IMG/VR virus record: IMGVR_UViG_3300043411_000610
Location: 1 to 64,000 of that record
Length of the DNA: 64,000 bases
Source of the DNA: a virus
Direction: 5' to 3' (one strand)
In this document: positions 1 through 64,000 of the stretch, one piece after another
Position numbering within the stretch: the stretch's first letter is position 1
Layout of the letters: the number at the start of each line of letters is the position of its first letter
Program-made: the position numbers and the translations under genes
The notes under the pieces: model-generated
What the model saw: only the letters and a program-made list of their open reading frames with translations
Databases searched by the model: none
Told to the model about the DNA's origin: nothing

Positions 1-90
1 TTGTTGGTGCTATAGTGGTTGTTGGTGCTATAGTGGTTGTTGGTGCTATAGTGGTTGTTGGTGCTATAGTGGTTGTTGGTGCTATAGTGG
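1..90 (-). repeat. 18-bp tandem repeat, five perfect copies, cut by the window edge
   Basis: Five identical 18-bp units run from base 1 to 90, with a diverged sixth at 91-111. On the minus strand they encode a repeated Thr-rich hexapeptide (PTTTIA) in the tail protein that starts at 586. The array continues outside the window, so the copy number is unknown. The unit is a multiple of 3, so copy changes would keep the frame. Confidence 0.95.
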
Positions 91-586
91 TTGTTGGTGG
101 CAGTGTAGTGGTGCTAGTAGATGTAGGCTCGACCACATACAGGTCTAAAACGGTTGAATTACTATTGATTATATTACATGCACACGATACCGAGACATAA
201 TATGTTCCAACATCGGAAACCGTAAAATCTGGAATATTATATGCAGAGGTAGATTCGGCCAGAACCACATTGTCATGATACCATGTATAATTCAATGCGG
301 CTGCTCCTTCAGTTAATACCGATAGTGTTATATCACTGTTTTCAAATATCGAAGATGAAGGTGTGAAATACGTGATGTCCACAATATCTTGACATAATTC
401 ACATCCTTGAATGGTTGCCAGTCCATTAATTGTATAATTATTTTTGAAAATATATGATGATGCAGGAACAACCCCGGTATACGATGCAAGTGATTCAACT
501 AGAAATTTCTTTTTTCGTCCATTGACAGTCATTATCACATACTTTCCTAAGTATGGTTCAAATTCATCATTTCCAGTTATATACAT
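1..586 (-). CDS. Ig-like tail/adhesin protein with Thr-rich repeat (partial)
   Basis: The ATG is at 586, one base after the stop of the next upstream gene (588), and the frame is open to the window edge (about 195 residues seen). Residues about 75-145 have the pattern of an immunoglobulin-like domain: an N-Y-T-W-Y strand, then D-V-G-T-Y-Y-V-S. After it comes a Thr/Pro linker built from the PTTTIA repeat, as in surface-exposed linkers of tail and capsid adhesins. It is the last visible gene of a minus-strand structural run. The function is inferred from fold and context. Confidence 0.75.
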   Translation of the reverse strand, partial: MYITGNDEFEPYLGKYVIMTVNGRKKKFLVESLASYTGVVPASSYIFKNNYTINGLATIQGCELCQDIVDITYFTPSSSIFENSDITLSVLTEGAAALNYTWYHDNVVLAESTSAYNIPDFTVSDVGTYYVSVSCACNIINSNSTVLDLYVVEPTSTSTTTLPPTTTIAPTTTIAPTTTIAPTTTIAPTTTIAPT

Positions 587-587
587 A

Positions 588-2279
588 TTATTCTAATATA
601 AAATTTGTCTCGTATTCGATCTCAATCACAACCCCACCAAATACTGGTGAAATCAATGAATAATCTGAATCACTTTGATTTGCCATACTTATTCCAGTTC
701 CAGCAGTAATAACCGGATTTTCTCCAACCGAATTAACAAAACCAGTGCCTCCTTTACCTCTATATCCATATCTAGTTCCACCTCTATAGCCACCACCACC
801 AGCCGCAGATTCATTATTTGCATTTCGTGATCCCGCCGCATTGATACCAGACATCGTGAGAGACCCACCTGAAGTATTTGCATTAGTCGAATTTCCAGGT
901 AATCCATTTGCAAACATTGCACTTGGAGTCGCATCTTCATCAGCAACTGCCCCACCGCCACCGCCAGCAATAACTAAGGCTCTATTGTAGGCCGTATTGG
1001 TCAATGCCGCAGAACCTTCAAAAACACCTGCAAGACCTCCACCTATTGCAATCTGTCCGGTAATACCTGCACCACCAAATTTATTAACTGCAATTGAATA
1101 TACAGTGTTCTCCAACACATCAAATTCTGCATAGGTATAACCACCGCCACCACCATATGATTTGGGATCTCCAGGTGCAACAGGTGAATGGTCTCCACTT
1201 CCATTACAACCCCAGGCTTTTACATACATACGTTTTCCGCCTGTAGGAATAACAAAGTTCTGACTGGACAAAAATACATGTTTAGTATTATCTTTGACGA
1301 CCGAATCACATTCAAGTAACACATATTTACTACCGATCTTACAATCATCAGTAGTATATAGATTGTTTACATCTATCGAATCGTAACAAGAAGAACATTC
1401 AGTGTTTAGACAGATGTTACGTGAACAATCAGGTATATATGACCATTTAGTGTCATATTTGTAGCAAAATGATCCTATTACTGCTTCGTATATATTTTTG
1501 GTATTGAACCGTGCTAATACGTTTCCAGGTATTGTATTGACTCCCAGTTCAGATAGAGCCGTATATTCATCTTTAACCAAACCATATTGTTGTAATAACG
1601 ACCAGATGGACAACAAATTTGTATAATCTATGGTTGTCAGAACAGATGACGAAATAACATTTTTATGGATAGAACAAGATGAGATTAGCACATCTAAATC
1701 TGATGCGGCTTCTACCTGAGTTTTTATGAACAATCTGGTTAAAATAGTTTTGACTGACGAAATTATGGTTTTTACTATATTATCTAATACGATAAATCGT
1801 TGAATATTTTTGGTTGATATACCATATGTAGAAGATAGTGCATCTAATGTTTCGGTCGATACTTTTTCTAACAAGGTATTAGCCAATAAACTATCTGAAT
1901 AAGATTTTACAACAAATTGAATTTTATAAATTTGATTTGTTGGAATGTCTGAAAAATTTAGGTTTAACCAATTTTCTATATCTTGATAGTTGGCAACTAC
2001 CGAAAAACTTAGGGGATACACCAATGTAACGGGTGTCAGCCAATAATCCTTTAGGTTGTAAACCAGATTTGAGGTATTAATATAATCCGAACTTACGGAT
2101 TGAACAGCCGATGTAAAATTAGATAGCCTTGCACTTAGGTCCGAAATGTTGGTAAACAACTGTTCATATGTAGGTCTGGCATTATCATATATACATGTTC
2201 TGACATCCAGATCAGAAAAGTTTTGATTTAATTCTGAACGGGAATTACCCAGTAAATTATATGAATCAATTTGTGTCAC
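588..2279 (-). CDS. tail fibre-like protein with C-terminal glycine-rich domain
   Basis: A GTG start at 2279 overlaps the upstream stop by one base (TAGTG). The product has 563 residues. Residues about 5-115 resemble the N-terminus of the next upstream gene product (a shared x-N-x-N-F-x-x-L-D motif, then W-L-x-P-x-T-x-V-Y-P about 80 residues later), so the two are paralogous. Cys-rich segments lie near 285-305. Residues about 355-545 form a glycine-rich domain with GGGGG runs, like those of phage adhesin tips and of the Gly-rich domain in ALK-type receptors. Likely a distal tail fibre or receptor-binding protein; not matched to a named gene. Confidence 0.7.
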   Translation of the reverse strand: MTQIDSYNLLGNSRSELNQNFSDLDVRTCIYDNARPTYEQLFTNISDLSARLSNFTSAVQSVSSDYINTSNLVYNLKDYWLTPVTLVYPLSFSVVANYQDIENWLNLNFSDIPTNQIYKIQFVVKSYSDSLLANTLLEKVSTETLDALSSTYGISTKNIQRFIVLDNIVKTIISSVKTILTRLFIKTQVEAASDLDVLISSCSIHKNVISSSVLTTIDYTNLLSIWSLLQQYGLVKDEYTALSELGVNTIPGNVLARFNTKNIYEAVIGSFCYKYDTKWSYIPDCSRNICLNTECSSCYDSIDVNNLYTTDDCKIGSKYVLLECDSVVKDNTKHVFLSSQNFVIPTGGKRMYVKAWGCNGSGDHSPVAPGDPKSYGGGGGYTYAEFDVLENTVYSIAVNKFGGAGITGQIAIGGGLAGVFEGSAALTNTAYNRALVIAGGGGGAVADEDATPSAMFANGLPGNSTNANTSGGSLTMSGINAAGSRNANNESAAGGGGYRGGTRYGYRGKGGTGFVNSVGENPVITAGTGISMANQSDSDYSLISPVFGGVVIEIEYETNFILE

Positions 2280-2956
2280 TAGTATATTTTGGTTCCATTA
2301 TCCCATTCAAGTGCAGGAGTCACTTCAAATTTAATTCCGGTGAAAGTATTGATAAATTGGTCTGGGACCGATAATTCTAAATTGAAGGTCCCACAATCCA
2401 CATCCTTCGTTATTGTTCGTCTGATGGTTGGTTTACTAATACAGGTGCAAGTGTATGTAAATGACACTGTTTGTTTACCAATACCCTTAGAATCCGAGAC
2501 CTTTCTATCAATCGAATAATATTCAGGTGAAAAGATGTATAGTTGTTGCCCCACAATATAATTAAAGCACCCGCCCCCTTGAACAGGGAAGTTCTCGTTT
2601 AACCATGCTTTTATGGTAGAAATATCAGTATTACCAGTAAATGGATACGGATAAACCATAGTAATAGGTTTCAACCAGAAAGAAGACAGTTCGTTCACTA
2701 CAGATGTGGTTTCTGCCCAACATGCAGAATTTGATTGGAACAAGGTTAGAGCATCAAGTAATGTGCTAGATGTGCCTGAAAAATATGTATATGCAGGAAG
2801 CCATTTATTGGTTACATCATATTCATAGTTACAAAGTTGGATGTCTAATTGACGAAAATTATAATTTATAGATGAAAGTGAGCCCCCAATATCTTCGCCC
2901 TCCAATATAGGGTATACAAATGAGCAACTAGAGTCCGGTTTACATATTTCTTTCAT
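2279..2956 (-). CDS. tail fibre-associated structural protein, paralogue of its neighbour
   Basis: 225 residues with an ATG start at 2956. A TAAATA late-promoter-like element lies 7 nt upstream of the start. The first about 120 residues share order and motifs with the 563-residue neighbour (S-I-N-Y-N-F-R-Q-L-D, then W-L-K-P-I-T-M-V-Y-P). The C-terminal half has paired cysteines. It may be an attachment subunit for the same fibre. The role is inferred from paralogy and location. Confidence 0.65.
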   Translation of the reverse strand: MKEICKPDSSCSFVYPILEGEDIGGSLSSINYNFRQLDIQLCNYEYDVTNKWLPAYTYFSGTSSTLLDALTLFQSNSACWAETTSVVNELSSFWLKPITMVYPYPFTGNTDISTIKAWLNENFPVQGGGCFNYIVGQQLYIFSPEYYSIDRKVSDSKGIGKQTVSFTYTCTCISKPTIRRTITKDVDCGTFNLELSVPDQFINTFTGIKFEVTPALEWDNGTKIY

Positions 2957-2963
2957 TCTGCTT

Positions 2964-2969
2964 TATTTA
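2964..2969 (-). promoter_or_regulatory. T4-late-like promoter element (TAAATA)
   Basis: TAAATA lies 7 nt before the ATG at 2956. It resembles the T4 late -10 element TATAAATA and drives a structural gene. Confidence 0.5.
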
Positions 2970-2984
2970 ATTTTCAAAAAGTCG

Positions 2985-3013
2985 TTGACAAGCGAATTTT
3001 AGTGCGCTAATAT
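2985..3013 (+). promoter_or_regulatory. sigma70-like promoter
   Basis: TTGACA at 2985-2990, a 17-bp spacer, then TAATAT at 3008-3013. The expected transcript start is about 3020, right at the ATG of a short leader ORF at 3021. Confidence 0.8.
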
Positions 3014-3020
3014 ATGGCCT

Positions 3021-3056
3021 ATGAAAACACTAATCACACTACTCAATACATTATAA
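3021..3056 (+). CDS. leaderless 11-residue leader peptide (MKTLITLLNTL)
   Basis: The ATG at 3021 lies 7 nt after the -10 hexamer, so the transcript should begin at or next to it. Its TAA overlaps the ATG of the following ORF (TAATG at 3054-3058), a layout typical of translational coupling. The peptide is too short for homology. The call rests on geometry. Confidence 0.45.
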   Translation: MKTLITLLNTL

Positions 3057-3244
3057 TGAGCATCTATATGGTATCATGTTTTAATACTCAGGGCGAACTA
3101 GAAGGTTATGTTGTTCCCGAAGCAGTATATGTTTACATCAAACAACTTGAAGGTTATGTTGAAGAACCACATAACTCCTGTTTGTTGGATGCATATTATT
3201 TTAGATTTAGTGACGGTATCAACAACTTGAAAGACAGGAACTAA
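3056..3244 (+). CDS. small protein of unknown function
   Basis: 62 residues from the ATG at 3056. An upstream in-frame ATG at 3014 abuts the -10 box and would not be transcribed. It contains a short internal echo (E-G-Y-V about 20 residues apart). Its 3' end overlaps the convergent giant tail gene by 26 nt. No family recognised. The promoter and coupled leader support expression. Confidence 0.55.
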   Translation: MSIYMVSCFNTQGELEGYVVPEAVYVYIKQLEGYVEEPHNSCLLDAYYFRFSDGINNLKDRN

Positions 3245-6200
3245 ATGTATGGGACGGAACAAATGAACAGTTATTTTGAAGGTATTCCCAAGTATAACCA
3301 AATTTATTTTCACATTCCATTTGTTCCCATGTGACTGGCCAGATACAATTGCATCCCATTTTATCCCATGTCCATGTGATTGGCATATGGTTTCGTTCAT
3401 AACCACCACCATATGCGGTTTCCCAGGTGATGGCAGACAGGGTGTTATCAAATCTTGCTGAACGGGATTCCAATTCTCTCCAGGAAAGCGGTCGTCTGTT
3501 ATTAGAAATATTCTGTGGTTTACCAATCGTATGATATTTCCATGTCCATTCAAAAGGATTATCATTGACTCTGCTTATACGGACTTCAACCATTTGACGT
3601 AAAAGATCTAGATCAGTCCACAAGTTTTTTATACTTCTGTTGATTGTTTCATACGAAATTAGTTCATTTATACCAAGTGCAGCATATGACGAACTGGTCA
3701 ATAATATTTCAGAACTTTCTATCGGTGAAATATAATGATTGATAAACTGATCAAATTCATCAACATTGATCACAAATTTATGTGTTAGGGAGGTCGCAAA
3801 TGATAGTAGATTGTTATGGAATTTTATAAACGAATCATTGTAGACAAAATCCGTAACAGGTTCATCCTCGTTGATCAACATTGATTCTAATGTAGAAACC
3901 TCATTAGATTGATCGCCAATGCTTAATTTTTGAGGATAATCAATCAATTTGATTATCGAAAAATCATTAACCGCATAAATTTCGGTCTGATCAAAATATA
4001 ATCTTGATATCGGAAATACGGTGTTCCAGACATTGATGAACGTCTGGTTGGCCGCATATACATATACCGAATTATTTGCCAGCACATGAATAAAATCATT
4101 ATGAACATATAATTTATGCCCTGCGGTTGCTACCATAGTTGAGACATAATTATAACTATCATCAAATATCATTATATTACCTAAGTTAGTTAATACATAA
4201 ATCAAATTCGATGATTTTGAAACTGACACCGGATAATCTGAGGTGGTCCATCCAGTATATGTGATTTCATTTGTCCAATTCAGATAATTATTGTAGATTT
4301 TGATATTTCTACTGTCAGAATCAACTACGTATATAAGTTGCCCATCAGTATATAAATCCGATGGATTATTTAAATGTGTTTTACTTCCGGTTTCTCCGGT
4401 TCCTCCCCAATAATGTGTGAGCGAAATATTATACTCCACATCTACATCAAAAACCAATATGTTCTTTTTGTCTTTATCTAGAACAACTAGTTTATCCGTT
4501 TCTTCTACATATACCACATGTGTTGGGTTGATAAATTTTTCACCCTCTGTTATATGAGAAGTCGAATTTAGTAGTTCGACAGTCTGATTGTTTTGTCTAA
4601 ATTCGATAGTGCCACCATTGATTAGCACCATTTGATTACCCATTAGAATAAAATCGGTTAATGATACGAATTCATTAGTATAGTATTTTTCTACAGGTGG
4701 AGTTTCATAGTGCCATGTAAGTTTACCCTCTTTTTCACCTAACCACCCAACAATATACTTCGGAACATTAATATCCCATGCATATGATAATGATGAAAGA
4801 GTTTCAAAATTAGTATATAATCTACTAAGTTTCTGATTAATACTAGTGTTATACTGCCATTCATTTGGCTTGATCAACACGTCTTCCAATGTATATGGTA
4901 ATGTAAGTTCGTCTGGGAATTGTCGATTAATTTGTGAATCATATTGATCAATATCGTTCTTGATCACAAAGAAGTCGGTCCATGTATGGCTAATTGTATC
5001 TATTCCTATTGCACTAACAGAAATATTATATGTTCCTTCAGATGCATATGATGCGGTCATAACATCAGTATAGGTTAAACCTGTTGTTATGTGACCTGCA
5101 CCATCATCAAAGCGAAAACTGGTGAACGGCACCGGGAATTCCGTAGTGTTGTTATAAACAGAAATTAATTGATTTGTAGTATATGTATGATGGGGTGTCC
5201 AGATTTCTATATCAGGTCCATCATATGCAGATATGGAAATCATATTGGACGTAAACGGTTGAACCACTGTGCAAGAAGGACCGTCAGTAATATATTTTGT
5301 GATATTACCGGTGACAAAGAAATTATATGTATTATAAGTATTATTTTTAACCGAAAAGAAATTGGACGGATCAGTAGAAAAAATAACTTGTTCAGAATGA
5401 GTATCAGTAAATTCAGTGGATGCCGAATAAAAAGTTTGTCCAGTTGTTTGTAGAACATATGTCAGAGTCCCATCAACTGTTATTCCATCATATGGAAAAT
5501 TCAGAGTGATAAGGGGCTTATTAGTCGAATCGTTTCGAACATTGATCAATGTCTCACTTATGTCCAAATATGCGGTCAAGGATGGGAATGGAACAACGGA
5601 CATATGTTGATGGAACACATCGGCATCAGTAGAACTCACATAATTATAAACCGTGAGACCGTTTTCTATAGGAAAGACCGAATTATGTGCAGTTATAGAC
5701 ACAACACCTGTTGCAGATACATCGTTATAAACTACCGGTATAGTTATTTCATTGGAAACCGAAGACACTTGTTTTGTCCCAATTTGGTAATAATAGCTGT
5801 CAAATCCACCGAACGTTGAGAGAACAACATTTGTTGGGCATCCTGATAAACCAGTTAGTCCATTACTGTTTAGATATGATAGATTATAATAATCATATTC
5901 CAGTTTTTCAGCAGGAAACATATTATATTCAGGAAACGATATATAATCTAGTGTAGAATATGAACTAGGAAGAATATTGATACACAGTTTGTCCGTAAAA
6001 TTGTAGTATTCAAAATTACCAGAATTAGGCTTGGCAGACAGTGCTGAAACTTCTATACAATAACTGGATGCCAGTGCAAAAACTACACTTGTAGAAACCA
6101 GATGTGTGTTGCCCGGAATATTCCATATTATTTTGGATGTGTCTATTTGGGCAAAATCACTGGAAATAAGGGCGGTTGTTGCCGATAGATTATTGATGGT

Positions 6201-8507
6201 AAAAAATTTAGTATTTTTATCTTTAGACGAGACGGTGCTTCCATCAGTAGCAGACAACACAAAATAGATATTATGGTTTTTAGGATATTGTCGAACAGGA
6301 ATGGTTATACTATCAGAAATATTATAACTACTGGATGTCACATCATCTGATTTAGGACCAGTTGCATTGGCAAATACGTTAAAGATTATTTTCTGTGGAT
6401 TTGATGCTGCCCGATCTACTTCAAAATTTCCATTGATAGTATTAGTATTAGATGTAGATGGATAATATACGTTTTCATATAAATTTGATGACAGATCGGT
6501 TGATTGTAAACTGAATTCACCTCTAGGATCATTATTCGTTTCTTTCCAAAGGATAGACCCTCTTGCAGGTGCAGGATATTCCAAATTATTTTTTATAAAG
6601 AACGAACTAATGGTGGCCGTCGTAGAAGGGTTAAAATCATCCCAATCGGTTTTCAAACCTAATGATAAGTTATTGAATACTGATGATGGGGGATGCCATA
6701 TGGTGGAGGCAGATAGTTCAAATTCTGATGAATAGAATGTAATTTTAGTATTATCTACACCCAAATTGTTTACGATAATTGATAAATTGTTAGCAGGTGT
6801 TGGAACCCCAATAGATAATTCTACAGGTGGTAGTTGAGTCAGATGATTTGGATCATCCACATCATATATCAAATCATCTACCGTGCTATAGTCATATATC
6901 TGAATATTATCACTCGGAACTACATCCCATGTAACATTTTCATCCGAATCAAAGTTTGGATATATAGTGCCTTGGACCAAACACCAGTTATCGGTCAATT
7001 GTGTTATCTGTAAATTGGAAGACGCTTTTTCTCTATTCAATATGAATGAATATGGTTGCATATACCACAAATCATCTTTAACTGAGCTTATTTGATGAGT
7101 TACGGTAAATGAGTTTGCAATTCCATTGTTAATAAATTTGATGTGTGCAGATGCAGGAAACCATTGGCTATGAATATATTTTTGATCAGATCCTAGATCA
7201 ATAGCAGACAACGAAGTATCATTGTTTTCTTCAAAAAATCTTTGTCTAACTACTTTACCAGTCTCTAAAATAGGAAATTCTAATTGGCCAAAGTTATCAA
7301 CCATGACCGCCGATACATTAAACGAAGATGATTGATATTGAACTGATTGAAATTCGGGGTTAAAGAAAATAGTGAATGTCTCCTGTTCAGGACTCCCATT
7401 ATTATAATCGGTAAAGAATCTATAATTATATAGATAAGGCGCTTCTTCGGTTGAAAGCTGATAATAATTGGTTTGTTCGCTTGCTGAAACACCATGTTTG
7501 AACAATGAACCTGTGCTTTTTATATACGGTAGTGCAGATGCTTGATATGACACCACATAATTTTCACCGTTCGGCACAAAATAACCGGTATTGAGTGTCA
7601 AACTGAGTTTGGCATTAACCGAATCCAATTTTGCAGATTGAACAATGGGCGTGGCCAATCCCTCTACATTGATTCCTGACAAAAAGTGCGTAGCACCCAC
7701 AGTGTTACCATAACACATATTATAATCTATTGCATCTTCTAACGATGCAGCAGAAACTGTGAAAGTTAGTTGAAAAGACTCAGGAACAATACCCTTGGAA
7801 TACGGTGTGGTTGCAGGAATCAGTTGGTTTACCAATGGTATAGAAGTCGAATTATTATTTTGTGTTTTTAATACAAAATTATTCCTACTAGCAGATACGT
7901 ATGCATCAGGATACATATCATACCCAACGGACCCTGGACCAGTATAGGTATGATTATGAAATTTGATTTCTGCACCTTGTGAAGAATATAAGTCAGTTAG
8001 ATATGAATTGTCTAACGAATTATATAAATCACTGGAATTTGATTCTGATTCAGCCGCAGATAGGGCAAAAAAACCACCTGAAACATTAAATTGTTTGTCC
8101 CCAACTTTAGTTAGTATCGGATACGGTCCTGATGGATATACGGTGATTGCAGATGTTCCACCCTTGAATGTAAGACCTAGATAATGATTAGGATATGCTG
8201 ATGTTTCAGAAAATAGTGGAAACGTGTCTGGAATATCAATAAAATTTCCAGGTTGAACATATTTTGTTGAATAATCCGTATCATATAAACTCGATAAACT
8301 GGTCGAGTTTAAAAGCAGAGGTTCAGCACCAACTTGATTAAGGTATAATGACGACCAGTTCAAAACTGGAATTTCATAGTCCCATATTTTATGTTTATAT
8401 CTTATACCAAATCTAGCGGATGATTCTGGTGCAACAGTATTGTCTAGGAATATCCCTATTTTTTCATAGGGAAAACTTGAGAGCGTTACAACAGAATTTA
8501 GAAGCAT
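3219..8507 (-). CDS. giant tail/adhesin protein (1762 aa) with PKD-like and beta-propeller-like regions
   Basis: The sequence is Ser/Thr/Asn/Tyr-rich, as in phage fibres and adhesins. Most of residues 1-1090 look like repeated beta-sandwich modules. About 1100-1175 resembles a PKD domain (F-D-D-G, later E-G-T-Y-N-I-S-V). About 1255-1530 carries repeated strands like NHL/beta-propeller blades (repeats around V-D-K-L-V-V-L-D and L-I-Y-V-V-D). The last about 110 residues are rich in Trp and Cys, with a recurring W-x-W or T-W-E motif. Likely a tail appendage or host-binding protein. The exact role is unknown. Confidence 0.75.
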   Translation of the reverse strand: MLLNSVVTLSSFPYEKIGIFLDNTVAPESSARFGIRYKHKIWDYEIPVLNWSSLYLNQVGAEPLLLNSTSLSSLYDTDYSTKYVQPGNFIDIPDTFPLFSETSAYPNHYLGLTFKGGTSAITVYPSGPYPILTKVGDKQFNVSGGFFALSAAESESNSSDLYNSLDNSYLTDLYSSQGAEIKFHNHTYTGPGSVGYDMYPDAYVSASRNNFVLKTQNNNSTSIPLVNQLIPATTPYSKGIVPESFQLTFTVSAASLEDAIDYNMCYGNTVGATHFLSGINVEGLATPIVQSAKLDSVNAKLSLTLNTGYFVPNGENYVVSYQASALPYIKSTGSLFKHGVSASEQTNYYQLSTEEAPYLYNYRFFTDYNNGSPEQETFTIFFNPEFQSVQYQSSSFNVSAVMVDNFGQLEFPILETGKVVRQRFFEENNDTSLSAIDLGSDQKYIHSQWFPASAHIKFINNGIANSFTVTHQISSVKDDLWYMQPYSFILNREKASSNLQITQLTDNWCLVQGTIYPNFDSDENVTWDVVPSDNIQIYDYSTVDDLIYDVDDPNHLTQLPPVELSIGVPTPANNLSIIVNNLGVDNTKITFYSSEFELSASTIWHPPSSVFNNLSLGLKTDWDDFNPSTTATISSFFIKNNLEYPAPARGSILWKETNNDPRGEFSLQSTDLSSNLYENVYYPSTSNTNTINGNFEVDRAASNPQKIIFNVFANATGPKSDDVTSSSYNISDSITIPVRQYPKNHNIYFVLSATDGSTVSSKDKNTKFFTINNLSATTALISSDFAQIDTSKIIWNIPGNTHLVSTSVVFALASSYCIEVSALSAKPNSGNFEYYNFTDKLCINILPSSYSTLDYISFPEYNMFPAEKLEYDYYNLSYLNSNGLTGLSGCPTNVVLSTFGGFDSYYYQIGTKQVSSVSNEITIPVVYNDVSATGVVSITAHNSVFPIENGLTVYNYVSSTDADVFHQHMSVVPFPSLTAYLDISETLINVRNDSTNKPLITLNFPYDGITVDGTLTYVLQTTGQTFYSASTEFTDTHSEQVIFSTDPSNFFSVKNNTYNTYNFFVTGNITKYITDGPSCTVVQPFTSNMISISAYDGPDIEIWTPHHTYTTNQLISVYNNTTEFPVPFTSFRFDDGAGHITTGLTYTDVMTASYASEGTYNISVSAIGIDTISHTWTDFFVIKNDIDQYDSQINRQFPDELTLPYTLEDVLIKPNEWQYNTSINQKLSRLYTNFETLSSLSYAWDINVPKYIVGWLGEKEGKLTWHYETPPVEKYYTNEFVSLTDFILMGNQMVLINGGTIEFRQNNQTVELLNSTSHITEGEKFINPTHVVYVEETDKLVVLDKDKKNILVFDVDVEYNISLTHYWGGTGETGSKTHLNNPSDLYTDGQLIYVVDSDSRNIKIYNNYLNWTNEITYTGWTTSDYPVSVSKSSNLIYVLTNLGNIMIFDDSYNYVSTMVATAGHKLYVHNDFIHVLANNSVYVYAANQTFINVWNTVFPISRLYFDQTEIYAVNDFSIIKLIDYPQKLSIGDQSNEVSTLESMLINEDEPVTDFVYNDSFIKFHNNLLSFATSLTHKFVINVDEFDQFINHYISPIESSEILLTSSSYAALGINELISYETINRSIKNLWTDLDLLRQMVEVRISRVNDNPFEWTWKYHTIGKPQNISNNRRPLSWRELESRSARFDNTLSAITWETAYGGGYERNHMPITWTWDKMGCNCIWPVTWEQMECENKFGYTWEYLQNNCSFVPSHTFSSCLSSC

Positions 8508-8513
8508 CCATAA

Positions 8514-8519
8514 TATTTA
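8514..8519 (-). promoter_or_regulatory. T4-late-like promoter element (TAAATA)
   Basis: TAAATA ends 6 nt before the ATG at 8507 of the giant tail gene. Confidence 0.5.
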
Positions 8520-8532
8520 ACTAGATTATTCT

Positions 8533-8554
8533 ATTGTTTCCAACAAGAAACAAT
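8533..8554 (-). terminator. hairpin, probable terminator or attenuator
   Basis: Perfect 8-bp inverted repeat (ATTGTTTC / GAAACAAT) with a 6-nt loop, lying between the accessory operon and the giant tail gene on the minus strand. The trailing T-run is weak. Confidence 0.5.
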
Positions 8555-8562
8555 GTAAATCC

Positions 8563-8718
8563 TTAACACTTCCATCGTCTGCGGGCAGCACAGCCTCTAG
8601 TATCTTTACCATCACATCCACCACTCGGTATCCATGCAGATGATCTAGCACAAAAAGATTTTTTACGTGCCCCACCTTCTGGTTGAGGGGCTTTTAGGTT
8701 CGAACCTGTTTCTCTATA
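8563..8718 (-). CDS. 51-codon in-frame extension behind a TGA stop, Cys/Arg-rich (possible readthrough)
   Basis: This frame continues directly after the TGA (8719-8721) of the SLOG gene and ends at TAA 8563-8565. It has no ATG, GTG, TTG or CTG in frame. The peptide contains R-K-K-S-F-C-A-R and ends R-R-R-W-K-C. From memory this resembles the C-terminal pattern (K-S-F-C-A-R ... W-x-C) of small proteins in many marine and T4-like phages. Either the TGA is read through, or an unusual start codon is used, or it is a remnant whose start was lost. Confidence 0.45.
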   Translation of the reverse strand, partial: YRETGSNLKAPQPEGGARKKSFCARSSAWIPSGGCDGKDTRGCAARRRWKC

Positions 8719-9237
8719 TCAGAATATATCTTGATTATCAATCACTGATTTTAACTTTGAAATATCGTTTTCCAGTGCTAGATTGAAGATTGGAATTCTA
8801 AAATCTTTTGCCATTCTGATTCCCTGTCCAGTGCCACCTTTTTCTTTACCACCGGGTGTCCAACAAATAACAAATTCAGGAACAACTATACACTTAGGAC
8901 CAAGTATGATGTGGCTATTACGGGCCATCAGTTTTTTACCAGATTCGGTCAATCTATCCCATTTTGGATGATATTTTTCTGCCAATTTTAGTGCAGTATT
9001 TGAAAATCCATACAAAGGCGATTTATTATCATTATAATTAGGCCACGGCAAATATATTTCCTTGTCTCCACCATATAGATCAAAATATTTTTCAAACATT
9101 TGATCCGCACCCGATGCTCCACCAGAACGTAGAGTATAACCCGAATTAACTAGTTTATAACACAACGATTTGATCAGTGGTTCAACAGCAGAAGGTGTTA
9201 CTCTTGATCCTATTCCTGTAAAATATTTTTTAATCAT
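8719..9237 (-). CDS. SLOG/DprA-like Rossmann-fold nucleotide-binding protein
   Basis: 172 residues. The N-terminus has the SLOG pattern: F-T-G-I-G-S-R near residue 6, then R-S-G-G-A-S-G-A-D near 37-45, followed by an aromatic Y-L-P-W-P motif. SLOG proteins bind nucleotides or nucleotide-derived signals, and the phage copies are uncharacterised. The start overlaps the PheRS stop by ATGA, which suggests coupling. A 51-codon open extension follows its TGA. Confidence 0.75.
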   Translation of the reverse strand: MIKKYFTGIGSRVTPSAVEPLIKSLCYKLVNSGYTLRSGGASGADQMFEKYFDLYGGDKEIYLPWPNYNDNKSPLYGFSNTALKLAEKYHPKWDRLTESGKKLMARNSHIILGPKCIVVPEFVICWTPGGKEKGGTGQGIRMAKDFRIPIFNLALENDISKLKSVIDNQDIF

Positions 9238-10247
9238 CTTAATGTTACCCCTAATGTTTGTTCTAGTGCATCTCTAATACCAGATTGAATTTTATCTATG
9301 TCTGCATTAGTCAATGTTTTGTCAATACTTCTATATGAAATACGATAACATTTGCTTGTTTTACCATTCTTAGTGAATTCATCCTTTAATGTAATATCTT
9401 CGATTAAGTCCTTTGACATGGACCTACAAATTTCAAAGAAATGATTTTCTTCATATGTCGGACTAATCCAGAAAGAAATATCTTTATAACATACTGGTTG
9501 ATTTGAATAGGTTTTGAATATTGTATCACCGTTATTAAACTGTGATAGAAATCGAGTGTCAGTCGTCCAAAACAGTCGAATATCAGGAATCTTATATAAG
9601 ATCATTGCTAGGCGTTCTAGTCCTAATCCAAAAGCAAATCCATGTTTATTAATACCACAGTTTTTGAGAATATCTTGATGAATAAGCCCACAACCAAGGA
9701 CTTCTACTAATTTATTATCCCATTCAATTTCTACTTCATATGATGGTTGTGTAAAAGGAAAATAGGAATCAATCCATTTATATGTTGCACCAGGGAATAA
9801 TGAGGCGATCAATTTATCAATAATATTGTTTAATACACTTAGTGCATCATCTCTAGAATCGAAAAGTGCAACTGCTTCCATCTGGTGAAATACCGGATAG
9901 TGAAATTTGTCCACACTATCTCGGCGGTAAACATCCCCAACAACAATAAATTTTTCAACCCCTTGTTTTAAAAACGTTGTCTGATGAGCACTGGTATGGG
10001 TTCGCAATACAGTGGAATTATCTAAATAGAATGTGTCGCTCACACGTCTAGAGACATGATCAGAAGGGATTAGAAGATCGTCGAAGTTTTGTTGTGTGCT
10101 AACAATTGGATTGCTATCCTCAAATATCTCAAAATGTAAATTATTAAGTAATACATTAATGATCTTTTGTTTGATCAGACATATAGGATGATTGTTTAGC
10201 AGATGTAGATTTCTACCTATACAGTTGGATATATTTTCTGGTATCAT
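9234..10247 (-). CDS. monomeric (mitochondrial-type) phenylalanyl-tRNA synthetase
   Basis: 337 residues joining a class II PheRS-alpha catalytic domain to a C-terminal FDX-ACB anticodon-binding domain, the layout of mitochondrial one-chain PheRS (FARS2) rather than the bacterial alpha2beta2 enzyme. Visible: R-T-H-T-S-A-H-Q at 82-89, V-Y-R-R-D at 106-110 and H-Y-P-V-F-H-Q-M-E-A-V at 116-126 (motif 2), F-P-F-T-Q-P-S at 163-169, G-L-G-L-E-R-L-A-M near 207-215 (motif 3), then S-Y-R-S-I-D-K-T-L-T near 304-313 in the FDX-ACB part. It charges tRNA-Phe with phenylalanine. A tRNA-Phe(GAA) gene lies at 19385. All core motifs are intact, so activity is likely. Confidence 0.93.
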   Translation of the reverse strand: MIPENISNCIGRNLHLLNNHPICLIKQKIINVLLNNLHFEIFEDSNPIVSTQQNFDDLLIPSDHVSRRVSDTFYLDNSTVLRTHTSAHQTTFLKQGVEKFIVVGDVYRRDSVDKFHYPVFHQMEAVALFDSRDDALSVLNNIIDKLIASLFPGATYKWIDSYFPFTQPSYEVEIEWDNKLVEVLGCGLIHQDILKNCGINKHGFAFGLGLERLAMILYKIPDIRLFWTTDTRFLSQFNNGDTIFKTYSNQPVCYKDISFWISPTYEENHFFEICRSMSKDLIEDITLKDEFTKNGKTSKCYRISYRSIDKTLTNADIDKIQSGIRDALEQTLGVTLR

Positions 10248-10250
10248 AAA

Positions 10251-10862
10251 TCAAACCAATTCCTCCCGAACCCGCATCAGTGCTCGGCCAAGCAAATTTT
10301 GTCCCCTCCATTTATCTATATCACCTGCATCTGGATGATTATCACCTAGACCAATCCCCCATATAGAATCGACCGGAGATGCTTCTGCTAAAATATATTG
10401 TCCGGTTTTAACCAATAGTTCTTTAAGTTTAGGATTTTGTGCAAATTTTTGTTTATTGATCATCGTCACCAACCCAAGTTTTACTTTATCCCAGTGGGCC
10501 TGATCATAGTTTTTAACCTGTCTTCCAAGGTCTTTCGCATCTTTTGGATGGACAGTGTTTAAAATCTGATTAGCAGTATTCCAATCACGGAATATAATAG
10601 CCTTACCAAACATCATTGCATGTTCAGCAGTTGTAAACGTATGTTGATAACCGTCCCAAAAATCATCGGTAAATTCAACATCAAATTCGGTAAGAAATTC
10701 GTCATAATCTGTCCAATGTCGGAAGAACGGATTCCACTCACTGATATCAATTTTAAACGGGGCGGTTAATCCATCAGATAATGCACCGTGCCATTGACTG
10801 AATTCTTTTTTATAAAAAAGAACGATGTTGTTTACTACAGGATAGGTATTATATGTTTTCAT
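10251..10862 (-). CDS. NADAR (YbiA-like) domain protein
   Basis: 203 residues with the NADAR signature in order: T-A-E-H-A-M-M-F-G-K-A, P-K-D-A-K-D-L-G-R-x-V-K-N-Y-D, K-F-x-Q-N-P-x-L, then E-A-S-P-x-D-x-I-W-G-I-G-L and N-L-L-G-R-A-L-M. Family members cleave N-glycosidic bonds, including riboflavin intermediates and, in some, ADP-ribose on nucleic acids. In a phage it could serve NAD metabolism or reversal of ADP-ribosylation-based defence; that part is inference. Three bases separate it from PheRS. Confidence 0.88.
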   Translation of the reverse strand: MKTYNTYPVVNNIVLFYKKEFSQWHGALSDGLTAPFKIDISEWNPFFRHWTDYDEFLTEFDVEFTDDFWDGYQHTFTTAEHAMMFGKAIIFRDWNTANQILNTVHPKDAKDLGRQVKNYDQAHWDKVKLGLVTMINKQKFAQNPKLKELLVKTGQYILAEASPVDSIWGIGLGDNHPDAGDIDKWRGQNLLGRALMRVREELV

Positions 10863-11296
10863 CAGATTGTTATTGTTTTTGGGAAATATATTTGTTTGTT
10901 CAAAGTTTTGGCATAGTTACAAACAGTAAAATGCCAGTGCCAGGGTTTTGAAACACCTAGATCATCTGCAATGTAGTCTAGCACGGAACACTGGCAACGC
11001 AACATAAAAATTCGATAATTTTTAGTCTGACCGCCCACATGAATAAAAGGTGAATAGTTTATTGAGATTTTTGTGCCGTGCCACTGATCAAGCAAATTAT
11101 GATCAACCTGTCCATGTATTTTTTCATTAACTATCGTCAGATGCGCTGAATGCATTGGTGTATTACACTCAATCCAAAGTTCTCTTTGAATTAACCATTT
11201 ATAATATTCAATAAAATCGTGTGAAGTATGGACACGTAGGTTATATCCATCACGTTTGATAATGCCATGTATTTCTAAGTTAAAGTTTTCGCCCAT
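10862..11296 (-). CDS. 2H phosphoesterase, possible Acb1-type anti-CBASS protein
   Basis: 144 residues with the two H-x-T motifs of the 2H superfamily: H-L-T at 52-54 and H-F-T at 122-124, each in a hydrophobic strand. The size and the about 70-residue spacing resemble T4 Acb1, which cleaves the cyclic oligonucleotide signals of CBASS. Other 2H enzymes (RNA 2',3'-cyclic phosphodiesterase, ligase-like) fit too. Its stop overlaps the NADAR start by one base. Family call fairly sure, anti-defence role a hypothesis. Confidence 0.65.
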   Translation of the reverse strand: MGENFNLEIHGIIKRDGYNLRVHTSHDFIEYYKWLIQRELWIECNTPMHSAHLTIVNEKIHGQVDHNLLDQWHGTKISINYSPFIHVGGQTKNYRIFMLRCQCSVLDYIADDLGVSKPWHWHFTVCNYAKTLNKQIYFPKTITI

Positions 11297-12024
11297 GTCA
11301 AATATATTTTGTCCAAATCAGTTCCATAAAATGAACTGCTTTCAAACGAATTGATTTCTAATAAAAATAGTTTACCACCAGACTCACATATGTCAATAAC
11401 GAAATTTGGTTCGTTAATAAAATACTCGGAATCCGCAATTTTAGATGCTAATTTTTGAACACCTGATGGACAACCGGGTTCGACCTCAACAAAGTCATTA
11501 CCTTTCATATACAGACAACCATCAACAAAGGTTTGATTAATGAAAACAGTTCGCCATTCCCTATCAATTTTTTTGATTGGAGCACTGACGCACATTAGAT
11601 CGTTTGAAAAATTGAGATTTTTTGTCAAATAATTATATTCTTGTATAAATTTTTCTTTTGTCAAAAATACTTGGCCTGCAAAAGATTTATATGGATCTGC
11701 CGGACGTAGATAAAGCGGATAATCATATTCCGAATAATAGTGTGCATAATAACCTAGATCGTTGAAAACCGTATGTCCGGGGGACAAAATATATTTTCTA
11801 AAAATAGGTATCCAAGACTTACAATCTGCAAAATTGTAGTTAAATTTAAATCTTTTTGCAAAGTTTAATGATCCTCTGAAATTTATTGGAGGTCTAGGAA
11901 TATCAATATAATTATTTTTGTCCAATATAATAGTATCAAAGTGATTTTGAATTGTGGACAAATATGTGGGATTATTTTCTTCTTCCCAAAATAAATCTAG
12001 TTGTATATGTAATTTAGGTTTCAT
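11275..12024 (-). CDS. ATP-grasp domain protein (DUF4343-like)
   Basis: 249 residues. The C-terminal half has the ATP-grasp core, ending in F-V-I-D-I-C and then F-L-L-E-I-N with metal-binding acidic/Asn residues near 214-230. The middle contains L-Y-L-R-P-A-D-P-Y-K-S-F-A-G, as in phage DUF4343 proteins. ATP-grasp enzymes join a carboxylate to an amine or thiol; the substrate here is unknown. First gene of the minus-strand accessory operon. Its end overlaps the 2H gene by 22 nt. Confidence 0.7.
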   Translation of the reverse strand: MKPKLHIQLDLFWEEENNPTYLSTIQNHFDTIILDKNNYIDIPRPPINFRGSLNFAKRFKFNYNFADCKSWIPIFRKYILSPGHTVFNDLGYYAHYYSEYDYPLYLRPADPYKSFAGQVFLTKEKFIQEYNYLTKNLNFSNDLMCVSAPIKKIDREWRTVFINQTFVDGCLYMKGNDFVEVEPGCPSGVQKLASKIADSEYFINEPNFVIDICESGGKLFLLEINSFESSSFYGTDLDKIYLTWAKTLT

Positions 12025-12047
12025 CCAATAAATTTACACTATTTTAC

Positions 12048-12077
12048 TTGCACTGTCAACTAAAGATGCGATATTCT
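12048..12077 (+). promoter_or_regulatory. sigma70-like promoter, leaderless geometry
   Basis: TTGCAC at 12048-12053, 18-bp spacer, TATTCT at 12072-12077. The ATG at 12081 falls at the expected transcript start. Confidence 0.6.
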
Positions 12078-12080
12078 TGA

Positions 12081-12320
12081 ATGTTAGAATTTATTACATC
12101 AACCCCATTTATTGTCATCTATATATGTTATTCTGTTGTTGGATGGCTGTATCTGTCGAAATACTTTGCTGAATGTCTGGCGGTCAAAGCCCCAACATTT
12201 GGTAATTCATTGACTGCCATGATAGGAATGGCACTATTATGCGGCGGCATTACGACCATGATATTGATCTATACTTTTATCAAAGCACTGGTCATCACCA
12301 TCAAATCGGCTAAAAATTAG
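12081..12320 (+). CDS. small membrane protein
   Basis: 79 residues with two hydrophobic segments (about 6-26 and 46-72) and a short polar loop, consistent with a two-pass inner-membrane protein. It has its own promoter between two minus-strand units and converges on the gene ending at 12317. No family recognised. Confidence 0.65.
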   Translation: MLEFITSTPFIVIYICYSVVGWLYLSKYFAECLAVKAPTFGNSLTAMIGMALLCGGITTMILIYTFIKALVITIKSAKN

Positions 12321-12694
12321 AAATCGAAGGTGTCGTTACTGAAGAAATTATTCTGAATTTCATATTCATATGCAATAGCTTTACCACTACCAATAGTGAT
12401 ACTGGTTAGCGGTGCATACCATGTATATAGTGCAGGGAATGTCGTGCTGGCGAATGATGCATTATCTGCAACATAAGTAGGATTACCTTCTGAATTAGTA
12501 GTTCTGAATGCAACGGTAGAAACTATAGTGCTGGCAATGAAATCTACTTTATAAAATGCATAGGCCGATGAGGTTGGCACAAATGTTCCAGCACCTGAAA
12601 GCATTATTTGGCCATGTCCACCAGTTTGAAGTTCAAATCCAAAAGTTTGGCGACGTTCATTATAATATGTGGCTTTGCTCGGTTGTAATTGCAT
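12317..12694 (-). CDS. small virion-type protein
   Basis: 125 residues rich in Ser, Thr, Ala and aromatic residues, predicted all-beta, with no charged core or catalytic motif. It stands alone behind a TAAATA late-type element. Composition and promoter class suggest a virion (tail or decoration) protein. No family recognised. Overlaps the convergent membrane gene by 4 nt. Confidence 0.55.
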   Translation of the reverse strand: MQLQPSKATYYNERRQTFGFELQTGGHGQIMLSGAGTFVPTSSAYAFYKVDFIASTIVSTVAFRTTNSEGNPTYVADNASFASTTFPALYTWYAPLTSITIGSGKAIAYEYEIQNNFFSNDTFDF

Positions 12695-12700
12695 ATGTTT

Positions 12701-12706
12701 TATTTA
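12701..12706 (-). promoter_or_regulatory. T4-late-like promoter element (TAAATA)
   Basis: TAAATA ends 6 nt before the ATG at 12694. Confidence 0.5.
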
Positions 12707-12717
12707 TCAAAAAGAAC

Positions 12718-12747
12718 TTGACACGGATAAGGGCAATGTGCTATTGT
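12718..12747 (+). promoter_or_regulatory. sigma70-like promoter, leaderless geometry
   Basis: TTGACA at 12718-12723, 18-bp spacer, TATTGT at 12742-12747, then 7 nt to the ATG at 12755. Confidence 0.75.
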
Positions 12748-12754
12748 TCGTCCT

Positions 12755-13123
12755 ATGAAAAAGAAGTCAAAAACAAATAGTATGTATAAACTGCCTGCAA
12801 ATATTAAAACCAAGTGGCTGGCTGCACTACGATCAGGCAAATATGCACAGGCTGATGGGCGTCTGGTGAGAAGGAACCTTTGTGATGAACCGTCATATTG
12901 TTGCCTTGGAGTCTTAGGTAAAGTGTGTGGCATTTCAGACGATTCAATGCTAGGTCTAGGTTTTTTGGATGAGATTACGGTAGAAAATAAGTTGCCTAAA
13001 TTTGCGGTCCAACCTATTCGTGATGAAGACGATAATCAGACTATCATCGAGAAATTGGCTGATATGAATGATAATGGAAGATCGTTCAAGCAGATTGCCG
13101 CATATATTGATCGTTATCTTTAA
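12755..13123 (+). CDS. conserved phage protein with YCCLGVL motif
   Basis: 122 residues. The pattern W-x-x-A-L-R-S-G-K-Y near the start, Y-C-C-L-G-V-L near 50, and a C-terminal F-K-Q-I-A-x-Y-I is that of a widespread uncharacterised phage family. Leaderless start from its own promoter. Function unknown; the conserved Cys pair could bind metal. Confidence 0.7.
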   Translation: MKKKSKTNSMYKLPANIKTKWLAALRSGKYAQADGRLVRRNLCDEPSYCCLGVLGKVCGISDDSMLGLGFLDEITVENKLPKFAVQPIRDEDDNQTIIEKLADMNDNGRSFKQIAAYIDRYL

Positions 13124-13126
13124 CAC

Positions 13127-13345
13127 ATGTTAAACGATATATTACAAGAATTACAATCTACTTGGGACTTGACTGATTACGAAATTAGTCATATCAAAGA
13201 TAAAATAATTGAATATGCATTTGCATGTAAGACTGATCCGGTGCTTGCTGAAGAATTAGATATTCTTTCAAAAGAAATTCCGACAAACATAATTTACCAT
13301 TACTTTGGTGGGCAGCCGTTTAATCATCCCGATGATGTTGCATAA
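13127..13345 (+). CDS. hypothetical protein
   Basis: 72 residues, acidic, mainly helical. It follows the YCCLGVL gene by 3 nt and is probably co-transcribed. No family recognised. Confidence 0.55.
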   Translation: MLNDILQELQSTWDLTDYEISHIKDKIIEYAFACKTDPVLAEELDILSKEIPTNIIYHYFGGQPFNHPDDVA

Positions 13346-13362
13346 TTTTGTCATAAACTAAT

Positions 13363-13533
13363 ATGGAAATAACTAATATACTAGGTCCAAGGTATCAATT
13401 TTCTGCCGATTTTTATATTAAAAATTTACCTAAATTGATCGGTGGTGAATTTACGAAATTTTCGATCAAGTCAAAAGCATTGTATGCACAATATTCAAAT
13501 GGTCAGAAAGAATATATAGGGCATGTTATATAA
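13363..13533 (+). CDS. small hypothetical protein
   Basis: 56 residues from the ATG at 13363, basic and beta-rich (K-F-S-I-K-S, Y-S-N-G-Q-K-E-Y). Its end overlaps the next gene start by 11 nt. Supported by gene packing and a sensible composition only. Confidence 0.45.
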   Translation: MEITNILGPRYQFSADFYIKNLPKLIGGEFTKFSIKSKALYAQYSNGQKEYIGHVI

Positions 13534-14374
13534 AATTGAATTACTATACAAGTGTAAAGAAGATTCTGACGGATGCGGTCATATGTGGAACACCACACAA
13601 TGGACTAACCATCGCGAAAAGGAATGTGTGGGTGGTAGGCCATGGTTATATACTGCTAACTGTAGTAGATGTCAGACGGAATGCTCATATCTTGAATATG
13701 ATATTACTGAATTTAACCAGAAATCATTTGGGCTAATGTGTGCAGTTCCTAGGTGCATCAATAGATACAGTGATATTGCACATGTTTATACCGAACATTG
13801 GAATCAGATTTTTACACACGGGTCTATGTCAAAATCAACAAATCATGACGGTCTCAAAATTATTGGTAATAGACATGTTATTAATGGGGATGTATTAGGG
13901 TCATATCAAAAAAATAAGGAAACAGTTAGGCTGAACACTAGCATAATAGCAAAAAAACTGGTCAACGATTATATAGATGAATGTTGGCTATCAATCGAAC
14001 CACAATTTAGTATCAGAGAAGTATTGTTACATGAACTCAAACATTGGTTTGATCACCAAACCGGGTATTTGGATAGTAATAATGTTAATAGTATGTCTGA
14101 TTATAAAGGATATGTAAATTCTAAGAATGAATTATCAGCCAATATTTTTACTACGGTCGATATTTTATATAGCTGTTTAGGCAAATCTGTCCGGGAATTG
14201 TCTGCATATAGAGAAATGGTAAATCGACTTTCTGTTTCATTTAAACGGATAACTGCTATTGAGAATTATAGCAATTATATATCTAGTCTTCGAAATTGTT
14301 GGCGAAAGACTGTCGGAACAAATATAAAATTTCCAATTAAAATATTTCAATTTTTATCAGGTCAAATTACATAA
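13523..14374 (+). CDS. possible zinc metalloprotease (HExxH) with N-terminal zinc-binding cysteines
   Basis: 283 residues. H170-E-L-K-H174 matches the HExxH zincin motif inside a hydrophobic helix (V-L-L-H-E-L-K-H-W-F), and E203 in K-N-E-L-S-A is well placed as third zinc ligand, as in gluzincins. Cysteines at about 11, 18, 35, 47, 50 and 54 could form a separate zinc ribbon. Other parts are not recognisable. Function is inferred from the motif; the host or phage substrate is unknown. Confidence 0.55.
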   Translation: MLYKIELLYKCKEDSDGCGHMWNTTQWTNHREKECVGGRPWLYTANCSRCQTECSYLEYDITEFNQKSFGLMCAVPRCINRYSDIAHVYTEHWNQIFTHGSMSKSTNHDGLKIIGNRHVINGDVLGSYQKNKETVRLNTSIIAKKLVNDYIDECWLSIEPQFSIREVLLHELKHWFDHQTGYLDSNNVNSMSDYKGYVNSKNELSANIFTTVDILYSCLGKSVRELSAYREMVNRLSVSFKRITAIENYSNYISSLRNCWRKTVGTNIKFPIKIFQFLSGQIT

Positions 14375-14392
14375 ACATTTTTCAAAAAGTTC

Positions 14393-14421
14393 TTGACATG
14401 CACAATCTGATGAAGTAAACT
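14393..14421 (+). promoter_or_regulatory. sigma70-like promoter of the RNA region
   Basis: TTGACA at 14393-14398, 17-bp spacer, TAAACT at 14416-14421. Expected start near 14428, reading into the structured RNA and the tRNA array. Confidence 0.75.
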
Positions 14422-14427
14422 AGAAAA

Positions 14428-14780
14428 GTAAAACAAATTTAATAAATAGAAAAACAGATGAGACGGAAACATACATATATTAATTGCCTCTGGCAACAAT
14501 CACCGAGTAATTTGGTGATGCCAAAAGGCACGAAGTATAGTTCCGAGAGATTTGGAAAAGATACTTAAAATCCGGTGAAATGATAAATCCGGAGTAAATT
14601 TAAAAAGTTTAACTACCGGGTGTTTCAAGGTTTCCCAAAATACGAAAAACTGAAAGAATGGTTATCACTGTCAAAAGGTGAAATGTCAGCAAACACGGAA
14701 ACTCACGGGAAATGGGTGTTTGTATGAAAAGGCCGCTATCGGAAACGATAAGAAGTGAGATAGTATAGTAGTTCTTTAAT
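14428..14780 (+). ncRNA. structured RNA candidate of about 350 nt ahead of the tRNA array
   Basis: No convincing ORF, but many compact hairpins: TTGCC/GGCAA with a 3-nt loop near 14484-14496, ATCACC/GGTGAT near 14499-14519, TGCC/GGCA with an AAAA loop near 14519-14530, AAGTAT/ATACTT enclosing TTCC/GGAA near 14532-14566, AAACAC/GTGTTT near 14691-14722, and TATCG/CGATA closed by a GAAA tetraloop near 14737-14750. It does not show the conserved cores of RNase P RNA, tmRNA or group I introns that I could recognise. Large phage RNAs such as GOLLD and ROOL occur beside tRNA arrays; identity with either is not shown. Confidence 0.5.
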
Positions 14781-14856
14781 CCGCATGTGTCTGAATAGGT
14801 ATAGAGACGACCCGATAAGTCGTAATAAAAAGGTGCAAGTCCTTTCGTGCGGACCA
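14781..14856 (+). tRNA. tRNA-Ile(GAT)
   Basis: Full cloverleaf with encoded CCA. Acceptor CCGCATG/CGTGCGG, anticodon stem ACGAC/GTCGT, loop CCGATAA. Position 33 is C, not the near-universal T. The T-loop is TGCAAGT (G at 55). Confidence 0.8.
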
Positions 14857-14865
14857 ATTTTTAAT

Positions 14866-14957
14866 GGGTATGAGGCGTAGCGGGAGTATGTGACGCAGGT
14901 GACTGTAAATCATCAACATAAGAACCATAGCAGATTCGAATTCTGCCATACCCACCA
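14866..14957 (+). tRNA. tRNA-Tyr(GTA)
   Basis: Acceptor GGGTATG/CATACCC, encoded CCA, D-stem GCGT/ACGC, anticodon loop CTGTAAA, 16-nt variable arm as expected for bacterial tRNA-Tyr, canonical T-loop TTCGAAT. Confidence 0.92.
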
Positions 14958-14966
14958 ATTTTTGAA

Positions 14967-15090
14967 AACGTAGTATAAATGTAAAATACGTAGCATAGTA
15001 AGCACACGGGTCCACCGAACGGACTATGTATCCAGTCTCCAGTAGAAATGCTGTAAGCCCGTATGGAGGTTAAAATCCTCTCGTTAGTAA
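14967..15090 (+). ncRNA. unresolved tRNA-like RNA
   Basis: Contains a T-arm-like hairpin GGAGG / TTAAAAT / CCTCT near 15065-15081, a GGTCC/GGACT hairpin with 7-nt loop ACCGAAC near 15010-15026, and an ACGGG/CCCGT long-range pairing. No full cloverleaf could be assigned and no CCA is encoded. Confidence 0.35.
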
Positions 15091-15105
15091 AAAAGAAGAA
15101 AGTAG

Positions 15106-15134
15106 TTGACAAGTAGAAGAAGATAAAGTAATAT
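15106..15134 (+). promoter_or_regulatory. strong sigma70-like promoter inside the tRNA array
   Basis: TTGACA at 15106-15111, 17-bp spacer, TAATAT at 15129-15134. Start near 15141, reading the following RNAs. Confidence 0.85.
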
Positions 15135-15138
15135 AGAA

Positions 15139-15236
15139 GTGCATTAGAACGAGATGTTATCATATGGTCGATATATGATGTTCTGAAACTTGCCACATAT
15201 GGTGGCTTGAGCAGGTTTAAATCCTGCCAATGTAGA
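15139..15236 (+). ncRNA. unresolved tRNA-like RNA with extra hairpins
   Basis: Acceptor-like TGCATTA/CAATGTA (6 of 7 pairs), T-arm GCAGG/CCTGC with loop TTTAAAT, a GCCAC/GTGGC arm like a long variable arm, and a 7-bp hairpin ATCATAT/ATATGAT (loop GGTCGAT) inside AGAAC/GTTCT. The anticodon is not clear. Confidence 0.4.
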
Positions 15237-15249
15237 TAGACCTAGAAAA

Positions 15250-15320
15250 TCCCAGGTAGCACAATTAGGAGAGCATGTTACTCGACAGGTTGAGGGGGGC
15301 AGGACCATCCTTGGGAGCCA
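15250..15320 (+). ncRNA. degenerate tRNA-like RNA
   Basis: Acceptor TCCCAGG/CTTGGGA with encoded GCCA and a D-arm-like GCAC...GAGC, but no regular anticodon arm or T-arm fits the remaining 34 nt. Possibly a decayed tRNA. Confidence 0.35.
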
Positions 15321-15330
15321 AATTTTAAAT

Positions 15331-15416
15331 GCAAGTGTGGGTCAACTGGTTTGGACCAACGGACTTTTAATCCGTGGAGAAATCTTATGTGGGTTCGAGT
15401 CCCACCACTTGCACCA
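15331..15416 (+). tRNA. tRNA-Lys(TTT)
   Basis: Acceptor GCAAGTG/CACTTGC, encoded CCA, D-stem GGTC/GACC, anticodon stem ACGGA/TCCGT with loop CTTTTAA, T-loop TTCGAGT. The variable region is about 13 nt, long for Lys. Confidence 0.92.
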
Positions 15417-15446
15417 AAATTTCTTGTAATAAGATTCGTGCAACAC

Positions 15447-15452
15447 TAAATA
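15447..15452 (+). promoter_or_regulatory. T4-late-like promoter element (TAAATA)
   Basis: TAAATA ends 6 nt before the ATG at 15459 of the homing endonuclease. Confidence 0.5.
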
Positions 15453-15458
15453 AGTTGT

Positions 15459-16484
15459 ATGGCCAAGTGTGAAAATTGTAATGTTGACTTGATAAAAAAT
15501 GAAAAGGGTAAACCTAAGAGGTTTTGTTGTAAAACCTGTAAAGGCAAATATTACCGAGAGTATGGAAGAAAACTTCTAAATTCTGAAGAAATTGATGAAA
15601 TACAGAGATTATATGATACGGGGCTAAGTTTATCACAGATATCCAAAATATCCAAGTATTCAAAAATGTTGTTGTGGAGCCTATCATCTGCAAAGGTTAT
15701 AAAAATAAGAAACCGTGCAGAAGCATCCCGAATATCTAGCACAGGTAAAAAGTTATCACAAGAATCTAAGGATAAAATATCAAAAGCTCGTAAAAAATTC
15801 TTAGAAGAAAATCCAGATAAAGTTCCATATAAATTGAACCATAAATATTTAAAACAATCATTTCCAGAAAAGTATTTTGTTGATTGTTTTGGTGGAAAAT
15901 TTAAACCACAATACCAATTTGGTTCGTATACATTAGATTTTGCGGATATAGAAAATAGACTAGACATTGAAATAGATGGGTGTCAGCATCACTTAGATCC
16001 AAAAATCGTAGAGCACGATATAAAAAGAAATCAATTTTTGAATGAAAATGGGTGGAAGGTATTAAGAATACGGTGGAGCGAATTTAAAAAATCTCAAAAA
16101 GATGAGCAGAAAGAAATAGTAAATACTATTCTTCAAGATAGAATCCCAATTCACCCAGCAATCACCTTTTATCCACATGATTCTTCCATTTCAGATGAAG
16201 CATTCCAACATATTGTGTATAAAAAAGAAAATAAAGTGTGTGATAAATGTGGATTGGTGAACAATAGCAAATATTCAAGTTTTTGTGAAAACTGTATATA
16301 CCAAAACAGGATAAAAATCAAGTGGCCTACAGTCGAGGAAATGACTGAACTTGTTTGGAAAACACCAACAACACAAATAGCAAAAGATATGGGCATATCA
16401 GATAATGCGATAACTAAATTTTGTAGAAAAAATAAAATTGCAAAGCCAGGATGTGGATATTGGCAAAAAATGATTACGAAATAA
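15459..16484 (+). CDS. EDxHD/DUF559-type homing endonuclease with NUMOD3-like repeat
   Basis: 341 residues: N-terminal zinc ribbon (C4, C7, C23/24, C27), a helix-turn-helix-like stretch (about 43-80), a NUMOD3-like segment near 94-114 (S-T-G-K-K-L-S-Q-E-S-K-D-K-I), then a Vsr/DUF559 nuclease core with D160, E171-x-D173, H177/H178 and D187, and W-K-V-L-R-I-R-W near 199-206. A second Cys cluster and an HTH follow. It sits inside the tRNA array as a free-standing mobile element. Likely cuts a site in the array or a neighbouring gene of related phages. Confidence 0.85.
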   Translation: MAKCENCNVDLIKNEKGKPKRFCCKTCKGKYYREYGRKLLNSEEIDEIQRLYDTGLSLSQISKISKYSKMLLWSLSSAKVIKIRNRAEASRISSTGKKLSQESKDKISKARKKFLEENPDKVPYKLNHKYLKQSFPEKYFVDCFGGKFKPQYQFGSYTLDFADIENRLDIEIDGCQHHLDPKIVEHDIKRNQFLNENGWKVLRIRWSEFKKSQKDEQKEIVNTILQDRIPIHPAITFYPHDSSISDEAFQHIVYKKENKVCDKCGLVNNSKYSSFCENCIYQNRIKIKWPTVEEMTELVWKTPTTQIAKDMGISDNAITKFCRKNKIAKPGCGYWQKMITK

Positions 16485-16490
16485 TTTCAT

Positions 16491-16527
16491 AAGTTTTATT
16501 ACAGATTGTAGCTCCATAATAAAACTT
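16491..16527 (+). terminator. long hairpin behind the homing endonuclease
   Basis: Perfect 11-bp inverted repeat AAGTTTTATTA/TAATAAAACTT with a 15-nt loop. No T-run follows, so it may be a processing or stabilising hairpin rather than a terminator. Confidence 0.45.
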
Positions 16528-16546
16528 CAAGTAATAATGTTACTAT

Positions 16547-16575
16547 TTGACAATCACTACAAATGATGTTAAGGT
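16547..16575 (+). promoter_or_regulatory. possible sigma70-like promoter for the second tRNA block
   Basis: TTGACA at 16547-16552 with a weak -10 (TAAGGT at 16570-16575). The about 60 nt that follow, up to 16640, form small hairpins (GCTT/AAGC near 16610-16623) but no assignable tRNA. Confidence 0.45.
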
Positions 16576-16640
16576 TAGGATATTAAAGTCGTGAGAGTCG
16601 ATGGCTTCGATGCAAGCTCGGAGAAATAGAATTTTTAAAT

Positions 16641-16728
16641 TGCAGGATAGTGTAATAGTTAACATATCTGGCTCATAACCAGAAGACGGAAATCGTTTAT
16701 GGTGGTGCAAATCCATCTCCTGCTTCCA
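16641..16728 (+). tRNA. tRNA-Met(CAT), initiator-like
   Basis: Acceptor TGCAGGA/TCCTGCT leaves a T1-T72 mismatch, the hallmark position of initiator tRNAs. Discriminator T, encoded CCA. Anticodon stem TCTGG/CCAGA with loop CTCATAA. The variable region is 17 nt, very long for Met. T-loop TGCAAAT. Initiator identity is inferred from the 1-72 mismatch. Confidence 0.8.
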
Positions 16729-16737
16729 TTTTCAAAA

Positions 16738-16809
16738 GCCTCTAGGTAGGAGAAGTCTCCTAATTAGTTTCATATGCTAATAATAAACGAGCATTACGTT
16801 TTAGAGGCA
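16738..16809 (+). tRNA. tRNA-Met or Ile2 (CAT), non-consensus loops
   Basis: Perfect acceptor GCCTCTA/TAGAGGC. D-arm is TAGGAG/CTCCTA around a 4-nt AAGT loop. Anticodon arm ATTAGT/GCTAAT with loop TTCATAT. T-stem AAACG/CGTTT with loop AGCATTA. The cloverleaf is intact although both loops are non-canonical. No CCA encoded. Confidence 0.65.
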
Positions 16810-16818
16810 CAATTTTAA

Positions 16819-16890
16819 CGGGATGTGGCAGACAAGGAATGCACTTCGTTTGGGGCGAAGCACATGCTGGAGCATTACCAGTCATCCCGA
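16819..16890 (+). tRNA. tRNA-Pro(TGG)
   Basis: Acceptor CGGGATG/CATCCCG, anticodon stem CTTCG/CGAAG with loop TTTGGGG, T-stem GCTGG/CCAGT with loop AGCATTA (shared with the preceding CAT tRNA). No CCA encoded. Confidence 0.85.
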
Positions 16891-16905
16891 AATTTTGTAA
16901 AATGT

Positions 16906-16946
16906 TAGTGGTCCGCAGGATAACCACTAGAGAAAACACCTGCCCA
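16906..16946 (+). ncRNA. H-type pseudoknot RNA ending in CCA
   Basis: TAGTGGT (16906-16912) pairs with ACCACTA (16923-16929). GCAGG in that loop (16915-16919) pairs with CCTGC (16939-16943), directly followed by CCA. It sits between two tRNAs and is too short for a tRNA. Confidence 0.5.
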
Positions 16947-16956
16947 AATTTTTAAT

Positions 16957-17030
16957 GCCCCTATAGTTAATGAATATAACTACGTCCTTTCACGACGTAA
17001 TACCGAGTGTGAGCCTCGGTAGGGGTGCCA
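16957..17030 (+). tRNA. tRNA-Glu(TTC)
   Basis: Acceptor GCCCCTA/TAGGGGT (G1-T72 wobble), encoded CCA, D-stem GTTA/TAAC, anticodon stem ACGTC/GACGT with loop CTTTCAC, T-stem CCGAG/CTCGG with loop TGTGAGC. T at 56 is matched by AA, not GG, in the D-loop. Confidence 0.85.
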
Positions 17031-17040
17031 ATTTCAAAAT

Positions 17041-17157
17041 AACGTGATAGTTTAATTAGACCGTAAAATCGGTAATAACATAGAGTGCGCAATCGAAAGT
17101 TATTAGAACGCCGTCGTCCAGATGGAAATATGGTGCAAATCCAATAAACGTTGCCAT
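17041..17157 (+). ncRNA. unresolved expanded tRNA-like RNA
   Basis: Begins AACGT and ends ACGTT-G-CCA, with a T-arm-like TGG/CCA around TGCAAAT. The 60-nt middle holds ACCG/CGGT and AATAAC/GTTATT hairpins. It may be a tRNA with an inserted segment; no anticodon can be assigned. Confidence 0.35.
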
Positions 17158-17165
17158 TTTTAAAA

Positions 17166-17271
17166 CCTCAAATAGCCTATATTGTTTAAGGCATAATACC
17201 AGACGTGGTAGAGTATTTGATGTGACTTTAAAGCACTAATAATATGCAGGTTAAATTCCTGACTTTGGGGA
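17166..17271 (+). ncRNA. unresolved expanded tRNA-like RNA
   Basis: Acceptor CCTCAAA/TTTGGGG and D-stem GCCT/AGGC are clear. The T-arm CAGG/CCTG has loop TTAAATT. The anticodon region carries AATAC/GTATT around a 13-nt loop plus a second GTG/CAC hairpin, so it is longer than a normal tRNA. Anticodon not assigned. Confidence 0.4.
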
Positions 17272-17283
17272 CCGATTTTTAAT

Positions 17284-17361
17284 GGATCATAAGCTCAAGT
17301 AGATAGGCGTCTGTCTTCCAAACAGAAAATATAGTCACTGCAAATGTGACATGATCCTCCA
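17284..17361 (+). tRNA. tRNA-Gly(TCC)
   Basis: Acceptor GGATCAT/ATGATCC, encoded TCCA, anticodon stem TCTGT/ACAGA with loop CTTCCAA, T-stem GTCAC/GTGAC with loop TGCAAAT. Confidence 0.88.
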
Positions 17362-17371
17362 ATTTTTAATT

Positions 17372-17490
17372 TGATGTTATAACGGTTTAATCCGTGAGAA
17401 AATGATGGACTAAAGAGGCTCTAATCCCGACAGTAGTGAGAGTTGTTAACGACATCAACTCGTCCACCTGAACAAAAGTTCGTAACATCA
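17372..17490 (+). ncRNA. unresolved large cloverleaf-like RNA
   Basis: Closed by an 8-bp TGATGTTA/TAACATCA stem. Inside are ACGG/CCGT (loop TTTAAT), TGGAC/GTCCA, GAGTTG/CAACTC and GAAC/GTTC (loop AAAA). The arms sit in tRNA order but the central arm is far too long. No anticodon assigned. Confidence 0.35.
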
Positions 17491-17513
17491 CTGGCTACAT
17501 GAATTGACATGTG

Positions 17514-17546
17514 AAAGGGGAATAAAGTAGTCCCCTCAATTTTTAA
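17514..17546 (+). terminator. rho-independent terminator of the first tRNA block
   Basis: AGGGGA/TCCCCT hairpin with a 9-nt loop followed by CAATTTTT. Confidence 0.65.
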
Positions 17547-17547
17547 T

Positions 17548-17576
17548 TTGACAAACAACAATACATAGTATAACAT
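17548..17576 (+). promoter_or_regulatory. sigma70-like promoter, leaderless geometry
   Basis: TTGACA at 17548-17553, 17-bp spacer, TAACAT at 17571-17576, then 5 nt to the ATG at 17582. Confidence 0.75.
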
Positions 17577-17581
17577 ACCAC

Positions 17582-17824
17582 ATGAACGCAATAAAAATAA
17601 CAGACTTCGTAAATAAAGACAATCTATGCCATTTTCAATTTTATAGAAAAGGATTGATGTATTATTCTGTAAAGAAGATTCAATCCATTGATCACTATAT
17701 TTTTCCGGTAGAAATTTCGGATTTGGCAGATGCAACGATCAACAATAGTGAGAAAAGTTTGATGATGATGCTATATATTCGCAAGGCAATTGAAGATAAT
17801 ACACTGACTAAATTTGATGAATAA
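17582..17824 (+). CDS. hypothetical protein upstream of HNH gene
   Basis: 80 residues, start at the predicted transcript start. The C-terminal part is helical. Its stop overlaps the HNH start by 11 nt, so the two are probably coupled. No family recognised. Confidence 0.55.
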   Translation: MNAIKITDFVNKDNLCHFQFYRKGLMYYSVKKIQSIDHYIFPVEISDLADATINNSEKSLMMMLYIRKAIEDNTLTKFDE

Positions 17825-18437
17825 ACAACAAGTATTGGCCTTGAATCGGTCATTTTATCCAATTGGCATAAAAAATTGGACTAAGGCAATGGTAGATATT
17901 TTCAGTGGTGCGGCCTATCCGGTTGATGTTTATTATGGAACTAAAGAAGATGGTTCGCCAGATTTGGAAAATATTGAGACCTTTAATGTGGTTAAAGATT
18001 GGAAAGAATGGATTGAATTACCAATCAGACCATATGATGAATATGTTAATACTCCATCCAGAACATTTAGAGTTCCACCTGTGGTAGTATGTTCGGCCTT
18101 TGATCGAATTGTTTTTAAAAATGTTCAGTTTCCCACAAAAGCAAATATCTGGAAAAGAGATAAATATATTTGTCAATTTAGTGGTAAAAAGTTGACCAGA
18201 GAGGAGTTATCGGTGGATCATTTGCTTCCTTCATCTAGGGGTGGTAAAAACACATGGGAAAATTTAGTAACATGTGATCGTGCGCTTAACGTATGGAAAG
18301 CAGACAGAACACCTAAAGAATGTGGTTTGAATCTTATAAATAGACCAACAAAACCCACAAACGGAATGGTATTTGATTTTCTGAGAAAGGAATGGGAAAT
18401 TTTCCTTTATGGTGGAAAATCAGAATTTGGTGAATAG
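17814..18437 (+). CDS. HNH endonuclease
   Basis: 207 residues. The HNH core lies near 119-165: C-Q-F-S-G-K-K-L, then V-D-H-L-L-P-S-S-R-G-G, then N-L-V-T-C-D-R-x-x-N-V-W-K. The first 110 residues match the family in which an HNH fold follows a recognition region. A second ATG at 17817 is an alternative start. Placed inside the tRNA array, so probably a homing-type element, although it could serve the phage. Confidence 0.85.
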   Translation: MMNKQQVLALNRSFYPIGIKNWTKAMVDIFSGAAYPVDVYYGTKEDGSPDLENIETFNVVKDWKEWIELPIRPYDEYVNTPSRTFRVPPVVVCSAFDRIVFKNVQFPTKANIWKRDKYICQFSGKKLTREELSVDHLLPSSRGGKNTWENLVTCDRALNVWKADRTPKECGLNLINRPTKPTNGMVFDFLRKEWEIFLYGGKSEFGE

Positions 18438-18445
18438 TTTATTTT

Positions 18446-18512
18446 GCAACAATAGTTTAATGGAAAACACTACAAGTCGTAGGATTCGGGTAATCAAGCC
18501 CTGATTGTTGCA
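18446..18512 (+). ncRNA. short tRNA-like cloverleaf
   Basis: Acceptor GCAACAA/TTGTTGC and D-stem GTTT/AAAC (loop AATGGA) are perfect. The anticodon arm CTAC/GTAG has only a 5-nt loop (AAGTC), and the T-arm TCGGG/CCTGA has a 9-nt loop. Anticodon unclear. Confidence 0.45.
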
Positions 18513-18522
18513 CCTTTTTAAT

Positions 18523-18595
18523 GGCTTCTTAGCACAATTGGTAATGCACGGAATTTGTAATTCTGAGATTATCGGTTCGAATCCGATAGAAGCCT
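18523..18595 (+). tRNA. tRNA-Thr(TGT)
   Basis: Textbook cloverleaf: acceptor GGCTTCT/AGAAGCC, D-loop with TTGGT, anticodon stem CGGAA/TTCTG with loop TTTGTAA, T-loop TTCGAAT. No CCA encoded. Confidence 0.95.
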
Positions 18596-18600
18596 GATTT

Positions 18601-18678
18601 TTGATAGTATAGAAATATAAGTGTGTTCCGAAAGACTGATGATCTGGCGTTTCGGTAAATTCGCAATCATCCTATCAA
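18601..18678 (+). ncRNA. pseudoknotted RNA candidate
   Basis: TTGATAG (18601-18607) pairs with CTATCAA (18672-18678). Inside, CCGAAA (18628-18633) pairs with TTTCGG (18650-18655), and GATGAT in that loop (18638-18643) pairs with ATCATC (18666-18671), an H-type pseudoknot. Confidence 0.5.
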
Positions 18679-18690
18679 ATTAGTTTTCCA

Positions 18691-18718
18691 TTGACAAAGT
18701 TTGGTGTTGATGTATAAT
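18691..18718 (+). promoter_or_regulatory. sigma70-like promoter, leaderless geometry
   Basis: TTGACA at 18691-18696, 16-bp spacer, consensus TATAAT at 18713-18718, then 7 nt to the ATG at 18726. Confidence 0.88.
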
Positions 18719-18725
18719 GGGACAT

Positions 18726-19142
18726 ATGAATGAACAGTTAAAACAGCAATTTTTAGAAGGCCAGATTTCCATTAAATTGGTTTGTGTGGAGGACAAGGAA
18801 TGGATGATTTCTGAGTTTCCAGAGTTGGTTTTGGCAAATAAATCATTTGATAGTTTTTATCCATATGCAACGGTTCAATGTTATGAGACGGGTGAAAAAC
18901 GACTTACCTGTTTTACTGGGCCGAAAAACAAAATATTTTTTGAGTCGGTTGAGGAATTTCAAACAGCAGATTATAATGAGCATAAAACCTTTGATATTGA
19001 AGTTAAAAAGTGTAAATCTGATGGACAGAGTGTGAAGGTCCACAAAAATGATGAATTTGTATATTTTGGAATCTACAGAATAGAGGTCAGGAACTTTAAT
19101 GAGTTTATAAAAGAATTTAATATGTCGGTGGCAGAAAAGTGA
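18726..19142 (+). CDS. hypothetical protein overlapping a tRNA gene
   Basis: 138 residues from the ATG at 18726. An in-frame ATG at 18717 overlaps the -10 box and would lie upstream of the transcript start. Beta-rich, with a Lys-rich second half. No family recognised. The last 21 nt overlap the tRNA-Trp gene, so processing of that tRNA would cut this mRNA. Confidence 0.6.
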   Translation: MNEQLKQQFLEGQISIKLVCVEDKEWMISEFPELVLANKSFDSFYPYATVQCYETGEKRLTCFTGPKNKIFFESVEEFQTADYNEHKTFDIEVKKCKSDGQSVKVHKNDEFVYFGIYRIEVRNFNEFIKEFNMSVAEK

Positions 19143-19204
19143 TGCAGCAGTCTCCAAAACTGCGACGAAAGTCTAAGTGGGCGCGATACCTACCCGACAT
19201 GCCA
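19122..19204 (+). tRNA. tRNA-Trp(CCA)
   Basis: Acceptor ATGTCGG/CCGACAT, encoded GCCA, D-stem GCA/TGC, anticodon stem GCAGT/ACTGC with loop CTCCAAA, a variable region carrying a GAC/GTC mini-hairpin, T-stem GTGGG/CCTAC with loop CGCGATA. The 5' end lies inside the preceding ORF. Confidence 0.85.
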
Positions 19205-19218
19205 GTTTAGTTAGTTTT

Positions 19219-19290
19219 GCGGTTATCGTATAAAAGTTATTACATCAGATTGTCGATCTGAATATTGGGTTGCAATTACCCATAACCGCG
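19219..19290 (+). tRNA. tRNA-Asp(GTC)
   Basis: Acceptor GCGGTTA/TAACCGC with the expected discriminator G, anticodon stem TCAGA/TCTGA with loop TTGTCGA, T-stem TGGGT/ACCCA with loop TGCAATT. No full CCA encoded. Confidence 0.88.
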
Positions 19291-19300
19291 CATTTTATAT

Positions 19301-19373
19301 TGCCCTTTGGTGTAATTGGTTAGCACCGGAGATTTTGATTCTTCTAGTCCAGATTCGAGTTCTGGGAGGGCAG
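19301..19373 (+). tRNA. tRNA-Gln(TTG)
   Basis: Acceptor TGCCCTT/GAGGGCA (T1-A72, usual for Gln), D-stem GTGT/GCAC, anticodon stem GGAGA/TCTTC with loop TTTTGAT, T-loop TTCGAGT. Confidence 0.92.
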
Positions 19374-19384
19374 CTTTGATTTAA

Positions 19385-19456
19385 GGCTGTGTGGCAGAGA
19401 GGTTAGTGCATTGGATTGAAATCCCAACAACCCACGTTCGATTCGTGGCACAGCCA
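19385..19456 (+). tRNA. tRNA-Phe(GAA)
   Basis: Acceptor GGCTGTG/CACAGCC, D-loop with GAGGT, anticodon loop TTGAAAT (one A-C mismatch closes the loop), T-stem with loop TTCGATT, discriminator A. Probable partner of the phage PheRS at 9234-10247. Confidence 0.88.
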
Positions 19457-19467
19457 GTTTTTCTAAT

Positions 19468-19543
19468 GTTCCTGTGGTGTAATGGATTAGCATAAATCGC
19501 TTCTAACGATTCGGAAAAAGTTCAAATCTTTTCAGGAATACCA
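19468..19543 (+). tRNA. tRNA-Arg(TCT)
   Basis: Acceptor GTTCCTG/CAGGAAT, encoded ACCA, D-stem GTGT/GCAT, anticodon stem AATCG/CGATT with loop CTTCTAA, T-loop TTCAAAT. Confidence 0.93.
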
Positions 19544-19550
19544 ATTTAAT

Positions 19551-19629
19551 GGATGTGTATAACCTCACGCTACGAACGTGTAGAAAGTTTAATAGATACA
19601 TGCGGGTGCAAGTCCTGTCACATTCACCA
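19551..19629 (+). tRNA. tRNA-like, possible Arg(ACG), no D-arm seen
   Basis: Acceptor GGATGTG/CACATTC with encoded ACCA and T-arm GCGGG/CCTGT (loop TGCAAGT) are clear. An anticodon-like hairpin CACG/CGTG with loop CTACGAA follows the acceptor after only about 8 nt, so no D-arm fits, and about 20 nt separate it from the T-arm. The anticodon reading is uncertain. Confidence 0.5.
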
Positions 19630-19639
19630 AATTTTCAAT

Positions 19640-19716
19640 GCCCCTATAGCCGAATTGGTATAGGCATATGATTTAGGATCATAAATTTGCAGATTCGAGT
19701 TCTGCTAGGGGCACCA
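19640..19716 (+). tRNA. tRNA-Leu(TAG) with short variable loop
   Basis: Acceptor GCCCCTA/TAGGGGC, encoded ACCA, D-stem GCC/GGC with TTGGT, anticodon stem TATGA/TCATA with loop TTTAGGA, 5-nt variable loop, T-stem GCAGA/TCTGC with TTCGAGT. Bacterial Leu tRNAs normally have a long variable arm. Confidence 0.88.
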
Positions 19717-19726
19717 ATTTCAATAT

Positions 19727-19804
19727 GAGTTAGTGGCGGAACGGTATACGCGGTAGTCTCAAGAACTATTTTCAATGAGAGTTCGAATCTCTCCTAACTT
19801 ACCA
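19727..19804 (+). tRNA. tRNA-Leu(CAA) with short variable loop
   Basis: Acceptor GAGTTAG/CTAACTT, encoded ACCA, D-stem GCG/CGC, anticodon stem GTAGT/ACTAT with loop CTCAAGA, 7-nt variable loop, T-stem GAGAG/CTCTC with TTCGAAT. Again no long variable arm. Confidence 0.87.
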
Positions 19805-19812
19805 ATTTAGAT

Positions 19813-19884
19813 GGGTTTTGAAGCATTTTGGTGATGCACTCGCTTGTGGAGCGATATAACTGAGTTCGATTCTCAGTAGAACCC
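19813..19884 (+). tRNA. tRNA-His(GTG), first copy
   Basis: An encoded G-1 pairs with C73 (8-bp acceptor). D-stem GCAT/ATGC, anticodon loop TTGTGGA, T-stem CTGAG/CTCAG with TTCGATT. The G-1 makes Thg1 dispensable for this tRNA if RNase P keeps it. Confidence 0.88.
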
Positions 19885-19895
19885 CAGTTTTTAAT

Positions 19896-19969
19896 GTATC
19901 CTTGGGTGAGTGGTTTATTACCTATCGCTGTGACCGACAAAACTTCGGATCGTAACCAAATAAGGGAAC
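19896..19969 (+). tRNA. tRNA-His(GTG), second copy
   Basis: Acceptor GTATCCTT/AAGGGAAC (one A-A mismatch) again forms G-1:C73. D-stem GTGA/TTAC, anticodon loop CTGTGAC, T-arm TTCGG/CCAAA (one mismatch) with loop ATCGTAA. More diverged than the first copy. Confidence 0.7.
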
Positions 19970-19981
19970 CAATTCAATAAT

Positions 19982-20058
19982 ACACATAGACCGAGCTAGT
20001 GACCGGAACGCACTGCAAATGCGTAAAATGAAGAGTGCGATCCTTATTATGTGTTCCA
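19982..20058 (+). tRNA. tRNA-Cys(GCA)
   Basis: Acceptor ACACATA/TATGTGT, encoded TCCA, D-stem CCG/CGG, anticodon stem ACGCA/TGCGT with loop CTGCAAA. The T-arm is weak, with loop TGCGATC. Confidence 0.8.
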
Positions 20059-20065
20059 ATTTAAA

Positions 20066-20150
20066 AGATCATTGAATATCTGGTGATATAACATACTTGG
20101 AAAGTATGTCGCACCCTCAAAGGTGTAGAGTTCGATTCTCTAATGATCTG
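20066..20150 (+). tRNA. tRNA-Ser(GGA)
   Basis: Acceptor AGATCAT/ATGATCT, discriminator G, anticodon stem CATAC/GTATG with loop TTGGAAA, long variable arm CACC/GGTG, T-stem TAGAG/CTCTA with TTCGATT. Confidence 0.92.
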
Positions 20151-20174
20151 CATCAGTTATATAAATATTATTAT

Positions 20175-20268
20175 GGAAGCGATCCGGCCAGATGAGGAGA
20201 TAGTCTTGAAAACTATTAAAACCGTAATCAATCGTGTTTTGTGAGTGCGAGTCTCACCGCTTCCTCCA
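20175..20268 (+). tRNA. tRNA-Ser(TGA)
   Basis: Acceptor GGAAGCG/CGCTTCC, encoded TCCA, anticodon stem ATAGT/ACTAT with loop CTTGAAA, long variable arm of about 24 nt, T-stem GTGAG/CTCAC with loop TGCGAGT. Confidence 0.88.
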
Positions 20269-20274
20269 TTTTTT

Positions 20275-20361
20275 GGAAGATGAAATTGAAAGGTTTCAAT
20301 GTTGATTTGCTAAATCAAACGAGCGGCCAAACCGTTTGCGTTTCGAATACGCCATCTTCCT
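20275..20361 (+). tRNA. tRNA-Ser(GCT)
   Basis: Acceptor GGAAGAT/ATCTTCC, D-stem ATTG/CAAT with AAGGT, anticodon stem TTGAT/ATCAA with loop TTGCTAA, long variable arm CGG/CCG, T-stem GCGT/ACGC with TTCGAAT. Last tRNA of the array. Confidence 0.9.
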
Positions 20362-20369
20362 CATTTTTA

Positions 20370-20398
20370 TTGATTATCATACTATCCCTCACTAAATA
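20370..20398 (+). promoter_or_regulatory. promoter, leaderless geometry (TTGATT ... TAAATA)
   Basis: TTGATT at 20370-20375 and TAAATA at 20393-20398 with a 17-bp spacer, 6 nt before the ATG at 20405. It could act as an early promoter or, by its TAAATA alone, as a late one. Confidence 0.6.
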
Positions 20399-20404
20399 TC
20401 GTGA

Positions 20405-20626
20405 ATGAAAACCCAATCGTTACTTTTATACGGTGAAATTAAAAAAATTTTACCAGATAACCGATTTACTGTCTATTCAAAGCAAATAGAAAGAGAATCA
20501 TTATGTTATCTATCGGGCAAACTTAAACGCGGACCAAAACCCGCAGAAGGGGATGAAGTTAAATTTGAAGTAGATTCTACCAATTATCAATTGGGTAGGA
20601 TCGTTGCGGTTAGAAATTTAAGATGA
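20405..20626 (+). CDS. translation initiation factor IF-1-like OB-fold protein
   Basis: 73 residues, the size of bacterial IF-1 (72). It follows the IF-1 pattern: G-E-I-K-K-I-L-P-D-N-R-F-T-V near 10-23, S-G-K-L-K-R near 37-42, E-G-D-E-V-K-F-E near 48-55, and a final L-G-R-I-V-A-V-R near 63-70. IF-1 sits in the ribosomal A site during initiation. Here it follows the tRNA array and starts on a leaderless transcript. Similarity is by pattern; a generic S1-like OB protein is the alternative. Confidence 0.7.
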   Translation: MKTQSLLLYGEIKKILPDNRFTVYSKQIERESLCYLSGKLKRGPKPAEGDEVKFEVDSTNYQLGRIVAVRNLR

Positions 20627-20805
20627 AAACTGACGATAAAACACTGGTTTGTGCATTACGAATACTTGCGACCGATATTCAGTCTGATGACGGAGTTGCA
20701 AATGCATGTATTGAAGAAGCAGCGAACAGGATTGAGGAATTGCTTGTGATAAAAGGATACTACGACGAAGTATCATCATATATTTTAAAGAGCGGTATAT
20801 CTTAA
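20623..20805 (+). CDS. conserved small phage protein
   Basis: 60 residues. The core L-R-I-L-A-T-D-I-Q-S-D-D-G-V-A-N-A and then E-A-A-N-R-I-E-E-L matches a small helical protein common in phages, function unknown. ATGA overlap with the IF-1-like gene. Confidence 0.7.
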   Translation: MKTDDKTLVCALRILATDIQSDDGVANACIEEAANRIEELLVIKGYYDEVSSYILKSGIS

Positions 20806-20825
20806 AGAACTTTTTTGTCTGGTGA

Positions 20826-20831
20826 TAAATA
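20826..20831 (+). promoter_or_regulatory. T4-late-like promoter element (TAAATA)
   Basis: GATAAATA ends 12 nt before the ATG of the tail tube gene at 20844. Confidence 0.55.
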
Positions 20832-20843
20832 ATCTTTATCATT

Positions 20844-21509
20844 ATGGCCGGACTACAAGCATCTCTAAAGACAGCAGCACAAATTTTCAAACAACACGAT
20901 TTTTCTAGACAGCACCAGTTGCGCATTCTAGATCTTTTGAATGTTCCTGATTATGTTAGAAACGAAATAATTGACCTAGAAGGACGTGTTTTTTTAACAA
21001 TTTCTTCAGTTCCTCAAAAATCTATTTCTACAATGGAGGTGCCATTCTTAGGCTTTAAGTTTAGGTATCCTAACATGGTAGAATATCCTGGAACATGGCA
21101 AATTACTTTCTCAACTCCAGCAGATTATCTTGTTAGGAATGCTATTGAGCGTTGGATGAATGATACTGTGAATGAGCAGACTCTATGTGGTGTTGGTGTT
21201 CCTTGTGAATCAACTGCAATCGACTTGGCATTGCTCGGTCCTAGTTGTAATGTTGTTCGTGGATATAGATTAATCGGTGTATGGCCATCAGAAATTGGTG
21301 AAGTTGCATATGATCAATCTTCAACCGAACTAACAACCTTTACAGTGACCTTCACATATCAACGATGGGAACCAATCAATATCAATGATACTGCAATAGA
21401 AGAAGGTAATCAAAATCAAATTGATTCTGTATATGAATCATTTGCATCTACTATTGCCGCAGGAGTTGGCACAAGTTGTAATGGTAAGACTGTGGTTCCA
21501 CGAGTTTAA
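20844..21509 (+). CDS. tail tube protein, T4 gp19-like
   Basis: 221 residues. The core P-F-x-G-x-K-F-R-Y-P-N, then W-Q-I-T-F-S-T-P-A-D-Y-L-V-R-N-A-I-E-R-W, and a final T-T-F-T-V-T-F-T-Y-Q-R-W match the gp19 family that stacks as hexameric rings inside a contractile sheath. It indicates a myovirus. Late-type promoter upstream, strong terminator downstream. It is isolated from other tail genes in this window. Confidence 0.88.
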   Translation: MAGLQASLKTAAQIFKQHDFSRQHQLRILDLLNVPDYVRNEIIDLEGRVFLTISSVPQKSISTMEVPFLGFKFRYPNMVEYPGTWQITFSTPADYLVRNAIERWMNDTVNEQTLCGVGVPCESTAIDLALLGPSCNVVRGYRLIGVWPSEIGEVAYDQSSTELTTFTVTFTYQRWEPININDTAIEEGNQNQIDSVYESFASTIAAGVGTSCNGKTVVPRV

Positions 21510-21526
21510 TTAAAGTATATAAATGA

Positions 21527-21560
21527 AAATCCCGGTAAGAAAACTTACCGGGATTTTTTT
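21527..21560. terminator. bidirectional rho-independent terminator
   Basis: 13-bp perfect stem AAATCCCGGTAAG/CTTACCGGGATTT with an AAAA loop and T-runs on both sides, between convergent genes. Confidence 0.95.
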
Positions 21561-21951
21561 ATTCATTGTATTCTTCTAGTTCTTCCCATGTAATGGTATT
21601 AAACATTAGTTGATCTCCGTCATAGTATGAATAATGTAGTCCTTTTTCGTCTATATCTCCCCAATCAGGTTCTTCGTATCTGGAATTAACAACCTCTGTT
21701 ATCCTAGCTTTTTCTTGCGGTGTGCAGAACTCAAACGTTTTTACCATGTGAGCAGTTCGATCATCAATTTCGGCTAAAATAATTTTTTCCTTTCGTTTTT
21801 GTTTAAACTCACGTAGAATTTTGTCAATTTTAGATCCTATAGGGACGAGTTTATCTGCAAAATATTTTTCTAAGATAATTAACTGACGTTTCTTCTCACG
21901 AAGGATCTCATGTGATTCAACCACTAGTTCCTTTAATTCCTTGATGTTCAT
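21559..21951 (-). CDS. hypothetical coiled-coil protein
   Basis: 130 residues. The first 60 are a Lys/Glu-rich coiled coil; an acidic tail follows. Last gene of the minus-strand operon ending at the bidirectional terminator. No family recognised. Confidence 0.65.
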   Translation of the reverse strand: MNIKELKELVVESHEILREKKRQLIILEKYFADKLVPIGSKIDKILREFKQKRKEKIILAEIDDRTAHMVKTFEFCTPQEKARITEVVNSRYEEPDWGDIDEKGLHYSYYDGDQLMFNTITWEELEEYNE

Positions 21952-21954
21952 TAG

Positions 21955-22242
21955 TTAATTATCTGATAAATTCATAGTGGACCGCTTACTATTGATTTTA
22001 TCCACAGCATTTTTAAGAGTATGCTTAATCATATATTGTTTTTTGTCCCTTTTTTGTATTGAATCTTTGATAATAGATTTGAACAATTTTGTATCATTAT
22101 ACTGATCAATCGTTATACTAAATGTTAGAGAATTTTCATAACTGTCAACCAAAAAAATTTCTATTTCAGGTATAGATAAATCTGTGCAATACGCAATTCT
22201 GGCCGTCAGATTGTATTTCTTTTTATTATATAGTAATATCAT
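21955..22242 (-). CDS. hypothetical protein
   Basis: 95 residues, beta-rich N-terminal half and a Lys-rich helical end. ATGA-type overlap with the upstream gene. No family recognised. Confidence 0.6.
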   Translation of the reverse strand: MILLYNKKKYNLTARIAYCTDLSIPEIEIFLVDSYENSLTFSITIDQYNDTKLFKSIIKDSIQKRDKKQYMIKHTLKNAVDKINSKRSTMNLSDN

Positions 22243-22562
22243 TTAAATGCTAATTCGATTTCTTCTACAATTTTACTTTCACTGTGCGATGTATCTAAAC
22301 TATATTTGAAGGGTATACCGTGATAATGATTTAAATATGATTCTAAATCACCGGAAACCGTATTAACATATTTTAACATACATGAATGTGGAATATCTTC
22401 TTCATCTACTTCCATATTACACAAATTTTCTCCATGGTTGATAAATTTGACCATGTTTAACAAGCTAAACCATCTACATAGTTCGGTTCGGGACATGTCT
22501 TTAGCTTTTTTTGCTTTATAAGGGATGTCAATTACTATTTTTTTATTTTTTTCCTTTTTCAT
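22239..22562 (-). CDS. hypothetical protein
   Basis: 107 residues from the ATG at 22562. A longer frame up to 22607 exists, but the promoter inside it (22573-22600) puts the transcript start near 22566. Contains a W-F-x-L-L-N-M-V-x-F helix and acidic stretches. No family recognised. Confidence 0.6.
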   Translation of the reverse strand: MKKEKNKKIVIDIPYKAKKAKDMSRTELCRWFSLLNMVKFINHGENLCNMEVDEEDIPHSCMLKYVNTVSGDLESYLNHYHGIPFKYSLDTSHSESKIVEEIELAFK

Positions 22563-22572
22563 AGGACATGTA

Positions 22573-22600
22573 ATGATACCATCATTATGGTGATTGTCAA
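22573..22600 (-). promoter_or_regulatory. sigma70-like promoter, near-leaderless
   Basis: Minus strand TTGACA (22595-22600), 16-bp spacer, TATCAT (22573-22578), 10 nt to the ATG at 22562. It lies over the end of the upstream gene. Confidence 0.65.
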
Positions 22601-23124
22601 TTAACAATCGTAATTTTCTTTTCTAATAGATATTCCAAAGGTTTAATCACCACATTTCCAACAAATGGAAAATTAATGTGCAGTCCTTCAGGTAAACCAT
22701 CTTTGGTTAGAAGCTGATAATTAGGTTCTTTGATGTGATTAGCATCCAGAAGAGGAATAATCGAATTCTGAAATTTTGACCCATCTTTATCTACAATATA
22801 GGTTTCAAATATTTTCTTCAGTGCTTGTGCAAATATATTAAGTTTATCACTTTGATCAAACCAGAATTTAAACGGATTGTCTTGTTCTGTAACCACACAT
22901 TCTTGACATTTCCAATGGTTAAGAATACTGTCTTCTGAACCATGGTAGTCAAATTGACGTTGATATTGATCAGGATTTAAAACCCTATCTGTCTTACAGA
23001 ATGCACATTTGATCCATCTGTTTGTTCGGGGTAAAACTTTCTTAGTTCCGTATTTAGGTGGTCTTCCTGCCTTTTTTTCTTTTTCTTTAGAAAAGTCTGG
23101 TAATGTTATTTTGTCTGTTGTCAT
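22597..23124 (-). CDS. hypothetical protein with AT-hook-like and zinc-finger motifs
   Basis: 175 residues. K-A-G-R-P-P-K-Y-G near 18-26 is AT-hook-like. Cys pairs at about 40/43 and 73/76 suggest a zinc ribbon. Possibly a nucleic-acid-binding protein. No family recognised. Confidence 0.6.
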   Translation of the reverse strand: MTTDKITLPDFSKEKEKKAGRPPKYGTKKVLPRTNRWIKCAFCKTDRVLNPDQYQRQFDYHGSEDSILNHWKCQECVVTEQDNPFKFWFDQSDKLNIFAQALKKIFETYIVDKDGSKFQNSIIPLLDANHIKEPNYQLLTKDGLPEGLHINFPFVGNVVIKPLEYLLEKKITIVN

Positions 23125-23129
23125 GATTG

Positions 23130-23576
23130 TTAGCGGAAAATTTGGTCTTCAGGTCTGGATAGAGGATAATACTGAGGATAATAAGGATATCCATATGGTG
23201 GATTCCATGGAATATGAGGTCTAGGACGATATGGCTCAGCCTTTTCGGCCCTTTCCTTCAAAAATTTTAACCACAACTCATTTTCATTTGATTGACCATT
23301 TTCAGTGGGTTGTGTATTTTCTTGTAAAATATATTTTATATCGGCGTCTCCAATACGATGCCACTTTTTATATTCTGCAAACATTATGTTATAGATATTA
23401 TTACCTGGTTCAATAATAATATCTACAATCTGACCTTGTGCAAATGCACGAGAACCATCAGGATAAACATTGTTTGCATCATAATACAAAATGGTTTGAC
23501 TGATGATTGCATCATGCCAATTAGGTTTATCTTTTTTCCAATCGTTGAACGGTATTTTAGTATATTTTGGTTTCAT
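23130..23576 (-). CDS. hypothetical protein with Pro/Tyr-rich tail
   Basis: 148 residues. A compact beta-rich domain (about 1-95) is followed by a Pro/Tyr-rich disordered tail (Y-P-Y-Y-P-Q-Y-Y-P). No family recognised. ATGA-type overlap with the upstream gene. Confidence 0.6.
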   Translation of the reverse strand: MKPKYTKIPFNDWKKDKPNWHDAIISQTILYYDANNVYPDGSRAFAQGQIVDIIIEPGNNIYNIMFAEYKKWHRIGDADIKYILQENTQPTENGQSNENELWLKFLKERAEKAEPYRPRPHIPWNPPYGYPYYPQYYPLSRPEDQIFR

Positions 23577-24001
23577 ATTAATTTTGTTAAAAACCCTATT
23601 AAAATAGGGGTTATTAATTCGTTGTCAACTAATTCTTTTGATCGAACTAATTCTTTAAGTTTTTTCTGTGTCGTATCCAGCACATCTTTAATTTGTTTTG
23701 CATCTAATTCGGGATTAGTCTGGATTGTAGTTTGATACCAAAAATCCAAGAATGTTGATAACAAGTGTATTGGTTCATAGATGTTCTTGGTTGTAGCGAT
23801 TGCTAGCTTAGAATAAGTGAATAATGTTTTGTCCAATCCTTTTAGACATTCACCGTATTCTTCTAATGCAGACACTAATTTCTTAACATCCGCCAGTTTT
23901 TCTTCCGCTAATACTTGGACTGCAATAGATTCAACAGTGTTTTCTGATGCAAATCCTTTGTCTTGAAGATTTTTAAAAATATCAGGTTTAAATTTAGACA
24001 T
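23573..24001 (-). CDS. hypothetical helical protein
   Basis: 142 residues, almost entirely helical, no Cys/His metal pattern beyond one Cys. Overlaps the next gene by one base at 24001. No family recognised. Confidence 0.6.
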   Translation of the reverse strand: MSKFKPDIFKNLQDKGFASENTVESIAVQVLAEEKLADVKKLVSALEEYGECLKGLDKTLFTYSKLAIATTKNIYEPIHLLSTFLDFWYQTTIQTNPELDAKQIKDVLDTTQKKLKELVRSKELVDNELITPILIGFLTKLI

Positions 24002-24432
24002 TACAGCACAGCATCATGGATTTTTTTCATTCGTCCCAACACATCCATTTCATCAACTTCAGGTATTCTGGCGACGGTTTTAAATTCTGCAATAATCCGG
24101 TTTTCTTTTCCACAATTAGTGCAAATAAATTCATCATCAACCAAATCTATTTCGACAGGTTGCATAGTCGCACAATGTTGACATGGCAATCTTACCATAT
24201 ACTGTTTATATGGTTTTTGATTATAAATCTCAATTTCATCCTTGAGCATATAATATGCATCAATTTTATCCTTTAATACCCAAAATAGTGCATGAAGGAC
24301 ACATGTGACGATATACCATGCCCACAGTGGCCCACCAATTAGATATGAGAGGGCAAGCGCAAGAACACCAGCAAGTCCAAAGAATCCAATCAGGAATATG
24401 GTAAATAATAATACTTTCTTGGGAAATTTCAT
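24001..24432 (-). CDS. membrane protein with zinc ribbon
   Basis: 143 residues. Two hydrophobic segments (about 8-30 and 36-52) precede a zinc ribbon with C-x-x-C near 84-87 and 103-106. The ribbon probably faces the cytoplasm. Function unknown. Confidence 0.65.
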   Translation of the reverse strand: MKFPKKVLLFTIFLIGFFGLAGVLALALSYLIGGPLWAWYIVTCVLHALFWVLKDKIDAYYMLKDEIEIYNQKPYKQYMVRLPCQHCATMQPVEIDLVDDEFICTNCGKENRIIAEFKTVARIPEVDEMDVLGRMKKIHDAVL

Positions 24433-25139
24433 TTCGTTCTATTTAGAACAAAATCTGGGACTTTCAAATTTTTCATCTGATTATAATAATCATCTGTTTT
24501 AATCGAATGAAATTTGATATCACCGTTTTGAATAGACATACCGGTCAATTTATTACCATGACAACCCGCAGTATCAAGTCCGATAGAGTTGAGGTTATTC
24601 TTACTGTTATATTTGATTAGAACATCATTGTGTGTAATATGACCGTATACAACTATTGGATCACCATCATAGAGATTCCACCAATCAGTTTTAGAATCTG
24701 AATTTGCAGGCATTGGCTTGGTCGGATCAAAACGACCATAGATATTACATGACACATTTTCTGCATAGGGATCATTCAAATCAATTCCACCGTGCGTTAA
24801 AATATAATTATCTAGTGGGATTAATAATTTCATTTGTTGGATGAAATTAAGTAGATCCTCAATTTTATATTTCTTACTAAACTCGTGTAGAAAATAGTAG
24901 TAGTGTTTCGGCAACCAATTTCGTCGGCCCTCCAAATAGTCCAACATTTTTTGTTCATGATTACCACGAATACATTTCACATTATACTTTTTGAGTATTT
25001 CATATACTTTTACACCATCAAATGCTCGATCAAAATTATCACCCAATGAATATAGATCAAATGTGCGAAACGGAATTATTAATTTTTCCAATTCCTTCCC
25101 ACAACCATGAACATCAGTGAATATAAATGTATCGGTCAT
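24429..25139 (-). CDS. PPP-family metallophosphatase (calcineurin-like)
   Basis: 236 residues with the metallophosphatase motifs in order: D-V-H-G near 8-11, G-D-N-F-D-R near 33-38, R-G-N-H-E near 58-62, T-H-G-G-I near 115-119 and Y-G-H near 165-167. Metal ligands D, H, D, N, H, H are all present. It resembles lambda-type protein phosphatases, which dephosphorylate Ser/Thr (or Tyr) residues. Target unknown. Overlaps its neighbours by 4 nt on each side. Confidence 0.9.
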   Translation of the reverse strand: MTDTFIFTDVHGCGKELEKLIIPFRTFDLYSLGDNFDRAFDGVKVYEILKKYNVKCIRGNHEQKMLDYLEGRRNWLPKHYYYFLHEFSKKYKIEDLLNFIQQMKLLIPLDNYILTHGGIDLNDPYAENVSCNIYGRFDPTKPMPANSDSKTDWWNLYDGDPIVVYGHITHNDVLIKYNSKNNLNSIGLDTAGCHGNKLTGMSIQNGDIKFHSIKTDDYYNQMKNLKVPDFVLNRTK

Positions 25140-25339
25140 TTAATTAGTTGTTTGATTTCGGCTTGTAATGTTTTAAGTGATTCAGAAAGTCTGGTCGTCA
25201 ATTTTTCTTCTAGATATAACATCCAATTTGCTATAAAGGATGTCATAAAACCTGCACATGCAGGTTTATTCCCTATACTAAATTGATAGACAGACATTAC
25301 GGCCAGTCCAAGGATTACAATTATTTTTACTACATTCAT
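25136..25339 (-). CDS. small membrane protein
   Basis: 67 residues with one or two N-terminal hydrophobic segments (about 4-20, 28-44) and an amphipathic C-terminal helix. One base separates it from the RNase H gene. Function unknown. Confidence 0.6.
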   Translation of the reverse strand: MNVVKIIVILGLAVMSVYQFSIGNKPACAGFMTSFIANWMLYLEEKLTTRLSESLKTLQAEIKQLIK

Positions 25340-25340
25340 A

Positions 25341-26291
25341 TTAAATTCGTTCCATTATTGATTCTAACGTAAATTCGTTGTCGGTCAATACAGTTTTGTG
25401 AAAAAGTCGTTTGAAATCGTTGAAGGTTCGGACGAACAACATAATACCATGTTGTTCAAACAGTTCTTTAGCTTTTTCTCCATCAAATACAGGAGGAACC
25501 GCAAGTTGTGCATCATATTGCGCTATTTCGTCAGGATAAACGGTTTTAACTTTAGACAAATCTATGATTTCAATATTACGCATGATGATTTTCCATTGGT
25601 CATCGGTCAACAATTTTTCCCGATCATCTGATGCGAGTTTGATGTCTCGATCCCGTAGTTCTTCAACTAATTTCTTTGATTTAACTGGTCCAAATCCTTT
25701 AAGGCCCGGAATATTATCAGATGGATCACCCAAAATTGATTTATATAGAACAAAATCTTGTTGGCCAATATTTGCGTGCATTTCAAAATTTTGGTTATTA
25801 ACCAACAAATTTTTAGTTGCAAGCAATAGGTCTGTATTATCAGACACTAATTGGAGCAAGTCTTTATCAGATGACACGATGAGATTTCTACCGCCTTCTA
25901 GGTTGGATAGAAAACAAATAACATCATCTGCTTCCAAATTCCAAGGATATATCGTATGAATCCCCAAATTATTTAAAATATCCTGAATAGGATCGTGCAG
26001 TGCCAAGATAGACAGGGCTTCATCCGTCATCACCCTCTGACTTTTATATTCAACTAAGTCATTGCGGAAATTGTGGCCATCAGGATTCTGTTTATTATCC
26101 CATGCAAAAAAAGTGGTTTCTGGCCGATAACGTTCAGCCAAATTCTTCAGCATTTTAAAGAATTGTGTCATTACAGACTTATCCTTTTCTTTTCCCGTCT
26201 GTTTATTGTGCATATCTGCATAGTATGCACGGAACAGAAAATTGTTACCATCAATGATAAGTCGTTTGTATGTATTGCTCATGTTGCACAA
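25341..26291 (-). CDS. 5'-3' exonuclease / flap nuclease (T4 RNase H-like)
   Basis: 316 residues. Acidic metal-site motifs: I-I-D-G-N-N-F near 12-18, E-A-D-D near 120-123, S-S-D-K-D near 141-145, and G-D-P-S-D-N-I-P-G-L-K-G-F-G-P near 188-202 (helix-three-turn). This family removes RNA primers and flaps from lagging strands, in T4 together with the gp32/gp44 replication set. A Met four residues in (M-S-N-T-Y-K) may be the true start. Confidence 0.92.
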   Translation of the reverse strand: MCNMSNTYKRLIIDGNNFLFRAYYADMHNKQTGKEKDKSVMTQFFKMLKNLAERYRPETTFFAWDNKQNPDGHNFRNDLVEYKSQRVMTDEALSILALHDPIQDILNNLGIHTIYPWNLEADDVICFLSNLEGGRNLIVSSDKDLLQLVSDNTDLLLATKNLLVNNQNFEMHANIGQQDFVLYKSILGDPSDNIPGLKGFGPVKSKKLVEELRDRDIKLASDDREKLLTDDQWKIIMRNIEIIDLSKVKTVYPDEIAQYDAQLAVPPVFDGEKAKELFEQHGIMLFVRTFNDFKRLFHKTVLTDNEFTLESIMERI

Positions 26292-26300
26292 TACACGGTA

Positions 26301-26573
26301 TTACTTTTTCTTCAAGTTAAAAATAGGCATTAATGCATCTATTATGTCTGTCGGCGTATTTTCGACGAATGCTATTTTTTTATCCTCTATTAATTTTTCA
26401 AAATCTTTGACCGGAAGTTCAAAATAATCGTGGTCGTTCACAACAAATTTTAAGCCCACCACATTTTTTGCTGTTTCCTTTAGGACTATAAGTGCAATAC
26501 CTTGTCCTGATCGGTCTATAGTAGGCATCATTGCAAACAACTGATTTTCGTATTTTTTATTTGACTTGAACAT
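26301..26573 (-). CDS. hypothetical protein
   Basis: 90 residues, compact alpha/beta, directly upstream of the RNase H-like gene and first in the operon. A TAAATC element lies just upstream. No family recognised. Confidence 0.6.
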   Translation of the reverse strand: MFKSNKKYENQLFAMMPTIDRSGQGIALIVLKETAKNVVGLKFVVNDHDYFELPVKDFEKLIEDKKIAFVENTPTDIIDALMPIFNLKKK

Positions 26574-26624
26574 CCATCTGATTTATCTTATCAAGACCAT
26601 ATAACAACTATTATTTGGGCAAAC

Positions 26625-26630
26625 TAAATA
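26625..26630 (+). promoter_or_regulatory. T4-late-like promoter element (TAAATA)
   Basis: TAAATA ends 8 nt before the ATG at 26639. Confidence 0.45.
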
Positions 26631-26638
26631 TAAATTTT

Positions 26639-26812
26639 ATGACACAGCTAATTAATGACACAAAAGTTCCGGTCGTTATTGACGGACAAACAATATATGT
26701 TAGTGCAAGCGAAGCACAGAAGCTCAAACAAAAGCTATCAAAGAATTCTATTGCAGTAGAAAATCCAAGTCCTCCTATTCAATGGCAAGGCAAGTCTCTT
26801 ATTTGTGGATAA
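26639..26812 (+). CDS. small hypothetical protein
   Basis: 57 residues from the ATG at 26639. A longer frame from a TTG at 26615 would span the promoter. Contains V-P-V-V-I-D-G-Q-T-I-Y-V-S-A-S-E-A, a beta hairpin plus helix. No family recognised. Confidence 0.55.
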   Translation: MTQLINDTKVPVVIDGQTIYVSASEAQKLKQKLSKNSIAVENPSPPIQWQGKSLICG

Positions 26813-26829
26813 AATTTTCTATATTTCAG

Positions 26830-26858
26830 TTGCACTAGGATTATGTCTAGTGTATTAT
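26830..26858 (+). promoter_or_regulatory. sigma70-like promoter
   Basis: TTGCAC at 26830-26835, 17-bp spacer, TATTAT at 26853-26858. Expected start near 26865. Confidence 0.6.
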
Positions 26859-26890
26859 GGAGTTCGGACAACAGATTGGCATTAAACAAA

Positions 26891-27127
26891 ATGAAAAAAT
26901 TTAAAGTAAACAACGGACGCGAGTTTTCAATTCGCGTATTAGACAATTCAACTGGTGAAACACTTCAAAATGTTGCATTTCCTGGGGATATTATTCTACT
27001 AACCGACAGTAATGCGGTTGATGTAGTGATTACGGACGGCAAGCGTCAACAACGTATTCCGACCTTTAATTATCCTAATACGATTAGTCATGCAGTTAAA
27101 CAAGGTGTATTGACCGAAATTGAATGA
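26891..27127 (+). CDS. small hypothetical protein
   Basis: 78 residues from the ATG at 26891. The frame extends up to 26843, but that part overlaps the promoter. Beta-rich (R-E-F-S-I-R-V-L-D, G-D-I-I-L-L-T-D). ATGA overlap with the next gene. Confidence 0.55.
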   Translation: MKKFKVNNGREFSIRVLDNSTGETLQNVAFPGDIILLTDSNAVDVVITDGKRQQRIPTFNYPNTISHAVKQGVLTEIE

Positions 27128-27351
27128 AGGCCATATTTACCGGTAAAGGTGGATGGGAAGGGGAATTAGACCGTGCAAAGAATACATTTGAAGTAGGGAA
27201 ATCATATACAATTAAAAAAGGATATCGTGGTCGATATGATTCAACTCTGATGTTTGAAGAACTTCCAGGATATTGGAATTCTGTTTTATTTGAGTTTGAT
27301 GAAGATAAACTTGAATGGGAATACACATATTATATTGATTATGAAAATTGA
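27124..27351 (+). CDS. small hypothetical protein
   Basis: 75 residues, acidic, beta-rich, perhaps an SH3-like fold (F-E-V-G-K-S-Y-T-I-K-K-G-Y). It overlaps the clamp-loader start by 11 nt and is probably coupled to it. Confidence 0.6.
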   Translation: MKAIFTGKGGWEGELDRAKNTFEVGKSYTIKKGYRGRYDSTLMFEELPGYWNSVLFEFDEDKLEWEYTYYIDYEN

Positions 27352-28246
27352 AGAAGTTTGGGTAGAAAAATATCGTCCAAAAACCCTGGACGAAATGGTC
27401 TTATCAGAAAAGAATAGGCAGTATTTTGCTTCGATCAAGTCGATCACCAATAATTACCTGTTTTTGGGAACACCCGGAACAGGTAAGAATACGATGGCAT
27501 ATTATTTGCGTGATAAATTTGCGCCTGATTCATACCTATATTTGAATGCTAGTTCAGAATCCGGTATTGAGACAGTTCGTAATAAAATCACGGACTTTGT
27601 ATCAACTACTGCATTTGACGGAAATAATAAATTGGTGATTCTATCAGAGTTTGATGGATTTTCTAATGCGGCACAAGGAGCATTAAGAGAAATCATGGAA
27701 CAATACTTAGAAACCGTTCGATTTATTTTGACGGCCAATCATCAACATAAAATTATTACTGCCATTCAGTCTAGATGTGGCGAACCGTTTTTCTTCAATT
27801 CAGATATTGAGGATATTACCAAACGGATTAAACATATTCTGAATGCAGAAAAAATTTGTAATTGGAAAGATCATAGTGCGGACATTGTTAAAATTATTAA
27901 GCAATATGCACCTGATTTACGAAAGATCACTAACGTATTACAACGGTGTTTTGAGACTGGTAAATTTATACCGTTGAAGATTGATAGCAGTGAATTGGTA
28001 GAAAAGATTTGGCAAATGGTTAGAGATAAAACCGATCCGTTTGTAATTCGTAAATTCGTGATTGACAATGAACAGGAATTTGGTAATGATTACCACACGT
28101 TGATGCGTCAAATGTTTGATTGTTCAGTCGTAGATAATAATGTAGGTGCCTGTCTACAAATTACAGAATATATGTATAGGAATTCTATGGTGATGGATAA
28201 CGAAGTTAATTTTACAGGTTTGATCATAAATTTGGTAAAAAAATGA
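27341..28246 (+). CDS. sliding clamp loader ATPase (T4 gp44-like)
   Basis: 301 residues from the ATG at 27341. Begins V-W-V-E-K-Y-R-P-K-T-L-D-E, typical of clamp-loader subunits. Walker A G-T-P-G-T-G-K-N-T at 43-51, Walker B-like L-V-I-L-S-E-F-D, sensor 1 L-T-A-N, and S-R-C in Q-S-R-C-G-E-P. It should load the phage sliding clamp on DNA with ATP hydrolysis. Walker B has S-E-F-D rather than D-E-x-D, as a diverged copy. A frame extension up to 27254 lacks family similarity. Confidence 0.92.
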   Translation: MKIEEVWVEKYRPKTLDEMVLSEKNRQYFASIKSITNNYLFLGTPGTGKNTMAYYLRDKFAPDSYLYLNASSESGIETVRNKITDFVSTTAFDGNNKLVILSEFDGFSNAAQGALREIMEQYLETVRFILTANHQHKIITAIQSRCGEPFFFNSDIEDITKRIKHILNAEKICNWKDHSADIVKIIKQYAPDLRKITNVLQRCFETGKFIPLKIDSSELVEKIWQMVRDKTDPFVIRKFVIDNEQEFGNDYHTLMRQMFDCSVVDNNVGACLQITEYMYRNSMVMDNEVNFTGLIINLVKK

Positions 28247-28440
28247 AAATCAGACAAATTATCGAAATAGAATTTGACACTACCGATGATGTGGTCAGGG
28301 CATGTCAACCATTCATACTACCTTCCGAATGTAAACATAGAAATGTTTCATACTACGAAAATTCTTCATTTTGTTATGACTGTAAGTGTTATTTGACACT
28401 ACCTGGAGATATTGGTCATCCGTTTAAAAATAAAAAATGA
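28243..28440 (+). CDS. small Cys-rich hypothetical protein
   Basis: 65 residues. C and H near 30-32 with C-Y-D-C near 44-47 suggest a zinc-binding knuckle. ATGA overlaps on both ends tie it to the clamp-loader operon. No family recognised. Confidence 0.6.
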   Translation: MKIRQIIEIEFDTTDDVVRACQPFILPSECKHRNVSYYENSSFCYDCKCYLTLPGDIGHPFKNKK

Positions 28441-28631
28441 GTAGGTTGTTTAAAAAAATATTTGCATGGTTTCTTGTATTATCACCTGTGGTCATGCTTT
28501 CACTTGCAGTCTTACTGGCTAATAACGGGTCTTCTGATCTGTGCCATTTATTGGGATCATGTGTATTATTGTGTGTCATCCCATGCGTGATTGGGCAAGT
28601 TATGCTATGGCCTAAACAATTTAAAGAATAG
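28437..28631 (+). CDS. small two-pass membrane protein
   Basis: 64 residues with two hydrophobic segments (about 7-28 and 37-57). Function unknown. Confidence 0.6.
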   Translation: MSRLFKKIFAWFLVLSPVVMLSLAVLLANNGSSDLCHLLGSCVLLCVIPCVIGQVMLWPKQFKE

Positions 28632-28636
28632 AAATT

Positions 28637-28957
28637 ATGAAAAGTATTACATATTTGGTCGGTCCAAAAGTTGTAGGTCATCCAAACGATAAGAAATATA
28701 AAGATTCGATAGTAAACGGAAAAACGGAAGCACTTAGAATGGCCGCAGAAACCGCGAGTAATTCGATTTTACAGTGGGGCGTATGGGAAAATGAGACGGA
28801 AGAGATAGTTGCACTAGCAGGACCAAATAGTGGTTGTATATACCGAACTTCTGCATGGGAGAACCCACCATGTAATAGTGAATACATGTTAGCAGGCCCA
28901 AACAATAGAAAACATTGGGACGATATTAAACATCAATTTAAAAATGAAAATCAATGA
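28637..28957 (+). CDS. hypothetical protein
   Basis: 106 residues. Contains a repeated L-A-G-P-N motif (near 55 and 86). Overlaps the next gene by 14 nt. No family recognised. Confidence 0.6.
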   Translation: MKSITYLVGPKVVGHPNDKKYKDSIVNGKTEALRMAAETASNSILQWGVWENETEEIVALAGPNSGCIYRTSAWENPPCNSEYMLAGPNNRKHWDDIKHQFKNENQ

Positions 28958-29321
28958 ACTAATTCAAAAATATAATTTGGCACCAGATTCATATTATACG
29001 GTATCACCGTATACAAATCGGAGCTATGATGACGACAGTGCAGTATTCTTAGAAGAAAAACTGTTGAAGTCCAAATGGAAAGCCTATATTGAACCACAAT
29101 ATTATGGATTTTCGTTTGGATCACCCACACCATTAGTTTGGTTGTCAGTAATAGATGAATTTCTTGACCATGTGGTAGAACAGTGTCCTAATATGAAAAT
29201 TCTCCAAATTAAGATAAAATTTGGAGGACTGAGATGCTACATTATTAATGTAACACCTGATATTGAGGAAGAAATACGACAATTAGAAAAGGTTTTGTTT
29301 GATAAAAAATTGATTTATTAA
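28944..29321 (+). CDS. conserved phage protein with KFGGLR motif
   Basis: 125 residues. The pattern L-Q-I-K-I-K-F-G-G-L-R-C-Y-I near 91-104 is a signature of a widespread uncharacterised phage family, usually Q-V-K-E-K-F-G-G-L-R-F-Y. Function unknown. Confidence 0.65.
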   Translation: MKINELIQKYNLAPDSYYTVSPYTNRSYDDDSAVFLEEKLLKSKWKAYIEPQYYGFSFGSPTPLVWLSVIDEFLDHVVEQCPNMKILQIKIKFGGLRCYIINVTPDIEEEIRQLEKVLFDKKLIY

Positions 29322-29329
29322 TGATAATA

Positions 29330-29409
29330 CTCAATGCTTGGCCCGTCATTGAGTTATAAGTCATTATACAAACAGGATTCCAAATCTTGTTTGAGTTAAC
29401 GGGCCGCCA
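29330..29409 (+). ncRNA. pseudoknotted tRNA-like RNA ending in GCCA
   Basis: CTCAATG (29330-29336) pairs with CATTGAG (29347-29353). The loop segment GGCCCGT (29340-29346) pairs with ACGGGCC (29399-29405), followed by G-CCA. Between them is a 9-bp hairpin CAAACAGGA/TCTTGTTTG with the 7-nt loop TTCCAAA, readable as a Trp (CCA) anticodon loop or a T-loop. No full cloverleaf fits. Confidence 0.5.
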
Positions 29410-29453
29410 ATTTTATGTGAAATATAACAAGTTTATATCCTATTGACATAGTA

Positions 29454-29678
29454 GTGCGCCCAAGCCATGAATTATTATCCCCATTTTGTCCTGGATACTC
29501 ACTGGTAGGTGTTACTTCCAAGACTGTAAAAGCCCATATGAAAGGCATTGGGGCCGAATATTATACCGTTCATACGCCAGCAGATAATCATACATATATA
29601 CCAGAAAATTATATTTATGTGGTATATAATGAGATGATACATCGAAACAGAGAACTAATACCATATACCAATTTTTAA
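29454..29678 (+). CDS. small hypothetical protein (GTG start)
   Basis: 74 residues if the GTG at 29454 is used. A TTGACA at 29443 has no good -10. Contains F-C-P-G-Y-S-L-V-G-V-T and a Tyr-rich C-terminus. No family recognised; coding status moderate. Confidence 0.45.
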   Translation: MRPSHELLSPFCPGYSLVGVTSKTVKAHMKGIGAEYYTVHTPADNHTYIPENYIYVVYNEMIHRNRELIPYTNF

Positions 29679-29706
29679 TTGACATCCATCAAATTTAGAA
29701 TACAGT
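29679..29706 (+). promoter_or_regulatory. sigma70-like promoter, leaderless geometry
   Basis: TTGACA at 29679-29684, 16-bp spacer, TACAGT at 29701-29706, 8 nt to the ATG at 29715. The TTG that could be read as a start codon at 29679 is the -35 box. Confidence 0.7.
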
Positions 29707-29714
29707 ATACAAAC

Positions 29715-30923
29715 ATGAAAACCGAACATACACCAGAAAAAGCAAAGTCACCTGTAGTCCTCAAAGATATTTTGTGCAATAATCCTAACACTAAAGGCGT
29801 TGCATCGGATTTCAAGTTCAATCAACATATTACTGGTATCGAATTGTTCAATTCGATTTATAACCTATGGTTAAATTATTTTGATACAACACCGTCTTTC
29901 ACTGCATTGACGGAAAAGAAAGTGGAAGAATTTACAAAGTTTCAGGCAAAATTGTTTACCGATGGTTTTGAGAAAATTTTTACTTCTTTATCAGTGGATT
30001 CACGATCAATCTATTATATTCAACGTGAAAAACAACAGTTGATATATGTCAATATTGGTATCGGTATTGATCTGATTGAAAATCAAGCTGTTGTTTCTCC
30101 AACATATGGAACGAAAGGTGTTTTCAGTTGTTCTATATGCACTGCCATTTGTGAGGCTAATACAGAATATGTGGCGGAGTTTATTTCATACTATGGTTCA
30201 CTTGAAAGTCCGGCAAAAACTATGGCAGACGATAGTATCTTTTACATGATTGCACAAACCGCACAAGGACTGAAAAAGATCAAAGCAGAATGTAAACCAA
30301 AGTCTATCAAAGATGATCGGTATGATCTGTATTATGGTGCAAAATTCCCCATTGAAAAATTTAAGAGTTTTGTGGAAAATGATGAGAACCAAAATCTGTT
30401 GTTGTTGCACGGTGATCCCGGAACAGGCAAATCTAATTTGATTCGCCATCTTATTAAGATGTCTAAACGACCCACTATTTATATTCCACCCTCCATGGTG
30501 GCCAGTATTGCAAGTCCAGGATTTATCGAATTCATCATGGACAACAAGGGAAGTATTCTTTTGATTGAAGATGCAGAAGAAATTTTGACCAAAGATCGAA
30601 ATGCGGCAACCAACAATTTGCTTGGTCTGACTGATGGATTTTTGAAAGACTGTATTGATTTGAAGATTATTTGTAGCTTTAATCAGGACATTAAGAATGT
30701 TGATGCTGCACTTCGCCGTCCAGGAAGGTTGTTTTTTGAATATAAATTTGGTAAACTATCAGAAAATGAAGTTGAGAACCTAGTGGACTATCTTGATCTA
30801 AAAATTCCAGATGCCGAAATTCGGGATATGTCACTTGCAGAAATTTTTGCATTTGGTCAAGAACTCTATTTGGAAAATACATTGGATAAACCAGTAATGG
30901 GATTTGCAGGTTTATCCAAATGA
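29715..30923 (+). CDS. AAA+ ATPase
   Basis: 402 residues from the ATG at 29715. Walker A H-G-D-P-G-T-G-K-S-N near 231-240, Walker B I-L-L-I-E-D-A-E near 277-284, sensor 1 C-S-F-N and R-R-P-G-R near 331-335 (arginine finger/sensor 2). The N-terminal 220 residues are not recognisable. Similar AAA proteins occur in T4-like and jumbo phages, with remodelling roles still unclear. Confidence 0.85.
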   Translation: MKTEHTPEKAKSPVVLKDILCNNPNTKGVASDFKFNQHITGIELFNSIYNLWLNYFDTTPSFTALTEKKVEEFTKFQAKLFTDGFEKIFTSLSVDSRSIYYIQREKQQLIYVNIGIGIDLIENQAVVSPTYGTKGVFSCSICTAICEANTEYVAEFISYYGSLESPAKTMADDSIFYMIAQTAQGLKKIKAECKPKSIKDDRYDLYYGAKFPIEKFKSFVENDENQNLLLLHGDPGTGKSNLIRHLIKMSKRPTIYIPPSMVASIASPGFIEFIMDNKGSILLIEDAEEILTKDRNAATNNLLGLTDGFLKDCIDLKIICSFNQDIKNVDAALRRPGRLFFEYKFGKLSENEVENLVDYLDLKIPDAEIRDMSLAEIFAFGQELYLENTLDKPVMGFAGLSK

Positions 30924-31087
30924 AAAACCACACTAGATTGACGTTCCCTGGGAACATTGACAGGGGAACGACGGAGAACAATGTCCGACCATATATGGTG
31001 ATATCTTCAACTGATTTTACCCCACAAAATTTCTACACCCTTTCTAAATTACAGAAATATATTTTGACTGGTATAAAGAAGTGCTGA
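30920..31087 (+). CDS. small hypothetical protein, ATGA-coupled
   Basis: 55 residues. The ATG overlaps the stop of the AAA gene (ATGA). First of a chain of micro-ORFs joined mostly in the same way up to 31729. No family recognised. Confidence 0.5.
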   Translation: MKNHTRLTFPGNIDRGTTENNVRPYMVISSTDFTPQNFYTLSKLQKYILTGIKKC

Positions 31088-31090
31088 CGT

Positions 31091-31291
31091 ATGAATTTGA
31101 CTACTATATATCATTATTATGCAATAAGCGGTCATAATCTCAATGGCGGTGATGGAAATTTATCGTCAATGCAACGGTTATATCCGATTATAGATCACAA
31201 ATCCATTAACATTATTGGTGTATCGTCAATTCCGAAGAGTTTTAAGAACTGTAGATTTGGTATGAAAGTTTTGTATAAGGTGCTAAAATGA
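31091..31291 (+). CDS. small hypothetical protein
   Basis: 66 residues, Tyr/Ser/Lys-rich. Separated by 3 nt from the preceding ORF and ATGA-linked to the next. No family recognised. Confidence 0.5.
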   Translation: MNLTTIYHYYAISGHNLNGGDGNLSSMQRLYPIIDHKSINIIGVSSIPKSFKNCRFGMKVLYKVLK

Positions 31292-31494
31292 AGAACACAA
31301 CGACAACTTATTGCAGCGATCATTCTAATCGTTCAGGTGTAGTAAGAAACATCGTCAGTCCAATTTGTATACTAAATTCTAAATTTAAAATTAAAGAAAT
31401 TTTTACTATAAGTAAATTTATAAAATATAACATGACGGGTTTAGCAAAATATGATATAGGAGGTTCATGCATTGGACGGTTGGAATTAAAATGA
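31288..31494 (+). CDS. small hypothetical protein, ATGA-coupled
   Basis: 68 residues, basic, mid-chain of the micro-ORF run, ATGA overlaps on both sides. No family recognised. Confidence 0.45.
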   Translation: MKNTTTTYCSDHSNRSGVVRNIVSPICILNSKFKIKEIFTISKFIKYNMTGLAKYDIGGSCIGRLELK

Positions 31495-31667
31495 GAACGG
31501 AATTTCCGTATGACACTTTGATAAAAAGTGGTCACATGGTTTGTAACCAACCAACACCAACATACGTTATAGTTGATATTTTCAGTATGAAAGCCTTTAT
31601 ATCACCGTCAATACCAAAATTAATAAAAACTCAGTATAACTGGACAGTGAAATGTATAGTCGGATGA
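31491..31667 (+). CDS. small hypothetical protein, ATGA-coupled
   Basis: 58 residues from the ATG at 31491 (an upstream in-frame ATG at 31467 overlaps the previous ORF more). Hydrophobic/beta-rich. ATGA overlaps on both sides. Confidence 0.45.
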   Translation: MRTEFPYDTLIKSGHMVCNQPTPTYVIVDIFSMKAFISPSIPKLIKTQYNWTVKCIVG

Positions 31668-31729
31668 AAGAACAGGGTGTTTCATTAAGTATAATAGCAG
31701 CATCACTAATAGCTTGTGCTAAACAATGA
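31664..31729 (+). CDS. 21-residue micro-ORF with lipobox-like end
   Basis: Sequence M-K-E-Q-G-V-S-L-S-I-I-A-A-S-L-I-A-C-A-K-Q. One hydrophobic helix followed by L-I-A-C, like a lipoprotein signal peptide. Last of the ATGA chain, converging on the methyltransferase at 31737. Very short, so tentative. Confidence 0.35.
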   Translation: MKEQGVSLSIIAASLIACAKQ

Positions 31730-31736
31730 TTTTTCA

Positions 31737-32675
31737 TCATATTGCTAATAATTGTTTAAATATTTCCTCTAATACCGCGACAGTAATAGTGTTACCAAAT
31801 TGTTTAAATGCTATATTATCTTTGTCATGTATAACAAAATCGTCTGGAAATCCTTGTAGTCTTGCACATTCTCTTGGTGTAAACATTCTGATTGTTTTTT
31901 TGTCAGGGGAAATAAATCCATGCCTATCAATTAGATTTTGGCAGAAAATATTACCTGAGTATCGTATTTTCTTATCTCCAAATAATCCATTTTTATTTAC
32001 CTGTTTCACTTCGCCGAAATCTTCTAACAAAGAAAAATTAATCTGCTTATTTAGTGCGATATTTATAATATTAGCTCTACGCAAATCCGAAACAAAATAT
32101 TTTGCGGCAACATCATTCTCTAAAATATCCTTAAAATGAGCGGACTTATTTTCAAAATAAAACTGTATATTAATATTCAAATCTTTTCTAATTCCTACTC
32201 CGAAAATCCTCTCTCTGTGATGAGGAATTCCAAAGTTTTTAGAATTTAATTTAAGTAAATGAAAATCATAATTTTTCTCTATACGCTGCTCTATCATAGA
32301 ATAAAAATCAGAAAACTTTTTATTCAGAAGTCCTTTAACATTCTCAAATATAATATATTTCGGCAACAATTTATCTATAATATCTAATGAATAGTTCACT
32401 AAAATACTTCTCCCATTATTCAAATCCTGCTTTCCCGCCACTGATAAGTCTTGACAAGGGAATCCGAAAACATATAAATCAACATAATCTAATTCATTTA
32501 TGTTTATTTTAGTTATATCATCATACCATTTTTCGCAAGTATGATTAGCTAGATATGTTTGTTTCGCATGTTTATCTATATCGCATGCCCATTTAACTAT
32601 ATGGGGTATTTTAAGATTTTTCAATGCTTGTTCGGGCGCACCGATACCACTGAATGTTGTTCCTATTTTTATCAT
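31737..32675 (-). CDS. DNA cytosine-C5 methyltransferase
   Basis: 312 residues with the C5-MTase motifs: F-S-G-I-G-A near 8-13 (I), G-F-P-C-Q-D-L-S near 72-79 (IV, catalytic Cys), E-N-V-K-G near 112-116 (VI), H-R-E-R-I-F-G-V-G near 152-160 (VIII), and L-Q-G-F-P then F-K-Q-F-G-N-T-I (IX/X). All catalytic parts are present. It methylates cytosine in a short DNA target, probably to evade host restriction. Distal gene of the modification island. Confidence 0.93.
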   Translation of the reverse strand: MIKIGTTFSGIGAPEQALKNLKIPHIVKWACDIDKHAKQTYLANHTCEKWYDDITKININELDYVDLYVFGFPCQDLSVAGKQDLNNGRSILVNYSLDIIDKLLPKYIIFENVKGLLNKKFSDFYSMIEQRIEKNYDFHLLKLNSKNFGIPHHRERIFGVGIRKDLNINIQFYFENKSAHFKDILENDVAAKYFVSDLRRANIINIALNKQINFSLLEDFGEVKQVNKNGLFGDKKIRYSGNIFCQNLIDRHGFISPDKKTIRMFTPRECARLQGFPDDFVIHDKDNIAFKQFGNTITVAVLEEIFKQLLAI

Positions 32676-32685
32676 AATTTTTATT

Positions 32686-33009
32686 TTACCTTTTACACAT
32701 TACCATTGATTCCGAATTTTCGTTCGGAAGAACTTCGATGACGGTCAAAAAATTGAATCTTTTGTTGGTTATGTCTTCTCTAGTATTCTTCCACGAATTA
32801 AGCCCCTGCTTACAACCACAAGAAATATATTTGTTTTTATTATTAGAGTGGACTAAGTTAGAGTTTGATATGAAAAATCTTTTACCGCAACTGCATTCAG
32901 CTTCCCAATATACTCTTTTGACAGACTTTTCCTCGGCATGTTTTATTATCGTGGCATTCCCATAGGTTTGTCCAATTTTGTCTGTTTTCGGTTTTCTTAC
33001 TTTGTGCAT
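32686..33009 (-). CDS. truncated homing-endonuclease-type DNA-binding protein
   Basis: 107 residues. The first half has a zinc knuckle (C-S-C-G ... C-G-C-K). The end repeats the start of the same module (T-N-K-R-F-N-F-L-T-V-I-E-V) but stops at V-M-C-K-R, just where a second C-x-C-G would follow. Such modules occur in AP2/HNH phage endonucleases, so this looks like a fragment. Confidence 0.6.
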   Translation of the reverse strand: MHKVRKPKTDKIGQTYGNATIIKHAEEKSVKRVYWEAECSCGKRFFISNSNLVHSNNKNKYISCGCKQGLNSWKNTREDITNKRFNFLTVIEVLPNENSESMVMCKR

Positions 33010-33014
33010 ATTAT

Positions 33015-33020
33015 TATTTA
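33015..33020 (-). promoter_or_regulatory. T4-late-like promoter element (TAAATA)
   Basis: TGTAAATA element 5 nt before the ATG at 33009. Confidence 0.45.
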
Positions 33021-33087
33021 CACTAAATGAATCTTATATGCACAAAATATTTTCATTTTTCTAGTTGAACTTTATAGGCACGGAGAA

Positions 33088-33891
33088 TCATACTAATTTA
33101 TAATAAAAATATTCACCAACATCAACGCTTTTACCTTTCATCCTACTAAAGCTAGAGTTACCAGAAGATAGGACTTCTCTACCTGTATATTCAATATTTA
33201 TTGCTTCTTCGTTGTCTGTAGAATTGACACCATTGATATTCATAAACCACGAACAAGGAAGTTTATCTATCCAAGACAAAAGGCCGTCAAAGGATATATT
33301 ACCAAAATATAATGCTTTGGTATTAGTATATGGTGGGTCCAAATAAACAACATCTTTATTACCAATTGGAGAAATATTATCAAAAGAACTACAAGTAAAA
33401 TCAATATCCTTTCCCTTCATTAATTCTGAGTAATACGATATAACTTCTTCAACCTTTTTGGGTAGCATTCCTGTTCGTCCAAAATGATGCGACGTATTAA
33501 ATTCGCCCTTTCTATTATATCTAATAGTTCCATTGTAACAGGTTCTAGTTAAAAAATAGAAAATAAGCGGGTCTTTAGTTTTGTTGTAAATCTCCCTTTC
33601 CGTATAAAAGAAATTCGGGTCTTTTTGTAACTTTTCCCATTTATCATTATATGAAAGTATTAGTTCTTGAGGTTTATCTTTAACAGTTGTTAAAATATTG
33701 ATTAAGCTATCGTTTTTATCTGAGAGCTTAAACTTTTTAACATTTGCATTATCTTTTAATAGTTGGAAAAACACCGAGCCTCCTCCCACAAATGGTTCAT
33801 AATAAGTTTCAATTTCCTTTGGAAAATATGATGTGATTTTTGCGGCGATTGGGCGTTTTGAGCCAGTCCACTTAATTAATGGTGTATTCAT
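33088..33891 (-). CDS. Dam-type DNA adenine methyltransferase (D12 class)
   Basis: 267 residues. L-I-K-W-T-G-S-K-R near 5-13 and E-P-F-V-G-G-G-S near 33-40 (SAM site), and Y-L-D-P-P-Y near 187-192 (catalytic DPPY) match the M.DpnII/Dam family, which makes N6-methyladenine, typically at GATC. The recognition site here is not predictable. All motifs intact. Confidence 0.93.
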   Translation of the reverse strand: MNTPLIKWTGSKRPIAAKITSYFPKEIETYYEPFVGGGSVFFQLLKDNANVKKFKLSDKNDSLINILTTVKDKPQELILSYNDKWEKLQKDPNFFYTEREIYNKTKDPLIFYFLTRTCYNGTIRYNRKGEFNTSHHFGRTGMLPKKVEEVISYYSELMKGKDIDFTCSSFDNISPIGNKDVVYLDPPYTNTKALYFGNISFDGLLSWIDKLPCSWFMNINGVNSTDNEEAINIEYTGREVLSSGNSSFSRMKGKSVDVGEYFYYKLV

Positions 33892-33936
33892 TTTGATAAT
33901 TCCTTCTCTTTTTTCTTTCTTTTTGGCTTGAACTAA

Positions 33937-34455
33937 TCATATATCAAATACCTTTCCGAAAACGGAAAACGCTTTATTGAAGTCGTCTTTTCTATTGCCT
34001 AAATAACATAAACAACACGCCATAGGAGCACCTTTTTTATCTTCTGAGCCTTCGTTATAAAACTTTAATCTCGTATCTGATAAAAAACATATTGAAGAAA
34101 AATGTTTGAAAACTATCTCTTTGAAATGCTTGGTATTTGTAGCGACGGGAACTAAGAATATCATTTCCTTTCCATCTTCATATTCCGACAATCCTTTTTC
34201 AAACCAGTTATATAAAGACTTTCCTTCACTTCTTCCGTAAGGGGGATTTATGAAAATATTTTTTCCGTTCCATTTTGAAGTTAAGCCGTCCTTTTCTGGA
34301 TAGACGAAATTTTCTTTCGCCCCAACAAGAGAAAATTCATTAGAACATGGGTCTAAATCAATCTCGCCACCAAAGAATTGCTTAATTGGCGTGATATATT
34401 TTGGTGGCGTATTCCAATCTTTTTTATCAGAATTGTTTTTACGTCCTGCGCTCAT
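33937..34455 (-). CDS. phage N6-adenine DNA methyltransferase (PF05869-like)
   Basis: 172 residues from the ATG at 34455, which overlaps the upstream stop by ATGA (a longer frame reaches 34473). W-N-T-P, then D-L-D-P-C-S-N-E, then F-I-N-P-P-Y-G-R (N-P-P-Y catalytic motif) match the small phage Dam family. Second of three adenine-type enzymes in the island. Confidence 0.9.
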   Translation of the reverse strand: MSAGRKNNSDKKDWNTPPKYITPIKQFFGGEIDLDPCSNEFSLVGAKENFVYPEKDGLTSKWNGKNIFINPPYGRSEGKSLYNWFEKGLSEYEDGKEMIFLVPVATNTKHFKEIVFKHFSSICFLSDTRLKFYNEGSEDKKGAPMACCLCYLGNRKDDFNKAFSVFGKVFDI

Positions 34456-35207
34456 TTTAATCTTTCTAAACAAATATCGTAGTATTCTTTTTCTTTCTCG
34501 ATTCCGATAAATTGGCGGTTTAAGTTTTTAGCTGCAACTAAAGTTGAGCCTGAGCCAGCGCAGTTATCAAGAATTAAATTTTCCTCATTGGAATACGTTT
34601 TAATTAGATATTCTAAAAGTGCGATTGGTTTTTGTGTTGGATGAAACTTATCTTTATCCGTTTTAAATTCTAACGTATTAAATGGAAACCTTTTTGTTGT
34701 ATCCTTTTGTTTGTGCTTATACTTCCCATTTTTATGATTAGCTCCAAAAATTTGTGTGGTTTTTGACTCTTTCGGGATTGTGTATTCTTTCCCGTCCTCC
34801 ATTTGAGGATTATATTTCATAGAAACGTGTTTCGTATCGTTTTTGGGAAATGCTCTAGCATAGGCTTTTGAGAAGACTGATATAATTTCAATATTATTTA
34901 AAGGTTGAAATCCTGCTTGTGGGAAATTTGACTTGGTATCTTTCTTCCAAATCCAATCATACTTAAACATAGAAAGGTTGCTCATTCTCAGTGATGAACT
35001 AAACGGCTCCTTTCCAAATAAAACTATCGCACCATTGTCTTTAATAATTCTATTATATTGCGCCCATAACTCATCAAAAGATATGATTGCATCCCACTTA
35101 CAAACAGTAGTTCCGTAGGGCAAATCACAAATAATTGCGTCAATACTCTTATCGGGAATATCTATCATCAACTCTAAGCAATCACCATGCCAAATTTCTT
35201 GTCTCAC
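34452..35207 (-). CDS. site-specific DNA methyltransferase (N4/N6, beta class)
   Basis: 251 residues. D-L-P-Y-G near 29-33 (motif IV) comes before F-H-P-T-Q-K-P and D-N-C-A-G-S-G-S-T (motif I) near 215-240, the motif order of beta-class amino-methyltransferases. ATGA overlaps on both sides place it in one operon with the LAGLIDADG gene. Confidence 0.92.
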   Translation of the reverse strand: MRQEIWHGDCLELMIDIPDKSIDAIICDLPYGTTVCKWDAIISFDELWAQYNRIIKDNGAIVLFGKEPFSSSLRMSNLSMFKYDWIWKKDTKSNFPQAGFQPLNNIEIISVFSKAYARAFPKNDTKHVSMKYNPQMEDGKEYTIPKESKTTQIFGANHKNGKYKHKQKDTTKRFPFNTLEFKTDKDKFHPTQKPIALLEYLIKTYSNEENLILDNCAGSGSTLVAAKNLNRQFIGIEKEKEYYDICLERLK

Positions 35208-36259
35208 TCCGATTCCTCCTTTTCTTTCTTTTTGCGGTTCTGACTAGAGCGATGACCATCTTGAAATACTCGCTCTTTCTTAAATCCTTTAACTAATTTT
35301 CCATTTCTCATAAAATCCTTTATTTCTATTTCTTCGTCTTTTCCTGCATTTAACAGTTCTCCAAACTTCGCTTTCTTTCGTAACAAACAAGGAACGTTAT
35401 CAGAATAATAAAACATGTCAAATACTTTTTGAAGGTCAGCCAACTTATAATAAACCAACCTACATATCTTTTTATATTCCACAATTTTATCATCCAAATT
35501 AAAAAGCGACGGAATTTTAGAAAGAATATCTTTCGTCCCGAGAAAAACGCATTGTTTATTGTAAGACGATTTTCGTCTTTTATCTTTTGATAAGTGAACA
35601 CAACCATCGCCATCGAATATTCCTCTGATAAAATCTCGCCAATATTCTTGTGGTAATTCTAACGGAAACTTAGCCGTTAAAGTCTTTCTTTCTACTACGC
35701 CCCACTTTTGAACATCTTCAATAATTTTTGGGTCGGAAATTTCTATTTTATATGATTGATTTCCAGATTGCGTTAAACCAGCACCGCATACAGAACCTTC
35801 AAAGTTCATCAAGATTTTAATTGTTTCAAGCAAATCTTGGTCGTTTAACTTTAAGCATAAAAACAAATTACCAGAAGTTTTCTTGGTTAAATATCCGTCA
35901 GACATAAAAACGCCAAGAACATAAGCCATTTCTGGAGTTGGATTGGCAAAGAAATCGGAATTTATTTTACTACGCTGAGATTCCTTAAAACAGTCGGTTG
36001 AACAATATTTTCCGCCGCCACTTTTGTATTCTGATAATCTAACCGTAAATTTTTCACCACAAGTTAAACATTCACAAATCGGGTCTATATTCTTCTTGGG
36101 TCTTCCGCCTTTATTACCACTTGGGGGTTCGCCGTTTTTGATTCTATTATATCTGTCTCTAGCTTTCTTGCGAAGACGTTCCTTATTTTTGTCGTAATAT
36201 TCTTTGGCTCTAATTCTGCCAGCAATCAACATTTCTTCGTATTCTGTATTATTGGTCAT
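35204..36259 (-). CDS. LAGLIDADG homing endonuclease
   Basis: 351 residues. N-terminal basic region and zinc knuckle (C62/C64/C67 and C86/C90), then two LAGLIDADG helices at about 111-122 (Y-V-L-G-V-F-M-S-D-G) and 209-220 (F-I-R-G-I-F-D-G-D-G), so a single-chain enzyme. Free-standing between methyltransferase genes, preceded by a TAAATA element. Confidence 0.93.
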   Translation of the reverse strand: MTNNTEYEEMLIAGRIRAKEYYDKNKERLRKKARDRYNRIKNGEPPSGNKGGRPKKNIDPICECLTCGEKFTVRLSEYKSGGGKYCSTDCFKESQRSKINSDFFANPTPEMAYVLGVFMSDGYLTKKTSGNLFLCLKLNDQDLLETIKILMNFEGSVCGAGLTQSGNQSYKIEISDPKIIEDVQKWGVVERKTLTAKFPLELPQEYWRDFIRGIFDGDGCVHLSKDKRRKSSYNKQCVFLGTKDILSKIPSLFNLDDKIVEYKKICRLVYYKLADLQKVFDMFYYSDNVPCLLRKKAKFGELLNAGKDEEIEIKDFMRNGKLVKGFKKERVFQDGHRSSQNRKKKEKEESE

Positions 36260-36264
36260 ACTTA

Positions 36265-36270
36265 TATTTA
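36265..36270 (-). promoter_or_regulatory. T4-late-like promoter element (TAAATA)
   Basis: TGTAAATA element 5 nt before the ATG at 36259. Confidence 0.5.
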
Positions 36271-36316
36271 CACTTAGAAAGTTGAAAGTTGAAAATTATT
36301 TTCGATTTTTCTAATT

Positions 36317-36838
36317 TTATTTTAGCGGTAAAGATTCTTCCTCAACCTTCTCAATTCTAACTCCATAAGAATTAAAATACGACAATAGATAATTAAAACA
36401 AAATCTTGACAATCTATCTTTATGCTCGATTAAAACAACATCAATTTCTTTCTTTTCAATCAATTCAAATAGTTTTTGTAATTTCTTTCGATTGTCGTTC
36501 ATTCCCGAACCTACTTCGTCAAAAACAGCAACAATAGAATAACCGCGTTTTAGTGCCTCTGTAGTCATTCTACCAACTTGTCTTTCTAAATCACCTTTGG
36601 TCTTCTGTTCGTGCGAGCTAACGCGACAATAGATGCCTACACGCTTACCACTAGACTCTTTAACGGGTTCTACATAAATTCCCGCCAACTTCTCAATATC
36701 TGCTCTATAATAGCGTCTATGACCGCCCTCTGTATGAAATGGTGTTAATTTACCTTCTCGTTCCCAATTTCTAAGAGTTTCATCGGAAACGCCAAGAATG
36801 GATGCAGCATCGCTAATTGATAGAATCTTTTTATTCAT
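36317..36838 (-). CDS. IS607-type serine recombinase (TnpA)
   Basis: 173 residues from the ATG at 36838, overlapping the upstream methyltransferase by 8 nt. MerR-like HTH at about 5-50 (I-S-D-A-A-S-I-L-G-V-S, then G-G-H-R-R-Y), then a serine-recombinase domain with Y-C-R-V-S-S (S74) and H-K-D-R-L-S-R-F. IS607 elements pair this gene with TnpB; none is seen here, so it is solitary or part of a mobile gene cassette. Confidence 0.9.
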   Translation of the reverse strand: MNKKILSISDAASILGVSDETLRNWEREGKLTPFHTEGGHRRYYRADIEKLAGIYVEPVKESSGKRVGIYCRVSSHEQKTKGDLERQVGRMTTEALKRGYSIVAVFDEVGSGMNDNRKKLQKLFELIEKKEIDVVLIEHKDRLSRFCFNYLLSYFNSYGVRIEKVEEESLPLK

Positions 36839-37808
36839 TTTTAAATTTTTGGGGTAAAGAAGAAAAAATATGAGCAATAACATCTACTGTCCAGCCATTA
36901 CCGATACATTTATACCTTTGTGTTTTATTAATATTGTTCGTATAACCATGCGGCAATGTTTGTAATTCTTCGCACTCCTCTGGCGTTAAAGTTCTATATT
37001 GTTCATTTTCAATTACAATGATTCCACCTGTAGCTGACCAACAATTTGAATTACTGGTTAAAGTTGGAGTTTTCTCAATATGGACTTTATCGTTATACCA
37101 ACTATAGACTAAACCCGTTTTGTTGTTTTTTCGTTCGTTGACTCTACTTTTGGCATATTCGGATAGCTCATAATTTTCAATAACTTTGTGCTTTGTGCCC
37201 GGCGATTGCGCCGCCAAAGTGGGATACTTTCTTTCTAAAGGAATAGATTCTGTCATGTATCCGTGTGGTAAACGATATAACACCTTGTCTAAAAATATAT
37301 TTTTATCTGCTGGCGCAGAAACATTCGAGATATTTGTCCAATAAAGCCGTTTTCTATTTTGAGCAGAAACAAGAGAAGAATTTATTTCAATCGGTTGAAC
37401 CCCGAGATCATTGGAAACGATATCCTGATATTCTTTTTTCATCTTTACGTTTTCTAAAAAGAAATATTCAGGTTCAAAATGTTTGACTGCTTTAATAAAT
37501 TCAAAATATAATTTACTTTGAGGGTCTTCAAAATTTAAACCCTTGCCCGCTCTAGAAAAACCCGTGCAAGGTGAGCCACCTACGATAAGGTGAATTTTGG
37601 GTAAGTCCCAAGACTCCCAACCCAATACACTTCCTAGTTGGATAGTGTTTGGATAATTTTTCTCTGCCACCGATATCGCGTGTTTGTCAATCTCACTAGC
37701 AAAATAATTATCTACTTTAATTCCTGCGCGTTGTAACGCGATTTGGCCACACGAAATTCCATCAAACAAACTTAATACGTTAATTCCTTTATTAATCTTT
37801 TTATCCAT
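36831..37808 (-). CDS. DNA cytosine-C5 methyltransferase
   Basis: 325 residues. L-S-L-F-D-G-I-S-C-G near 12-21 (I), G-G-S-P-C-T-G-F-S near 77-85 (IV; Thr where Gln is usual), E-N-V near 119-121 (VI), Q-N-R-K-R-L-Y-W near 150-157 (VIII), C-I-G-N-G-W-T-V-D-V-I (X). Close relative of the broken copy at 44345-45191. Likely active. Confidence 0.92.
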   Translation of the reverse strand: MDKKINKGINVLSLFDGISCGQIALQRAGIKVDNYFASEIDKHAISVAEKNYPNTIQLGSVLGWESWDLPKIHLIVGGSPCTGFSRAGKGLNFEDPQSKLYFEFIKAVKHFEPEYFFLENVKMKKEYQDIVSNDLGVQPIEINSSLVSAQNRKRLYWTNISNVSAPADKNIFLDKVLYRLPHGYMTESIPLERKYPTLAAQSPGTKHKVIENYELSEYAKSRVNERKNNKTGLVYSWYNDKVHIEKTPTLTSNSNCWSATGGIIVIENEQYRTLTPEECEELQTLPHGYTNNINKTQRYKCIGNGWTVDVIAHIFSSLPQKFKNE

Positions 37809-37983
37809 TTTTATCTATCAATCCTTTCTGTTGAAAAAGTCTGAACCATTCGTCATAGATTCGTTGAAATTCTTCGACTGTTGGAACTTCGTCTAATTCA
37901 AACGGAATATCATGGATAACTCCATCATCGGTTTCAAATTCTGTTGTTGTAACTCTTGTAATCATTTTTGGTTGTGCCTTCAT
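37801..37983 (-). CDS. small hypothetical protein
   Basis: 60 residues, acidic. First gene of the modification island, overlapping the methyltransferase by 8 nt. No family recognised. Confidence 0.55.
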   Translation of the reverse strand: MKAQPKMITRVTTTEFETDDGVIHDIPFELDEVPTVEEFQRIYDEWFRLFQQKGLIDKNG

Positions 37984-37987
37984 ATTC

Positions 37988-37995
37988 TATTTATA
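37988..37995 (-). promoter_or_regulatory. consensus T4-type late promoter (TATAAATA)
   Basis: Exact TATAAATA on the minus strand; its TAAATA core ends 4 nt before the ATG at 37983. Confidence 0.65.
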
Positions 37996-38013
37996 CTTAA
38001 AGGTAAACTTTTT

Positions 38014-38049
38014 CTAAAATAAGTCAAACTATTTTTAGACTTATTTAGA
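38014..38049. terminator. hairpin between operons, probable bidirectional terminator
   Basis: AAATAAGTC/GACTTATTT stem (9 bp) with a 12-nt loop and A/T-rich flanks. Confidence 0.5.
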
Positions 38050-38075
38050 TTCTTGAGAATTACAGACTACTGCTG

Positions 38076-38318
38076 TCAACCCCATTCCATCAAAAATTCA
38101 TACATTTCTGCCTGAGATTCCATACCAAGGTCTTCACCGTTCCAGAATACTATGATCGGGCCTCTAAATTTATTGAGAAGGTCCACATAATCGTGCATAA
38201 TATGCTTGCACGCATTTATGTATGACGGTTGTATGTCAATCGAAATCAGGGCCGTATTTGAATTTGATTCGGTTAGATAAAAATGCTGTTTAAAAGATAA
38301 CACTCTGATATTTAACAA
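38076..38318 (-). CDS. hypothetical protein
   Basis: 80 residues. A-L-I-S-I-D-I-Q-P-S-Y near 23-33 resembles the first strand and Asp of isochorismatase-like hydrolases, but the protein is too short to carry the rest of that fold. Overlaps the membrane gene by 7 nt. Confidence 0.5.
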   Translation of the reverse strand: MLNIRVLSFKQHFYLTESNSNTALISIDIQPSYINACKHIMHDYVDLLNKFRGPIIVFWNGEDLGMESQAEMYEFLMEWG

Positions 38319-39442
38319 AAATCCTCTCTATGGAAATAAAAATATAATGCGCCTTGAGATAAAAATAATATGACAATGAAAGTTATCCAGTGGTGAACCT
38401 GGGGTTCAACTGTTAGATATGCGAAATCTTCCGTAAATTCTCTCTTTTTGTAATTGTCCATGATTTCTTTTTCAATCAGAGGAAGGATAGCATCGTCCAA
38501 TTTATTTTGAAGGATTAGTGTCTCAATGTTACGTTTACATATATCGCTTTCACTCCACCCAAAGACTTTACACCAATTTGGTCCTTTACATATAACCAGA
38601 TCATTTTTCTTTCCGCCCATCCATTTAGATTTTTGCCATTCTGCGAGCATGGTATCAGACGAGTCAAATCCAACAAAGATCACATTCAATCTTTTAATTG
38701 GCCCAAGTCTGGCACACATTTCATCCCATTTACGAATAGATAAATGTTTTGGTGCATTGCCAAGTAATCTATTTGATATCCATGCATTCTGATTTCCTGG
38801 ATACTCAAAAACAGCCATTTCTTTTGGAACTTCCAAGAAATTGAAAATGCTGGGAGCAGCTTTGATGCGATTCTCAAAATATTTAACGGATGTAATAGGC
38901 TCTACAAAATCAGATGTTAGGATCGTTAAGTAGTCTTTAGGATCACCTGCAATCATACGCGATGCATGTTCTGATGTAGTGCGGTCCCCTTTAATTGATC
39001 TCTCATTACCAAAAATCTTCACAAAATAATTATACCGGGCTTTGGTGATACTATATGTAGTATCAATGTTAGAATATGCTTCCCAATGTTCAGAATGCCA
39101 TCGAGTGGTGGGTTCCCAATGATCAAATACTTGATAGGAACCACTAACTTTACCATCCGAATCATAGGTGTATTCAGTTCTATAGACCGCATATTCATAA
39201 TATTCCTTCCATGCAGGAAAGAAACGTGCCTGAACGATTTTACCACTCCACGTCTCATAGTCTCCAACTTGTCCGTAGTGAGCCCACATATGGATTGGAA
39301 AGGCGATCAAGAATGCACACCCACTGGCAATTCCCCATTCTTTGAGCGAGACAGAATTGTGACACCCTTTATTGTTGGTGAATAGGAATATAATAAATCC
39401 AATGGTGATCGGTAGAAGACAGAAGATATAGAGTAGATACAT
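38312..39442 (-). CDS. large membrane protein of unknown function
   Basis: 376 residues. Hydrophobic segments at about 2-22, 35-55 and 348-370 flank a soluble domain of about 290 residues rich in aromatic residues, probably on one side of the inner membrane. It follows the LemA gene, with which it may work. No family recognised. Confidence 0.65.
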   Translation of the reverse strand: MYLLYIFCLLPITIGFIIFLFTNNKGCHNSVSLKEWGIASGCAFLIAFPIHMWAHYGQVGDYETWSGKIVQARFFPAWKEYYEYAVYRTEYTYDSDGKVSGSYQVFDHWEPTTRWHSEHWEAYSNIDTTYSITKARYNYFVKIFGNERSIKGDRTTSEHASRMIAGDPKDYLTILTSDFVEPITSVKYFENRIKAAPSIFNFLEVPKEMAVFEYPGNQNAWISNRLLGNAPKHLSIRKWDEMCARLGPIKRLNVIFVGFDSSDTMLAEWQKSKWMGGKKNDLVICKGPNWCKVFGWSESDICKRNIETLILQNKLDDAILPLIEKEIMDNYKKREFTEDFAYLTVEPQVHHWITFIVILFLSQGALYFYFHREDFC

Positions 39443-39452
39443 ATTTTAAAGA

Positions 39453-39485
39453 AAAGCAGTGTAGAATTCAATTCTACACTGCTTT
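39453..39485 (-). terminator. long terminator hairpin after LemA
   Basis: Nearly perfect palindrome (arms AAAGCAGTGTAGAATT/AATTCTACACTGCTTT, one central base) between the LemA stop and the next start. On the minus strand a T-rich stretch follows. Confidence 0.7.
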
Positions 39486-39505
39486 GGTTAAATTGGCAAA
39501 TTATT

Positions 39506-40054
39506 TTACTTCTTAAACAACTCAAGGTCATCATCCTTATCACTTGAAAAAACTTCGGTGGTTCTGGTTGATGTGATGACCTTTGGATCAATTTTTTGGA
39601 ACCCCATTAGTGGTAGAATAAAATTACCTGGAATAACGGATAGTCGTTGATTATATTGTTCGGCAATAGATACCAATTCAGATTGCTTCATAGTCCATGA
39701 ATCGCGGGACCCTGTAATGATATTCATTAGCTGATCATAGATCTTTAGATCGGCATTAGGAACCGCTTCTTTAATCCAAGTCATCATCTGATTTGATGAT
39801 CCAGACGAACGAGAACTTGCATAACCTTGGTAGATTTCTTTAAATGCATTTTTCTTTTCGTTCGGAATCTGGCTAGCTTGTTGAATCTTTTTGAACATAT
39901 TATCAAATTCTGATTCATTTGCTTTAATCTTCATCTCATATGTATTCCTTAGAGTTGCCGCTCCATTGTATGAGCCAATAAGGGCCAGACCGAAGCCAAG
40001 AGTTCCAAAGGCGAAAATTGCCAGTGCTGATAGTGTTAGTAGTGTTTTGTTCAT
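39506..40054 (-). CDS. LemA family membrane protein
   Basis: 182 residues from the ATG at 40054 (an upstream in-frame ATG at 40090 overlaps the -35 box). One N-terminal hydrophobic helix (about 4-28), then the LemA pattern: S-Y-N-G-A-A-T-L-R-N-T-Y-E, Y-N-Q-R-L-S-V-I-P-G-N, and a C-terminal acidic end. LemA proteins are widespread one-pass membrane proteins without a firm function, seen repeatedly in large phages. Confidence 0.85.
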   Translation of the reverse strand: MNKTLLTLSALAIFAFGTLGFGLALIGSYNGAATLRNTYEMKIKANESEFDNMFKKIQQASQIPNEKKNAFKEIYQGYASSRSSGSSNQMMTWIKEAVPNADLKIYDQLMNIITGSRDSWTMKQSELVSIAEQYNQRLSVIPGNFILPLMGFQKIDPKVITSTRTTEVFSSDKDDDLELFKK

Positions 40055-40062
40055 AGGATTGT

Positions 40063-40090
40063 AATATAGTGTATTTTTAGCTGTTGTCAA
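40063..40090 (-). promoter_or_regulatory. sigma70-like promoter, leaderless geometry
   Basis: Minus strand TTGACA (40085-40090), 16-bp spacer, TATATT (40063-40068), 8 nt to the ATG at 40054. Confidence 0.78.
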
Positions 40091-40096
40091 TAAAAT

Positions 40097-40258
40097 TTAA
40101 TGAAAATATTCAGTTTGTAGTTTACCGCAATGTTGACACTGAGAAATAAATTGTGCTTTACCACAAATTTTCTTAGTCTCAAATATTTTCCATTTATGCA
40201 GATGTGAATCACCAGTGAATAGAAATCTAAGTAGTCGAAGCAATAGATCTCTCAACAT
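40097..40258 (-). CDS. small zinc-ribbon-like protein
   Basis: 53 residues. A Leu/Arg-rich N-terminus leads to C-G-K ... C-Q-H-C-G-K-L-Q, a likely zinc knuckle with its first Cys near 32. Overlaps the upstream gene by 32 nt. No family recognised. Confidence 0.5.
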   Translation of the reverse strand: MLRDLLLRLLRFLFTGDSHLHKWKIFETKKICGKAQFISQCQHCGKLQTEYFH

Positions 40259-40463
40259 CTGACATTTCTTCTCGTCGATTAATCATATCCATCAACATCT
40301 CACATACTTGCCAGACATCGTGTTCTGAATTTCTTAATGATTCAATTAGTTTTGTGTTCTGTGGTTCAACGATTTCAAGTGTTGAAATTGCTTGATGAAT
40401 ATCTACACGATCCAATAATAGATTTTGTAAACCAGTTTTAAGAGCATTTAAGGAAGGTATCAT
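40227..40463 (-). CDS. small helical hypothetical protein
   Basis: 78 residues, helical. ATGA-type overlap with the CoaC-like gene. No family recognised. Confidence 0.55.
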   Translation of the reverse strand: MIPSLNALKTGLQNLLLDRVDIHQAISTLEIVEPQNTKLIESLRNSEHDVWQVCEMLMDMINRREEMSDVERSIASTT

Positions 40464-40984
40464 ATTATTTTAATTATATCATCAATGTGTGCCATTGCGC
40501 CAATGCCAACATCACCGCAATACAGTTTCTTTTCTATTGGAGGCACAATAATATAACCCCATTTGCTTAATGTGTCAAGGTGATTTTTAGTTGCCGGATG
40601 AGTATACATCAGGGTATTCATACTTGGTGCAATTATTATTTTTTTATTGAAATCCCATGCTCGTGCCACACAAGTAAGAAGATTATCACATATACCATTG
40701 GCTAATTTAGCTAATGTATTTGCACTACACGGAGCAATAATAAACACATCCGCCCATTTCACTAATTCAATATGAAGAACCTGCTGAATATGTTTATATA
40801 GTGCCCATTCATCTTCATCAAATCTAGCATTTGCGCGACTTAAATCGGTGATTTTGCGCGAGGACTCAGTGCAAACATATATATGATTATAATTAGATTC
40901 TCTTTTGAGTCTATTATAATTATCGTTTATTTTAGGATAAAGGGTGGCAGCAACACTACCGGTTAGACCATGTAGAATATTCAT
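40460..40984 (-). CDS. coaC: phosphopantothenoylcysteine decarboxylase-like flavoprotein (CoaC)
   Basis: 174 residues with the HFCD family pattern: G-L-T-G-S-V-A-A near 6-13, H71 in H-I-E-L (catalytic His), P-C-S-A-N-T-L-A-K-L-A-N-G near 85-97, A-P-S-M-N-T-L-M near 119-126 (the P-x-M-N motif), C156 in Y-C-G-D-V-G. CoaC decarboxylates phosphopantothenoylcysteine, the third step from pantothenate to CoA. It overlaps the CoaB-like gene by 29 nt. In most bacteria both activities are one protein, CoaC first. Confidence 0.85.
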   Translation of the reverse strand: MNILHGLTGSVAATLYPKINDNYNRLKRESNYNHIYVCTESSRKITDLSRANARFDEDEWALYKHIQQVLHIELVKWADVFIIAPCSANTLAKLANGICDNLLTCVARAWDFNKKIIIAPSMNTLMYTHPATKNHLDTLSKWGYIIVPPIEKKLYCGDVGIGAMAHIDDIIKII

Positions 40985-41597
40985 CTTTGATTAATTTGAC
41001 TAGTTCTTCTGCACTATTTGCTTGTCTGAAATTCATTTTTTTATCAAAAAGAAGTCGGATGATGTTACCTTTACGGATTTCTGAAAGATCATTATAAACC
41101 ACATAATCTGCTCCATTGTTAAGAACTTTTTGAACGGCTTTATTAACGTCTTGATATGCAGGACTGACTAGGAGTTTAAAACCGACTACCATAGATGAAG
41201 GACTAGCTTTTTTAAATTCTGGCAACACCTTCTTCGCTTTTTTTAGACTAATAATCAATTCATCTTTATCAGAGGAAATTTTACCTTCAGTTTTATCCAT
41301 GATATAATCCGAAACGGCAGCAGCACTGATGATAATATCAGGTTTTGAACCTTTGATAAGATTTATTGACTTATCAAAGTATTCATCATAATTATCATAG
41401 ATATAATCATTGAATCTAGATGCTGTCATATTATTAGGGTATCTGGAACCTTTGGCTGACAGAAATTGAACTTGGTCGTGATCTTTGTCAAATGCTTCTG
41501 CCAATTCAGCACCATATCTGCCACTAGACATATTTCCTATAAATCGAACGGAATCAATTGGAACTTTTGTTCCTCCACTTGTTATAAAAATTTTCAT
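40956..41597 (-). CDS. coaB: phosphopantothenate-cysteine ligase-like protein (CoaB)
   Basis: 213 residues. S-G-G-T-K-V-P-I-D-S-V-R near 7-18 and N-M-S-S-G near 22-26 match the nucleotide-binding start of CoaB. I-I-S-A-A-A-V-S-D-Y near 90-99 fits the A-A-V-S-D-Y core, and K-x-K-K-V-L-P then V-G-F-K follow. It joins 4'-phosphopantothenate and cysteine using CTP or ATP. Adjacent CoaC-like gene gives a two-step cassette. Confidence 0.87.
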   Translation of the reverse strand: MKIFITSGGTKVPIDSVRFIGNMSSGRYGAELAEAFDKDHDQVQFLSAKGSRYPNNMTASRFNDYIYDNYDEYFDKSINLIKGSKPDIIISAAAVSDYIMDKTEGKISSDKDELIISLKKAKKVLPEFKKASPSSMVVGFKLLVSPAYQDVNKAVQKVLNNGADYVVYNDLSEIRKGNIIRLLFDKKMNFRQANSAEELVKLIKDEYSTWSNR

Positions 41598-42139
41598 ACG
41601 GTTAATAATTTTACTGGTTGTCTTTTTTTCGTTAAAATTGAAACTAATTCGTTGGTTGGATCTTGAAGATATTTCGGTCTAGATTCTCTGGTTCCCCATG
41701 AACTCCATCCGGTAGAAGGATCATAAGTATTATTCCATCGCTCTAAATGTAACATAGTAACACTATGTTCAGGAATATCTGGTCTGAATTTATATTCAGG
41801 TAAAACCGGCACCAATTCTCCAATTTTATCACCACTTGTAATAATATCACCCGCTTTTAATGGACTAGTCAATTCTCCGTATACATAGTAACCATCGTCG
41901 TCTTTTACCAGAACTGCATTTGTTGGCAACCACCAAGGATGACCTTCTGATGGACCAGTGAAGGGTAGATTGCTTATTACCACTCCAGAACGAATAGCAT
42001 ATACCCAATCTCCCGGTTTTCCATAAAGATCAATACCTTCATGAAAATTATGTTTTCTGGCACAACCAAATGCCCCCGGATGAGAATTAATTGGAATACC
42101 TCGGAGTTTTTCGAAATTTATAGGAAACCATGTTATCAT
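41594..42139 (-). CDS. M23-family peptidase-like protein
   Basis: 181 residues. H-E-G-I-D-L-Y near 32-38 (H-x-x-x-D zinc motif) and, far downstream, M-L-H-L-E-R-W near 129-135 (the H-x-H position reads H-L-E). M23 enzymes cut peptidoglycan cross-links. No signal peptide, so it may be a tail-associated or holin-exported lysin. The altered last ligand needs checking. ATGA overlap with the CoaB-like gene. Confidence 0.7.
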   Translation of the reverse strand: MITWFPINFEKLRGIPINSHPGAFGCARKHNFHEGIDLYGKPGDWVYAIRSGVVISNLPFTGPSEGHPWWLPTNAVLVKDDDGYYVYGELTSPLKAGDIITSGDKIGELVPVLPEYKFRPDIPEHSVTMLHLERWNNTYDPSTGWSSWGTRESRPKYLQDPTNELVSILTKKRQPVKLLTV

Positions 42140-42333
42140 TTTTGTTTTTTAGTATATTTTCTCTTTTTTCTAATCGGAATATAAAGTCTTTCATTAAAAG
42201 ACACTTTGAGATAATGGAACGGAAAACTGATGTGACCATCAATATCAGTCCATTCATATAATTTTTGCATTTCTTCAATTTGATCAGGTGGATATTGAAG
42301 GAAACCATCAGGTTCTTTATTCATCGTTTTCAC
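42136..42333 (-). CDS. small hypothetical protein
   Basis: 65 residues (or 62 from an internal Met at 42324). Pro/Tyr-rich start and a very basic end (R-K-K-R-K). ATGA overlap with the M23 gene. No family recognised. Confidence 0.5.
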   Translation of the reverse strand: MKTMNKEPDGFLQYPPDQIEEMQKLYEWTDIDGHISFPFHYLKVSFNERLYIPIRKKRKYTKKQK

Positions 42334-42403
42334 ATGCTGCCATATTCATAATGACCTGATGCTTTTGATCAAGTAAATTGAAAAATTCTTTATTATCGTT
42401 CAT
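42317..42403 (-). CDS. 28-residue micro-ORF
   Basis: From the ATG at 42403: M-N-D-N-K-E-F-F-N-L-L-D-Q-K and so on, overlapping the next gene start. Supported only by position between packed genes. Confidence 0.35.
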   Translation of the reverse strand: MNDNKEFFNLLDQKHQVIMNMAACENDE

Positions 42404-42406
42404 AAT

Positions 42407-42826
42407 TTATTTCTTCCATTGTGCCAATAGTTTTCCGTCCTGATCAAACATTTTAAAATATTCAAAACTGAAACCGCTAAAATTTATAGATGGTTCCATT
42501 GTTTGATGGTATATAACGGTTTTACCATTACTAAACTTGTTCACCGTCTCATATAGTTGTAATTCTCTTGGTTTTCCGTCCAGAATAAATATTATTCCGG
42601 TTGATGTATTCAGTGTTTGGGTGTGATCAATATCCACTATTTCAGATTTTACAGTTTTCCATTCAGTAGCATTTCCCACCATTGATAGAAATATATATGA
42701 AAACCATAAAAGGATTGCTGAACCTAAATATGCAAGCGGCTCTTTTGGCACATTCAATATCAGGGCTATTGCACCTGCAAAAATTAGTAGGGCAATACCA
42801 AATAGAATAGTTGAAAAGATCGTCAT
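42407..42826 (-). CDS. membrane protein (DUF3592-like)
   Basis: 139 residues. Two hydrophobic segments (about 4-24 and 31-51), then a soluble beta-rich domain. This layout resembles DUF3592 proteins. ATGA overlap with the 3D-domain gene. Confidence 0.55.
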   Translation of the reverse strand: MTIFSTILFGIALLIFAGAIALILNVPKEPLAYLGSAILLWFSYIFLSMVGNATEWKTVKSEIVDIDHTQTLNTSTGIIFILDGKPRELQLYETVNKFSNGKTVIYHQTMEPSINFSGFSFEYFKMFDQDGKLLAQWKK

Positions 42827-43299
42827 AGTTTTTGTTTAATATTTTGATACATTGTTCGACAGTGCGAATACTTTAACCGATCTTCTAGAATTGACAATGA
42901 CTTTTCGTAACTTCCTAATTCTAGGATTTCCACATCTTCAAAATACTTGACTCCCCATTTATTCATCTGAGTTCTAGTAGGTTTATATATGTCAATCACT
43001 GGTAATCCGTTACGGTTGATCATCAGGGCCGATCCATAATCTTCGATTATTAATATATTTCCCGCAATTTTTATCTTGGTTCCAACCGGTAGCCAATCCC
43101 AACGTGCAGCAGCAACCCCAGGTTTTAGCCGTGTATTACTCGCAGTTTTATTTCCATACTTTATATGGTCTTTTTCTTTTGCAGTGTATGCAGTTGTTGC
43201 GACCGCAATCTTTTTACCTGTTTTTGGAATAACAGGTCGATGTAGTGTAGTGCAGTTACAGACGAACAGACATAGGATTAATAGATATATTTTTTGCAT
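42823..43299 (-). CDS. 3D-domain (MltA-like) secreted lipoprotein
   Basis: 158 residues. Signal peptide with Cys near 14-16. The domain has T-A-Y-T, then G-V-A-A-A-R-W-D-W-L-P-V-G-T-K-I, I-I-E-D-Y-G and V-I-D-I-Y, i.e. the three-Asp double-psi beta-barrel of the 3D family, related to lytic transglycosylase MltA. Probably a cell-wall enzyme acting from the periplasm in lysis or superinfection control. Confidence 0.8.
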   Translation of the reverse strand: MQKIYLLILCLFVCNCTTLHRPVIPKTGKKIAVATTAYTAKEKDHIKYGNKTASNTRLKPGVAAARWDWLPVGTKIKIAGNILIIEDYGSALMINRNGLPVIDIYKPTRTQMNKWGVKYFEDVEILELGSYEKSLSILEDRLKYSHCRTMYQNIKQKL

Positions 43300-43304
43300 C
43301 TATT

Positions 43305-43333
43305 AACTTAGCCTGAAACGCACCGAATGTCAA
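43305..43333 (-). promoter_or_regulatory. sigma70-like promoter, leaderless geometry
   Basis: Minus strand TTGACA (43328-43333), 17-bp spacer, TAAGTT (43305-43310), 5 nt to the ATG at 43299. Confidence 0.7.
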
Positions 43334-43342
43334 GTTCTAATT

Positions 43343-44335
43343 TTATTTCCAAAATATAAATCGTTTCCACCAAGGCTCTTTTTTGATCACCGGTTTTTCT
43401 ACCGATTGTAGAGTTTGAAATAATTTTTTAGGACTGATAATCCCCCAACCAAATTCCTCATCGAATCCATCTTTACCCACATCTTTACAATTTTTTAGAA
43501 TTGCCTCTTTAACTGACTGTGCAGTATATGGAATACCATTCTTTTTAAGATATGAGATGTATAGTGCCAATATGGCTGAAACAGCGGGTGCCGCTTGGGA
43601 ACTGCCGGACATTAATCCATATTGATTATTAAGATATGTTGATAATATTTGATCTCCTGGTGCCGCAATATCAATTTCTGGACCAACACTAGAGAATAGG
43701 GATTTACTAGTTATGGTTGTCGGAGAATATGATCCAACTGCAATGACCTGATCATAAACCGCAGGATATAATATGGATTTATCTGCCTTTTCTCCATTGT
43801 TGCCCGCACTACAAACCATGATAACACCTTGTTCATCAAGTTTTTTAATAACTTCATGTGCTTCAGGCATTGGATTTCTACCACCCAATGACATATTGAT
43901 AATATCAGGTTTGAGCGCAAGACAATATTCTAGTCCTTTTGTCACACTAGTGGTCGTGCTGAAACCACTATTAGACAAGACTTTTACACCAATCAATTTT
44001 GCTAATGGTGCATAGCCCACCACCCCATAGGTGTTGTTTTGACTTGCCAAGATTCCGCTAACATGTGTCTGATGCCCATTTTTATCTTCAAACTCGTTAT
44101 CAATAAATGACCGACATTTATCATACAGAATATTATCTTTCAAATCTTCGTGATATGGGATTCCACTGTCCATCACTATAACAGTAACACCTTCACCCTG
44201 AGTTTTTTTCCATACTTCTGGAATATCTAAATCAGTAATTCCCCAATTTGCAACCTGTGAAAGAGTTTCAATATCACCTATTTGATGAAGAGTATATGGA
44301 GGAAGTTGGCAATTATCATCTAATACGGATACCAT
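43343..44335 (-). CDS. subtilisin-like serine protease (S8)
   Basis: 330 residues without signal peptide. Catalytic triad D56 (V-M-D-S-G), H88 (G-H-Q-T-H-V-S-G) and S246 (M-S-G-S-S-Q-A-A-P), with N179/N180 in S-A-G-N-N for the oxyanion hole. Intracellular-type subtilase, as found in several large phages. It could act in capsid maturation or on host proteins. Late-type TAAATA upstream. Confidence 0.92.
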   Translation of the reverse strand: MVSVLDDNCQLPPYTLHQIGDIETLSQVANWGITDLDIPEVWKKTQGEGVTVIVMDSGIPYHEDLKDNILYDKCRSFIDNEFEDKNGHQTHVSGILASQNNTYGVVGYAPLAKLIGVKVLSNSGFSTTTSVTKGLEYCLALKPDIINMSLGGRNPMPEAHEVIKKLDEQGVIMVCSAGNNGEKADKSILYPAVYDQVIAVGSYSPTTITSKSLFSSVGPEIDIAAPGDQILSTYLNNQYGLMSGSSQAAPAVSAILALYISYLKKNGIPYTAQSVKEAILKNCKDVGKDGFDEEFGWGIISPKKLFQTLQSVEKPVIKKEPWWKRFIFWK

Positions 44336-44341
44336 TCATAA

Positions 44342-44347
44342 TATTTA
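44342..44347 (-). promoter_or_regulatory. T4-late-like promoter element (TAAATA)
   Basis: TAAATA ends 6 nt before the ATG at 44335. Confidence 0.5.
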
Positions 44348-45191
44348 TGAATTATTCAAAAATGACAGAATGTGTGCAATAATATCAACTGTCCATCCGT
44401 TACCTAAACACTTTTTACGTTGCGATTCAGAAATACTAGAAGTGTAATTTTCTGGAACTGTTTGTGATTTTTCCCACTCTAATGCGGTCAACCATCTGAA
44501 TCTATTCCCATACCATATTTTAGGTGCATTCATTCCCATTTGTGCCATTAAGCACTGAACCTTTCCGTCTAGTGGTTCTATCCGATAATAATCATTTCGC
44601 ACATATTCATGGTTGTGCCATTTAGTCATTTGTGCATCAGACCAATATGAATATGAAGATTCATTACTATCCAAAATATCAGCCAATATGATTTTTTTAT
44701 CTTCTGGTTGAACTACATTAGGAATATTTGTCCAGTATAGACGTTTGCGATTTTGTGCAGAAACTAGATTACTGTTGATTTTTATAGGCTTAACACCAAG
44801 TATATCACTGATAACATTTTCATATTCCTTTTTCATATTCCTTTTTCATTCCAACATTTTCAAGCAGGAAATATTTTGGTTTATAATGTTTCAGAATATC
44901 AACAAATTCAAAAAATAATTTACTTCTAATATCTTCAAAGTTCAATTGTTTGCCAGAAAGGCTGAAGCCTTGGCATGGACTTCCAGCAATCAAAAGATCA
45001 ATTTCTGGAAGATCCCATTCTCTCCACTTAGTAACATCACCTAGTCGAATAATAGCTGGATAATTTGCTTCTGATACTTTTATTGCATGACGATCAATTT
45101 CAGATGCATAATACGCATCAACCTTTATACCTGCACGCTCTAGTGCAATGCGCCCGCAAGAAATTCCATCAAATAGTGATAATATGTTCAT
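44345..45191 (-). pseudogene. cytosine-C5 methyltransferase split by a 13-bp tandem duplication
   Basis: Two frames make one enzyme. The first (44820-45191, 123 aa) has motif I (S-L-F-D-G-I-S-C-G), motif IV (G-S-P-C-Q-G-F-S) and E-N-V, then stops after G-M-K-K-E-Y-E-K-G-I. The second (44345-44836, 163 aa) resumes at M-K-K-E-Y-E-N-V-I-S-D and has motif VIII (Q-N-R-K-R-L-Y-W) and X (C-L-G-N-G-W-T-V-D-I). Removing one of the two 13-bp copies at 44821-44846 restores a single frame. Close relative of the intact gene at 36831. Could be a decayed gene or a slipped-strand on/off switch. Confidence 0.88.
44821..44846 (-). repeat. 13-bp tandem duplication (two copies)
   Basis: CATATTCCTTTTT occurs twice back to back (44821-44833, 44834-44846). 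The length is not a multiple of 3, so it shifts the methyltransferase frame. Confidence 0.97.
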
Positions 45192-45192
45192 T

Positions 45193-45795
45193 TTATTGTT
45201 TTTCTTTAATTAATTGAATAGTTTTAAAAAACCCAGCACCATCGGTCAAATTGTCTAATTTATGTTGATATTTTTCCCTACATGCTTTTAGACACACCAT
45301 CATCAATCCAACCTTTTCTGGTGGAATATCTGGTAAATCTAATAGCGTTCCCCACATACGACCGATATCTGTAAAATTATCTTTTGGATGCCCATAACTC
45401 TGTTGTCTAGGACCATTTACTAGCCTATCAGCTTCTTCCAAGATGTTTACTTTATAAGGTTGAAGATTTTCGTCATAAATCTGCATTTTTAATTCTTTTG
45501 CAATCTCAAATTCAAGACGAGCACCTGCCGAATTCTGCCATCCATCCAACATCACAATCGAATTACAACACAGTAACATGTCTAGAGCTTTTGTCAAATA
45601 CCATTCTCTTGTGTTTGTGCGTTCTTTCAGATCAAACAGTTCATCAATTCGTGCAGGATTGAGAATATTGATTGATGTAGTTTCAACATATGGCCAATTC
45701 GTGCGAATATGTTCCTCCACTGCAAAGAATGCAGGATAATTAAATTCTGGTAAGCCTTGCATTTTTCCACTTATGTAGATGTAGCTATTATTCAT
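45193..45795 (-). CDS. DUF4406/DUF6378-like nucleotide-related fusion protein
   Basis: 200 residues. The N-terminal half (Y-I-S-G-K-M, N-P-A-R, then S-I-V-M-L-D-G-W-x-x-S-A-G-A-R-L-E) fits the DUF4406 relatives of nucleoside 2-deoxyribosyltransferases. The C-terminal half (R-x-Q-S-Y-G-H-P-K-D-N-F, then L-K-A-C-R-E-K) fits DUF6378. Probably handles modified or free nucleotides; the reaction is not known. Confidence 0.75.
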   Translation of the reverse strand: MNNSYIYISGKMQGLPEFNYPAFFAVEEHIRTNWPYVETTSINILNPARIDELFDLKERTNTREWYLTKALDMLLCCNSIVMLDGWQNSAGARLEFEIAKELKMQIYDENLQPYKVNILEEADRLVNGPRQQSYGHPKDNFTDIGRMWGTLLDLPDIPPEKVGLMMVCLKACREKYQHKLDNLTDGAGFFKTIQLIKEKQ

Positions 45796-46468
45796 TTTCT
45801 TTTTTATGTTCGTTTAGTATTTTATTTCCCTTTTTAATATTTTCTATAGTCCAACACGGTCTAATATTTGTGTAGTGTGATAATTTTATCAAATCATCGG
45901 AAGTTTGTGCTACACTTAATGGTATTATATGATCCAAGGTCCAATTAGAGGCAACTCCCAAACCGCCATAATTATCCCACGACATACCATCTTCAAATAG
46001 AGATTCTAGATGTTTTTTGAAAAATTCCACACTACAACCAAGCATTTCCATGGTTTTTTGTGCTTTCTTTAAATTTTTTCTAGGTTTCAAAAAACATCTC
46101 AATCTATTTCTCATATTTTCTTTCAATCGGAAAAGAATATCAATTTTTCTTCGCTCAGAACAATATCTAGTTTGATTTTCTCTAGCTTTTTGTCTTTTTA
46201 TTGGGTCAGATAGATAAAGTTTCTTTGATAACGCTTCTTTAATTTTCGTTTCAGGTTTAGATCTATAAATTTTCTTTCGATGATTTCGACGAATTTTATT
46301 TTCTTCCTTGCTTTGATGATTTTTGCCGTTTTTGAAAGTTTGCTTTTTATTATATTCAAGCTGTTTTTCATTTACCCATCTTTCATATCTTAACCCATTT
46401 TCTTTTTGGTATCGCCAGAAAAATAAATCTGGGTTTGTTGGATGTTTATCGCCACGTTTGTAGTCCAT
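45788..46468 (-). CDS. HNH homing endonuclease
   Basis: 226 residues, very Lys/Arg-rich N-terminal two thirds (DNA binding), then a C-terminal HNH-like core near 180-218: W-T-L-D-H-I-I-P-L-S, then N-I-R-P-C-W, then N-x-x-K. A 32-bp perfect palindrome covers its start. Free-standing homing gene. Confidence 0.8.
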   Translation of the reverse strand: MDYKRGDKHPTNPDLFFWRYQKENGLRYERWVNEKQLEYNKKQTFKNGKNHQSKEENKIRRNHRKKIYRSKPETKIKEALSKKLYLSDPIKRQKARENQTRYCSERRKIDILFRLKENMRNRLRCFLKPRKNLKKAQKTMEMLGCSVEFFKKHLESLFEDGMSWDNYGGLGVASNWTLDHIIPLSVAQTSDDLIKLSHYTNIRPCWTIENIKKGNKILNEHKKENE

Positions 46469-46498
46469 TCTTCATATTTAATATTAAATATGAAGAAT
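46467..46498. repeat. 32-bp perfect palindrome over the HNH start
   Basis: Arms of 16 bp (ATTCTTCATATTTAAT and its complement) without a loop. On the minus strand it includes TTAAATA, a late-promoter-like element, 6 nt before the HNH start. It may serve as terminator/promoter or a protein binding site. Confidence 0.85.
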
Positions 46499-46506
46499 TT
46501 CATAAA

Positions 46507-46983
46507 TTATTGTGGAAGTCCCTCATGTTTAGAATTGATCTGCAATTGATCAGGAATGTGTTGATAACTAGCAGGGATCGCCGGATTATTCAAAATATTG
46601 GAAAATCCACCCGTTTTTTTATATTTATTCATAATTCGATCCTTCGTGCATACATGGATATTCCGAATGCGATCACCAAATGAATTGAGTTGCCAAATTG
46701 ATGGGATATTTTCATTGTTGAAATTTGAAAAATATGATTTGAGCGATCTAATTTGTTTCCTCTTTTTGAACACCTCATCTTGCATCAATTCTTTTTTAAT
46801 CAGATACAACATAAACTTATCTAGCCAATAATCAACAGACCACGGATTCCCACTGGTCGAAACATCGGTTGTTGCTTCATTAAATGGATTAACAAATTTA
46901 TCTAATGTTGGCATAGGATATGGCACGTCTTCTGGTTTGAGTTCATATGGTTCTGGGGTATCAATGTCGTGTTGTTCAGTCAT
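46507..46983 (-). CDS. hypothetical protein
   Basis: 158 residues, acidic Pro-rich start (D-T-P-E-P-Y-E-L-K-P), basic middle. Expressed from its own consensus promoter with the ATG 6 nt after the -10. No family recognised. Confidence 0.6.
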   Translation of the reverse strand: MTEQHDIDTPEPYELKPEDVPYPMPTLDKFVNPFNEATTDVSTSGNPWSVDYWLDKFMLYLIKKELMQDEVFKKRKQIRSLKSYFSNFNNENIPSIWQLNSFGDRIRNIHVCTKDRIMNKYKKTGGFSNILNNPAIPASYQHIPDQLQINSKHEGLPQ

Positions 46984-46989
46984 AAGAGT

Positions 46990-47017
46990 ATTATACGGGT
47001 TTTTGGTTAGTTGTCAA
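46990..47017 (-). promoter_or_regulatory. consensus sigma70 promoter, leaderless geometry
   Basis: Minus strand TTGACA (47012-47017), 16-bp spacer, TATAAT (46990-46995), 6 nt to the ATG at 46983. Confidence 0.9.
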
Positions 47018-47818
47018 GGAATTGTATGCATTAATTATAGTCGAATCCAATTCGGACATAATATAGAATTTAGAAATTTTATCAGTATTCGCCAAATTAT
47101 TGACATAAAAATCATCAAATTCAGTTATAATATTTTCATCCGGCACATGACTATCCATATTTTTGGTCACTGGGAGTGCCAATAAATTTTTAGCAATGTA
47201 GAATATTGAGGTGTCAGTTGTGGAAACCACATTGAATATACCTGACTGATCATAAATGACTTCAGTGGCACATACCAAATCTGGTAGATATGTCACGTCC
47301 GTTGCCAGATGAAAGAATTTAGTAAATTTCTGAATTTTGACCAACAAATTTTTTGGATGATCAGTATCATCAAATGGTAGTCGAATGCGTAAAATCAGAG
47401 CATTAGGTCCACATACTCGCTCACCCGCATATTTGGTAAGCCTATAATCAGTGTGCAGATCTAACTTTCTACAATCTTCTGTATTTTCTGCCCATTCATG
47501 ACTGTTCCCATACAAATCTGTGGTTGAAATATGAATCAGTTTAATACCATTTGTGTCGCAATATTGTGCAAGGTAGTCAACGAACAACACATTAGTTTGC
47601 CACAATTGTTTAAAATTTGACGAGTTTTCACACCATTTGGTATCAGTTTTTGCAATACAGTTAATTACATATGAATAACCCTTTATTAAAGGTATTAGGG
47701 TATCAAAATTATGTGGTTCAAAATAGAATTGTGTGCGGTCAATACATTTATAACCCTTCCTCTGATATGCACGACTCACATATCCATCACCTAGAATGAT
47801 TGTGTTTTGTGGATTCAT
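46991..47818 (-). CDS. NAD-dependent epimerase/dehydratase-like (extended SDR)
   Basis: 275 residues. Glycine motif I-L-G-D-G-Y-V-S near 8-15, Y-V-I-N-C-I-A-K-T-D near 50-59, S-T-T-D-L-Y-G near 98-104 and Y-R-L-T-K (Y-x-x-x-K) near 124-128, as in dTDP-4-dehydrorhamnose reductase-type proteins. Could modify sugars on the host surface or on phage glycans. Overlaps its neighbour by 4 nt. Confidence 0.82.
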   Translation of the reverse strand: MNPQNTIILGDGYVSRAYQRKGYKCIDRTQFYFEPHNFDTLIPLIKGYSYVINCIAKTDTKWCENSSNFKQLWQTNVLFVDYLAQYCDTNGIKLIHISTTDLYGNSHEWAENTEDCRKLDLHTDYRLTKYAGERVCGPNALILRIRLPFDDTDHPKNLLVKIQKFTKFFHLATDVTYLPDLVCATEVIYDQSGIFNVVSTTDTSIFYIAKNLLALPVTKNMDSHVPDENIITEFDDFYVNNLANTDKISKFYIMSELDSTIINAYNSLTTNQKPV

Positions 47819-48207
47819 TGTGCAGGGACTAATTCTGGTTTCTTTATCTTAGTTTTTTTAGGTTTAGCCGTTTTAATCGGATTTCCTATTTTCTCTTTCA
47901 CCTCTTCTTTGGGTTGGTCTAAAAGCGGTGCAAATCTGAGGATACTGAATGCCGCTTCTAGTGTTTTACCCATAGGAATCGGGTTTTTAAGTTCTTCCAA
48001 CAGAATTGCAGGGATCAGTGTGCCTTTAAAATTGAATGGATTTTTACCCGTCGGATCTTTAATAATTTCATCTGTTGTTTGTCCATTATATATTTCTCGA
48101 ATCGTGTATATACGACCTTTGACTGGAAACTGTTCCATGACAGCCCGTGCCCATGATGGCCAGTCATCATCTTTGATGCAAATTACCTTGGTTCCTCGTT
48201 CGATCAC
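47815..48207 (-). CDS. conserved phage protein with SH3-like start
   Basis: 130 residues. V-K-G-R-I-Y-T-I-R-E-I near 28-38 and I-P-A-I-L-L-E-E-L mark an uncharacterised phage family. The C-terminus is Lys/Pro-rich and probably disordered. Confidence 0.6.
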   Translation of the reverse strand: MIERGTKVICIKDDDWPSWARAVMEQFPVKGRIYTIREIYNGQTTDEIIKDPTGKNPFNFKGTLIPAILLEELKNPIPMGKTLEAAFSILRFAPLLDQPKEEVKEKIGNPIKTAKPKKTKIKKPELVPAQ

Positions 48208-48524
48208 TATACTTCTCCTCTGATGTTAAAATTGGTGTTCATAATGTGTGAGTTAACAAGCAACTCTTCAGTATTGGCATGACAATATTCTTCTTCTAAT
48301 TCAAATCGGTCAGTTGCTTCCGTATAATTTGTATGTTTATCAGGTTTCATCCATTTAATAAACACATACACAATTTCAGTATTAAGCGTGTTAGGGTTTT
48401 GCCAATGATTAGGGCTGGTCAGATATGCGCGAATTTTAATTTCACTGATGGGTGCATAATGAATTTGTCCATCTTTAATGAAATAAACTCTATCACCTAC
48501 ATTATATCTTGTTTGGATTTTCAT
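48207..48524 (-). CDS. hypothetical protein
   Basis: 105 residues, beta-rich, begins Y-N-V-G-D-R-V-Y-F-I-K-D-G like an SH3-type barrel. Shares one base with the next gene. No function assigned. Confidence 0.6.
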   Translation of the reverse strand: MKIQTRYNVGDRVYFIKDGQIHYAPISEIKIRAYLTSPNHWQNPNTLNTEIVYVFIKWMKPDKHTNYTEATDRFELEEEYCHANTEELLVNSHIMNTNFNIRGEV

Positions 48525-48525
48525 A

Positions 48526-48867
48526 TTAGCCTAGTTGTTGTTTTGTTTCCCGAATTTTGGCACGGATAGTCGAACGAATATCTTCTCGCAATTCTTGGTT
48601 GGACATGATAGATTTAATATCAGTCCCGATTTCAGTTGCCATTGAATTCATGATGTGATCTGCCATTTTTTGTTCAACCTGTGATTTTACGATTTGTATA
48701 ACTTGATTCATATCAACCTGACTGTGCATGGTTTTTAGCCATGTAGAATCTAAGTTGATACGTGCATTGTAATCTAGCTTTAGCCATTCACCCTTACGAA
48801 TAAAATCAATTACCGTATGTTGAATTGACTGTGCTAGTTGTTGTTCAAAATTTAAGTCTGCTTTCAT
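48526..48867 (-). CDS. hypothetical helical protein
   Basis: 113 residues, helical, charged. Leaderless start from its own promoter. No family recognised. Confidence 0.6.
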   Translation of the reverse strand: MKADLNFEQQLAQSIQHTVIDFIRKGEWLKLDYNARINLDSTWLKTMHSQVDMNQVIQIVKSQVEQKMADHIMNSMATEIGTDIKSIMSNQELREDIRSTIRAKIRETKQQLG

Positions 48868-48872
48868 GTTTC

Positions 48873-48900
48873 AATATAGGTTGAATTTCAACTATGTCAA
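48873..48900 (-). promoter_or_regulatory. sigma70-like promoter, leaderless geometry
   Basis: Minus strand TTGACA (48895-48900), 16-bp spacer, TATATT (48873-48878), 5 nt to the ATG at 48867. Confidence 0.82.
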
Positions 48901-49166
48901 GGATGATTTAACGGATTCATATAATCATCAATTTCTTTTTGTGACATTTTAAACTCGTATGAAATTCCTCCTTCGCCCTTATTAGTATATTTTACATATT
49001 TCGGTTCACAAGAAATGCGCCTGTTTTTTCCGTGTTGATCTATTAAGTATCCTGCTACAAATGGATTTCTAGACCACATACCATCATCTTCTGAAGTTAC
49101 GATAAAAACACTACCTTTTTTGAATGGATAACAGTCTTCGATTAATTCAACTTTTTGATTAATCAT
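48897..49166 (-). CDS. hypothetical protein
   Basis: 89 residues, beta-rich (V-E-L-I-E-D-C-Y-P-F-K-K-G-S-V-F). ATGA overlap with NrdB and probably co-transcribed with it. No family recognised. Confidence 0.6.
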   Translation of the reverse strand: MINQKVELIEDCYPFKKGSVFIVTSEDDGMWSRNPFVAGYLIDQHGKNRRISCEPKYVKYTNKGEGGISYEFKMSQKEIDDYMNPLNHP

Positions 49167-50227
49167 AGCGTAAATCCTGAAAATTTGTTTAGATCAATGG
49201 ATGTATCACGGCTACCTTTGATGTAATCTGTTAGAGGCTTTTCTTGGGGAAGATCATGTGTTTTGCCCGCATCCAGATATGAATCTAACCATCCACCAAT
49301 AGGATTATGTTTAATATCATAGATTTTTTTATATCCCAAAGATTGTAGCCTATTGTTTGCAATCCATTCAATATAACCACCTAATGTATTAGGATTCAAA
49401 CCCAAAAGTCCACCTTCTGAAAAAATATAGTCCGCCCATTTTTTTTCATTGTCTACGGCTAGACCGTATGCATCATAAATGCGCTGTTCGTTTTCGCGAA
49501 TGATGTGTGTAAAGCCCTCATCTTCTCGCTCTTTCCAGTTTTTGATAACATTCTGTGTGATCCCTATATGATCAGCTTCATCTCGTTTGATTAGTTTGAT
49601 GATATCAGCATTGCCAGTCATTTTTCCTTTATAGCCGAAAAAGAAAGAACATGCAAATGACACGTAGAAAATAACACCTTCCATGATCTGCATATGTAAC
49701 ATAGAGTTGAATAAATCCTGTTTCCTGTCGCCTGTATCATTATTGAGAAGTTTGTCGAATGACGATTTAATTTCTGTCATACGTTCTTGTAAATGAATAT
49801 CTTGAGACATATCTTCGAAGAATTTGTGTGGATCACGGCGAAGATTTTCCAAAATCCAATTATATGAATCACTATGAATGCTTTCTTCAAAAAAGCTCCA
49901 GGTGTTCAAACAATAGGATAATTCATTCAATGAACAGTGCTTTTTCATTTCGTCAATAGACCGGGAAAGGAAAGAATCTCCTGCTGTTTGAAATGATAGA
50001 TTTTTTTCAAAAATGAATCGCTCTTCTTTTGTCAATTGTTCATAATCTTTTCGATCATTCACCAATGGAATTTCATCTGGTTGCCAATACTGACCTCTCT
50101 GTTTTTTGAAAAGGTCCACAAATTTGGGATATTTTACATCTGTAAGATTCAGAATACCTAGAGGTTCACCAAAGAACATGGGTTGTTCACTATTGATGCG
50201 CTTATTAAAGTTTAATACTGTTTTCAT
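49163..50227 (-). CDS. nrdB: ribonucleotide reductase class Ia, small subunit
   Basis: 354 residues. Di-iron ligands sit in the usual helices: F-I-F-E-K-N, E-E-S-I-H-S-D-S-Y, E-G-V-I-F-Y and R-D-E-A-D-H-I. F-F-F-G-Y near the radical site. It generates the tyrosyl radical that NrdA uses to reduce ribonucleotides for phage DNA synthesis. Eight nt downstream of nrdA. Confidence 0.95.
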   Translation of the reverse strand: MKTVLNFNKRINSEQPMFFGEPLGILNLTDVKYPKFVDLFKKQRGQYWQPDEIPLVNDRKDYEQLTKEERFIFEKNLSFQTAGDSFLSRSIDEMKKHCSLNELSYCLNTWSFFEESIHSDSYNWILENLRRDPHKFFEDMSQDIHLQERMTEIKSSFDKLLNNDTGDRKQDLFNSMLHMQIMEGVIFYVSFACSFFFGYKGKMTGNADIIKLIKRDEADHIGITQNVIKNWKEREDEGFTHIIRENEQRIYDAYGLAVDNEKKWADYIFSEGGLLGLNPNTLGGYIEWIANNRLQSLGYKKIYDIKHNPIGGWLDSYLDAGKTHDLPQEKPLTDYIKGSRDTSIDLNKFSGFTL

Positions 50228-50235
50228 ATTTTATT

Positions 50236-52527
50236 TTAGAGTGTGCAGCCACCTCCGATAGAGCAGGTTGCATATCGGTCTTCTGATTCTTTTTCTGTTT
50301 CTACAGTGTCGTCTTTGGCTCCCTTGGTTTTTGCATAATATATAGAAGGAACACCCAACTTATATGATAGTAAAATATCTCCAATAACTACAGAATCTGG
50401 TAGTTTTTTATCAGGATATTTGTTGAAATCATAATAATGATTCATAGAAACACTCATATCAGTGAATTTTATCATCAATGAATATAGTTCAATGATGTGT
50501 CTATTATCAAAGGTGAAAGCATATGTATATCGAGGTTTCCATTTGGCAATGTTTGGGACCAATACAGGTAGACGGTTAGACTTGGATGATTTATAGACCA
50601 GTGGCTCCATAGGAGGTTCCACCCCATTAGTAGAACATTGAATAATTGAGCTACTGTCGCACGGCATCAGGCATGATAGCGTGTTGTTTCGCATACCATG
50701 AGTCACAATTTCGGTTCGTAACCATTCCCAATCAAGATTCAGTTTATTTGGATAAACTGAATCCACATCTTTTTTATAAGTGTCAATTGGGAGAATACCC
50801 TTACTATATTTTGTTTTATCAAAATATTCACATTTACCCTTTTCTTTGGCCAGATTAACACTTGCTTTAATTAGGTTAAATTGAATTTTCTCAAATAAAT
50901 CATGGGTTAGTTGTCTAGCAGAATCTTCAATAAACGAAGAATTGTTTTTTGCCAACCATGCGGCATAATTAGTCACTCCCACACCAATGCTGCGATTTTT
51001 CTGTGCAAAGTTTTTAGCAGATTCATTAAAATAATCCTGAACATCAATAAGTTCATCGAGACCTCGAACGACCAAATCACATGCTTCTTCAATTTCTTCA
51101 TCAGAATTAAGATTTAGAACATTTAGTGCCGATAACACACATACACCAATCAATCCATCTGAACCATCAATCCTCTGCATTGGTTCCAATAAGTGTAGAA
51201 CCTCTACGCAGAGGTTAGTAAAATTTACTATACCATCCCATGAACTATGATTAGTAGCATGGTCCACAAATAACATATAAAGCCTTCCAGTCTCAATTCG
51301 TTCTTTTACAAAAAGGCTCATCAGACTAGATGCTGTAATAACTTTCTTTTTGATTCCTTTTTTCTTTTCGTATTTTACATATAAATCATCGAATTCTGAT
51401 GATCCAAATGCATCATATAGTTCAGTCGTTTCGTTTGGATCAAATAGCGTAATATTTTCGTTTTTCAGGAATCGTTCAAAAAACAGTTTAGAAGATGCAA
51501 CCACATAATCTAGTTGACGAACACGATTACTATCGGTCCCCCCATTATTTTTCAATTGAATGAAATCTTCGATTTCATAATGGAAGAAATGACAGGTGAT
51601 GGTTCCGCCACCACCTCTGGTTCCTTGACTAGCTGCCTTCACATTACTTTCAATACATTTTATCCATGGTATAATTCCCAGATGTGGAATAGTTCCGTTG
51701 CGAACAGACGACCCGATAGAACGAACACGACTCATATTGACACCAATACCGTAAGAATTACACGTCGCCATTCCTACACTTGTAAGCATGGCATAAAGAC
51801 TCTCCTTAGTGTCTGCGGTATCAATTAAGCAGCAAGAGCTATAACTGTTTGTGAGTCCTCTACAATTAGCTTGCAGAGGTGTAGGCGAACTAACCTTATG
51901 TTTGGTGTTGAAGTCAAAGAATTTTTTGATATATTTCAGACGCTTAGAACCTTCATAGTTCTGGAAGAGACGCATACCCATTAATGCATATGCAAAGGAC
52001 GGAGTTTCAAACAATTCACCTGTGATTTTATTTTTGGCCAGATATTTATCCACTAATTGTTGGAGGCCCGCATAGACGAAATTATAATCCCTATCATGGT
52101 TAATAAATTCATCAATTTTATTGATTTCTTTTTCAGTATAATTTTCTAAAAAGGCTGGGGTATAGACCTTATTATCAATATTTTTACGAATAATATCAAT
52201 TAGTTTTGGTGGGTTTTTTCCGCCCCAAACATCTTTTCTAATTTTGGTATTCAACAATCGAGCAGCCACAATTTGATAGTCTGGCTTAGCCTCACTTATG
52301 AGATTGACCGCACTATCAATTAGGCAGTCGTGTATTTCTTTGGTTGTTATGTTATTCTTAAAGAATAATTTAGCATTGATTTCAATGGTGCTCGGTTCTA
52401 CGTCCTTCAATCCTTCACATGCCCATTCAACCATTTTGTTGATTTTTGATAAATCTAATTTCTCTATTGTTCCATCCCGTTTTTTTACTGTTATTTCCAT
52501 AAAGTTTTTGCTCACCATGTCCGCCAT
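50236..52527 (-). CDS. nrdA: ribonucleotide reductase class Ia, large subunit
   Basis: 763 residues. ATP-cone at about 12-100, then the catalytic barrel with N-S-Y-S-S-C-C near 229-235, the N-L-C-V-E triad, and N-T-L-S-C-L-M-P. The tail ends C-S-I-G-G-G-C-T-L with the redox Cys pair. It reduces NDPs to dNDPs. All key Cys are present; no intein or intron seen. A TAAATA element lies 14 nt upstream. Confidence 0.96.
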   Translation of the reverse strand: MADMVSKNFMEITVKKRDGTIEKLDLSKINKMVEWACEGLKDVEPSTIEINAKLFFKNNITTKEIHDCLIDSAVNLISEAKPDYQIVAARLLNTKIRKDVWGGKNPPKLIDIIRKNIDNKVYTPAFLENYTEKEINKIDEFINHDRDYNFVYAGLQQLVDKYLAKNKITGELFETPSFAYALMGMRLFQNYEGSKRLKYIKKFFDFNTKHKVSSPTPLQANCRGLTNSYSSCCLIDTADTKESLYAMLTSVGMATCNSYGIGVNMSRVRSIGSSVRNGTIPHLGIIPWIKCIESNVKAASQGTRGGGGTITCHFFHYEIEDFIQLKNNGGTDSNRVRQLDYVVASSKLFFERFLKNENITLFDPNETTELYDAFGSSEFDDLYVKYEKKKGIKKKVITASSLMSLFVKERIETGRLYMLFVDHATNHSSWDGIVNFTNLCVEVLHLLEPMQRIDGSDGLIGVCVLSALNVLNLNSDEEIEEACDLVVRGLDELIDVQDYFNESAKNFAQKNRSIGVGVTNYAAWLAKNNSSFIEDSARQLTHDLFEKIQFNLIKASVNLAKEKGKCEYFDKTKYSKGILPIDTYKKDVDSVYPNKLNLDWEWLRTEIVTHGMRNNTLSCLMPCDSSSIIQCSTNGVEPPMEPLVYKSSKSNRLPVLVPNIAKWKPRYTYAFTFDNRHIIELYSLMIKFTDMSVSMNHYYDFNKYPDKKLPDSVVIGDILLSYKLGVPSIYYAKTKGAKDDTVETEKESEDRYATCSIGGGCTL

Positions 52528-52576
52528 ATTTGGTTTGTTTATTTAGTCTGAACCATACCAGTTGACAACCTGCATT

Positions 52577-53194
52577 TCAAGAATTTTCCCATTCTTTTAA
52601 TCCCCATTTTTCAATCATTTTTAGCCCCTGTTCAACACTCAGATTTATCCACAGAAAATAATCTGGAGTGTTTCCAATTGTGGATAATCCGGTTTCAAAA
52701 TAATCGGGTTCACCATAACCTGCACGATAGATAAAAGTGTAATGAGATTTAATTTTAAGACCGAGTTCTAATACTTCTTTAGGAGTCTTATCAGTCGGTT
52801 GTCTAGCAAATGATTTTTTACAATCTAATTCATCAGTCCATACATGATCTGCGACCGTCATGCACTCTTCTAAAAATTCCTTTTTATTTTCAGGGAATAT
52901 GAAAAATGTATTAGGTTTAAAAAATTTCATACCAGCTTTCATCAGATCTAAAATTAATTGTGCTTGTGATACATTGGCAAAACAATCATCCAATTCTTTG
53001 ATATAGTCTTCTAATGTCATGGCATTGTTTTTTTGTAAAATTTTAAAACCCATTTGATGGTATACTTTGTAACCTTCTTTAATGAAATATTCAAGTAGAT
53101 GGTTGTTCATTTTTCGAAAACATATTTTCACATGTTTTCCATCTGTCCAAATCTGTGATTCGTCTAATCCAAATACTTTTTCAAATTTATTCAT
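52577..53194 (-). CDS. hypothetical protein
   Basis: 205 residues, alpha/beta, with Trp-rich ends. ATGA overlap with the upstream gene. No family recognised. Confidence 0.6.
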   Translation of the reverse strand: MNKFEKVFGLDESQIWTDGKHVKICFRKMNNHLLEYFIKEGYKVYHQMGFKILQKNNAMTLEDYIKELDDCFANVSQAQLILDLMKAGMKFFKPNTFFIFPENKKEFLEECMTVADHVWTDELDCKKSFARQPTDKTPKEVLELGLKIKSHYTFIYRAGYGEPDYFETGLSTIGNTPDYFLWINLSVEQGLKMIEKWGLKEWENS

Positions 53195-53712
53195 GGTTTA
53201 TATAGATGTTTACTGTAGAGAGTCCAATCACTAACCAATCGTGTTTTGGTGTCTTTGAGCTTAGTGTTTTTGAATGCTTCTTCTAGTGTAGCACATTCAT
53301 AATTGGCATATTCCATCAATCGAGTTTTGAGATTGAACATTTCGAATGTGATGTTATATACATCACCATCAATATGTGTCCAATCTTTCCATTTAGGTTT
53401 TTTACCAAACATTTCTTCTCGTTGTTTCATATGACGTAAATCTGCTCGGAGATTCATATGCCATATCTTAGGACTTTGAATGTGATATAGTTGGTCATCA
53501 TCTGGAACATCACGATTACTAAGAGACTTTGATTTTTTATCATAGATATTATCACATCTATAACATTTATATTTGTTTACAAATATAATAGCATCATCCA
53601 ATTCGTATTCTGAAAATTTACGTGTGCAGGTATAGCCTCCAATTTCACCTCGATTAATACCTTTTGCACTAACTAAACGATATTCAACTTGATAATAAAT
53701 TCTATTTTTCAT
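53191..53712 (-). CDS. hypothetical protein
   Basis: 173 residues from the ATG at 53712, which avoids overlap with the upstream gene; in-frame ATGs at 53745 and 53793 overlap it. A C-Y-R-C-D pair near 50 may bind metal. No family recognised. Confidence 0.55.
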   Translation of the reverse strand: MKNRIYYQVEYRLVSAKGINRGEIGGYTCTRKFSEYELDDAIIFVNKYKCYRCDNIYDKKSKSLSNRDVPDDDQLYHIQSPKIWHMNLRADLRHMKQREEMFGKKPKWKDWTHIDGDVYNITFEMFNLKTRLMEYANYECATLEEAFKNTKLKDTKTRLVSDWTLYSKHLYKP

Positions 53713-53722
53713 ATGGATTGGG

Positions 53723-54397
53723 CTACGTATTTTTATATTTTTCATTAAACCGGTTTTTAGGAAGCGCCTCCATTTGGGCATCCCATTTATCATATTCCTT
53801 CATCTTTTCAATCAAAGGAAATTGTGGTTGCATATTACGTTTTTTACATACCCATTTGGTCGATCCATATATAGGATCGTCATCGTGCATTTCAAACAGT
53901 TCGGGTAATTCGCTGGACTTCACCGGTTCTGCATCCGCGCCTCCCCATGCAAACACGTCACTACAATTTACATATAAAGTAATGGTTTCTAAAAAATTTT
54001 GATCCCAACCGACGAACAATACTTGTTCATCTAACAGCTTGGCAACCATGTTTCCGCAATCACTGTTACTCATGTAATTATATGCAGATACCAGATTTTC
54101 AGGTTCAAAGTGACAAAAATCAATTTGAATAGAATTCTGATAAAATATTGAAATGACTGAACTATTATGGTGTATCTGATCATCAGATACACCAAAGTGT
54201 GATGACAGTTCTTCATCAGTTAATAAAGGAAAATCTAACAGACAATCTATATCACCGTGACTAGTTTTTTTAATAAAACATTCGGGAATAATAGAATATC
54301 TGTTCAATTTTTTCGCCAATGTATTACAAACATGTGAACATGTTCTATAGTAGGTTTCATTGTCCATTTTAGGTGCAGAAAATAACTGGCCTCCCAT
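53723..54397 (-). CDS. possible nucleotidyltransferase-fold protein
   Basis: 224 residues from the ATG at 54397 (a longer frame to 54463 overlaps the upstream gene). S-H-G-D-I-D-C-L-L-D-F and, later, I-Q-I-D-F-C resemble the catalytic G-x-D-x-D and third Asp of pol-beta-type nucleotidyltransferases. Substrate unknown; family assignment tentative. Confidence 0.5.
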   Translation of the reverse strand: MGGQLFSAPKMDNETYYRTCSHVCNTLAKKLNRYSIIPECFIKKTSHGDIDCLLDFPLLTDEELSSHFGVSDDQIHHNSSVISIFYQNSIQIDFCHFEPENLVSAYNYMSNSDCGNMVAKLLDEQVLFVGWDQNFLETITLYVNCSDVFAWGGADAEPVKSSELPELFEMHDDDPIYGSTKWVCKKRNMQPQFPLIEKMKEYDKWDAQMEALPKNRFNEKYKNT

Positions 54398-54401
54398 ATA
54401 A

Positions 54402-54683
54402 TTATGCCGATCTCCAAATTTTAATTTTAGTATCCTTTGCTTTAAGTAACTCACTTCTATCACCTTCGATTTTGAATGGTAAACTTAATCTAACATTTTT
54501 TGGATTCCGATGTTGAATTCTACGATGTTCCATTGCTTCTTTCTTAGTTTTGAATACCCACATATAACCTATACCGGGATCACCCGATGACCATGCATGA
54601 CCATTATCTAAATCCCACATGATCCATGCTCTACGCCATCCACAAGAGACATATTGGGTTGCAGGTGTTTTAGGATTTTTCAT
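54402..54683 (-). CDS. small hypothetical protein
   Basis: 93 residues, Trp- and Lys-rich. Expressed from a TTGACA/TATTGT promoter about 40 nt upstream. No family recognised. Confidence 0.55.
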   Translation of the reverse strand: MKNPKTPATQYVSCGWRRAWIMWDLDNGHAWSSGDPGIGYMWVFKTKKEAMEHRRIQHRNPKNVRLSLPFKIEGDRSELLKAKDTKIKIWRSA

Positions 54684-54720
54684 CGAGTTTATCTAAAATG
54701 TTTTTCGTTATGCATACATT

Positions 54721-54748
54721 ACAATATCAATGATCTTCAATTTGTCAA
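54721..54748 (-). promoter_or_regulatory. sigma70-like promoter
   Basis: Minus strand TTGACA (54743-54748), 16-bp spacer, TATTGT (54721-54726). The leader to the ATG at 54683 is about 30 nt, one of the few leadered units. Confidence 0.6.
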
Positions 54749-54895
54749 CCGCCAATTTTTATAAAGTCTTAAAATTTGATCTTGTTCTGAATGAGTAAGC
54801 CATTTCTTGAGCCATTTTCTTTGCTTGGAATACTTCTCAAGAAGTTTTAATTTTTCAAAAACGGATGGATGTGGATTAATCAGATTATGTTTCAA
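54737..54895 (-). CDS. small basic protein (TTG start), tentative
   Basis: 52 residues from a TTG at 54895 that overlaps the ThyX end. Helical and basic: K-L-K-L-L-E-K-Y-S-K-Q-R-K-W-L-K-K-W. The amino acid pattern looks coding, but the start is weak. Confidence 0.4.
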   Translation of the reverse strand: MKHNLINPHPSVFEKLKLLEKYSKQRKWLKKWLTHSEQDQILRLYKNWRLTN

Positions 54896-55604
54896 TCAAT
54901 TGAAACTTGAATTTATTATATGCTTCCATTGTCCAAGGAAAGAGTTCATTTAGAATATCTTTAATGGCTTTGCCATACTCTTGAATTTCCGCTTGTGCAT
55001 GGGAATCATCACGAAGAGATATGAAATGCAGTAGATTTTTTAAATCCCAACATGCATATATTTCAGTATAGATGTTGATAGGTAGCACCATGCGGGCCAT
55101 TTCTCTAGCAATACCAGATTCCAACATAGACGAATATACTGAATAACAATTAGCACAATAATCTTTGAAGAGTTCGGAAACATCTTCATGACCACTGTTT
55201 AAGCATCCATTAAATTCCATTGATGGCCACCAATTTTCATCTGCTATACTATTTTGTTTATTCTTCGTATCTTGTTTTCTCCAAATTGTAGGAATATAAA
55301 ATTCATTTGGAAGTTCTGTATATCTGGCAGAAACTTCATTCAAATTTTGCATTCTATGTCTCACATATTGCCTCATGATAAAAATAGGCATTTTAATATT
55401 GAGTGTCAATTTACACATTTCAAACGGTGATGTGTGTTTATTTTTCCACAGATATGCTAATAGCTTTTTATCTGCATCATCACCTTTTGATGGTGATTTA
55501 TAACTAATCCTTGCAGCTTCAAGAATGCGCTTATCATTACCCATCCAGTCAATTAAACGGACAAAGCCGTGATCCAATACCTGTTTTGTATATCCTTTTT
55601 CCAT
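54885..55604 (-). CDS. thyX: flavin-dependent thymidylate synthase
   Basis: 239 residues from the ATG at 55604 (the frame extends to 55634). The ThyX signature R-H-R-x7-S-x-R at 82-94, R-H-R-M-Q-N-L-N-E-V-S-A-R-Y, is complete. It methylates dUMP to dTMP with FAD, NADPH and methylene-tetrahydrofolate. Works with NrdAB for phage dNTP supply. Confidence 0.95.
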   Translation of the reverse strand: MEKGYTKQVLDHGFVRLIDWMGNDKRILEAARISYKSPSKGDDADKKLLAYLWKNKHTSPFEMCKLTLNIKMPIFIMRQYVRHRMQNLNEVSARYTELPNEFYIPTIWRKQDTKNKQNSIADENWWPSMEFNGCLNSGHEDVSELFKDYCANCYSVYSSMLESGIAREMARMVLPINIYTEIYACWDLKNLLHFISLRDDSHAQAEIQEYGKAIKDILNELFPWTMEAYNKFKFQLIET

Positions 55605-55667
55605 ATTATTCTTTATTTTTATCGTTAATTGCATGAATACAATTGTGGAAGTTCATGTGATCTACCA

Positions 55668-56090
55668 TTATTTTAATTTATATGACAAAATTCTTTGTGA
55701 TGCACGAAGAACTGGGTTCTTACATGTCACAATATTCGGAAAATCCACCATAATAGGACATTTTTTAGACCGCAATCTAACCCAAAACACTTGTTCACCA
55801 GTTTCGATCTTAATTTTTGTCCAATATCTAAGAATATCTTTAATTAGATTTGATCCTTCCGCAAGTCTTCCAGGCTTAATTTTGTCCCATTTGGGTGTCG
55901 AATAGTCCCGGAGACTCAACTCATCGTCACCAAAAACTAAAACATTCTTATCAGACCATTCGGGGTCTTTATAATGACCACCATATGCCAATATATTACC
56001 ATCCTTATCCCTTTTCAGGATCGCATATAGTGGTTGATTATAATATCTATTTCCGTTTTTCAAAGGTTTATATTGTTTAAAGGTTGGCAC
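55668..56090 (-). CDS. hypothetical protein
   Basis: 140 residues if the GTG at 56090 is used; an in-frame ATG at 56141 gives 157. The upstream part coincides with a tRNA-like hairpin, which favours the shorter form. Y-A-I-L-K-R-D-K-D-G-N-I near the start. No family recognised. Confidence 0.5.
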   Translation of the reverse strand: MPTFKQYKPLKNGNRYYNQPLYAILKRDKDGNILAYGGHYKDPEWSDKNVLVFGDDELSLRDYSTPKWDKIKPGRLAEGSNLIKDILRYWTKIKIETGEQVFWVRLRSKKCPIMVDFPNIVTCKNPVLRASQRILSYKLK

Positions 56091-56131
56091 CCGTCGGAGG
56101 ATTTGCACCTCCGAAAACAAAGAGAACGAAC
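56085..56131 (-). ncRNA. tRNA-like acceptor/T-arm minihelix
   Basis: On the minus strand GTTCGTT pairs (with wobbles) with GACGGGT, next to a perfect T-arm GGAGG/CCTCC with loop TGCAAAT, and G-CCA follows. There is no room for D- and anticodon arms. The T-loop is the same variant used by the tRNA array. Confidence 0.45.
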
Positions 56132-56141
56132 TATCTTCCAT

Positions 56142-56339
56142 GTTGTAAAATCCTTTCAGTCTGACCTGAGTTAGATTCCCCTATTCACACTTATTTTTAT
56201 TCTTCAAAAACTTATTATGCATGATTTTCAGAAATCACCCACTTTTACATTTTTTGGCATCTCTAACCGGACTTTCGACATCCAATTCCTTACCCAAGGT
56301 TGTTGAGCCACTAGCCGGGTATATTTTACGTTACGTCAT
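56142..56339 (-). other. 198-nt intergenic region with tRNA-like pieces
   Basis: No ORF seen. On the minus strand a T-arm-like GGAT/GTCC with loop GTCGAAA (56270-56284) and a downstream GCCA (56255-56258) recall a tRNA 3' part. ACCC/GGGT brackets GGCT-rich sequence near 56290-56325. No cloverleaf could be built. Confidence 0.4.
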
Positions 56340-56909
56340 TTAAATCTGTTTGTCAAGTAATTTGTTTAATTGTTCGTTCGCCATCTGTAAGCCTACAAAA
56401 TGAGAGAGTGCCCTGATATTGATTGCCTTACCGGCTTCATAGCAACCATGAGCAAATTCTGGATCGCCTGTTTCATCACAGATGTGTTCAACTAAACGAT
56501 ATTCAGGACATTCATCTAGATAATCAGTCCAATCTTCAGGTAAATCATCACCACCATAATCAGCAATCCATTCAGCCGCATGTTCGCCAATCCATTCATA
56601 TAATTTGGTATAACCATCAATATTATGTGCTTTTCCACAATAATATTCCCAATTATTGTCCGTAAATCCTAAAACTGAAATTGGTCGATAAAAATTATAA
56701 ATCTGTTCGCCTAGATCGCCATAAACCATGAGGCATCCACCAGAAGTTACATAGTGTATATAGAAATTAGAATCTCCTGGTGCTGCCCATTTGAGTCTTT
56801 CAATCTTAGATTTACCTTCACCAAAGACTTCATAGGTCGCAACATGGTCTTTAAACCAACGTTCTCGAATTTCGGTGATTCGTTTTTCTATAAATTCTTG
56901 TTTAGTCAT
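56340..56909 (-). CDS. conserved phage hypothetical protein
   Basis: 189 residues, acidic, with W-I-G-E-H-A-A-E-W-I-A-D-Y-G-G-D and several Cys. I recall similar proteins from phages but no function. ATGA overlap with Thg1. Confidence 0.6.
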   Translation of the reverse strand: MTKQEFIEKRITEIRERWFKDHVATYEVFGEGKSKIERLKWAAPGDSNFYIHYVTSGGCLMVYGDLGEQIYNFYRPISVLGFTDNNWEYYCGKAHNIDGYTKLYEWIGEHAAEWIADYGGDDLPEDWTDYLDECPEYRLVEHICDETGDPEFAHGCYEAGKAINIRALSHFVGLQMANEQLNKLLDKQI

Positions 56910-57688
56910 AAAAATAATGTTTCAATTTTATTTTCAACTTTAGTTAGGGGTGGAATATCAAGAATTTCTGTAACGGAACGACGGATAATCAAATTTGGAT
57001 TTTTACGTGCCGCATGTTTTGTGGGTAAGGACTCAATTTCGCTAATATTGAATGCCTTGTCAACCACTTTTCTGCGAATATAAGTTCCGCGTTTGAAGAA
57101 CGAGGGATAATCATTCCAATTAATACCCTTATTCATCAACATGTCTTGCTTTTGTGAACCATTTTTACCATGCAATTCTTTTGCAGAATAAAAATGATGT
57201 GCAGCCATAGAAATCGAATTTTTGGTTGCATCCCATTCTCTCCATAGAAAACAATTGGTGGCTTCTTCAAGTGTCGGAACCTGCCAAACTCGGGCATCAA
57301 ATGTAGGGTTCTTTTTAGAATATTGTGGATAAACTTCGGCAATAAGTTGATTAAATTTAAGAGTCGCTAATGCCGCTAGTTGACTAGTCATTTTCATGAT
57401 TCGTCCACCAAAGAAAATTTGACTTTTTGGATCAGTCACATACCATCCCAAAGAAATTTCGTCAGATTGGGTATAGCCAATATTTGCATTGGTTTCTTCC
57501 ACCAAAAATCGAGTTGTCTCAACCATACAATGACTCATTTTTGAGTCAAATGGGCGATCCATTCCTTTTGTAAAGGATGAAAATGATCGTCCATCAATGC
57601 GTGCAATAACTGGAAGTCTGGGAAGGAATACCCTAGATGATTCGATCCCTTCATAAAATTTCATTCTATCACCCAGTGTGTCATTCAT
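56906..57688 (-). CDS. tRNA-His guanylyltransferase (Thg1 family)
   Basis: 260 residues. R-I-D-G-R-S-F near 30-36 and Y-T-Q-S-D-E-I-S-L near 72-80 carry the catalytic Asp residues of the reverse polymerase active site. F-F-G-G-R, L-A-A-x-A-T and the C-terminal F-F-K-R-G-T-Y region fit too. Thg1 adds G-1 to tRNA-His, and Thg1-like enzymes repair 5' ends of tRNAs in the 3'-5' direction. Two phage tRNA-His genes at 19813 and 19896 already encode G-1, so 5'-end repair is a plausible role. Confidence 0.93.
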   Translation of the reverse strand: MNDTLGDRMKFYEGIESSRVFLPRLPVIARIDGRSFSSFTKGMDRPFDSKMSHCMVETTRFLVEETNANIGYTQSDEISLGWYVTDPKSQIFFGGRIMKMTSQLAALATLKFNQLIAEVYPQYSKKNPTFDARVWQVPTLEEATNCFLWREWDATKNSISMAAHHFYSAKELHGKNGSQKQDMLMNKGINWNDYPSFFKRGTYIRRKVVDKAFNISEIESLPTKHAARKNPNLIIRRSVTEILDIPPLTKVENKIETLFL

Positions 57689-57924
57689 TTAGTTTTCTTT
57701 GGTGGAAGTTTAGGACAAAGAACCCAATAGTCGAGGTGCGTCCTACATGCAAAATATTCATTTCCGTCAATGACAACAATTTTATAATCAATTGTATCAG
57801 ATGCTCTTTGACCAACTTGCAAATGTTGTGTCGGATCATCCATTGCATCTGTCGGTTGTGCATTTTCAGGCACACAACTTGTCATTGTTATTACTAAAAT
57901 GCTAGACAGTAATTTGTTTTTCAT
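57685..57924 (-). CDS. small lipoprotein
   Basis: 79 residues. Signal peptide with lipobox M-T-S-C (C17), then a short acidic mature part. Leaderless start from a consensus promoter. Function unknown; superinfection exclusion is one option for such proteins. Confidence 0.75.
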   Translation of the reverse strand: MKNKLLSSILVITMTSCVPENAQPTDAMDDPTQHLQVGQRASDTIDYKIVVIDGNEYFACRTHLDYWVLCPKLPPKKTK

Positions 57925-58343
57925 TCAGGATTATAATATAGTTTTAGTAGTTTGTCAAGCACATTTTTTCTCGGACTTTGGCCAGTTCCCCAATTTAGTC
58001 TTTTAATAATCCGACTCTTACCTAAGCCCAACCATTGTTCGTATTCTGCCAATTCTTTAAACATCACCTTTTTGTCCGAACCAAATTGTGTGGCTGTCAA
58101 ATCTATTACTTGACCACCAATTTCAGTAAAACAATGTCCCATATCAATTGCAGAGGCAAGCCTACAATTTATTGAAATATTTTCTTTTTCGACCACATTT
58201 TTCAAAAAGAAAGATGCAACTCCACACATACAGTGCAGATCATCTGATCGAAAATAATCGTATTCAACAGCATCCTGTGAAAATGCAAATTGTTCACAAA
58301 CAGCCCTACATTTATTTGCTATTCTACGAATTTTCGTATTCAT
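57921..58343 (-). CDS. possible cysteine protease/transglutaminase-like protein
   Basis: 140 residues from the ATG at 58343; the longer frame to 58445 overlaps a better small ORF. C-M-C-G-V-A-S-F-F and later M-G-H-C-F-T-E-I, then V-I-D-L-T-A-T-Q-F, give a Cys-His-Asp order as in papain/transglutaminase folds. Tentative. Confidence 0.5.
   Translation of the reverse strand: MNTKIRRIANKCRAVCEQFAFSQDAVEYDYFRSDDLHCMCGVASFFLKNVVEKENISINCRLASAIDMGHCFTEIGGQVIDLTATQFGSDKKVMFKELAEYEQWLGLGKSRIIKRLNWGTGQSPRKNVLDKLLKLYYNPE
57930..57958 (-). promoter_or_regulatory. consensus sigma70 promoter, leaderless geometry
   Basis: Minus strand TTGACA (57953-57958), 17-bp spacer, TATAAT (57930-57935), 5 nt to the ATG at 57924. 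Confidence 0.9.
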
Positions 58344-58458
58344 CTTTGAAACATTGTTCACAACATCCAAAAAGTGGGTCAATTTTATTTTGGTGACAAA
58401 TATTACACATAGGTAATGACCAGAAATTAGACCACCATTGTTCAAATTTATTCCACAT
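58324..58458 (-). CDS. small zinc-finger peptide, paralogue of the ORF at 62654
   Basis: 44 residues. Trp-rich start (W-W-S-N-F-W), then M-C-N-I-C, then F-G-C-C-E-Q-C-F. The same layout (W-W, M-C-x-x-C, about 8 residues, F-G-C-C-x-x-C-F) appears in the 45-residue ORF at 62654-62791. Overlaps both neighbours slightly. Two paralogues support real coding. Function unknown. Confidence 0.65.
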   Translation of the reverse strand: MWNKFEQWWSNFWSLPMCNICHQNKIDPLFGCCEQCFKDEYENS

Positions 58459-58708
58459 CTTTAGCTTCTCCAGCCCATACAGGACACGTTGTTAATGGAA
58501 TTAGGCTTCCAATACCGTCATTGCGTCGGGTCATTCCGCTCTGTCTGTCCGATGTATCGAATACACACGTTTCGTTTTGACCAAAGTGAGATGTTCGATA
58601 AAACATGCAAACTTTTCCACACGGAAAATCAGTTGCACAAGTAGGTTTACCGTCTTTATCACGGTAACGAGTGAGAGTTAATTGGTGTGGTTCTTCAGTG
58701 TGTTTCAT
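58448..58708 (-). CDS. small Cys-rich protein
   Basis: 86 residues from the ATG at 58708 (the frame extends to 58735). Six Cys, including C-G-K-V-C, fit a zinc-binding or nitrogenous-base-type fold. No family recognised. Confidence 0.5.
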   Translation of the reverse strand: MKHTEEPHQLTLTRYRDKDGKPTCATDFPCGKVCMFYRTSHFGQNETCVFDTSDRQSGMTRRNDGIGSLIPLTTCPVWAGEAKDVE

Positions 58709-58713
58709 AAAAA

Positions 58714-58950
58714 TTAATACACAAAATGAGCACATTGTTCATCAATGCTAATAGTAGTTCTCTTGATTACTCGGTATTCATCTCCATTAAATTTAGGAAT
58801 GCCTAGACAAATAGACATAGCAATTTCTTCAGAATCAAATCCTTGAAAATCGGAGGAAACAATTTTATCTCCAACGGTTCCATACCAATCAAACCATCCC
58901 CTTTTAAGTATAGTTTCCAATTTTTGAATAAAATATTTTTCTGTTTTCAT
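58714..58950 (-). CDS. small hypothetical protein
   Basis: 78 residues, alpha/beta (R-G-W-F-D-W-Y-G-T-V-G-D). ATGA overlap with the upstream gene. No family recognised. Confidence 0.55.
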   Translation of the reverse strand: MKTEKYFIQKLETILKRGWFDWYGTVGDKIVSSDFQGFDSEEIAMSICLGIPKFNGDEYRVIKRTTISIDEQCAHFVY

Positions 58951-59477
58951 TGTAGGACAATACCATATTTTTGCTTCATGTCAAGGAACCATTGTGGAGT
59001 ATTTTGTAGTCTATCCCATTTTGCAAATGGTTTATCAAACACATAATATAGCCGATATTGTTGCCAGACGGGCAGATCATTGAAATTACGGATACGTTTG
59101 CGGCATTCTTTATCGTCTTTAATTGCGGTCACAAATTGAGTCTGTTTGTCATCAGGAAGATTGAGTAGATTGACATTAGCATTACACCATTCTATTACTT
59201 CGGTAGATTTATGGATTTTACCATATCGCTTAGTATTTTCCGCTGATAATGCTCGGCCATAGTATATCATCCAATCAAAATTTTGTCGAGTTTGCCTAGC
59301 CCATTTAGTTGCTGGATGATTGGGGTTGCATTTTTTATATGGTGCAGTGATATCTTTGACCACAAAAGCATCACATAGCATTTGGGCGCATTCCAAAATA
59401 ATTTTCATGTGACGATCACAGTGCATTTGTGTGGCTTCTACCGGACAGCCAGTTTCAGATAGTTGAAATATGTTCAT
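58947..59477 (-). CDS. pyrimidine-dimer-glycosylase-like protein (PF03013-type)
   Basis: 176 residues. C-D-R-H-M-K-I-I-L-E-C-A-Q-M-L near 20-34, N-H-P-A-T-K-W-A-R near 53-61 and R-Y-G-K-I-H-K-S near 84-91 follow the conserved pattern of the Pyr_excise family related to T4 DenV. It may act in DNA repair; many phage members are untested. Leaderless promoter. Confidence 0.65.
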   Translation of the reverse strand: MNIFQLSETGCPVEATQMHCDRHMKIILECAQMLCDAFVVKDITAPYKKCNPNHPATKWARQTRQNFDWMIYYGRALSAENTKRYGKIHKSTEVIEWCNANVNLLNLPDDKQTQFVTAIKDDKECRKRIRNFNDLPVWQQYRLYYVFDKPFAKWDRLQNTPQWFLDMKQKYGIVLQ

Positions 59478-59482
59478 ACCAA

Positions 59483-59510
59483 ATTATACAATAATGTCTC
59501 CATCTGTCAA
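59483..59510 (-). promoter_or_regulatory. consensus sigma70 promoter, leaderless geometry
   Basis: Minus strand TTGACA (59505-59510), 16-bp spacer, TATAAT (59483-59488), 5 nt to the ATG at 59477. Confidence 0.9.
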
Positions 59511-59518
59511 TTTTTAAT

Positions 59519-59851
59519 TTAAATGTTAGCTTTTGTTAAAAACAAGTGTTGAAACTGCAATGCATCATTACCGTAACGATAGGTGAAGTATGATTTTAGT
59601 GCTGGAACTTCTTTATATAAAGTTATCACAAGATTGTCCCTCACACAGAAAACATAATTACCTCGATGTATAAAATCCGTAGGCGCACAATCATACCTCA
59701 GTAACATATTTTTCAACTTGAAAAGTGGAGTAATATTTACTTTTTTAGCTTTTTTGATTGTATTTGTGAACAAAACAGATGCCCGCGTTAAATCCATACC
59801 TGGATGAAGGGAAACCCATTTATGTGCAGCATGTTTAGTTGGTAGCATCAT
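59519..59851 (-). CDS. hypothetical protein
   Basis: 110 residues beginning M-M-L-P-T-K-H-A-A-H-K-W. Overlaps the upstream gene by 17 nt. No family recognised. Confidence 0.55.
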   Translation of the reverse strand: MMLPTKHAAHKWVSLHPGMDLTRASVLFTNTIKKAKKVNITPLFKLKNMLLRYDCAPTDFIHRGNYVFCVRDNLVITLYKEVPALKSYFTYRYGNDALQFQHLFLTKANI

Positions 59852-60353
59852 CCGGTGTAATTTGTTTTTTAATTGTCATACACATTGACTTATAATTTGA
59901 ACGGTCTTCCATCCAGATTTGGATCAAATGATACAGAATATTATCAGAATCATCACCTAAATCAATCGGATCAATATCAGATGGGTGTGTAAATTTCATT
60001 TCTTTTAGATCAAGCGCAACAATTGTTATGAAATGATACCAAAATCGCATTCCCTTAGATTCATTAACAAATTTCCAGATTAATGTGGTCGTATGTGAAT
60101 CACAGTATTTGCGGAAATAGGTGTGAACTAACTGAGATGTTTCTGTAAGTTCTGATGAAAACTGTTGAACTGGACACATATTTTCTCTAAATTCTCTCAA
60201 ATATTGCTCTGCCTGATTCACATGGCGCATAATAGAATATGGTTCAGTGTCCGCTCTTTCGGTCAAAAGCTCAGACAGTGCCTTGATTGCCCATGTAACT
60301 TCTTTACGATCCACATAGGCACGATATAATTTTTCAAAATCCGGTTTATTCAT
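59835..60353 (-). CDS. hypothetical helical protein
   Basis: 172 residues, helical with an acidic C-terminal third. Leaderless start from its own promoter. No family recognised. Confidence 0.6.
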   Translation of the reverse strand: MNKPDFEKLYRAYVDRKEVTWAIKALSELLTERADTEPYSIMRHVNQAEQYLREFRENMCPVQQFSSELTETSQLVHTYFRKYCDSHTTTLIWKFVNESKGMRFWYHFITIVALDLKEMKFTHPSDIDPIDLGDDSDNILYHLIQIWMEDRSNYKSMCMTIKKQITPDDATN

Positions 60354-60802
60354 AGTCTAATCGTAGCGGTCTCCATCAAGTTTGTCAATTCAATTTTTAA
60401 CTTACACAATAACTCATCAGTTGATAAAAGTGGCTTAGGCATGGCCGGACCTGATTGTCTGATTAGAAATGGGGTGCCATCAATTGTTTTGTTATACACC
60501 GGATTATATTTCTCTTCAACCATTGTAAATTCATGATCAATATCATCATAAGTATGATGCCACCCATCATCTGTATATTCATAACCATTTTTAGCTAAAA
60601 ATTTGGCACGTAGAACAGACAATTCGTGTTCTTTTTCTTTTTTATAAAATTCTGTCCATTCGTCACCCCAAGGACGATGATCTCTGTGTGATCTAGTGTG
60701 GGAGAAATATGAAAAATATGGGACTCGTCCAAAATCATTGAGAAGGAATTCATAGATTTCTTTCGATGTTTCGGAAATTTGGTGATGTATTTTAAGTATC
60801 AT
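60350..60802 (-). CDS. hypothetical protein
   Basis: 150 residues, His- and Tyr-rich N-terminal half. ATGA overlap with the downstream gene. No family recognised. Confidence 0.6.
   Translation of the reverse strand: MILKIHHQISETSKEIYEFLLNDFGRVPYFSYFSHTRSHRDHRPWGDEWTEFYKKEKEHELSVLRAKFLAKNGYEYTDDGWHHTYDDIDHEFTMVEEKYNPVYNKTIDGTPFLIRQSGPAMPKPLLSTDELLCKLKIELTNLMETATIRL
60360..60388 (-). promoter_or_regulatory. sigma70-like promoter, leaderless geometry
   Basis: Minus strand TTGACA (60383-60388), 17-bp spacer, TACGAT (60360-60365), 6 nt to the ATG at 60353. Lies inside the end of the upstream gene. Confidence 0.7.
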
Positions 60803-60808
60803 GGTTTT

Positions 60809-61042
60809 TTAAATCATATACCATTTTTCCCATGCCGCTAATGCATCTTCTGGTGTATTAAACACCACATCAGGATAATAAGCATCTATTTTACCTCTAC
60901 CCGCAAGATACCCTTTTGTTGCACCATTCATTAATGCGACTGCCCGTTTTTGGGTGTTATGGTCAAATTCAACATAGTATATGTATTCATTGATATTTTG
61001 ATCTATTTTATACGAACGAGGAATTAACGTTGGACGATTCAT
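60809..61042 (-). CDS. small hypothetical protein
   Basis: 77 residues, alpha/beta (Y-Y-V-E-F-D ... A-L-A-A-W-E-K-W). First gene of the minus-strand unit, leaderless. No family recognised. Confidence 0.6.
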   Translation of the reverse strand: MNRPTLIPRSYKIDQNINEYIYYVEFDHNTQKRAVALMNGATKGYLAGRGKIDAYYPDVVFNTPEDALAAWEKWYMI

Positions 61043-61047
61043 GTTGG

Positions 61048-61076
61048 ACTATAAGCCAGGGAAATACAAAAGTCAA
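61048..61076 (-). promoter_or_regulatory. sigma70-like promoter, leaderless geometry
   Basis: Minus strand TTGACT (61071-61076), 17-bp spacer, TATAGT (61048-61053), 5 nt to the ATG at 61042. Divergent from the promoter at 61103. Confidence 0.8.
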
Positions 61077-61102
61077 CAAAAACAGTTTTTTGCAAATAAT
61101 AC

Positions 61103-61130
61103 TTGACCGGGCAGAATAATGTGTTAGAAT
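61103..61130 (+). promoter_or_regulatory. sigma70-like promoter with a leader
   Basis: TTGACC at 61103-61108, 16-bp spacer, TAGAAT at 61125-61130. The expected start near 61137 leaves a leader of about 33 nt with a GAAAGGA stretch. Confidence 0.7.
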
Positions 61131-61169
61131 GTGGGCGTTCCAGAAAGGAATATAACAAAACAAACAAAA

Positions 61170-61532
61170 ATGAATACAACAGTAAAAACAGTAAACAGTG
61201 TAGTTACCGGAACTCCGGTAAAGGTCAATCCAGTGCAACTCGTCAAGTCTGCCGCCCGATATGGCACCAGTGTTGACGAACTACTGGCATCATATGTGAG
61301 CACGCCAGACAAGCAGCATTTGGCAAGTCTAAACCTCACTCGTGAGGAAGTCGAAACACAATTCCCAAATATTCATCCGAATATTCTTAACAAGTTGCGG
61401 GTTTTCAAGAAGATTCGCAAGCCTCGCACACCAAAGGTTGTTGTAGAACCAACTCCAGTTGTTGTGACCGAAGTTGTGGACACAGCAGAAGAAGTTTTTG
61501 TCGTGACCGAAGAAGAACCTGTAACTGCCTAA
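61170..61532 (+). CDS. hypothetical protein with Val/Glu-rich tail
   Basis: 120 residues from the ATG at 61170 (a GTG frame start at 61131 lies at the transcript start). N-terminal 75 residues contain an HTH-like helix pair (S-A-A-R-Y-G-T-S-V-D-E-L). The tail is a V-V-x-E-P-T-type low-complexity stretch. Basic K-I-R-K-P-R-T-P-K segment before it. Possibly DNA-associated; unknown. Confidence 0.6.
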   Translation: MNTTVKTVNSVVTGTPVKVNPVQLVKSAARYGTSVDELLASYVSTPDKQHLASLNLTREEVETQFPNIHPNILNKLRVFKKIRKPRTPKVVVEPTPVVVTEVVDTAEEVFVVTEEEPVTA

Positions 61533-61535
61533 TAT

Positions 61536-61709
61536 ATGTCTGATAACCGCGCAATCGTAACCGTTATTCTTGGTGTTGCTTTTTTGGTTTTTCTATGTCT
61601 CACCATTTATAATGTGGAAACAGAAAATACAGCACGAGAAGCAATCAAGGCTGGATTGGTTCAAAAACGTGATCCAGGAAATATGCCTCCTATTTGGACT
61701 CGGCCTTAA
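61536..61709 (+). CDS. small single-pass membrane protein
   Basis: 57 residues with a hydrophobic helix at about 6-26 and a polar C-terminal tail. Starts 3 nt after the preceding stop. Function unknown. Confidence 0.6.
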   Translation: MSDNRAIVTVILGVAFLVFLCLTIYNVETENTAREAIKAGLVQKRDPGNMPPIWTRP

Positions 61710-61780
61710 CACATAACCAGACGTTTAAAAAGCATGTTATATGTGAGTGGGTGACTTACGGAAATCCCACATTTTTTAAA

Positions 61781-61996
61781 ATGAGCGCAATAAATTACTT
61801 GATTCTATTGGCATTAACTGATACATTAATAACTATTATGGAACACATTTTCGAACCAAAACTAGCAAAAATTAAGAACGATTATAATATTGACGGAAAT
61901 GCTGTCCCTGCACTAGGTTGTCTAGTTCTGGCCGGTGCGCCCATCGGTGTAATTATCATCACACTATTTTATCTAATTTCAGACAAATATTTTTAA
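61781..61996 (+). CDS. small two-pass membrane protein
   Basis: 71 residues from the ATG at 61781 (the longer frame to 61694 overlaps the preceding gene). Hydrophobic segments at about 4-22 and 46-66. Function unknown. Confidence 0.55.
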   Translation: MSAINYLILLALTDTLITIMEHIFEPKLAKIKNDYNIDGNAVPALGCLVLAGAPIGVIIITLFYLISDKYF

Positions 61997-62017
61997 GTTA
62001 TTGTAAATAAAACCGAA

Positions 62018-62287
62018 ATGGACTTAGAAACATATGTTGCACAGTTGGAAGGAATGGTAGAAGATGATGGAATTGAAATCAGTCCCAAGACCTTGGAAAG
62101 GCTTGCAAAACGAGCAATTCAACTAGTTCAAGACGAAGTATCAGAAGATGAAATTTTTGATGAACTAGCAGAAGTCTTGCCTAAGAAACATGCGAATGAT
62201 GAAGCCGTGTGGGAAATGCTTTCTCAATTTTCAGAATTCGTGATAGCCGAATTGGGTAACACCGATATTCAAGATGAAGAAGAATAA
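62018..62287 (+). CDS. hypothetical acidic protein
   Basis: 89 residues, highly acidic and helical. Overlaps the next gene by 14 nt. No family recognised. Confidence 0.6.
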   Translation: MDLETYVAQLEGMVEDDGIEISPKTLERLAKRAIQLVQDEVSEDEIFDELAEVLPKKHANDEAVWEMLSQFSEFVIAELGNTDIQDEEE

Positions 62288-62480
62288 TTATTATTATGCA
62301 ATATTCTGGTTAAATTTTGATAATTTTCGAGGAATTTTTGTGTCTGATAAAGAATATAAAAATTCGTCCGATATATGTAAACAATGGACAGAACAATCTA
62401 ATTCAGATGATCATTATTCATCGTTTATTGCATTTGATGCTACTGGTGATACGGTAGTGAGTTATTCGGTTGACACATAG
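62274..62480 (+). CDS. small hypothetical protein
   Basis: 68 residues, beta-rich, Asp/Ser-rich. No family recognised. Confidence 0.5.
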   Translation: MKKNNYYYAIFWLNFDNFRGIFVSDKEYKNSSDICKQWTEQSNSDDHYSSFIAFDATGDTVVSYSVDT

Positions 62481-62498
62481 TTAAAATCTCTAAAAGAA

Positions 62499-62624
62499 AT
62501 GGGCTTTGATCAATATGCACAATCGTTTTTTAATTATGTAATGTCCTGGACATTGGTGAACGGCCAACATTTTGAATATTGGGTAAAGGCAATGGAAACG
62601 AAGAAATTGAACAATAATTCTTGA
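62499..62624 (+). CDS. small hypothetical protein
   Basis: 41 residues. A TTGACA at 62469 and a weak TAAAAG -10 precede the ATG. Its stop overlaps the -35 box of the next promoter. No family recognised. Confidence 0.45.
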   Translation: MGFDQYAQSFFNYVMSWTLVNGQHFEYWVKAMETKKLNNNS

Positions 62625-62648
62625 CAAACCTTTAAGTCGTATTATGTT
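62621..62648 (+). promoter_or_regulatory. sigma70-like promoter, leaderless geometry
   Basis: TTGACA at 62621-62626, 16-bp spacer, TATGTT at 62643-62648, 5 nt to the ATG at 62654. Confidence 0.75.
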
Positions 62649-62653
62649 GTGGT

Positions 62654-62791
62654 ATGAATATAATTAATGCTATTAAAAACTGGTGGGCAAATATTACTGC
62701 TGTTGAAATGTGCCCGGATTGTGGAAAATATGAGACTGATGTAGTATTTGGTTGCTGCGCCGAATGTTTTCTTAATGTTACAAACGAATAA
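62654..62791 (+). CDS. small zinc-finger peptide, paralogue of the ORF at 58324
   Basis: 45 residues: W-W-A-N-I near 10-14, M-C-P-D-C-G near 19-24, F-G-C-C-A-E-C-F near 32-39. Same layout as the minus-strand peptide at 58324-58458. Four or five Cys suit one zinc ion. Own promoter, leaderless. Confidence 0.7.
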   Translation: MNIINAIKNWWANITAVEMCPDCGKYETDVVFGCCAECFLNVTNE

Positions 62792-62796
62792 ATTAT

Positions 62797-62824
62797 TTGA
62801 CAGCAAATAAAGCTGGAGTATTAT
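62797..62824 (+). promoter_or_regulatory. sigma70-like promoter, leaderless geometry
   Basis: TTGACA at 62797-62802, 16-bp spacer, TATTAT at 62819-62824, 5 nt to the ATG at 62830. Confidence 0.82.
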
Positions 62825-62829
62825 ATCCC

Positions 62830-64000
62830 ATGATCCTAAACACAAAAACCGTTCCTACAATTATATCTGAGGGGATGGAATCGACTAAGGTAAACATTTC
62901 CGTTAAGAAGATTTCACAACTTCAGAGTGCTCTTCGAGATAAAGTTTATACTGATAAAATTCTGGCACCCGTGAGGGAAATATGTTGCAATGCGATTGAT
63001 GAACATCGTAAGTTTAATATTGAACGCCCAGTTGAAATTGGAATGCGTTATAATGTTGATGGGACTTGCGAATTTTATGTTCGTGACTTTGCCAAGGGCT
63101 TGTCTGATCACGACATTAAAAATATGTTGTATTGTTATATCGAATCTACAAAGGACACTTCTAATGAAGCAAACGGGGGATTTGGTATTGGAGCACTATC
63201 ACCAAATGCATATACCGATACTTTTTATACCAATTCATATTTTAATGGAATAAAAACGGCTTATGTTATTACATTGGATAGCGATGAACATGGATTACCA
63301 GTAGGAACGATCATCAATCTAGATTCTCAACCGACTGAAGAATCCGGGCTTGAAGTTATTGTTCCCATTACCAAAGGTGATTATCATAGATTTGCTCAAA
63401 AAATATATGATTTTGTTAGATTTTGCCCGTCCAGTATTGTTGCTAAAATCGAGGGTGAAGATGATCTGTTTCCGAAACAATTTTCACTAGAAAGTATTAA
63501 GAAAGATTATAAATTTCGAATTTATGATTATTCATCTGATAATAGGAAGAATGTTCATTATCAGCAAGGTGATGTGATCTACCGATCTGAATATTCGGAA
63601 AGTCTTAGAGACGGAAAGGTTTTGGTTATAAATATACCAATTGGTAGGCTAAGTCTTCCAATGTCTCGTGAAGCATTTGAAGACACTCGGGCAAACCAAA
63701 GAATTTTAGAAGATATTAAAAAATATATTGTAGAACTAGAAGATGAAGATATGGCGGGTTTCCGTAATTATTCGGTTGATGATCTACTAAAAGATCGTGA
63801 AGAAGATTATTTTAAAGGTCAGATTTTTACTTGTAAAAAGTCTAAAATCTTTCCCAATACTGCACAAATTTTGGGTGATCTTCAAAAAACGATGTTTGGA
63901 GAAAATACGCCAGATTTTGAACTCCATGAAGGTAAGGTTGTGATCGGTATTATTCCTAATAATAAGGCAAAGGATATGTGGCGAGATCGTCTAATGGATT
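62830..64000 (+). CDS. RIIA-like GHKL ATPase (partial)
   Basis: 390 codons visible, open to the window edge. The N-terminus follows T4 RIIA: V-R-E-I-C-C-N-A-I-D near 48-57 (N box), Y-V-R-D-F-A-K-G-L near 83-91 (G1), and G-G-F-G-I-G-A-L-S-P near 116-125 (G2), a Bergerat ATP-binding fold. In T4, RIIA with RIIB counters exclusion by lambda RexAB. T4 RIIA is about 725 aa, so about half is missing here. Confidence 0.88.
   Translation, partial: MILNTKTVPTIISEGMESTKVNISVKKISQLQSALRDKVYTDKILAPVREICCNAIDEHRKFNIERPVEIGMRYNVDGTCEFYVRDFAKGLSDHDIKNMLYCYIESTKDTSNEANGGFGIGALSPNAYTDTFYTNSYFNGIKTAYVITLDSDEHGLPVGTIINLDSQPTEESGLEVIVPITKGDYHRFAQKIYDFVRFCPSSIVAKIEGEDDLFPKQFSLESIKKDYKFRIYDYSSDNRKNVHYQQGDVIYRSEYSESLRDGKVLVINIPIGRLSLPMSREAFEDTRANQRILEDIKKYIVELEDEDMAGFRNYSVDDLLKDREEDYFKGQIFTCKKSKIFPNTAQILGDLQKTMFGENTPDFELHEGKVVIGIIPNNKAKDMWRDRLMD

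What the first reader, a model, noticed from the sequence alone, without database searches (positions are those of the whole stretch)
14781..20361. D-loop/T-loop covariation in unusual phage tRNAs
Read by eye, the assignable tRNAs fall into two groups. Those with T55-C56 (Tyr, Lys, Thr, Gln, Phe, Arg-TCT, both Leu, both His, Ser-GGA, Ser-GCT) all have GG in the D-loop. Those with G55-C56 (Ile, both CAT, Pro, Gly, Trp, Asp, Cys, Ser-TGA) all have AG there. Glu has G55-T56 with AA, and the unresolved RNA at 17166 has T55-A56 with GT. This suggests the 19-56 Watson-Crick pair is kept as G-C, A-U or U-A, and the 18-55 contact switches from G-U to A-G. Such coordinated change argues for functional tRNAs and an alternative elbow contact. 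Pseudouridine-55 formation could not occur on the G55 set.
Basis: partly seen in the sequence, partly recalled or inferred. Interest (0 to 1): 0.9.

Follow-up and report, generated by a model that had tools for sequence, protein, structure and literature searches.

The report
Phage tRNAs with rewired elbow contacts
The transfer RNAs of this virus, and many others from viruses and some bacteria, hold their L shape with a coordinated swap of supposedly universal bases at the elbow, so one contact can be exchanged for another without losing the tRNA.

Summary
The array at 14781-20364 holds 22 foldable tRNAs: 9 with G55-C56, one (Glu) with G55-U56, 12 with U55-C56. With one tRNA-like RNA and two tRNAs at the record's right end, all 25 obey one rule: base 18 is A if 55 is G, otherwise G; base 19 is the Watson-Crick complement of 56 (0 of 100,000 shuffles reach this). 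Two D-loops (Ile, Pro) read AGG and are ambiguous.

In IMG/VR, tRNAs picked only by their T-loop gave A18-G19 in 95/95 with G55, G18-G19 in 114/114 with U55 and 91/92 with C55. Of 1,289 clustered viral tRNAs 1,264 obey the rule (shuffle maximum 956), including A19-U56, U19-A56 and C19-G56. Pair 54-58 also covaries (U-A, A-U, G-G).

Decoding is supported by Mycoplasma sp. SG1, whose only detected tRNA-Asp, -Glu and -Gln genes are A18-G55.

Likely mechanism: G55-C56-R57-A58 makes a GNRA-type turn and A18 pairs in trans with G55, as in UGNRA T-loops of riboswitches. Geometry, expression and charging are untested. The open library holds no description of A18-G55 tRNAs.

The parts
14781..14856 (+). 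tRNA-Ile(GAT), T-loop TGCAAGT (G55), D-loop AATAGGTA (AGG: AG or GG can be read)
14866..14957 (+). tRNA-Tyr(GTA), TTCGAAT, D-loop with GG
15331..15416 (+). tRNA-Lys(TTT), TTCGAGT / AACTGGTTTG (G18-U55)
16641..16728 (+). tRNA(CAT)-1, TGCAAAT / AATAGTTA (A18-G55)
16738..16812 (+). tRNA(CAT)-2, AGCATTA / AGAAGTCT (A18-G55 and A54/U58)
16819..16893 (+). tRNA-Pro(TGG), AGCATTA / ACAAGGA (A54/U58; AGG in D-loop)
16957..17030 (+). tRNA-Glu(TTC), TGTGAGC / ATGAATA (A18-G55 and A19-U56)
17166..17275 (+). unresolved tRNA-like RNA: TTAAATT / ATATTGTTTA (G18-U55, U19-A56), extra hairpin-like insertion before a CTTTAAA loop
   Evidence: does not fold
17284..17361 (+). tRNA-Gly(TCC), TGCAAAT / AAGTAGAT (A18-G55)
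18523..18598 (+). tRNA-Thr(TGT), TTCGAAT / AATTGGTA
19122..19204 (+). tRNA-Trp(CCA), CGCGATA / AAAAGTG (A18-G55, C54-A58)
19219..19293 (+). tRNA-Asp(GTC), TGCAATT / AAAAGTTA (A18-G55)
19301..19376 (+). tRNA-Gln(TTG), TTCGAGT / AATTGGTTA
19385..19459 (+). tRNA-Phe(GAA), TTCGATT / AGAGGTTA
19468..19543 (+). tRNA-Arg(TCT), TTCAAAT / AATGGATTA
19640..19716 (+). tRNA-Leu(TAG), TTCGAGT / AATTGGTAT
19727..19804 (+). tRNA-Leu(CAA), TTCGAAT / AACGGTAT
19814..19887 (+). tRNA-His(GTG)-1, TTCGATT / TTTGGTG
19892..19971 (+). tRNA-His(GTG)-2, ATCGTAA (A54/U58) / AGTGGTTTATT (GG), imperfect fold
19982..20058 (+). tRNA-Cys(GCA), TGCGATC / GCTAGTGA (A18-G55)
20066..20153 (+). tRNA-Ser(GGA), TTCGATT / TCTGGTGA
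20175..20268 (+). tRNA-Ser(TGA), TGCGAGT / GCCAGATG (A18-G55)
20275..20364 (+). tRNA-Ser(GCT), TTCGAAT / GAAAGGTTT

Best explanation
These are decoding tRNAs with an alternative tRNA elbow. In the usual elbow, G18 slips between bases 57 and 58 of the T-loop and contacts pseudouridine-55, and G19 pairs with C56. In the G55 class, G55-C56-R57-A58 forms a GNRA-type turn in place of the UNRA U-turn, and A18 takes the slot of G18 and pairs with G55 (probably a sheared pair: A Hoogsteen edge with G sugar edge), giving a composite GNRA fold whose A comes from the D-loop. G19-C56 is kept, or replaced by another Watson-Crick pair (A-U, U-A, C-G) through changes on both sides. The closing pair 54-58 varies separately as U-A, A-U or G-G. 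Shown by sequence: the covariation, its generality across isotypes, viruses and cells, and single-copy housekeeping genes of this class. Inferred: the pair geometry, the absence of Gm18 and pseudouridine-55, and that this phage's own copies are made, charged and used.
For: Window 25/25. IMG/VR scans with D-loop bases 16-20 unconstrained: G55 95/95 AG; U55 114/114 GG; C55 91/92 GG; A55 7 matches in all, 1 well-formed. Cellular genomes, G55: 83 AG, 5 GG, 2 other of 90. 1,289 clustered viral tRNAs: 1,264 obey, shuffle maximum 956; rarer T-loops 44/45, shuffle maximum 30, with UU->GA 27/28, UA->GU 7/7, UG->GC 5/5, GG->AC 2/2, GU->AA 1/1, GA->AU 1/1. Unambiguous D-loops: G18-U55 784, A18-G55 167, G18-C55 107, A18-U55 10, A18-C55 3, G18-G55 0. 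54-58: U-A 1,094, A-U 42, G-G 26. Mycoplasma sp. SG1: sole detected Asp, Glu and Gln tRNA genes are A18-G55. Structural precedent: UGNRA T-loops, where a contact between the triloop G and an outside A commonly gives a composite GNRA tetraloop (PMC2258182), and FMN-riboswitch UGAAA T-loops with an intercalated A (PMC3764141).
Against: No structure, expression or charging data for any A18-G55 tRNA were found. Exceptions exist: 25 of 1,289 viral tRNAs, 5 GG + 2 other of 90 cellular G55 tRNAs, and 3 of 27 in SG1. Relatedness is only partly controlled (80% identity clustering). The array also holds segments that do not fold as tRNAs, so decay of some genes is possible. The window's phage has no close relative in the viral collection, so its own array cannot be followed across relatives.
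Confidence: 0.85

Rival explanations
1. The switched elbow is a selected shield: phage tRNAs drop U55, G18 and at times U54 so that host enzymes, or tRNA-cutting defences that read the canonical elbow, no longer act on them. (A reason for the switch, not an alternative to the elbow mechanism.)
For: Several viral arrays are mostly or wholly switched: G55 in 14/14, 10/10, 6/6 and 9/11 strictly called tRNAs (L168, L107, L151, L203). G55 tRNAs cluster by contig (statistic 63 against a shuffle maximum of 32).
Against: The clustering is inflated because many contigs were picked for a G55 tRNA. The same switch fills housekeeping genes of free cells (SG1; one Omnitrophota tRNA-Phe), where no shield is needed. 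No elbow-cutting nuclease was identified.
Confidence: 0.2
2. Near-neutral drift: A18-G55 is simply another fit state, reached through D-loops reading A-G-G, in which either AG or GG can sit at 18-19, so U55 can change to G55 without an unfit step. (A reason for the switch, not an alternative to the elbow mechanism.)
For: AGG occurs in 120 of 1,212 viral U55-C56 D-loops. The window's Ile and Pro tRNAs are G55 with AGG. Within Omnitrophota, tRNA-Phe of G165 (AGTAGGTA/TTCGATT) and G154 (AGGTAGTA/TGCAAGT) differ in this way.
Against: Only 3 of 204 viral G55-C56 tRNAs still read AGG; wholly switched arrays look more than random. No tree was built to order the steps.
Confidence: 0.6
3. Alignment artefact: G18-G19 was placed wrongly and there is no change at 18.
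For: Two of nine window D-loops (Ile, Pro) read AGG.
Against: Of the other seven G55-C56 tRNAs in the window six contain no GG in the D-loop, and only 3 of 204 viral G55-C56 D-loops hold GG in the allowed positions.
Confidence: 0.02
4. Decaying or non-decoding RNAs, like the cell-wall tRNA-Gly of staphylococci.
For: The array has segments that do not fold as tRNAs; staphylococcal non-proteinogenic tRNAs escape EF-Tu (PMC9976931).
Against: Decay would not keep coordinated changes at 18/55, 19/56 and 54/58; the G55 class spans more than 20 anticodons and includes the sole Asp, Glu and Gln tRNAs of SG1.
Confidence: 0.08

Closest known systems
Canonical tRNA elbow (G18-pseudouridine 55, G19-C56, U54-A58; reviewed in PMC4810234 and PMC7912444)
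   Same: Same cloverleaf, same mutual intercalation expected, 19-56 Watson-Crick kept
   Different: 18-55 is A-G; no U at 55; in some tRNAs 19-56 and 54-58 are replaced too
UGNRA T-loop / type R1 lonepair triloop with composite GNRA fold (TPP and FMN riboswitches; PMC2258182, PMC3764141)
   Same: Sequence U-G-N-R-A in the T-loop and an A from outside available for the slot between the fourth and fifth bases
   Different: Known from riboswitches and other RNAs; here it replaces the elbow of tRNA itself
Non-proteinogenic tRNA-Gly of Staphylococcus (PMC9976931)
   Same: tRNAs with altered conserved positions
   Different: Do not serve translation; here many isotypes, and in SG1 sole decoders of an amino acid
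tRNA-Pyl and type II mitochondrial tRNAs (PMC7609411)
   Same: Lack G18-G19 and T-psi-C
   Different: They lose or remodel the D-T contact; here the contact is kept by matched replacement in a normal cloverleaf
Long tRNA arrays of cyanobacterial plasmids (Anabaena trn operon, PMC10272220)
   Same: Dense tRNA arrays; some Nostoc tRNAs are A18-G55 (L219, L226 and others)
   Different: The two Nostoc plasmid arrays scanned are otherwise canonical

Membership tests
tRNA (Rfam RF00005) | Cloverleaf that reaches the family cut-off | tested here: met
   14 matches in the array plus two at the right end reach the gathering score; the other tRNAs fold by the cloverleaf scanner only
tRNA with the canonical elbow | G18 with U55 | tested here: not met
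   Not met in 10 of 22 folded window tRNAs
tRNA with the canonical elbow | Watson-Crick pair 19-56 | tested here: met
   25/25 in the window
UGNRA T-loop with composite GNRA | U54-G55-N-R-A58 sequence | tested here: met
   Ile, CAT-1, Gly, Asp, Cys, Ser-TGA and Glu in the window; CAT-2, Pro and Trp depart at 54 or 58
UGNRA T-loop with composite GNRA | An outside A paired with the triloop G | not testable with these tools
   A18 is present and covaries with G55; the pair geometry needs a structure
Decoding (proteinogenic) tRNA | Needed for translation | tested here: inconclusive
   Sole Asp, Glu and Gln tRNAs found in SG1 support the class; this phage's copies were not testable
Staphylococcal non-proteinogenic tRNA-Gly | Glycine isoacceptor dedicated to the cell wall | tested here: not met
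   G55 tRNAs of nine isotypes here, in a phage

The most novel reading that the evidence does not exclude
Some viruses have moved their whole tRNA set to a second, self-consistent elbow code (A18-G55, often with A54-U58 or G54-G58), making tRNAs that ribosomes accept but that host enzymes or defences reading G18, U54 or U55 do not recognise.
Probability: 0.2. Interest if true: 0.92.

Novelty: new variant of a known kind. Interest (0 to 1): 0.8.

Why it matters
G18, U55 and C56 are taught as nearly universal in tRNA, and pseudouridine-55 is called universally conserved (PMC4810234). Here nature has run the compensatory-mutation experiment many times, showing which pairs the elbow tolerates (G-U, G-C, A-G at 18-55; four Watson-Crick pairs at 19-56; U-A, A-U, G-G at 54-58). 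It makes testable which of TruB, TrmA, TrmH, EF-Tu, RNase P and the ribosome really need the canonical bases. It also shows that tRNA finders under-call this class.

Tried and rejected
Close relatives of this phage: tail tube gave only distant hits (at most 35% identity, with no tRNA called in those loci), two other proteins none, so the comparison was made over unrelated viruses. BLAST with single tRNAs against isolate phages and with G55-rich arrays, and one tRNA against plasmids, led to six isolate phages and two Nostoc plasmids; 109 of 110 folded tRNAs there have T-loop TTCRA, so no isolate phage carrier was found. The first strict viral census used too high a cut-off and was replaced. Omnitrophota tRNA-Phe was tested as a lineage-wide fixation: 15 of 16 matching genomes have GG with U55 and one has AG with G55, so it is not lineage-wide. 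Misalignment was rejected because most G55 D-loops have no GG. The relaxed fold for segments at 15006, 15130, 15246, 17041, 17166, 17385, 17440, 18446 and 18606 gave nothing. Papers likely to matter (54-58 pair selection; Anabaena array function) are not held.
Full report
What is there. The window is bases 1-64000 of a 90,677-base linear viral record with T4-like genes: tail tube at 20844-21509, clamp loader at 27254-28246, ribonucleotide reductase at 49163-52527. A tRNA array fills 14781-20364 and is broken by HNH-type endonuclease genes (15459-16484, 17814-18437). ARAGORN tRNAs, Rfam 14 in the array above its cut-off; a cloverleaf scanner that does not require canonical loop bases resolves 22. 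Two ordinary tRNAs lie at 88683 and 89215.

Check of the observation. Rule tested: 18 = A if 55 = G, else G; 19 = complement of 56. It holds in 25 of 25 (22 array tRNAs, the RNA at 17166, two at the right end); T-loops shuffled among D-loops give mean 14.4, maximum 23 in 100,000. The test asks whether the predicted dinucleotide is anywhere in the D-loop after its first base, so it is lenient. Ile and Pro read AGG and do not discriminate.

General test. A pattern fixing the T-loop (G53 T54 x55 C56 R57 A58. T60 C61), T8, A14, R15, A21, Y32, T33, R37 and CCA, with bases 16-20 free, was scanned over IMG/VR for each base at 55. G55: 95 distinct well-formed tRNAs, all with AG (one of them, AGGTAGGA, also reads GG). 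U55: 114 of 114 GG. C55: 91 of 92 GG. A55: 7 matches, one well-formed. G55-U56: 10 matches, one well-formed, with A18-A19. In GTDB genomes the G55 pattern gave 83 AG, 5 GG, 2 other of 90.

Census. A scanner over all viral loci found 1,608 distinct tRNAs (no hits in shuffled sequence of 80 loci), 1,289 after clustering at 80% identity. The rule holds in 1,264; 2,000 shuffles give at most 956. Among T-loops other than UC, CC and GC it holds in 44 of 45 (shuffle maximum 30). With unambiguous D-loops the 18-55 table is G-U 784, A-G 167, G-C 107, A-U 10, A-C 3, G-G 0. R57 is A in 72 of 95 G55 tRNAs and 19 of 76 U55 tRNAs. G55 is uncommon in loci not chosen for it: 4 of 382 tRNAs; in 149 genomes of the phylum of Mycoplasma sp. 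SG1 only SG1 itself matches the pattern.

A third coupled pair. With 54 and 58 left free, 1,182 distinct tRNAs give U-A 1,094, A-U 42, G-G 26, A-A 10, C-A 6 and four others; A-U plus G-G total 68 against a shuffle maximum of 9. Base 60 moves from pyrimidine to mostly A in the A-U and G-G classes. The 18/19 rule still holds in 84 of 88 of the non-U-A tRNAs.

Natural experiment. Mycoplasma sp. SG1 (a 622,852-base chromosome record, L223) has 28 tRNA matches; apart from CAT each anticodon was found once. Its only Asp, Glu and Gln tRNAs are A18-G55; Trp-CCA, Gly-TCC and Leu-TAG have U19-A56, Asn C19-G56, Ile A19-U56. The rule holds in 24 of 27 scanned tRNAs (shuffle maximum 22). Unless a tRNA gene was missed, these must decode.

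Mechanism. U55-C56-R57-A58 is a UNR turn; G55-C56-R57-A58 is GNRA. [quoted passage not shown] FMN-riboswitch UGAAA T-loops take an intercalated A (PMC3764141). A18 would be that outside A. This is inference from sequence and precedent.

How the switch may arise. D-loops reading AGG can offer GG or AG; they occur in 120 of 1,212 viral U55-C56 tRNAs and 3 of 204 G55-C56 tRNAs. Near-neutral drift through this bridge is my leading evolutionary reading; the mechanism above does not depend on it. Wholly switched arrays leave room for selection. Next to array L168 the reading frames look like phage head genes (terminase-like, portal-like, S49-peptidase-like; read by eye, not searched).

Literature. 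Ten searches of the open library found no A18-G55 tRNA. Subscription papers are missing, so prior description cannot be excluded; from memory, in-vivo selection of D/T-loop variants by the Steinberg laboratory is the work most likely to bear on it.

Noticed in passing
L168, L107, L151, L203 (IMG/VR contigs): Viral tRNA arrays in which most or all tRNAs have G55 and AG, including many isotypes; L168 has about 20.
   Followed up: partly
L223 / G001, Mycoplasma sp. SG1 chromosome: A cellular tRNA set with many kinds of elbow replacement at once (A18-G55, U19-A56, C19-G56, A19-U56).
   Followed up: yes
window 19548-19630: Segment with acceptor-like ends, T-loop TGCAAGT and a CTACGAA loop (Arg-ACG-like) but no clear D-arm.
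   Followed up: partly
window 17030-17540: Longer segments (17041, 17166, 17385) with tRNA-like ends or T-arms and insertions; they do not fold as tRNAs.
   Followed up: partly
window 18446-18512: Rfam calls a tRNA here (31.9 bits) but by eye the anticodon loop is only about 5 bases.
   Followed up: partly
window 14781-20364: ARAGORN and Rfam under-call the G55 class, so public annotation probably hides it.
   Followed up: partly
L614, Nostoc sp. PCC 7524 plasmid, 8587-8661: One tRNA (GAT) with T-loop GGCAGTA (G54/G58, G55) and AG in an otherwise canonical array.
   Followed up: no
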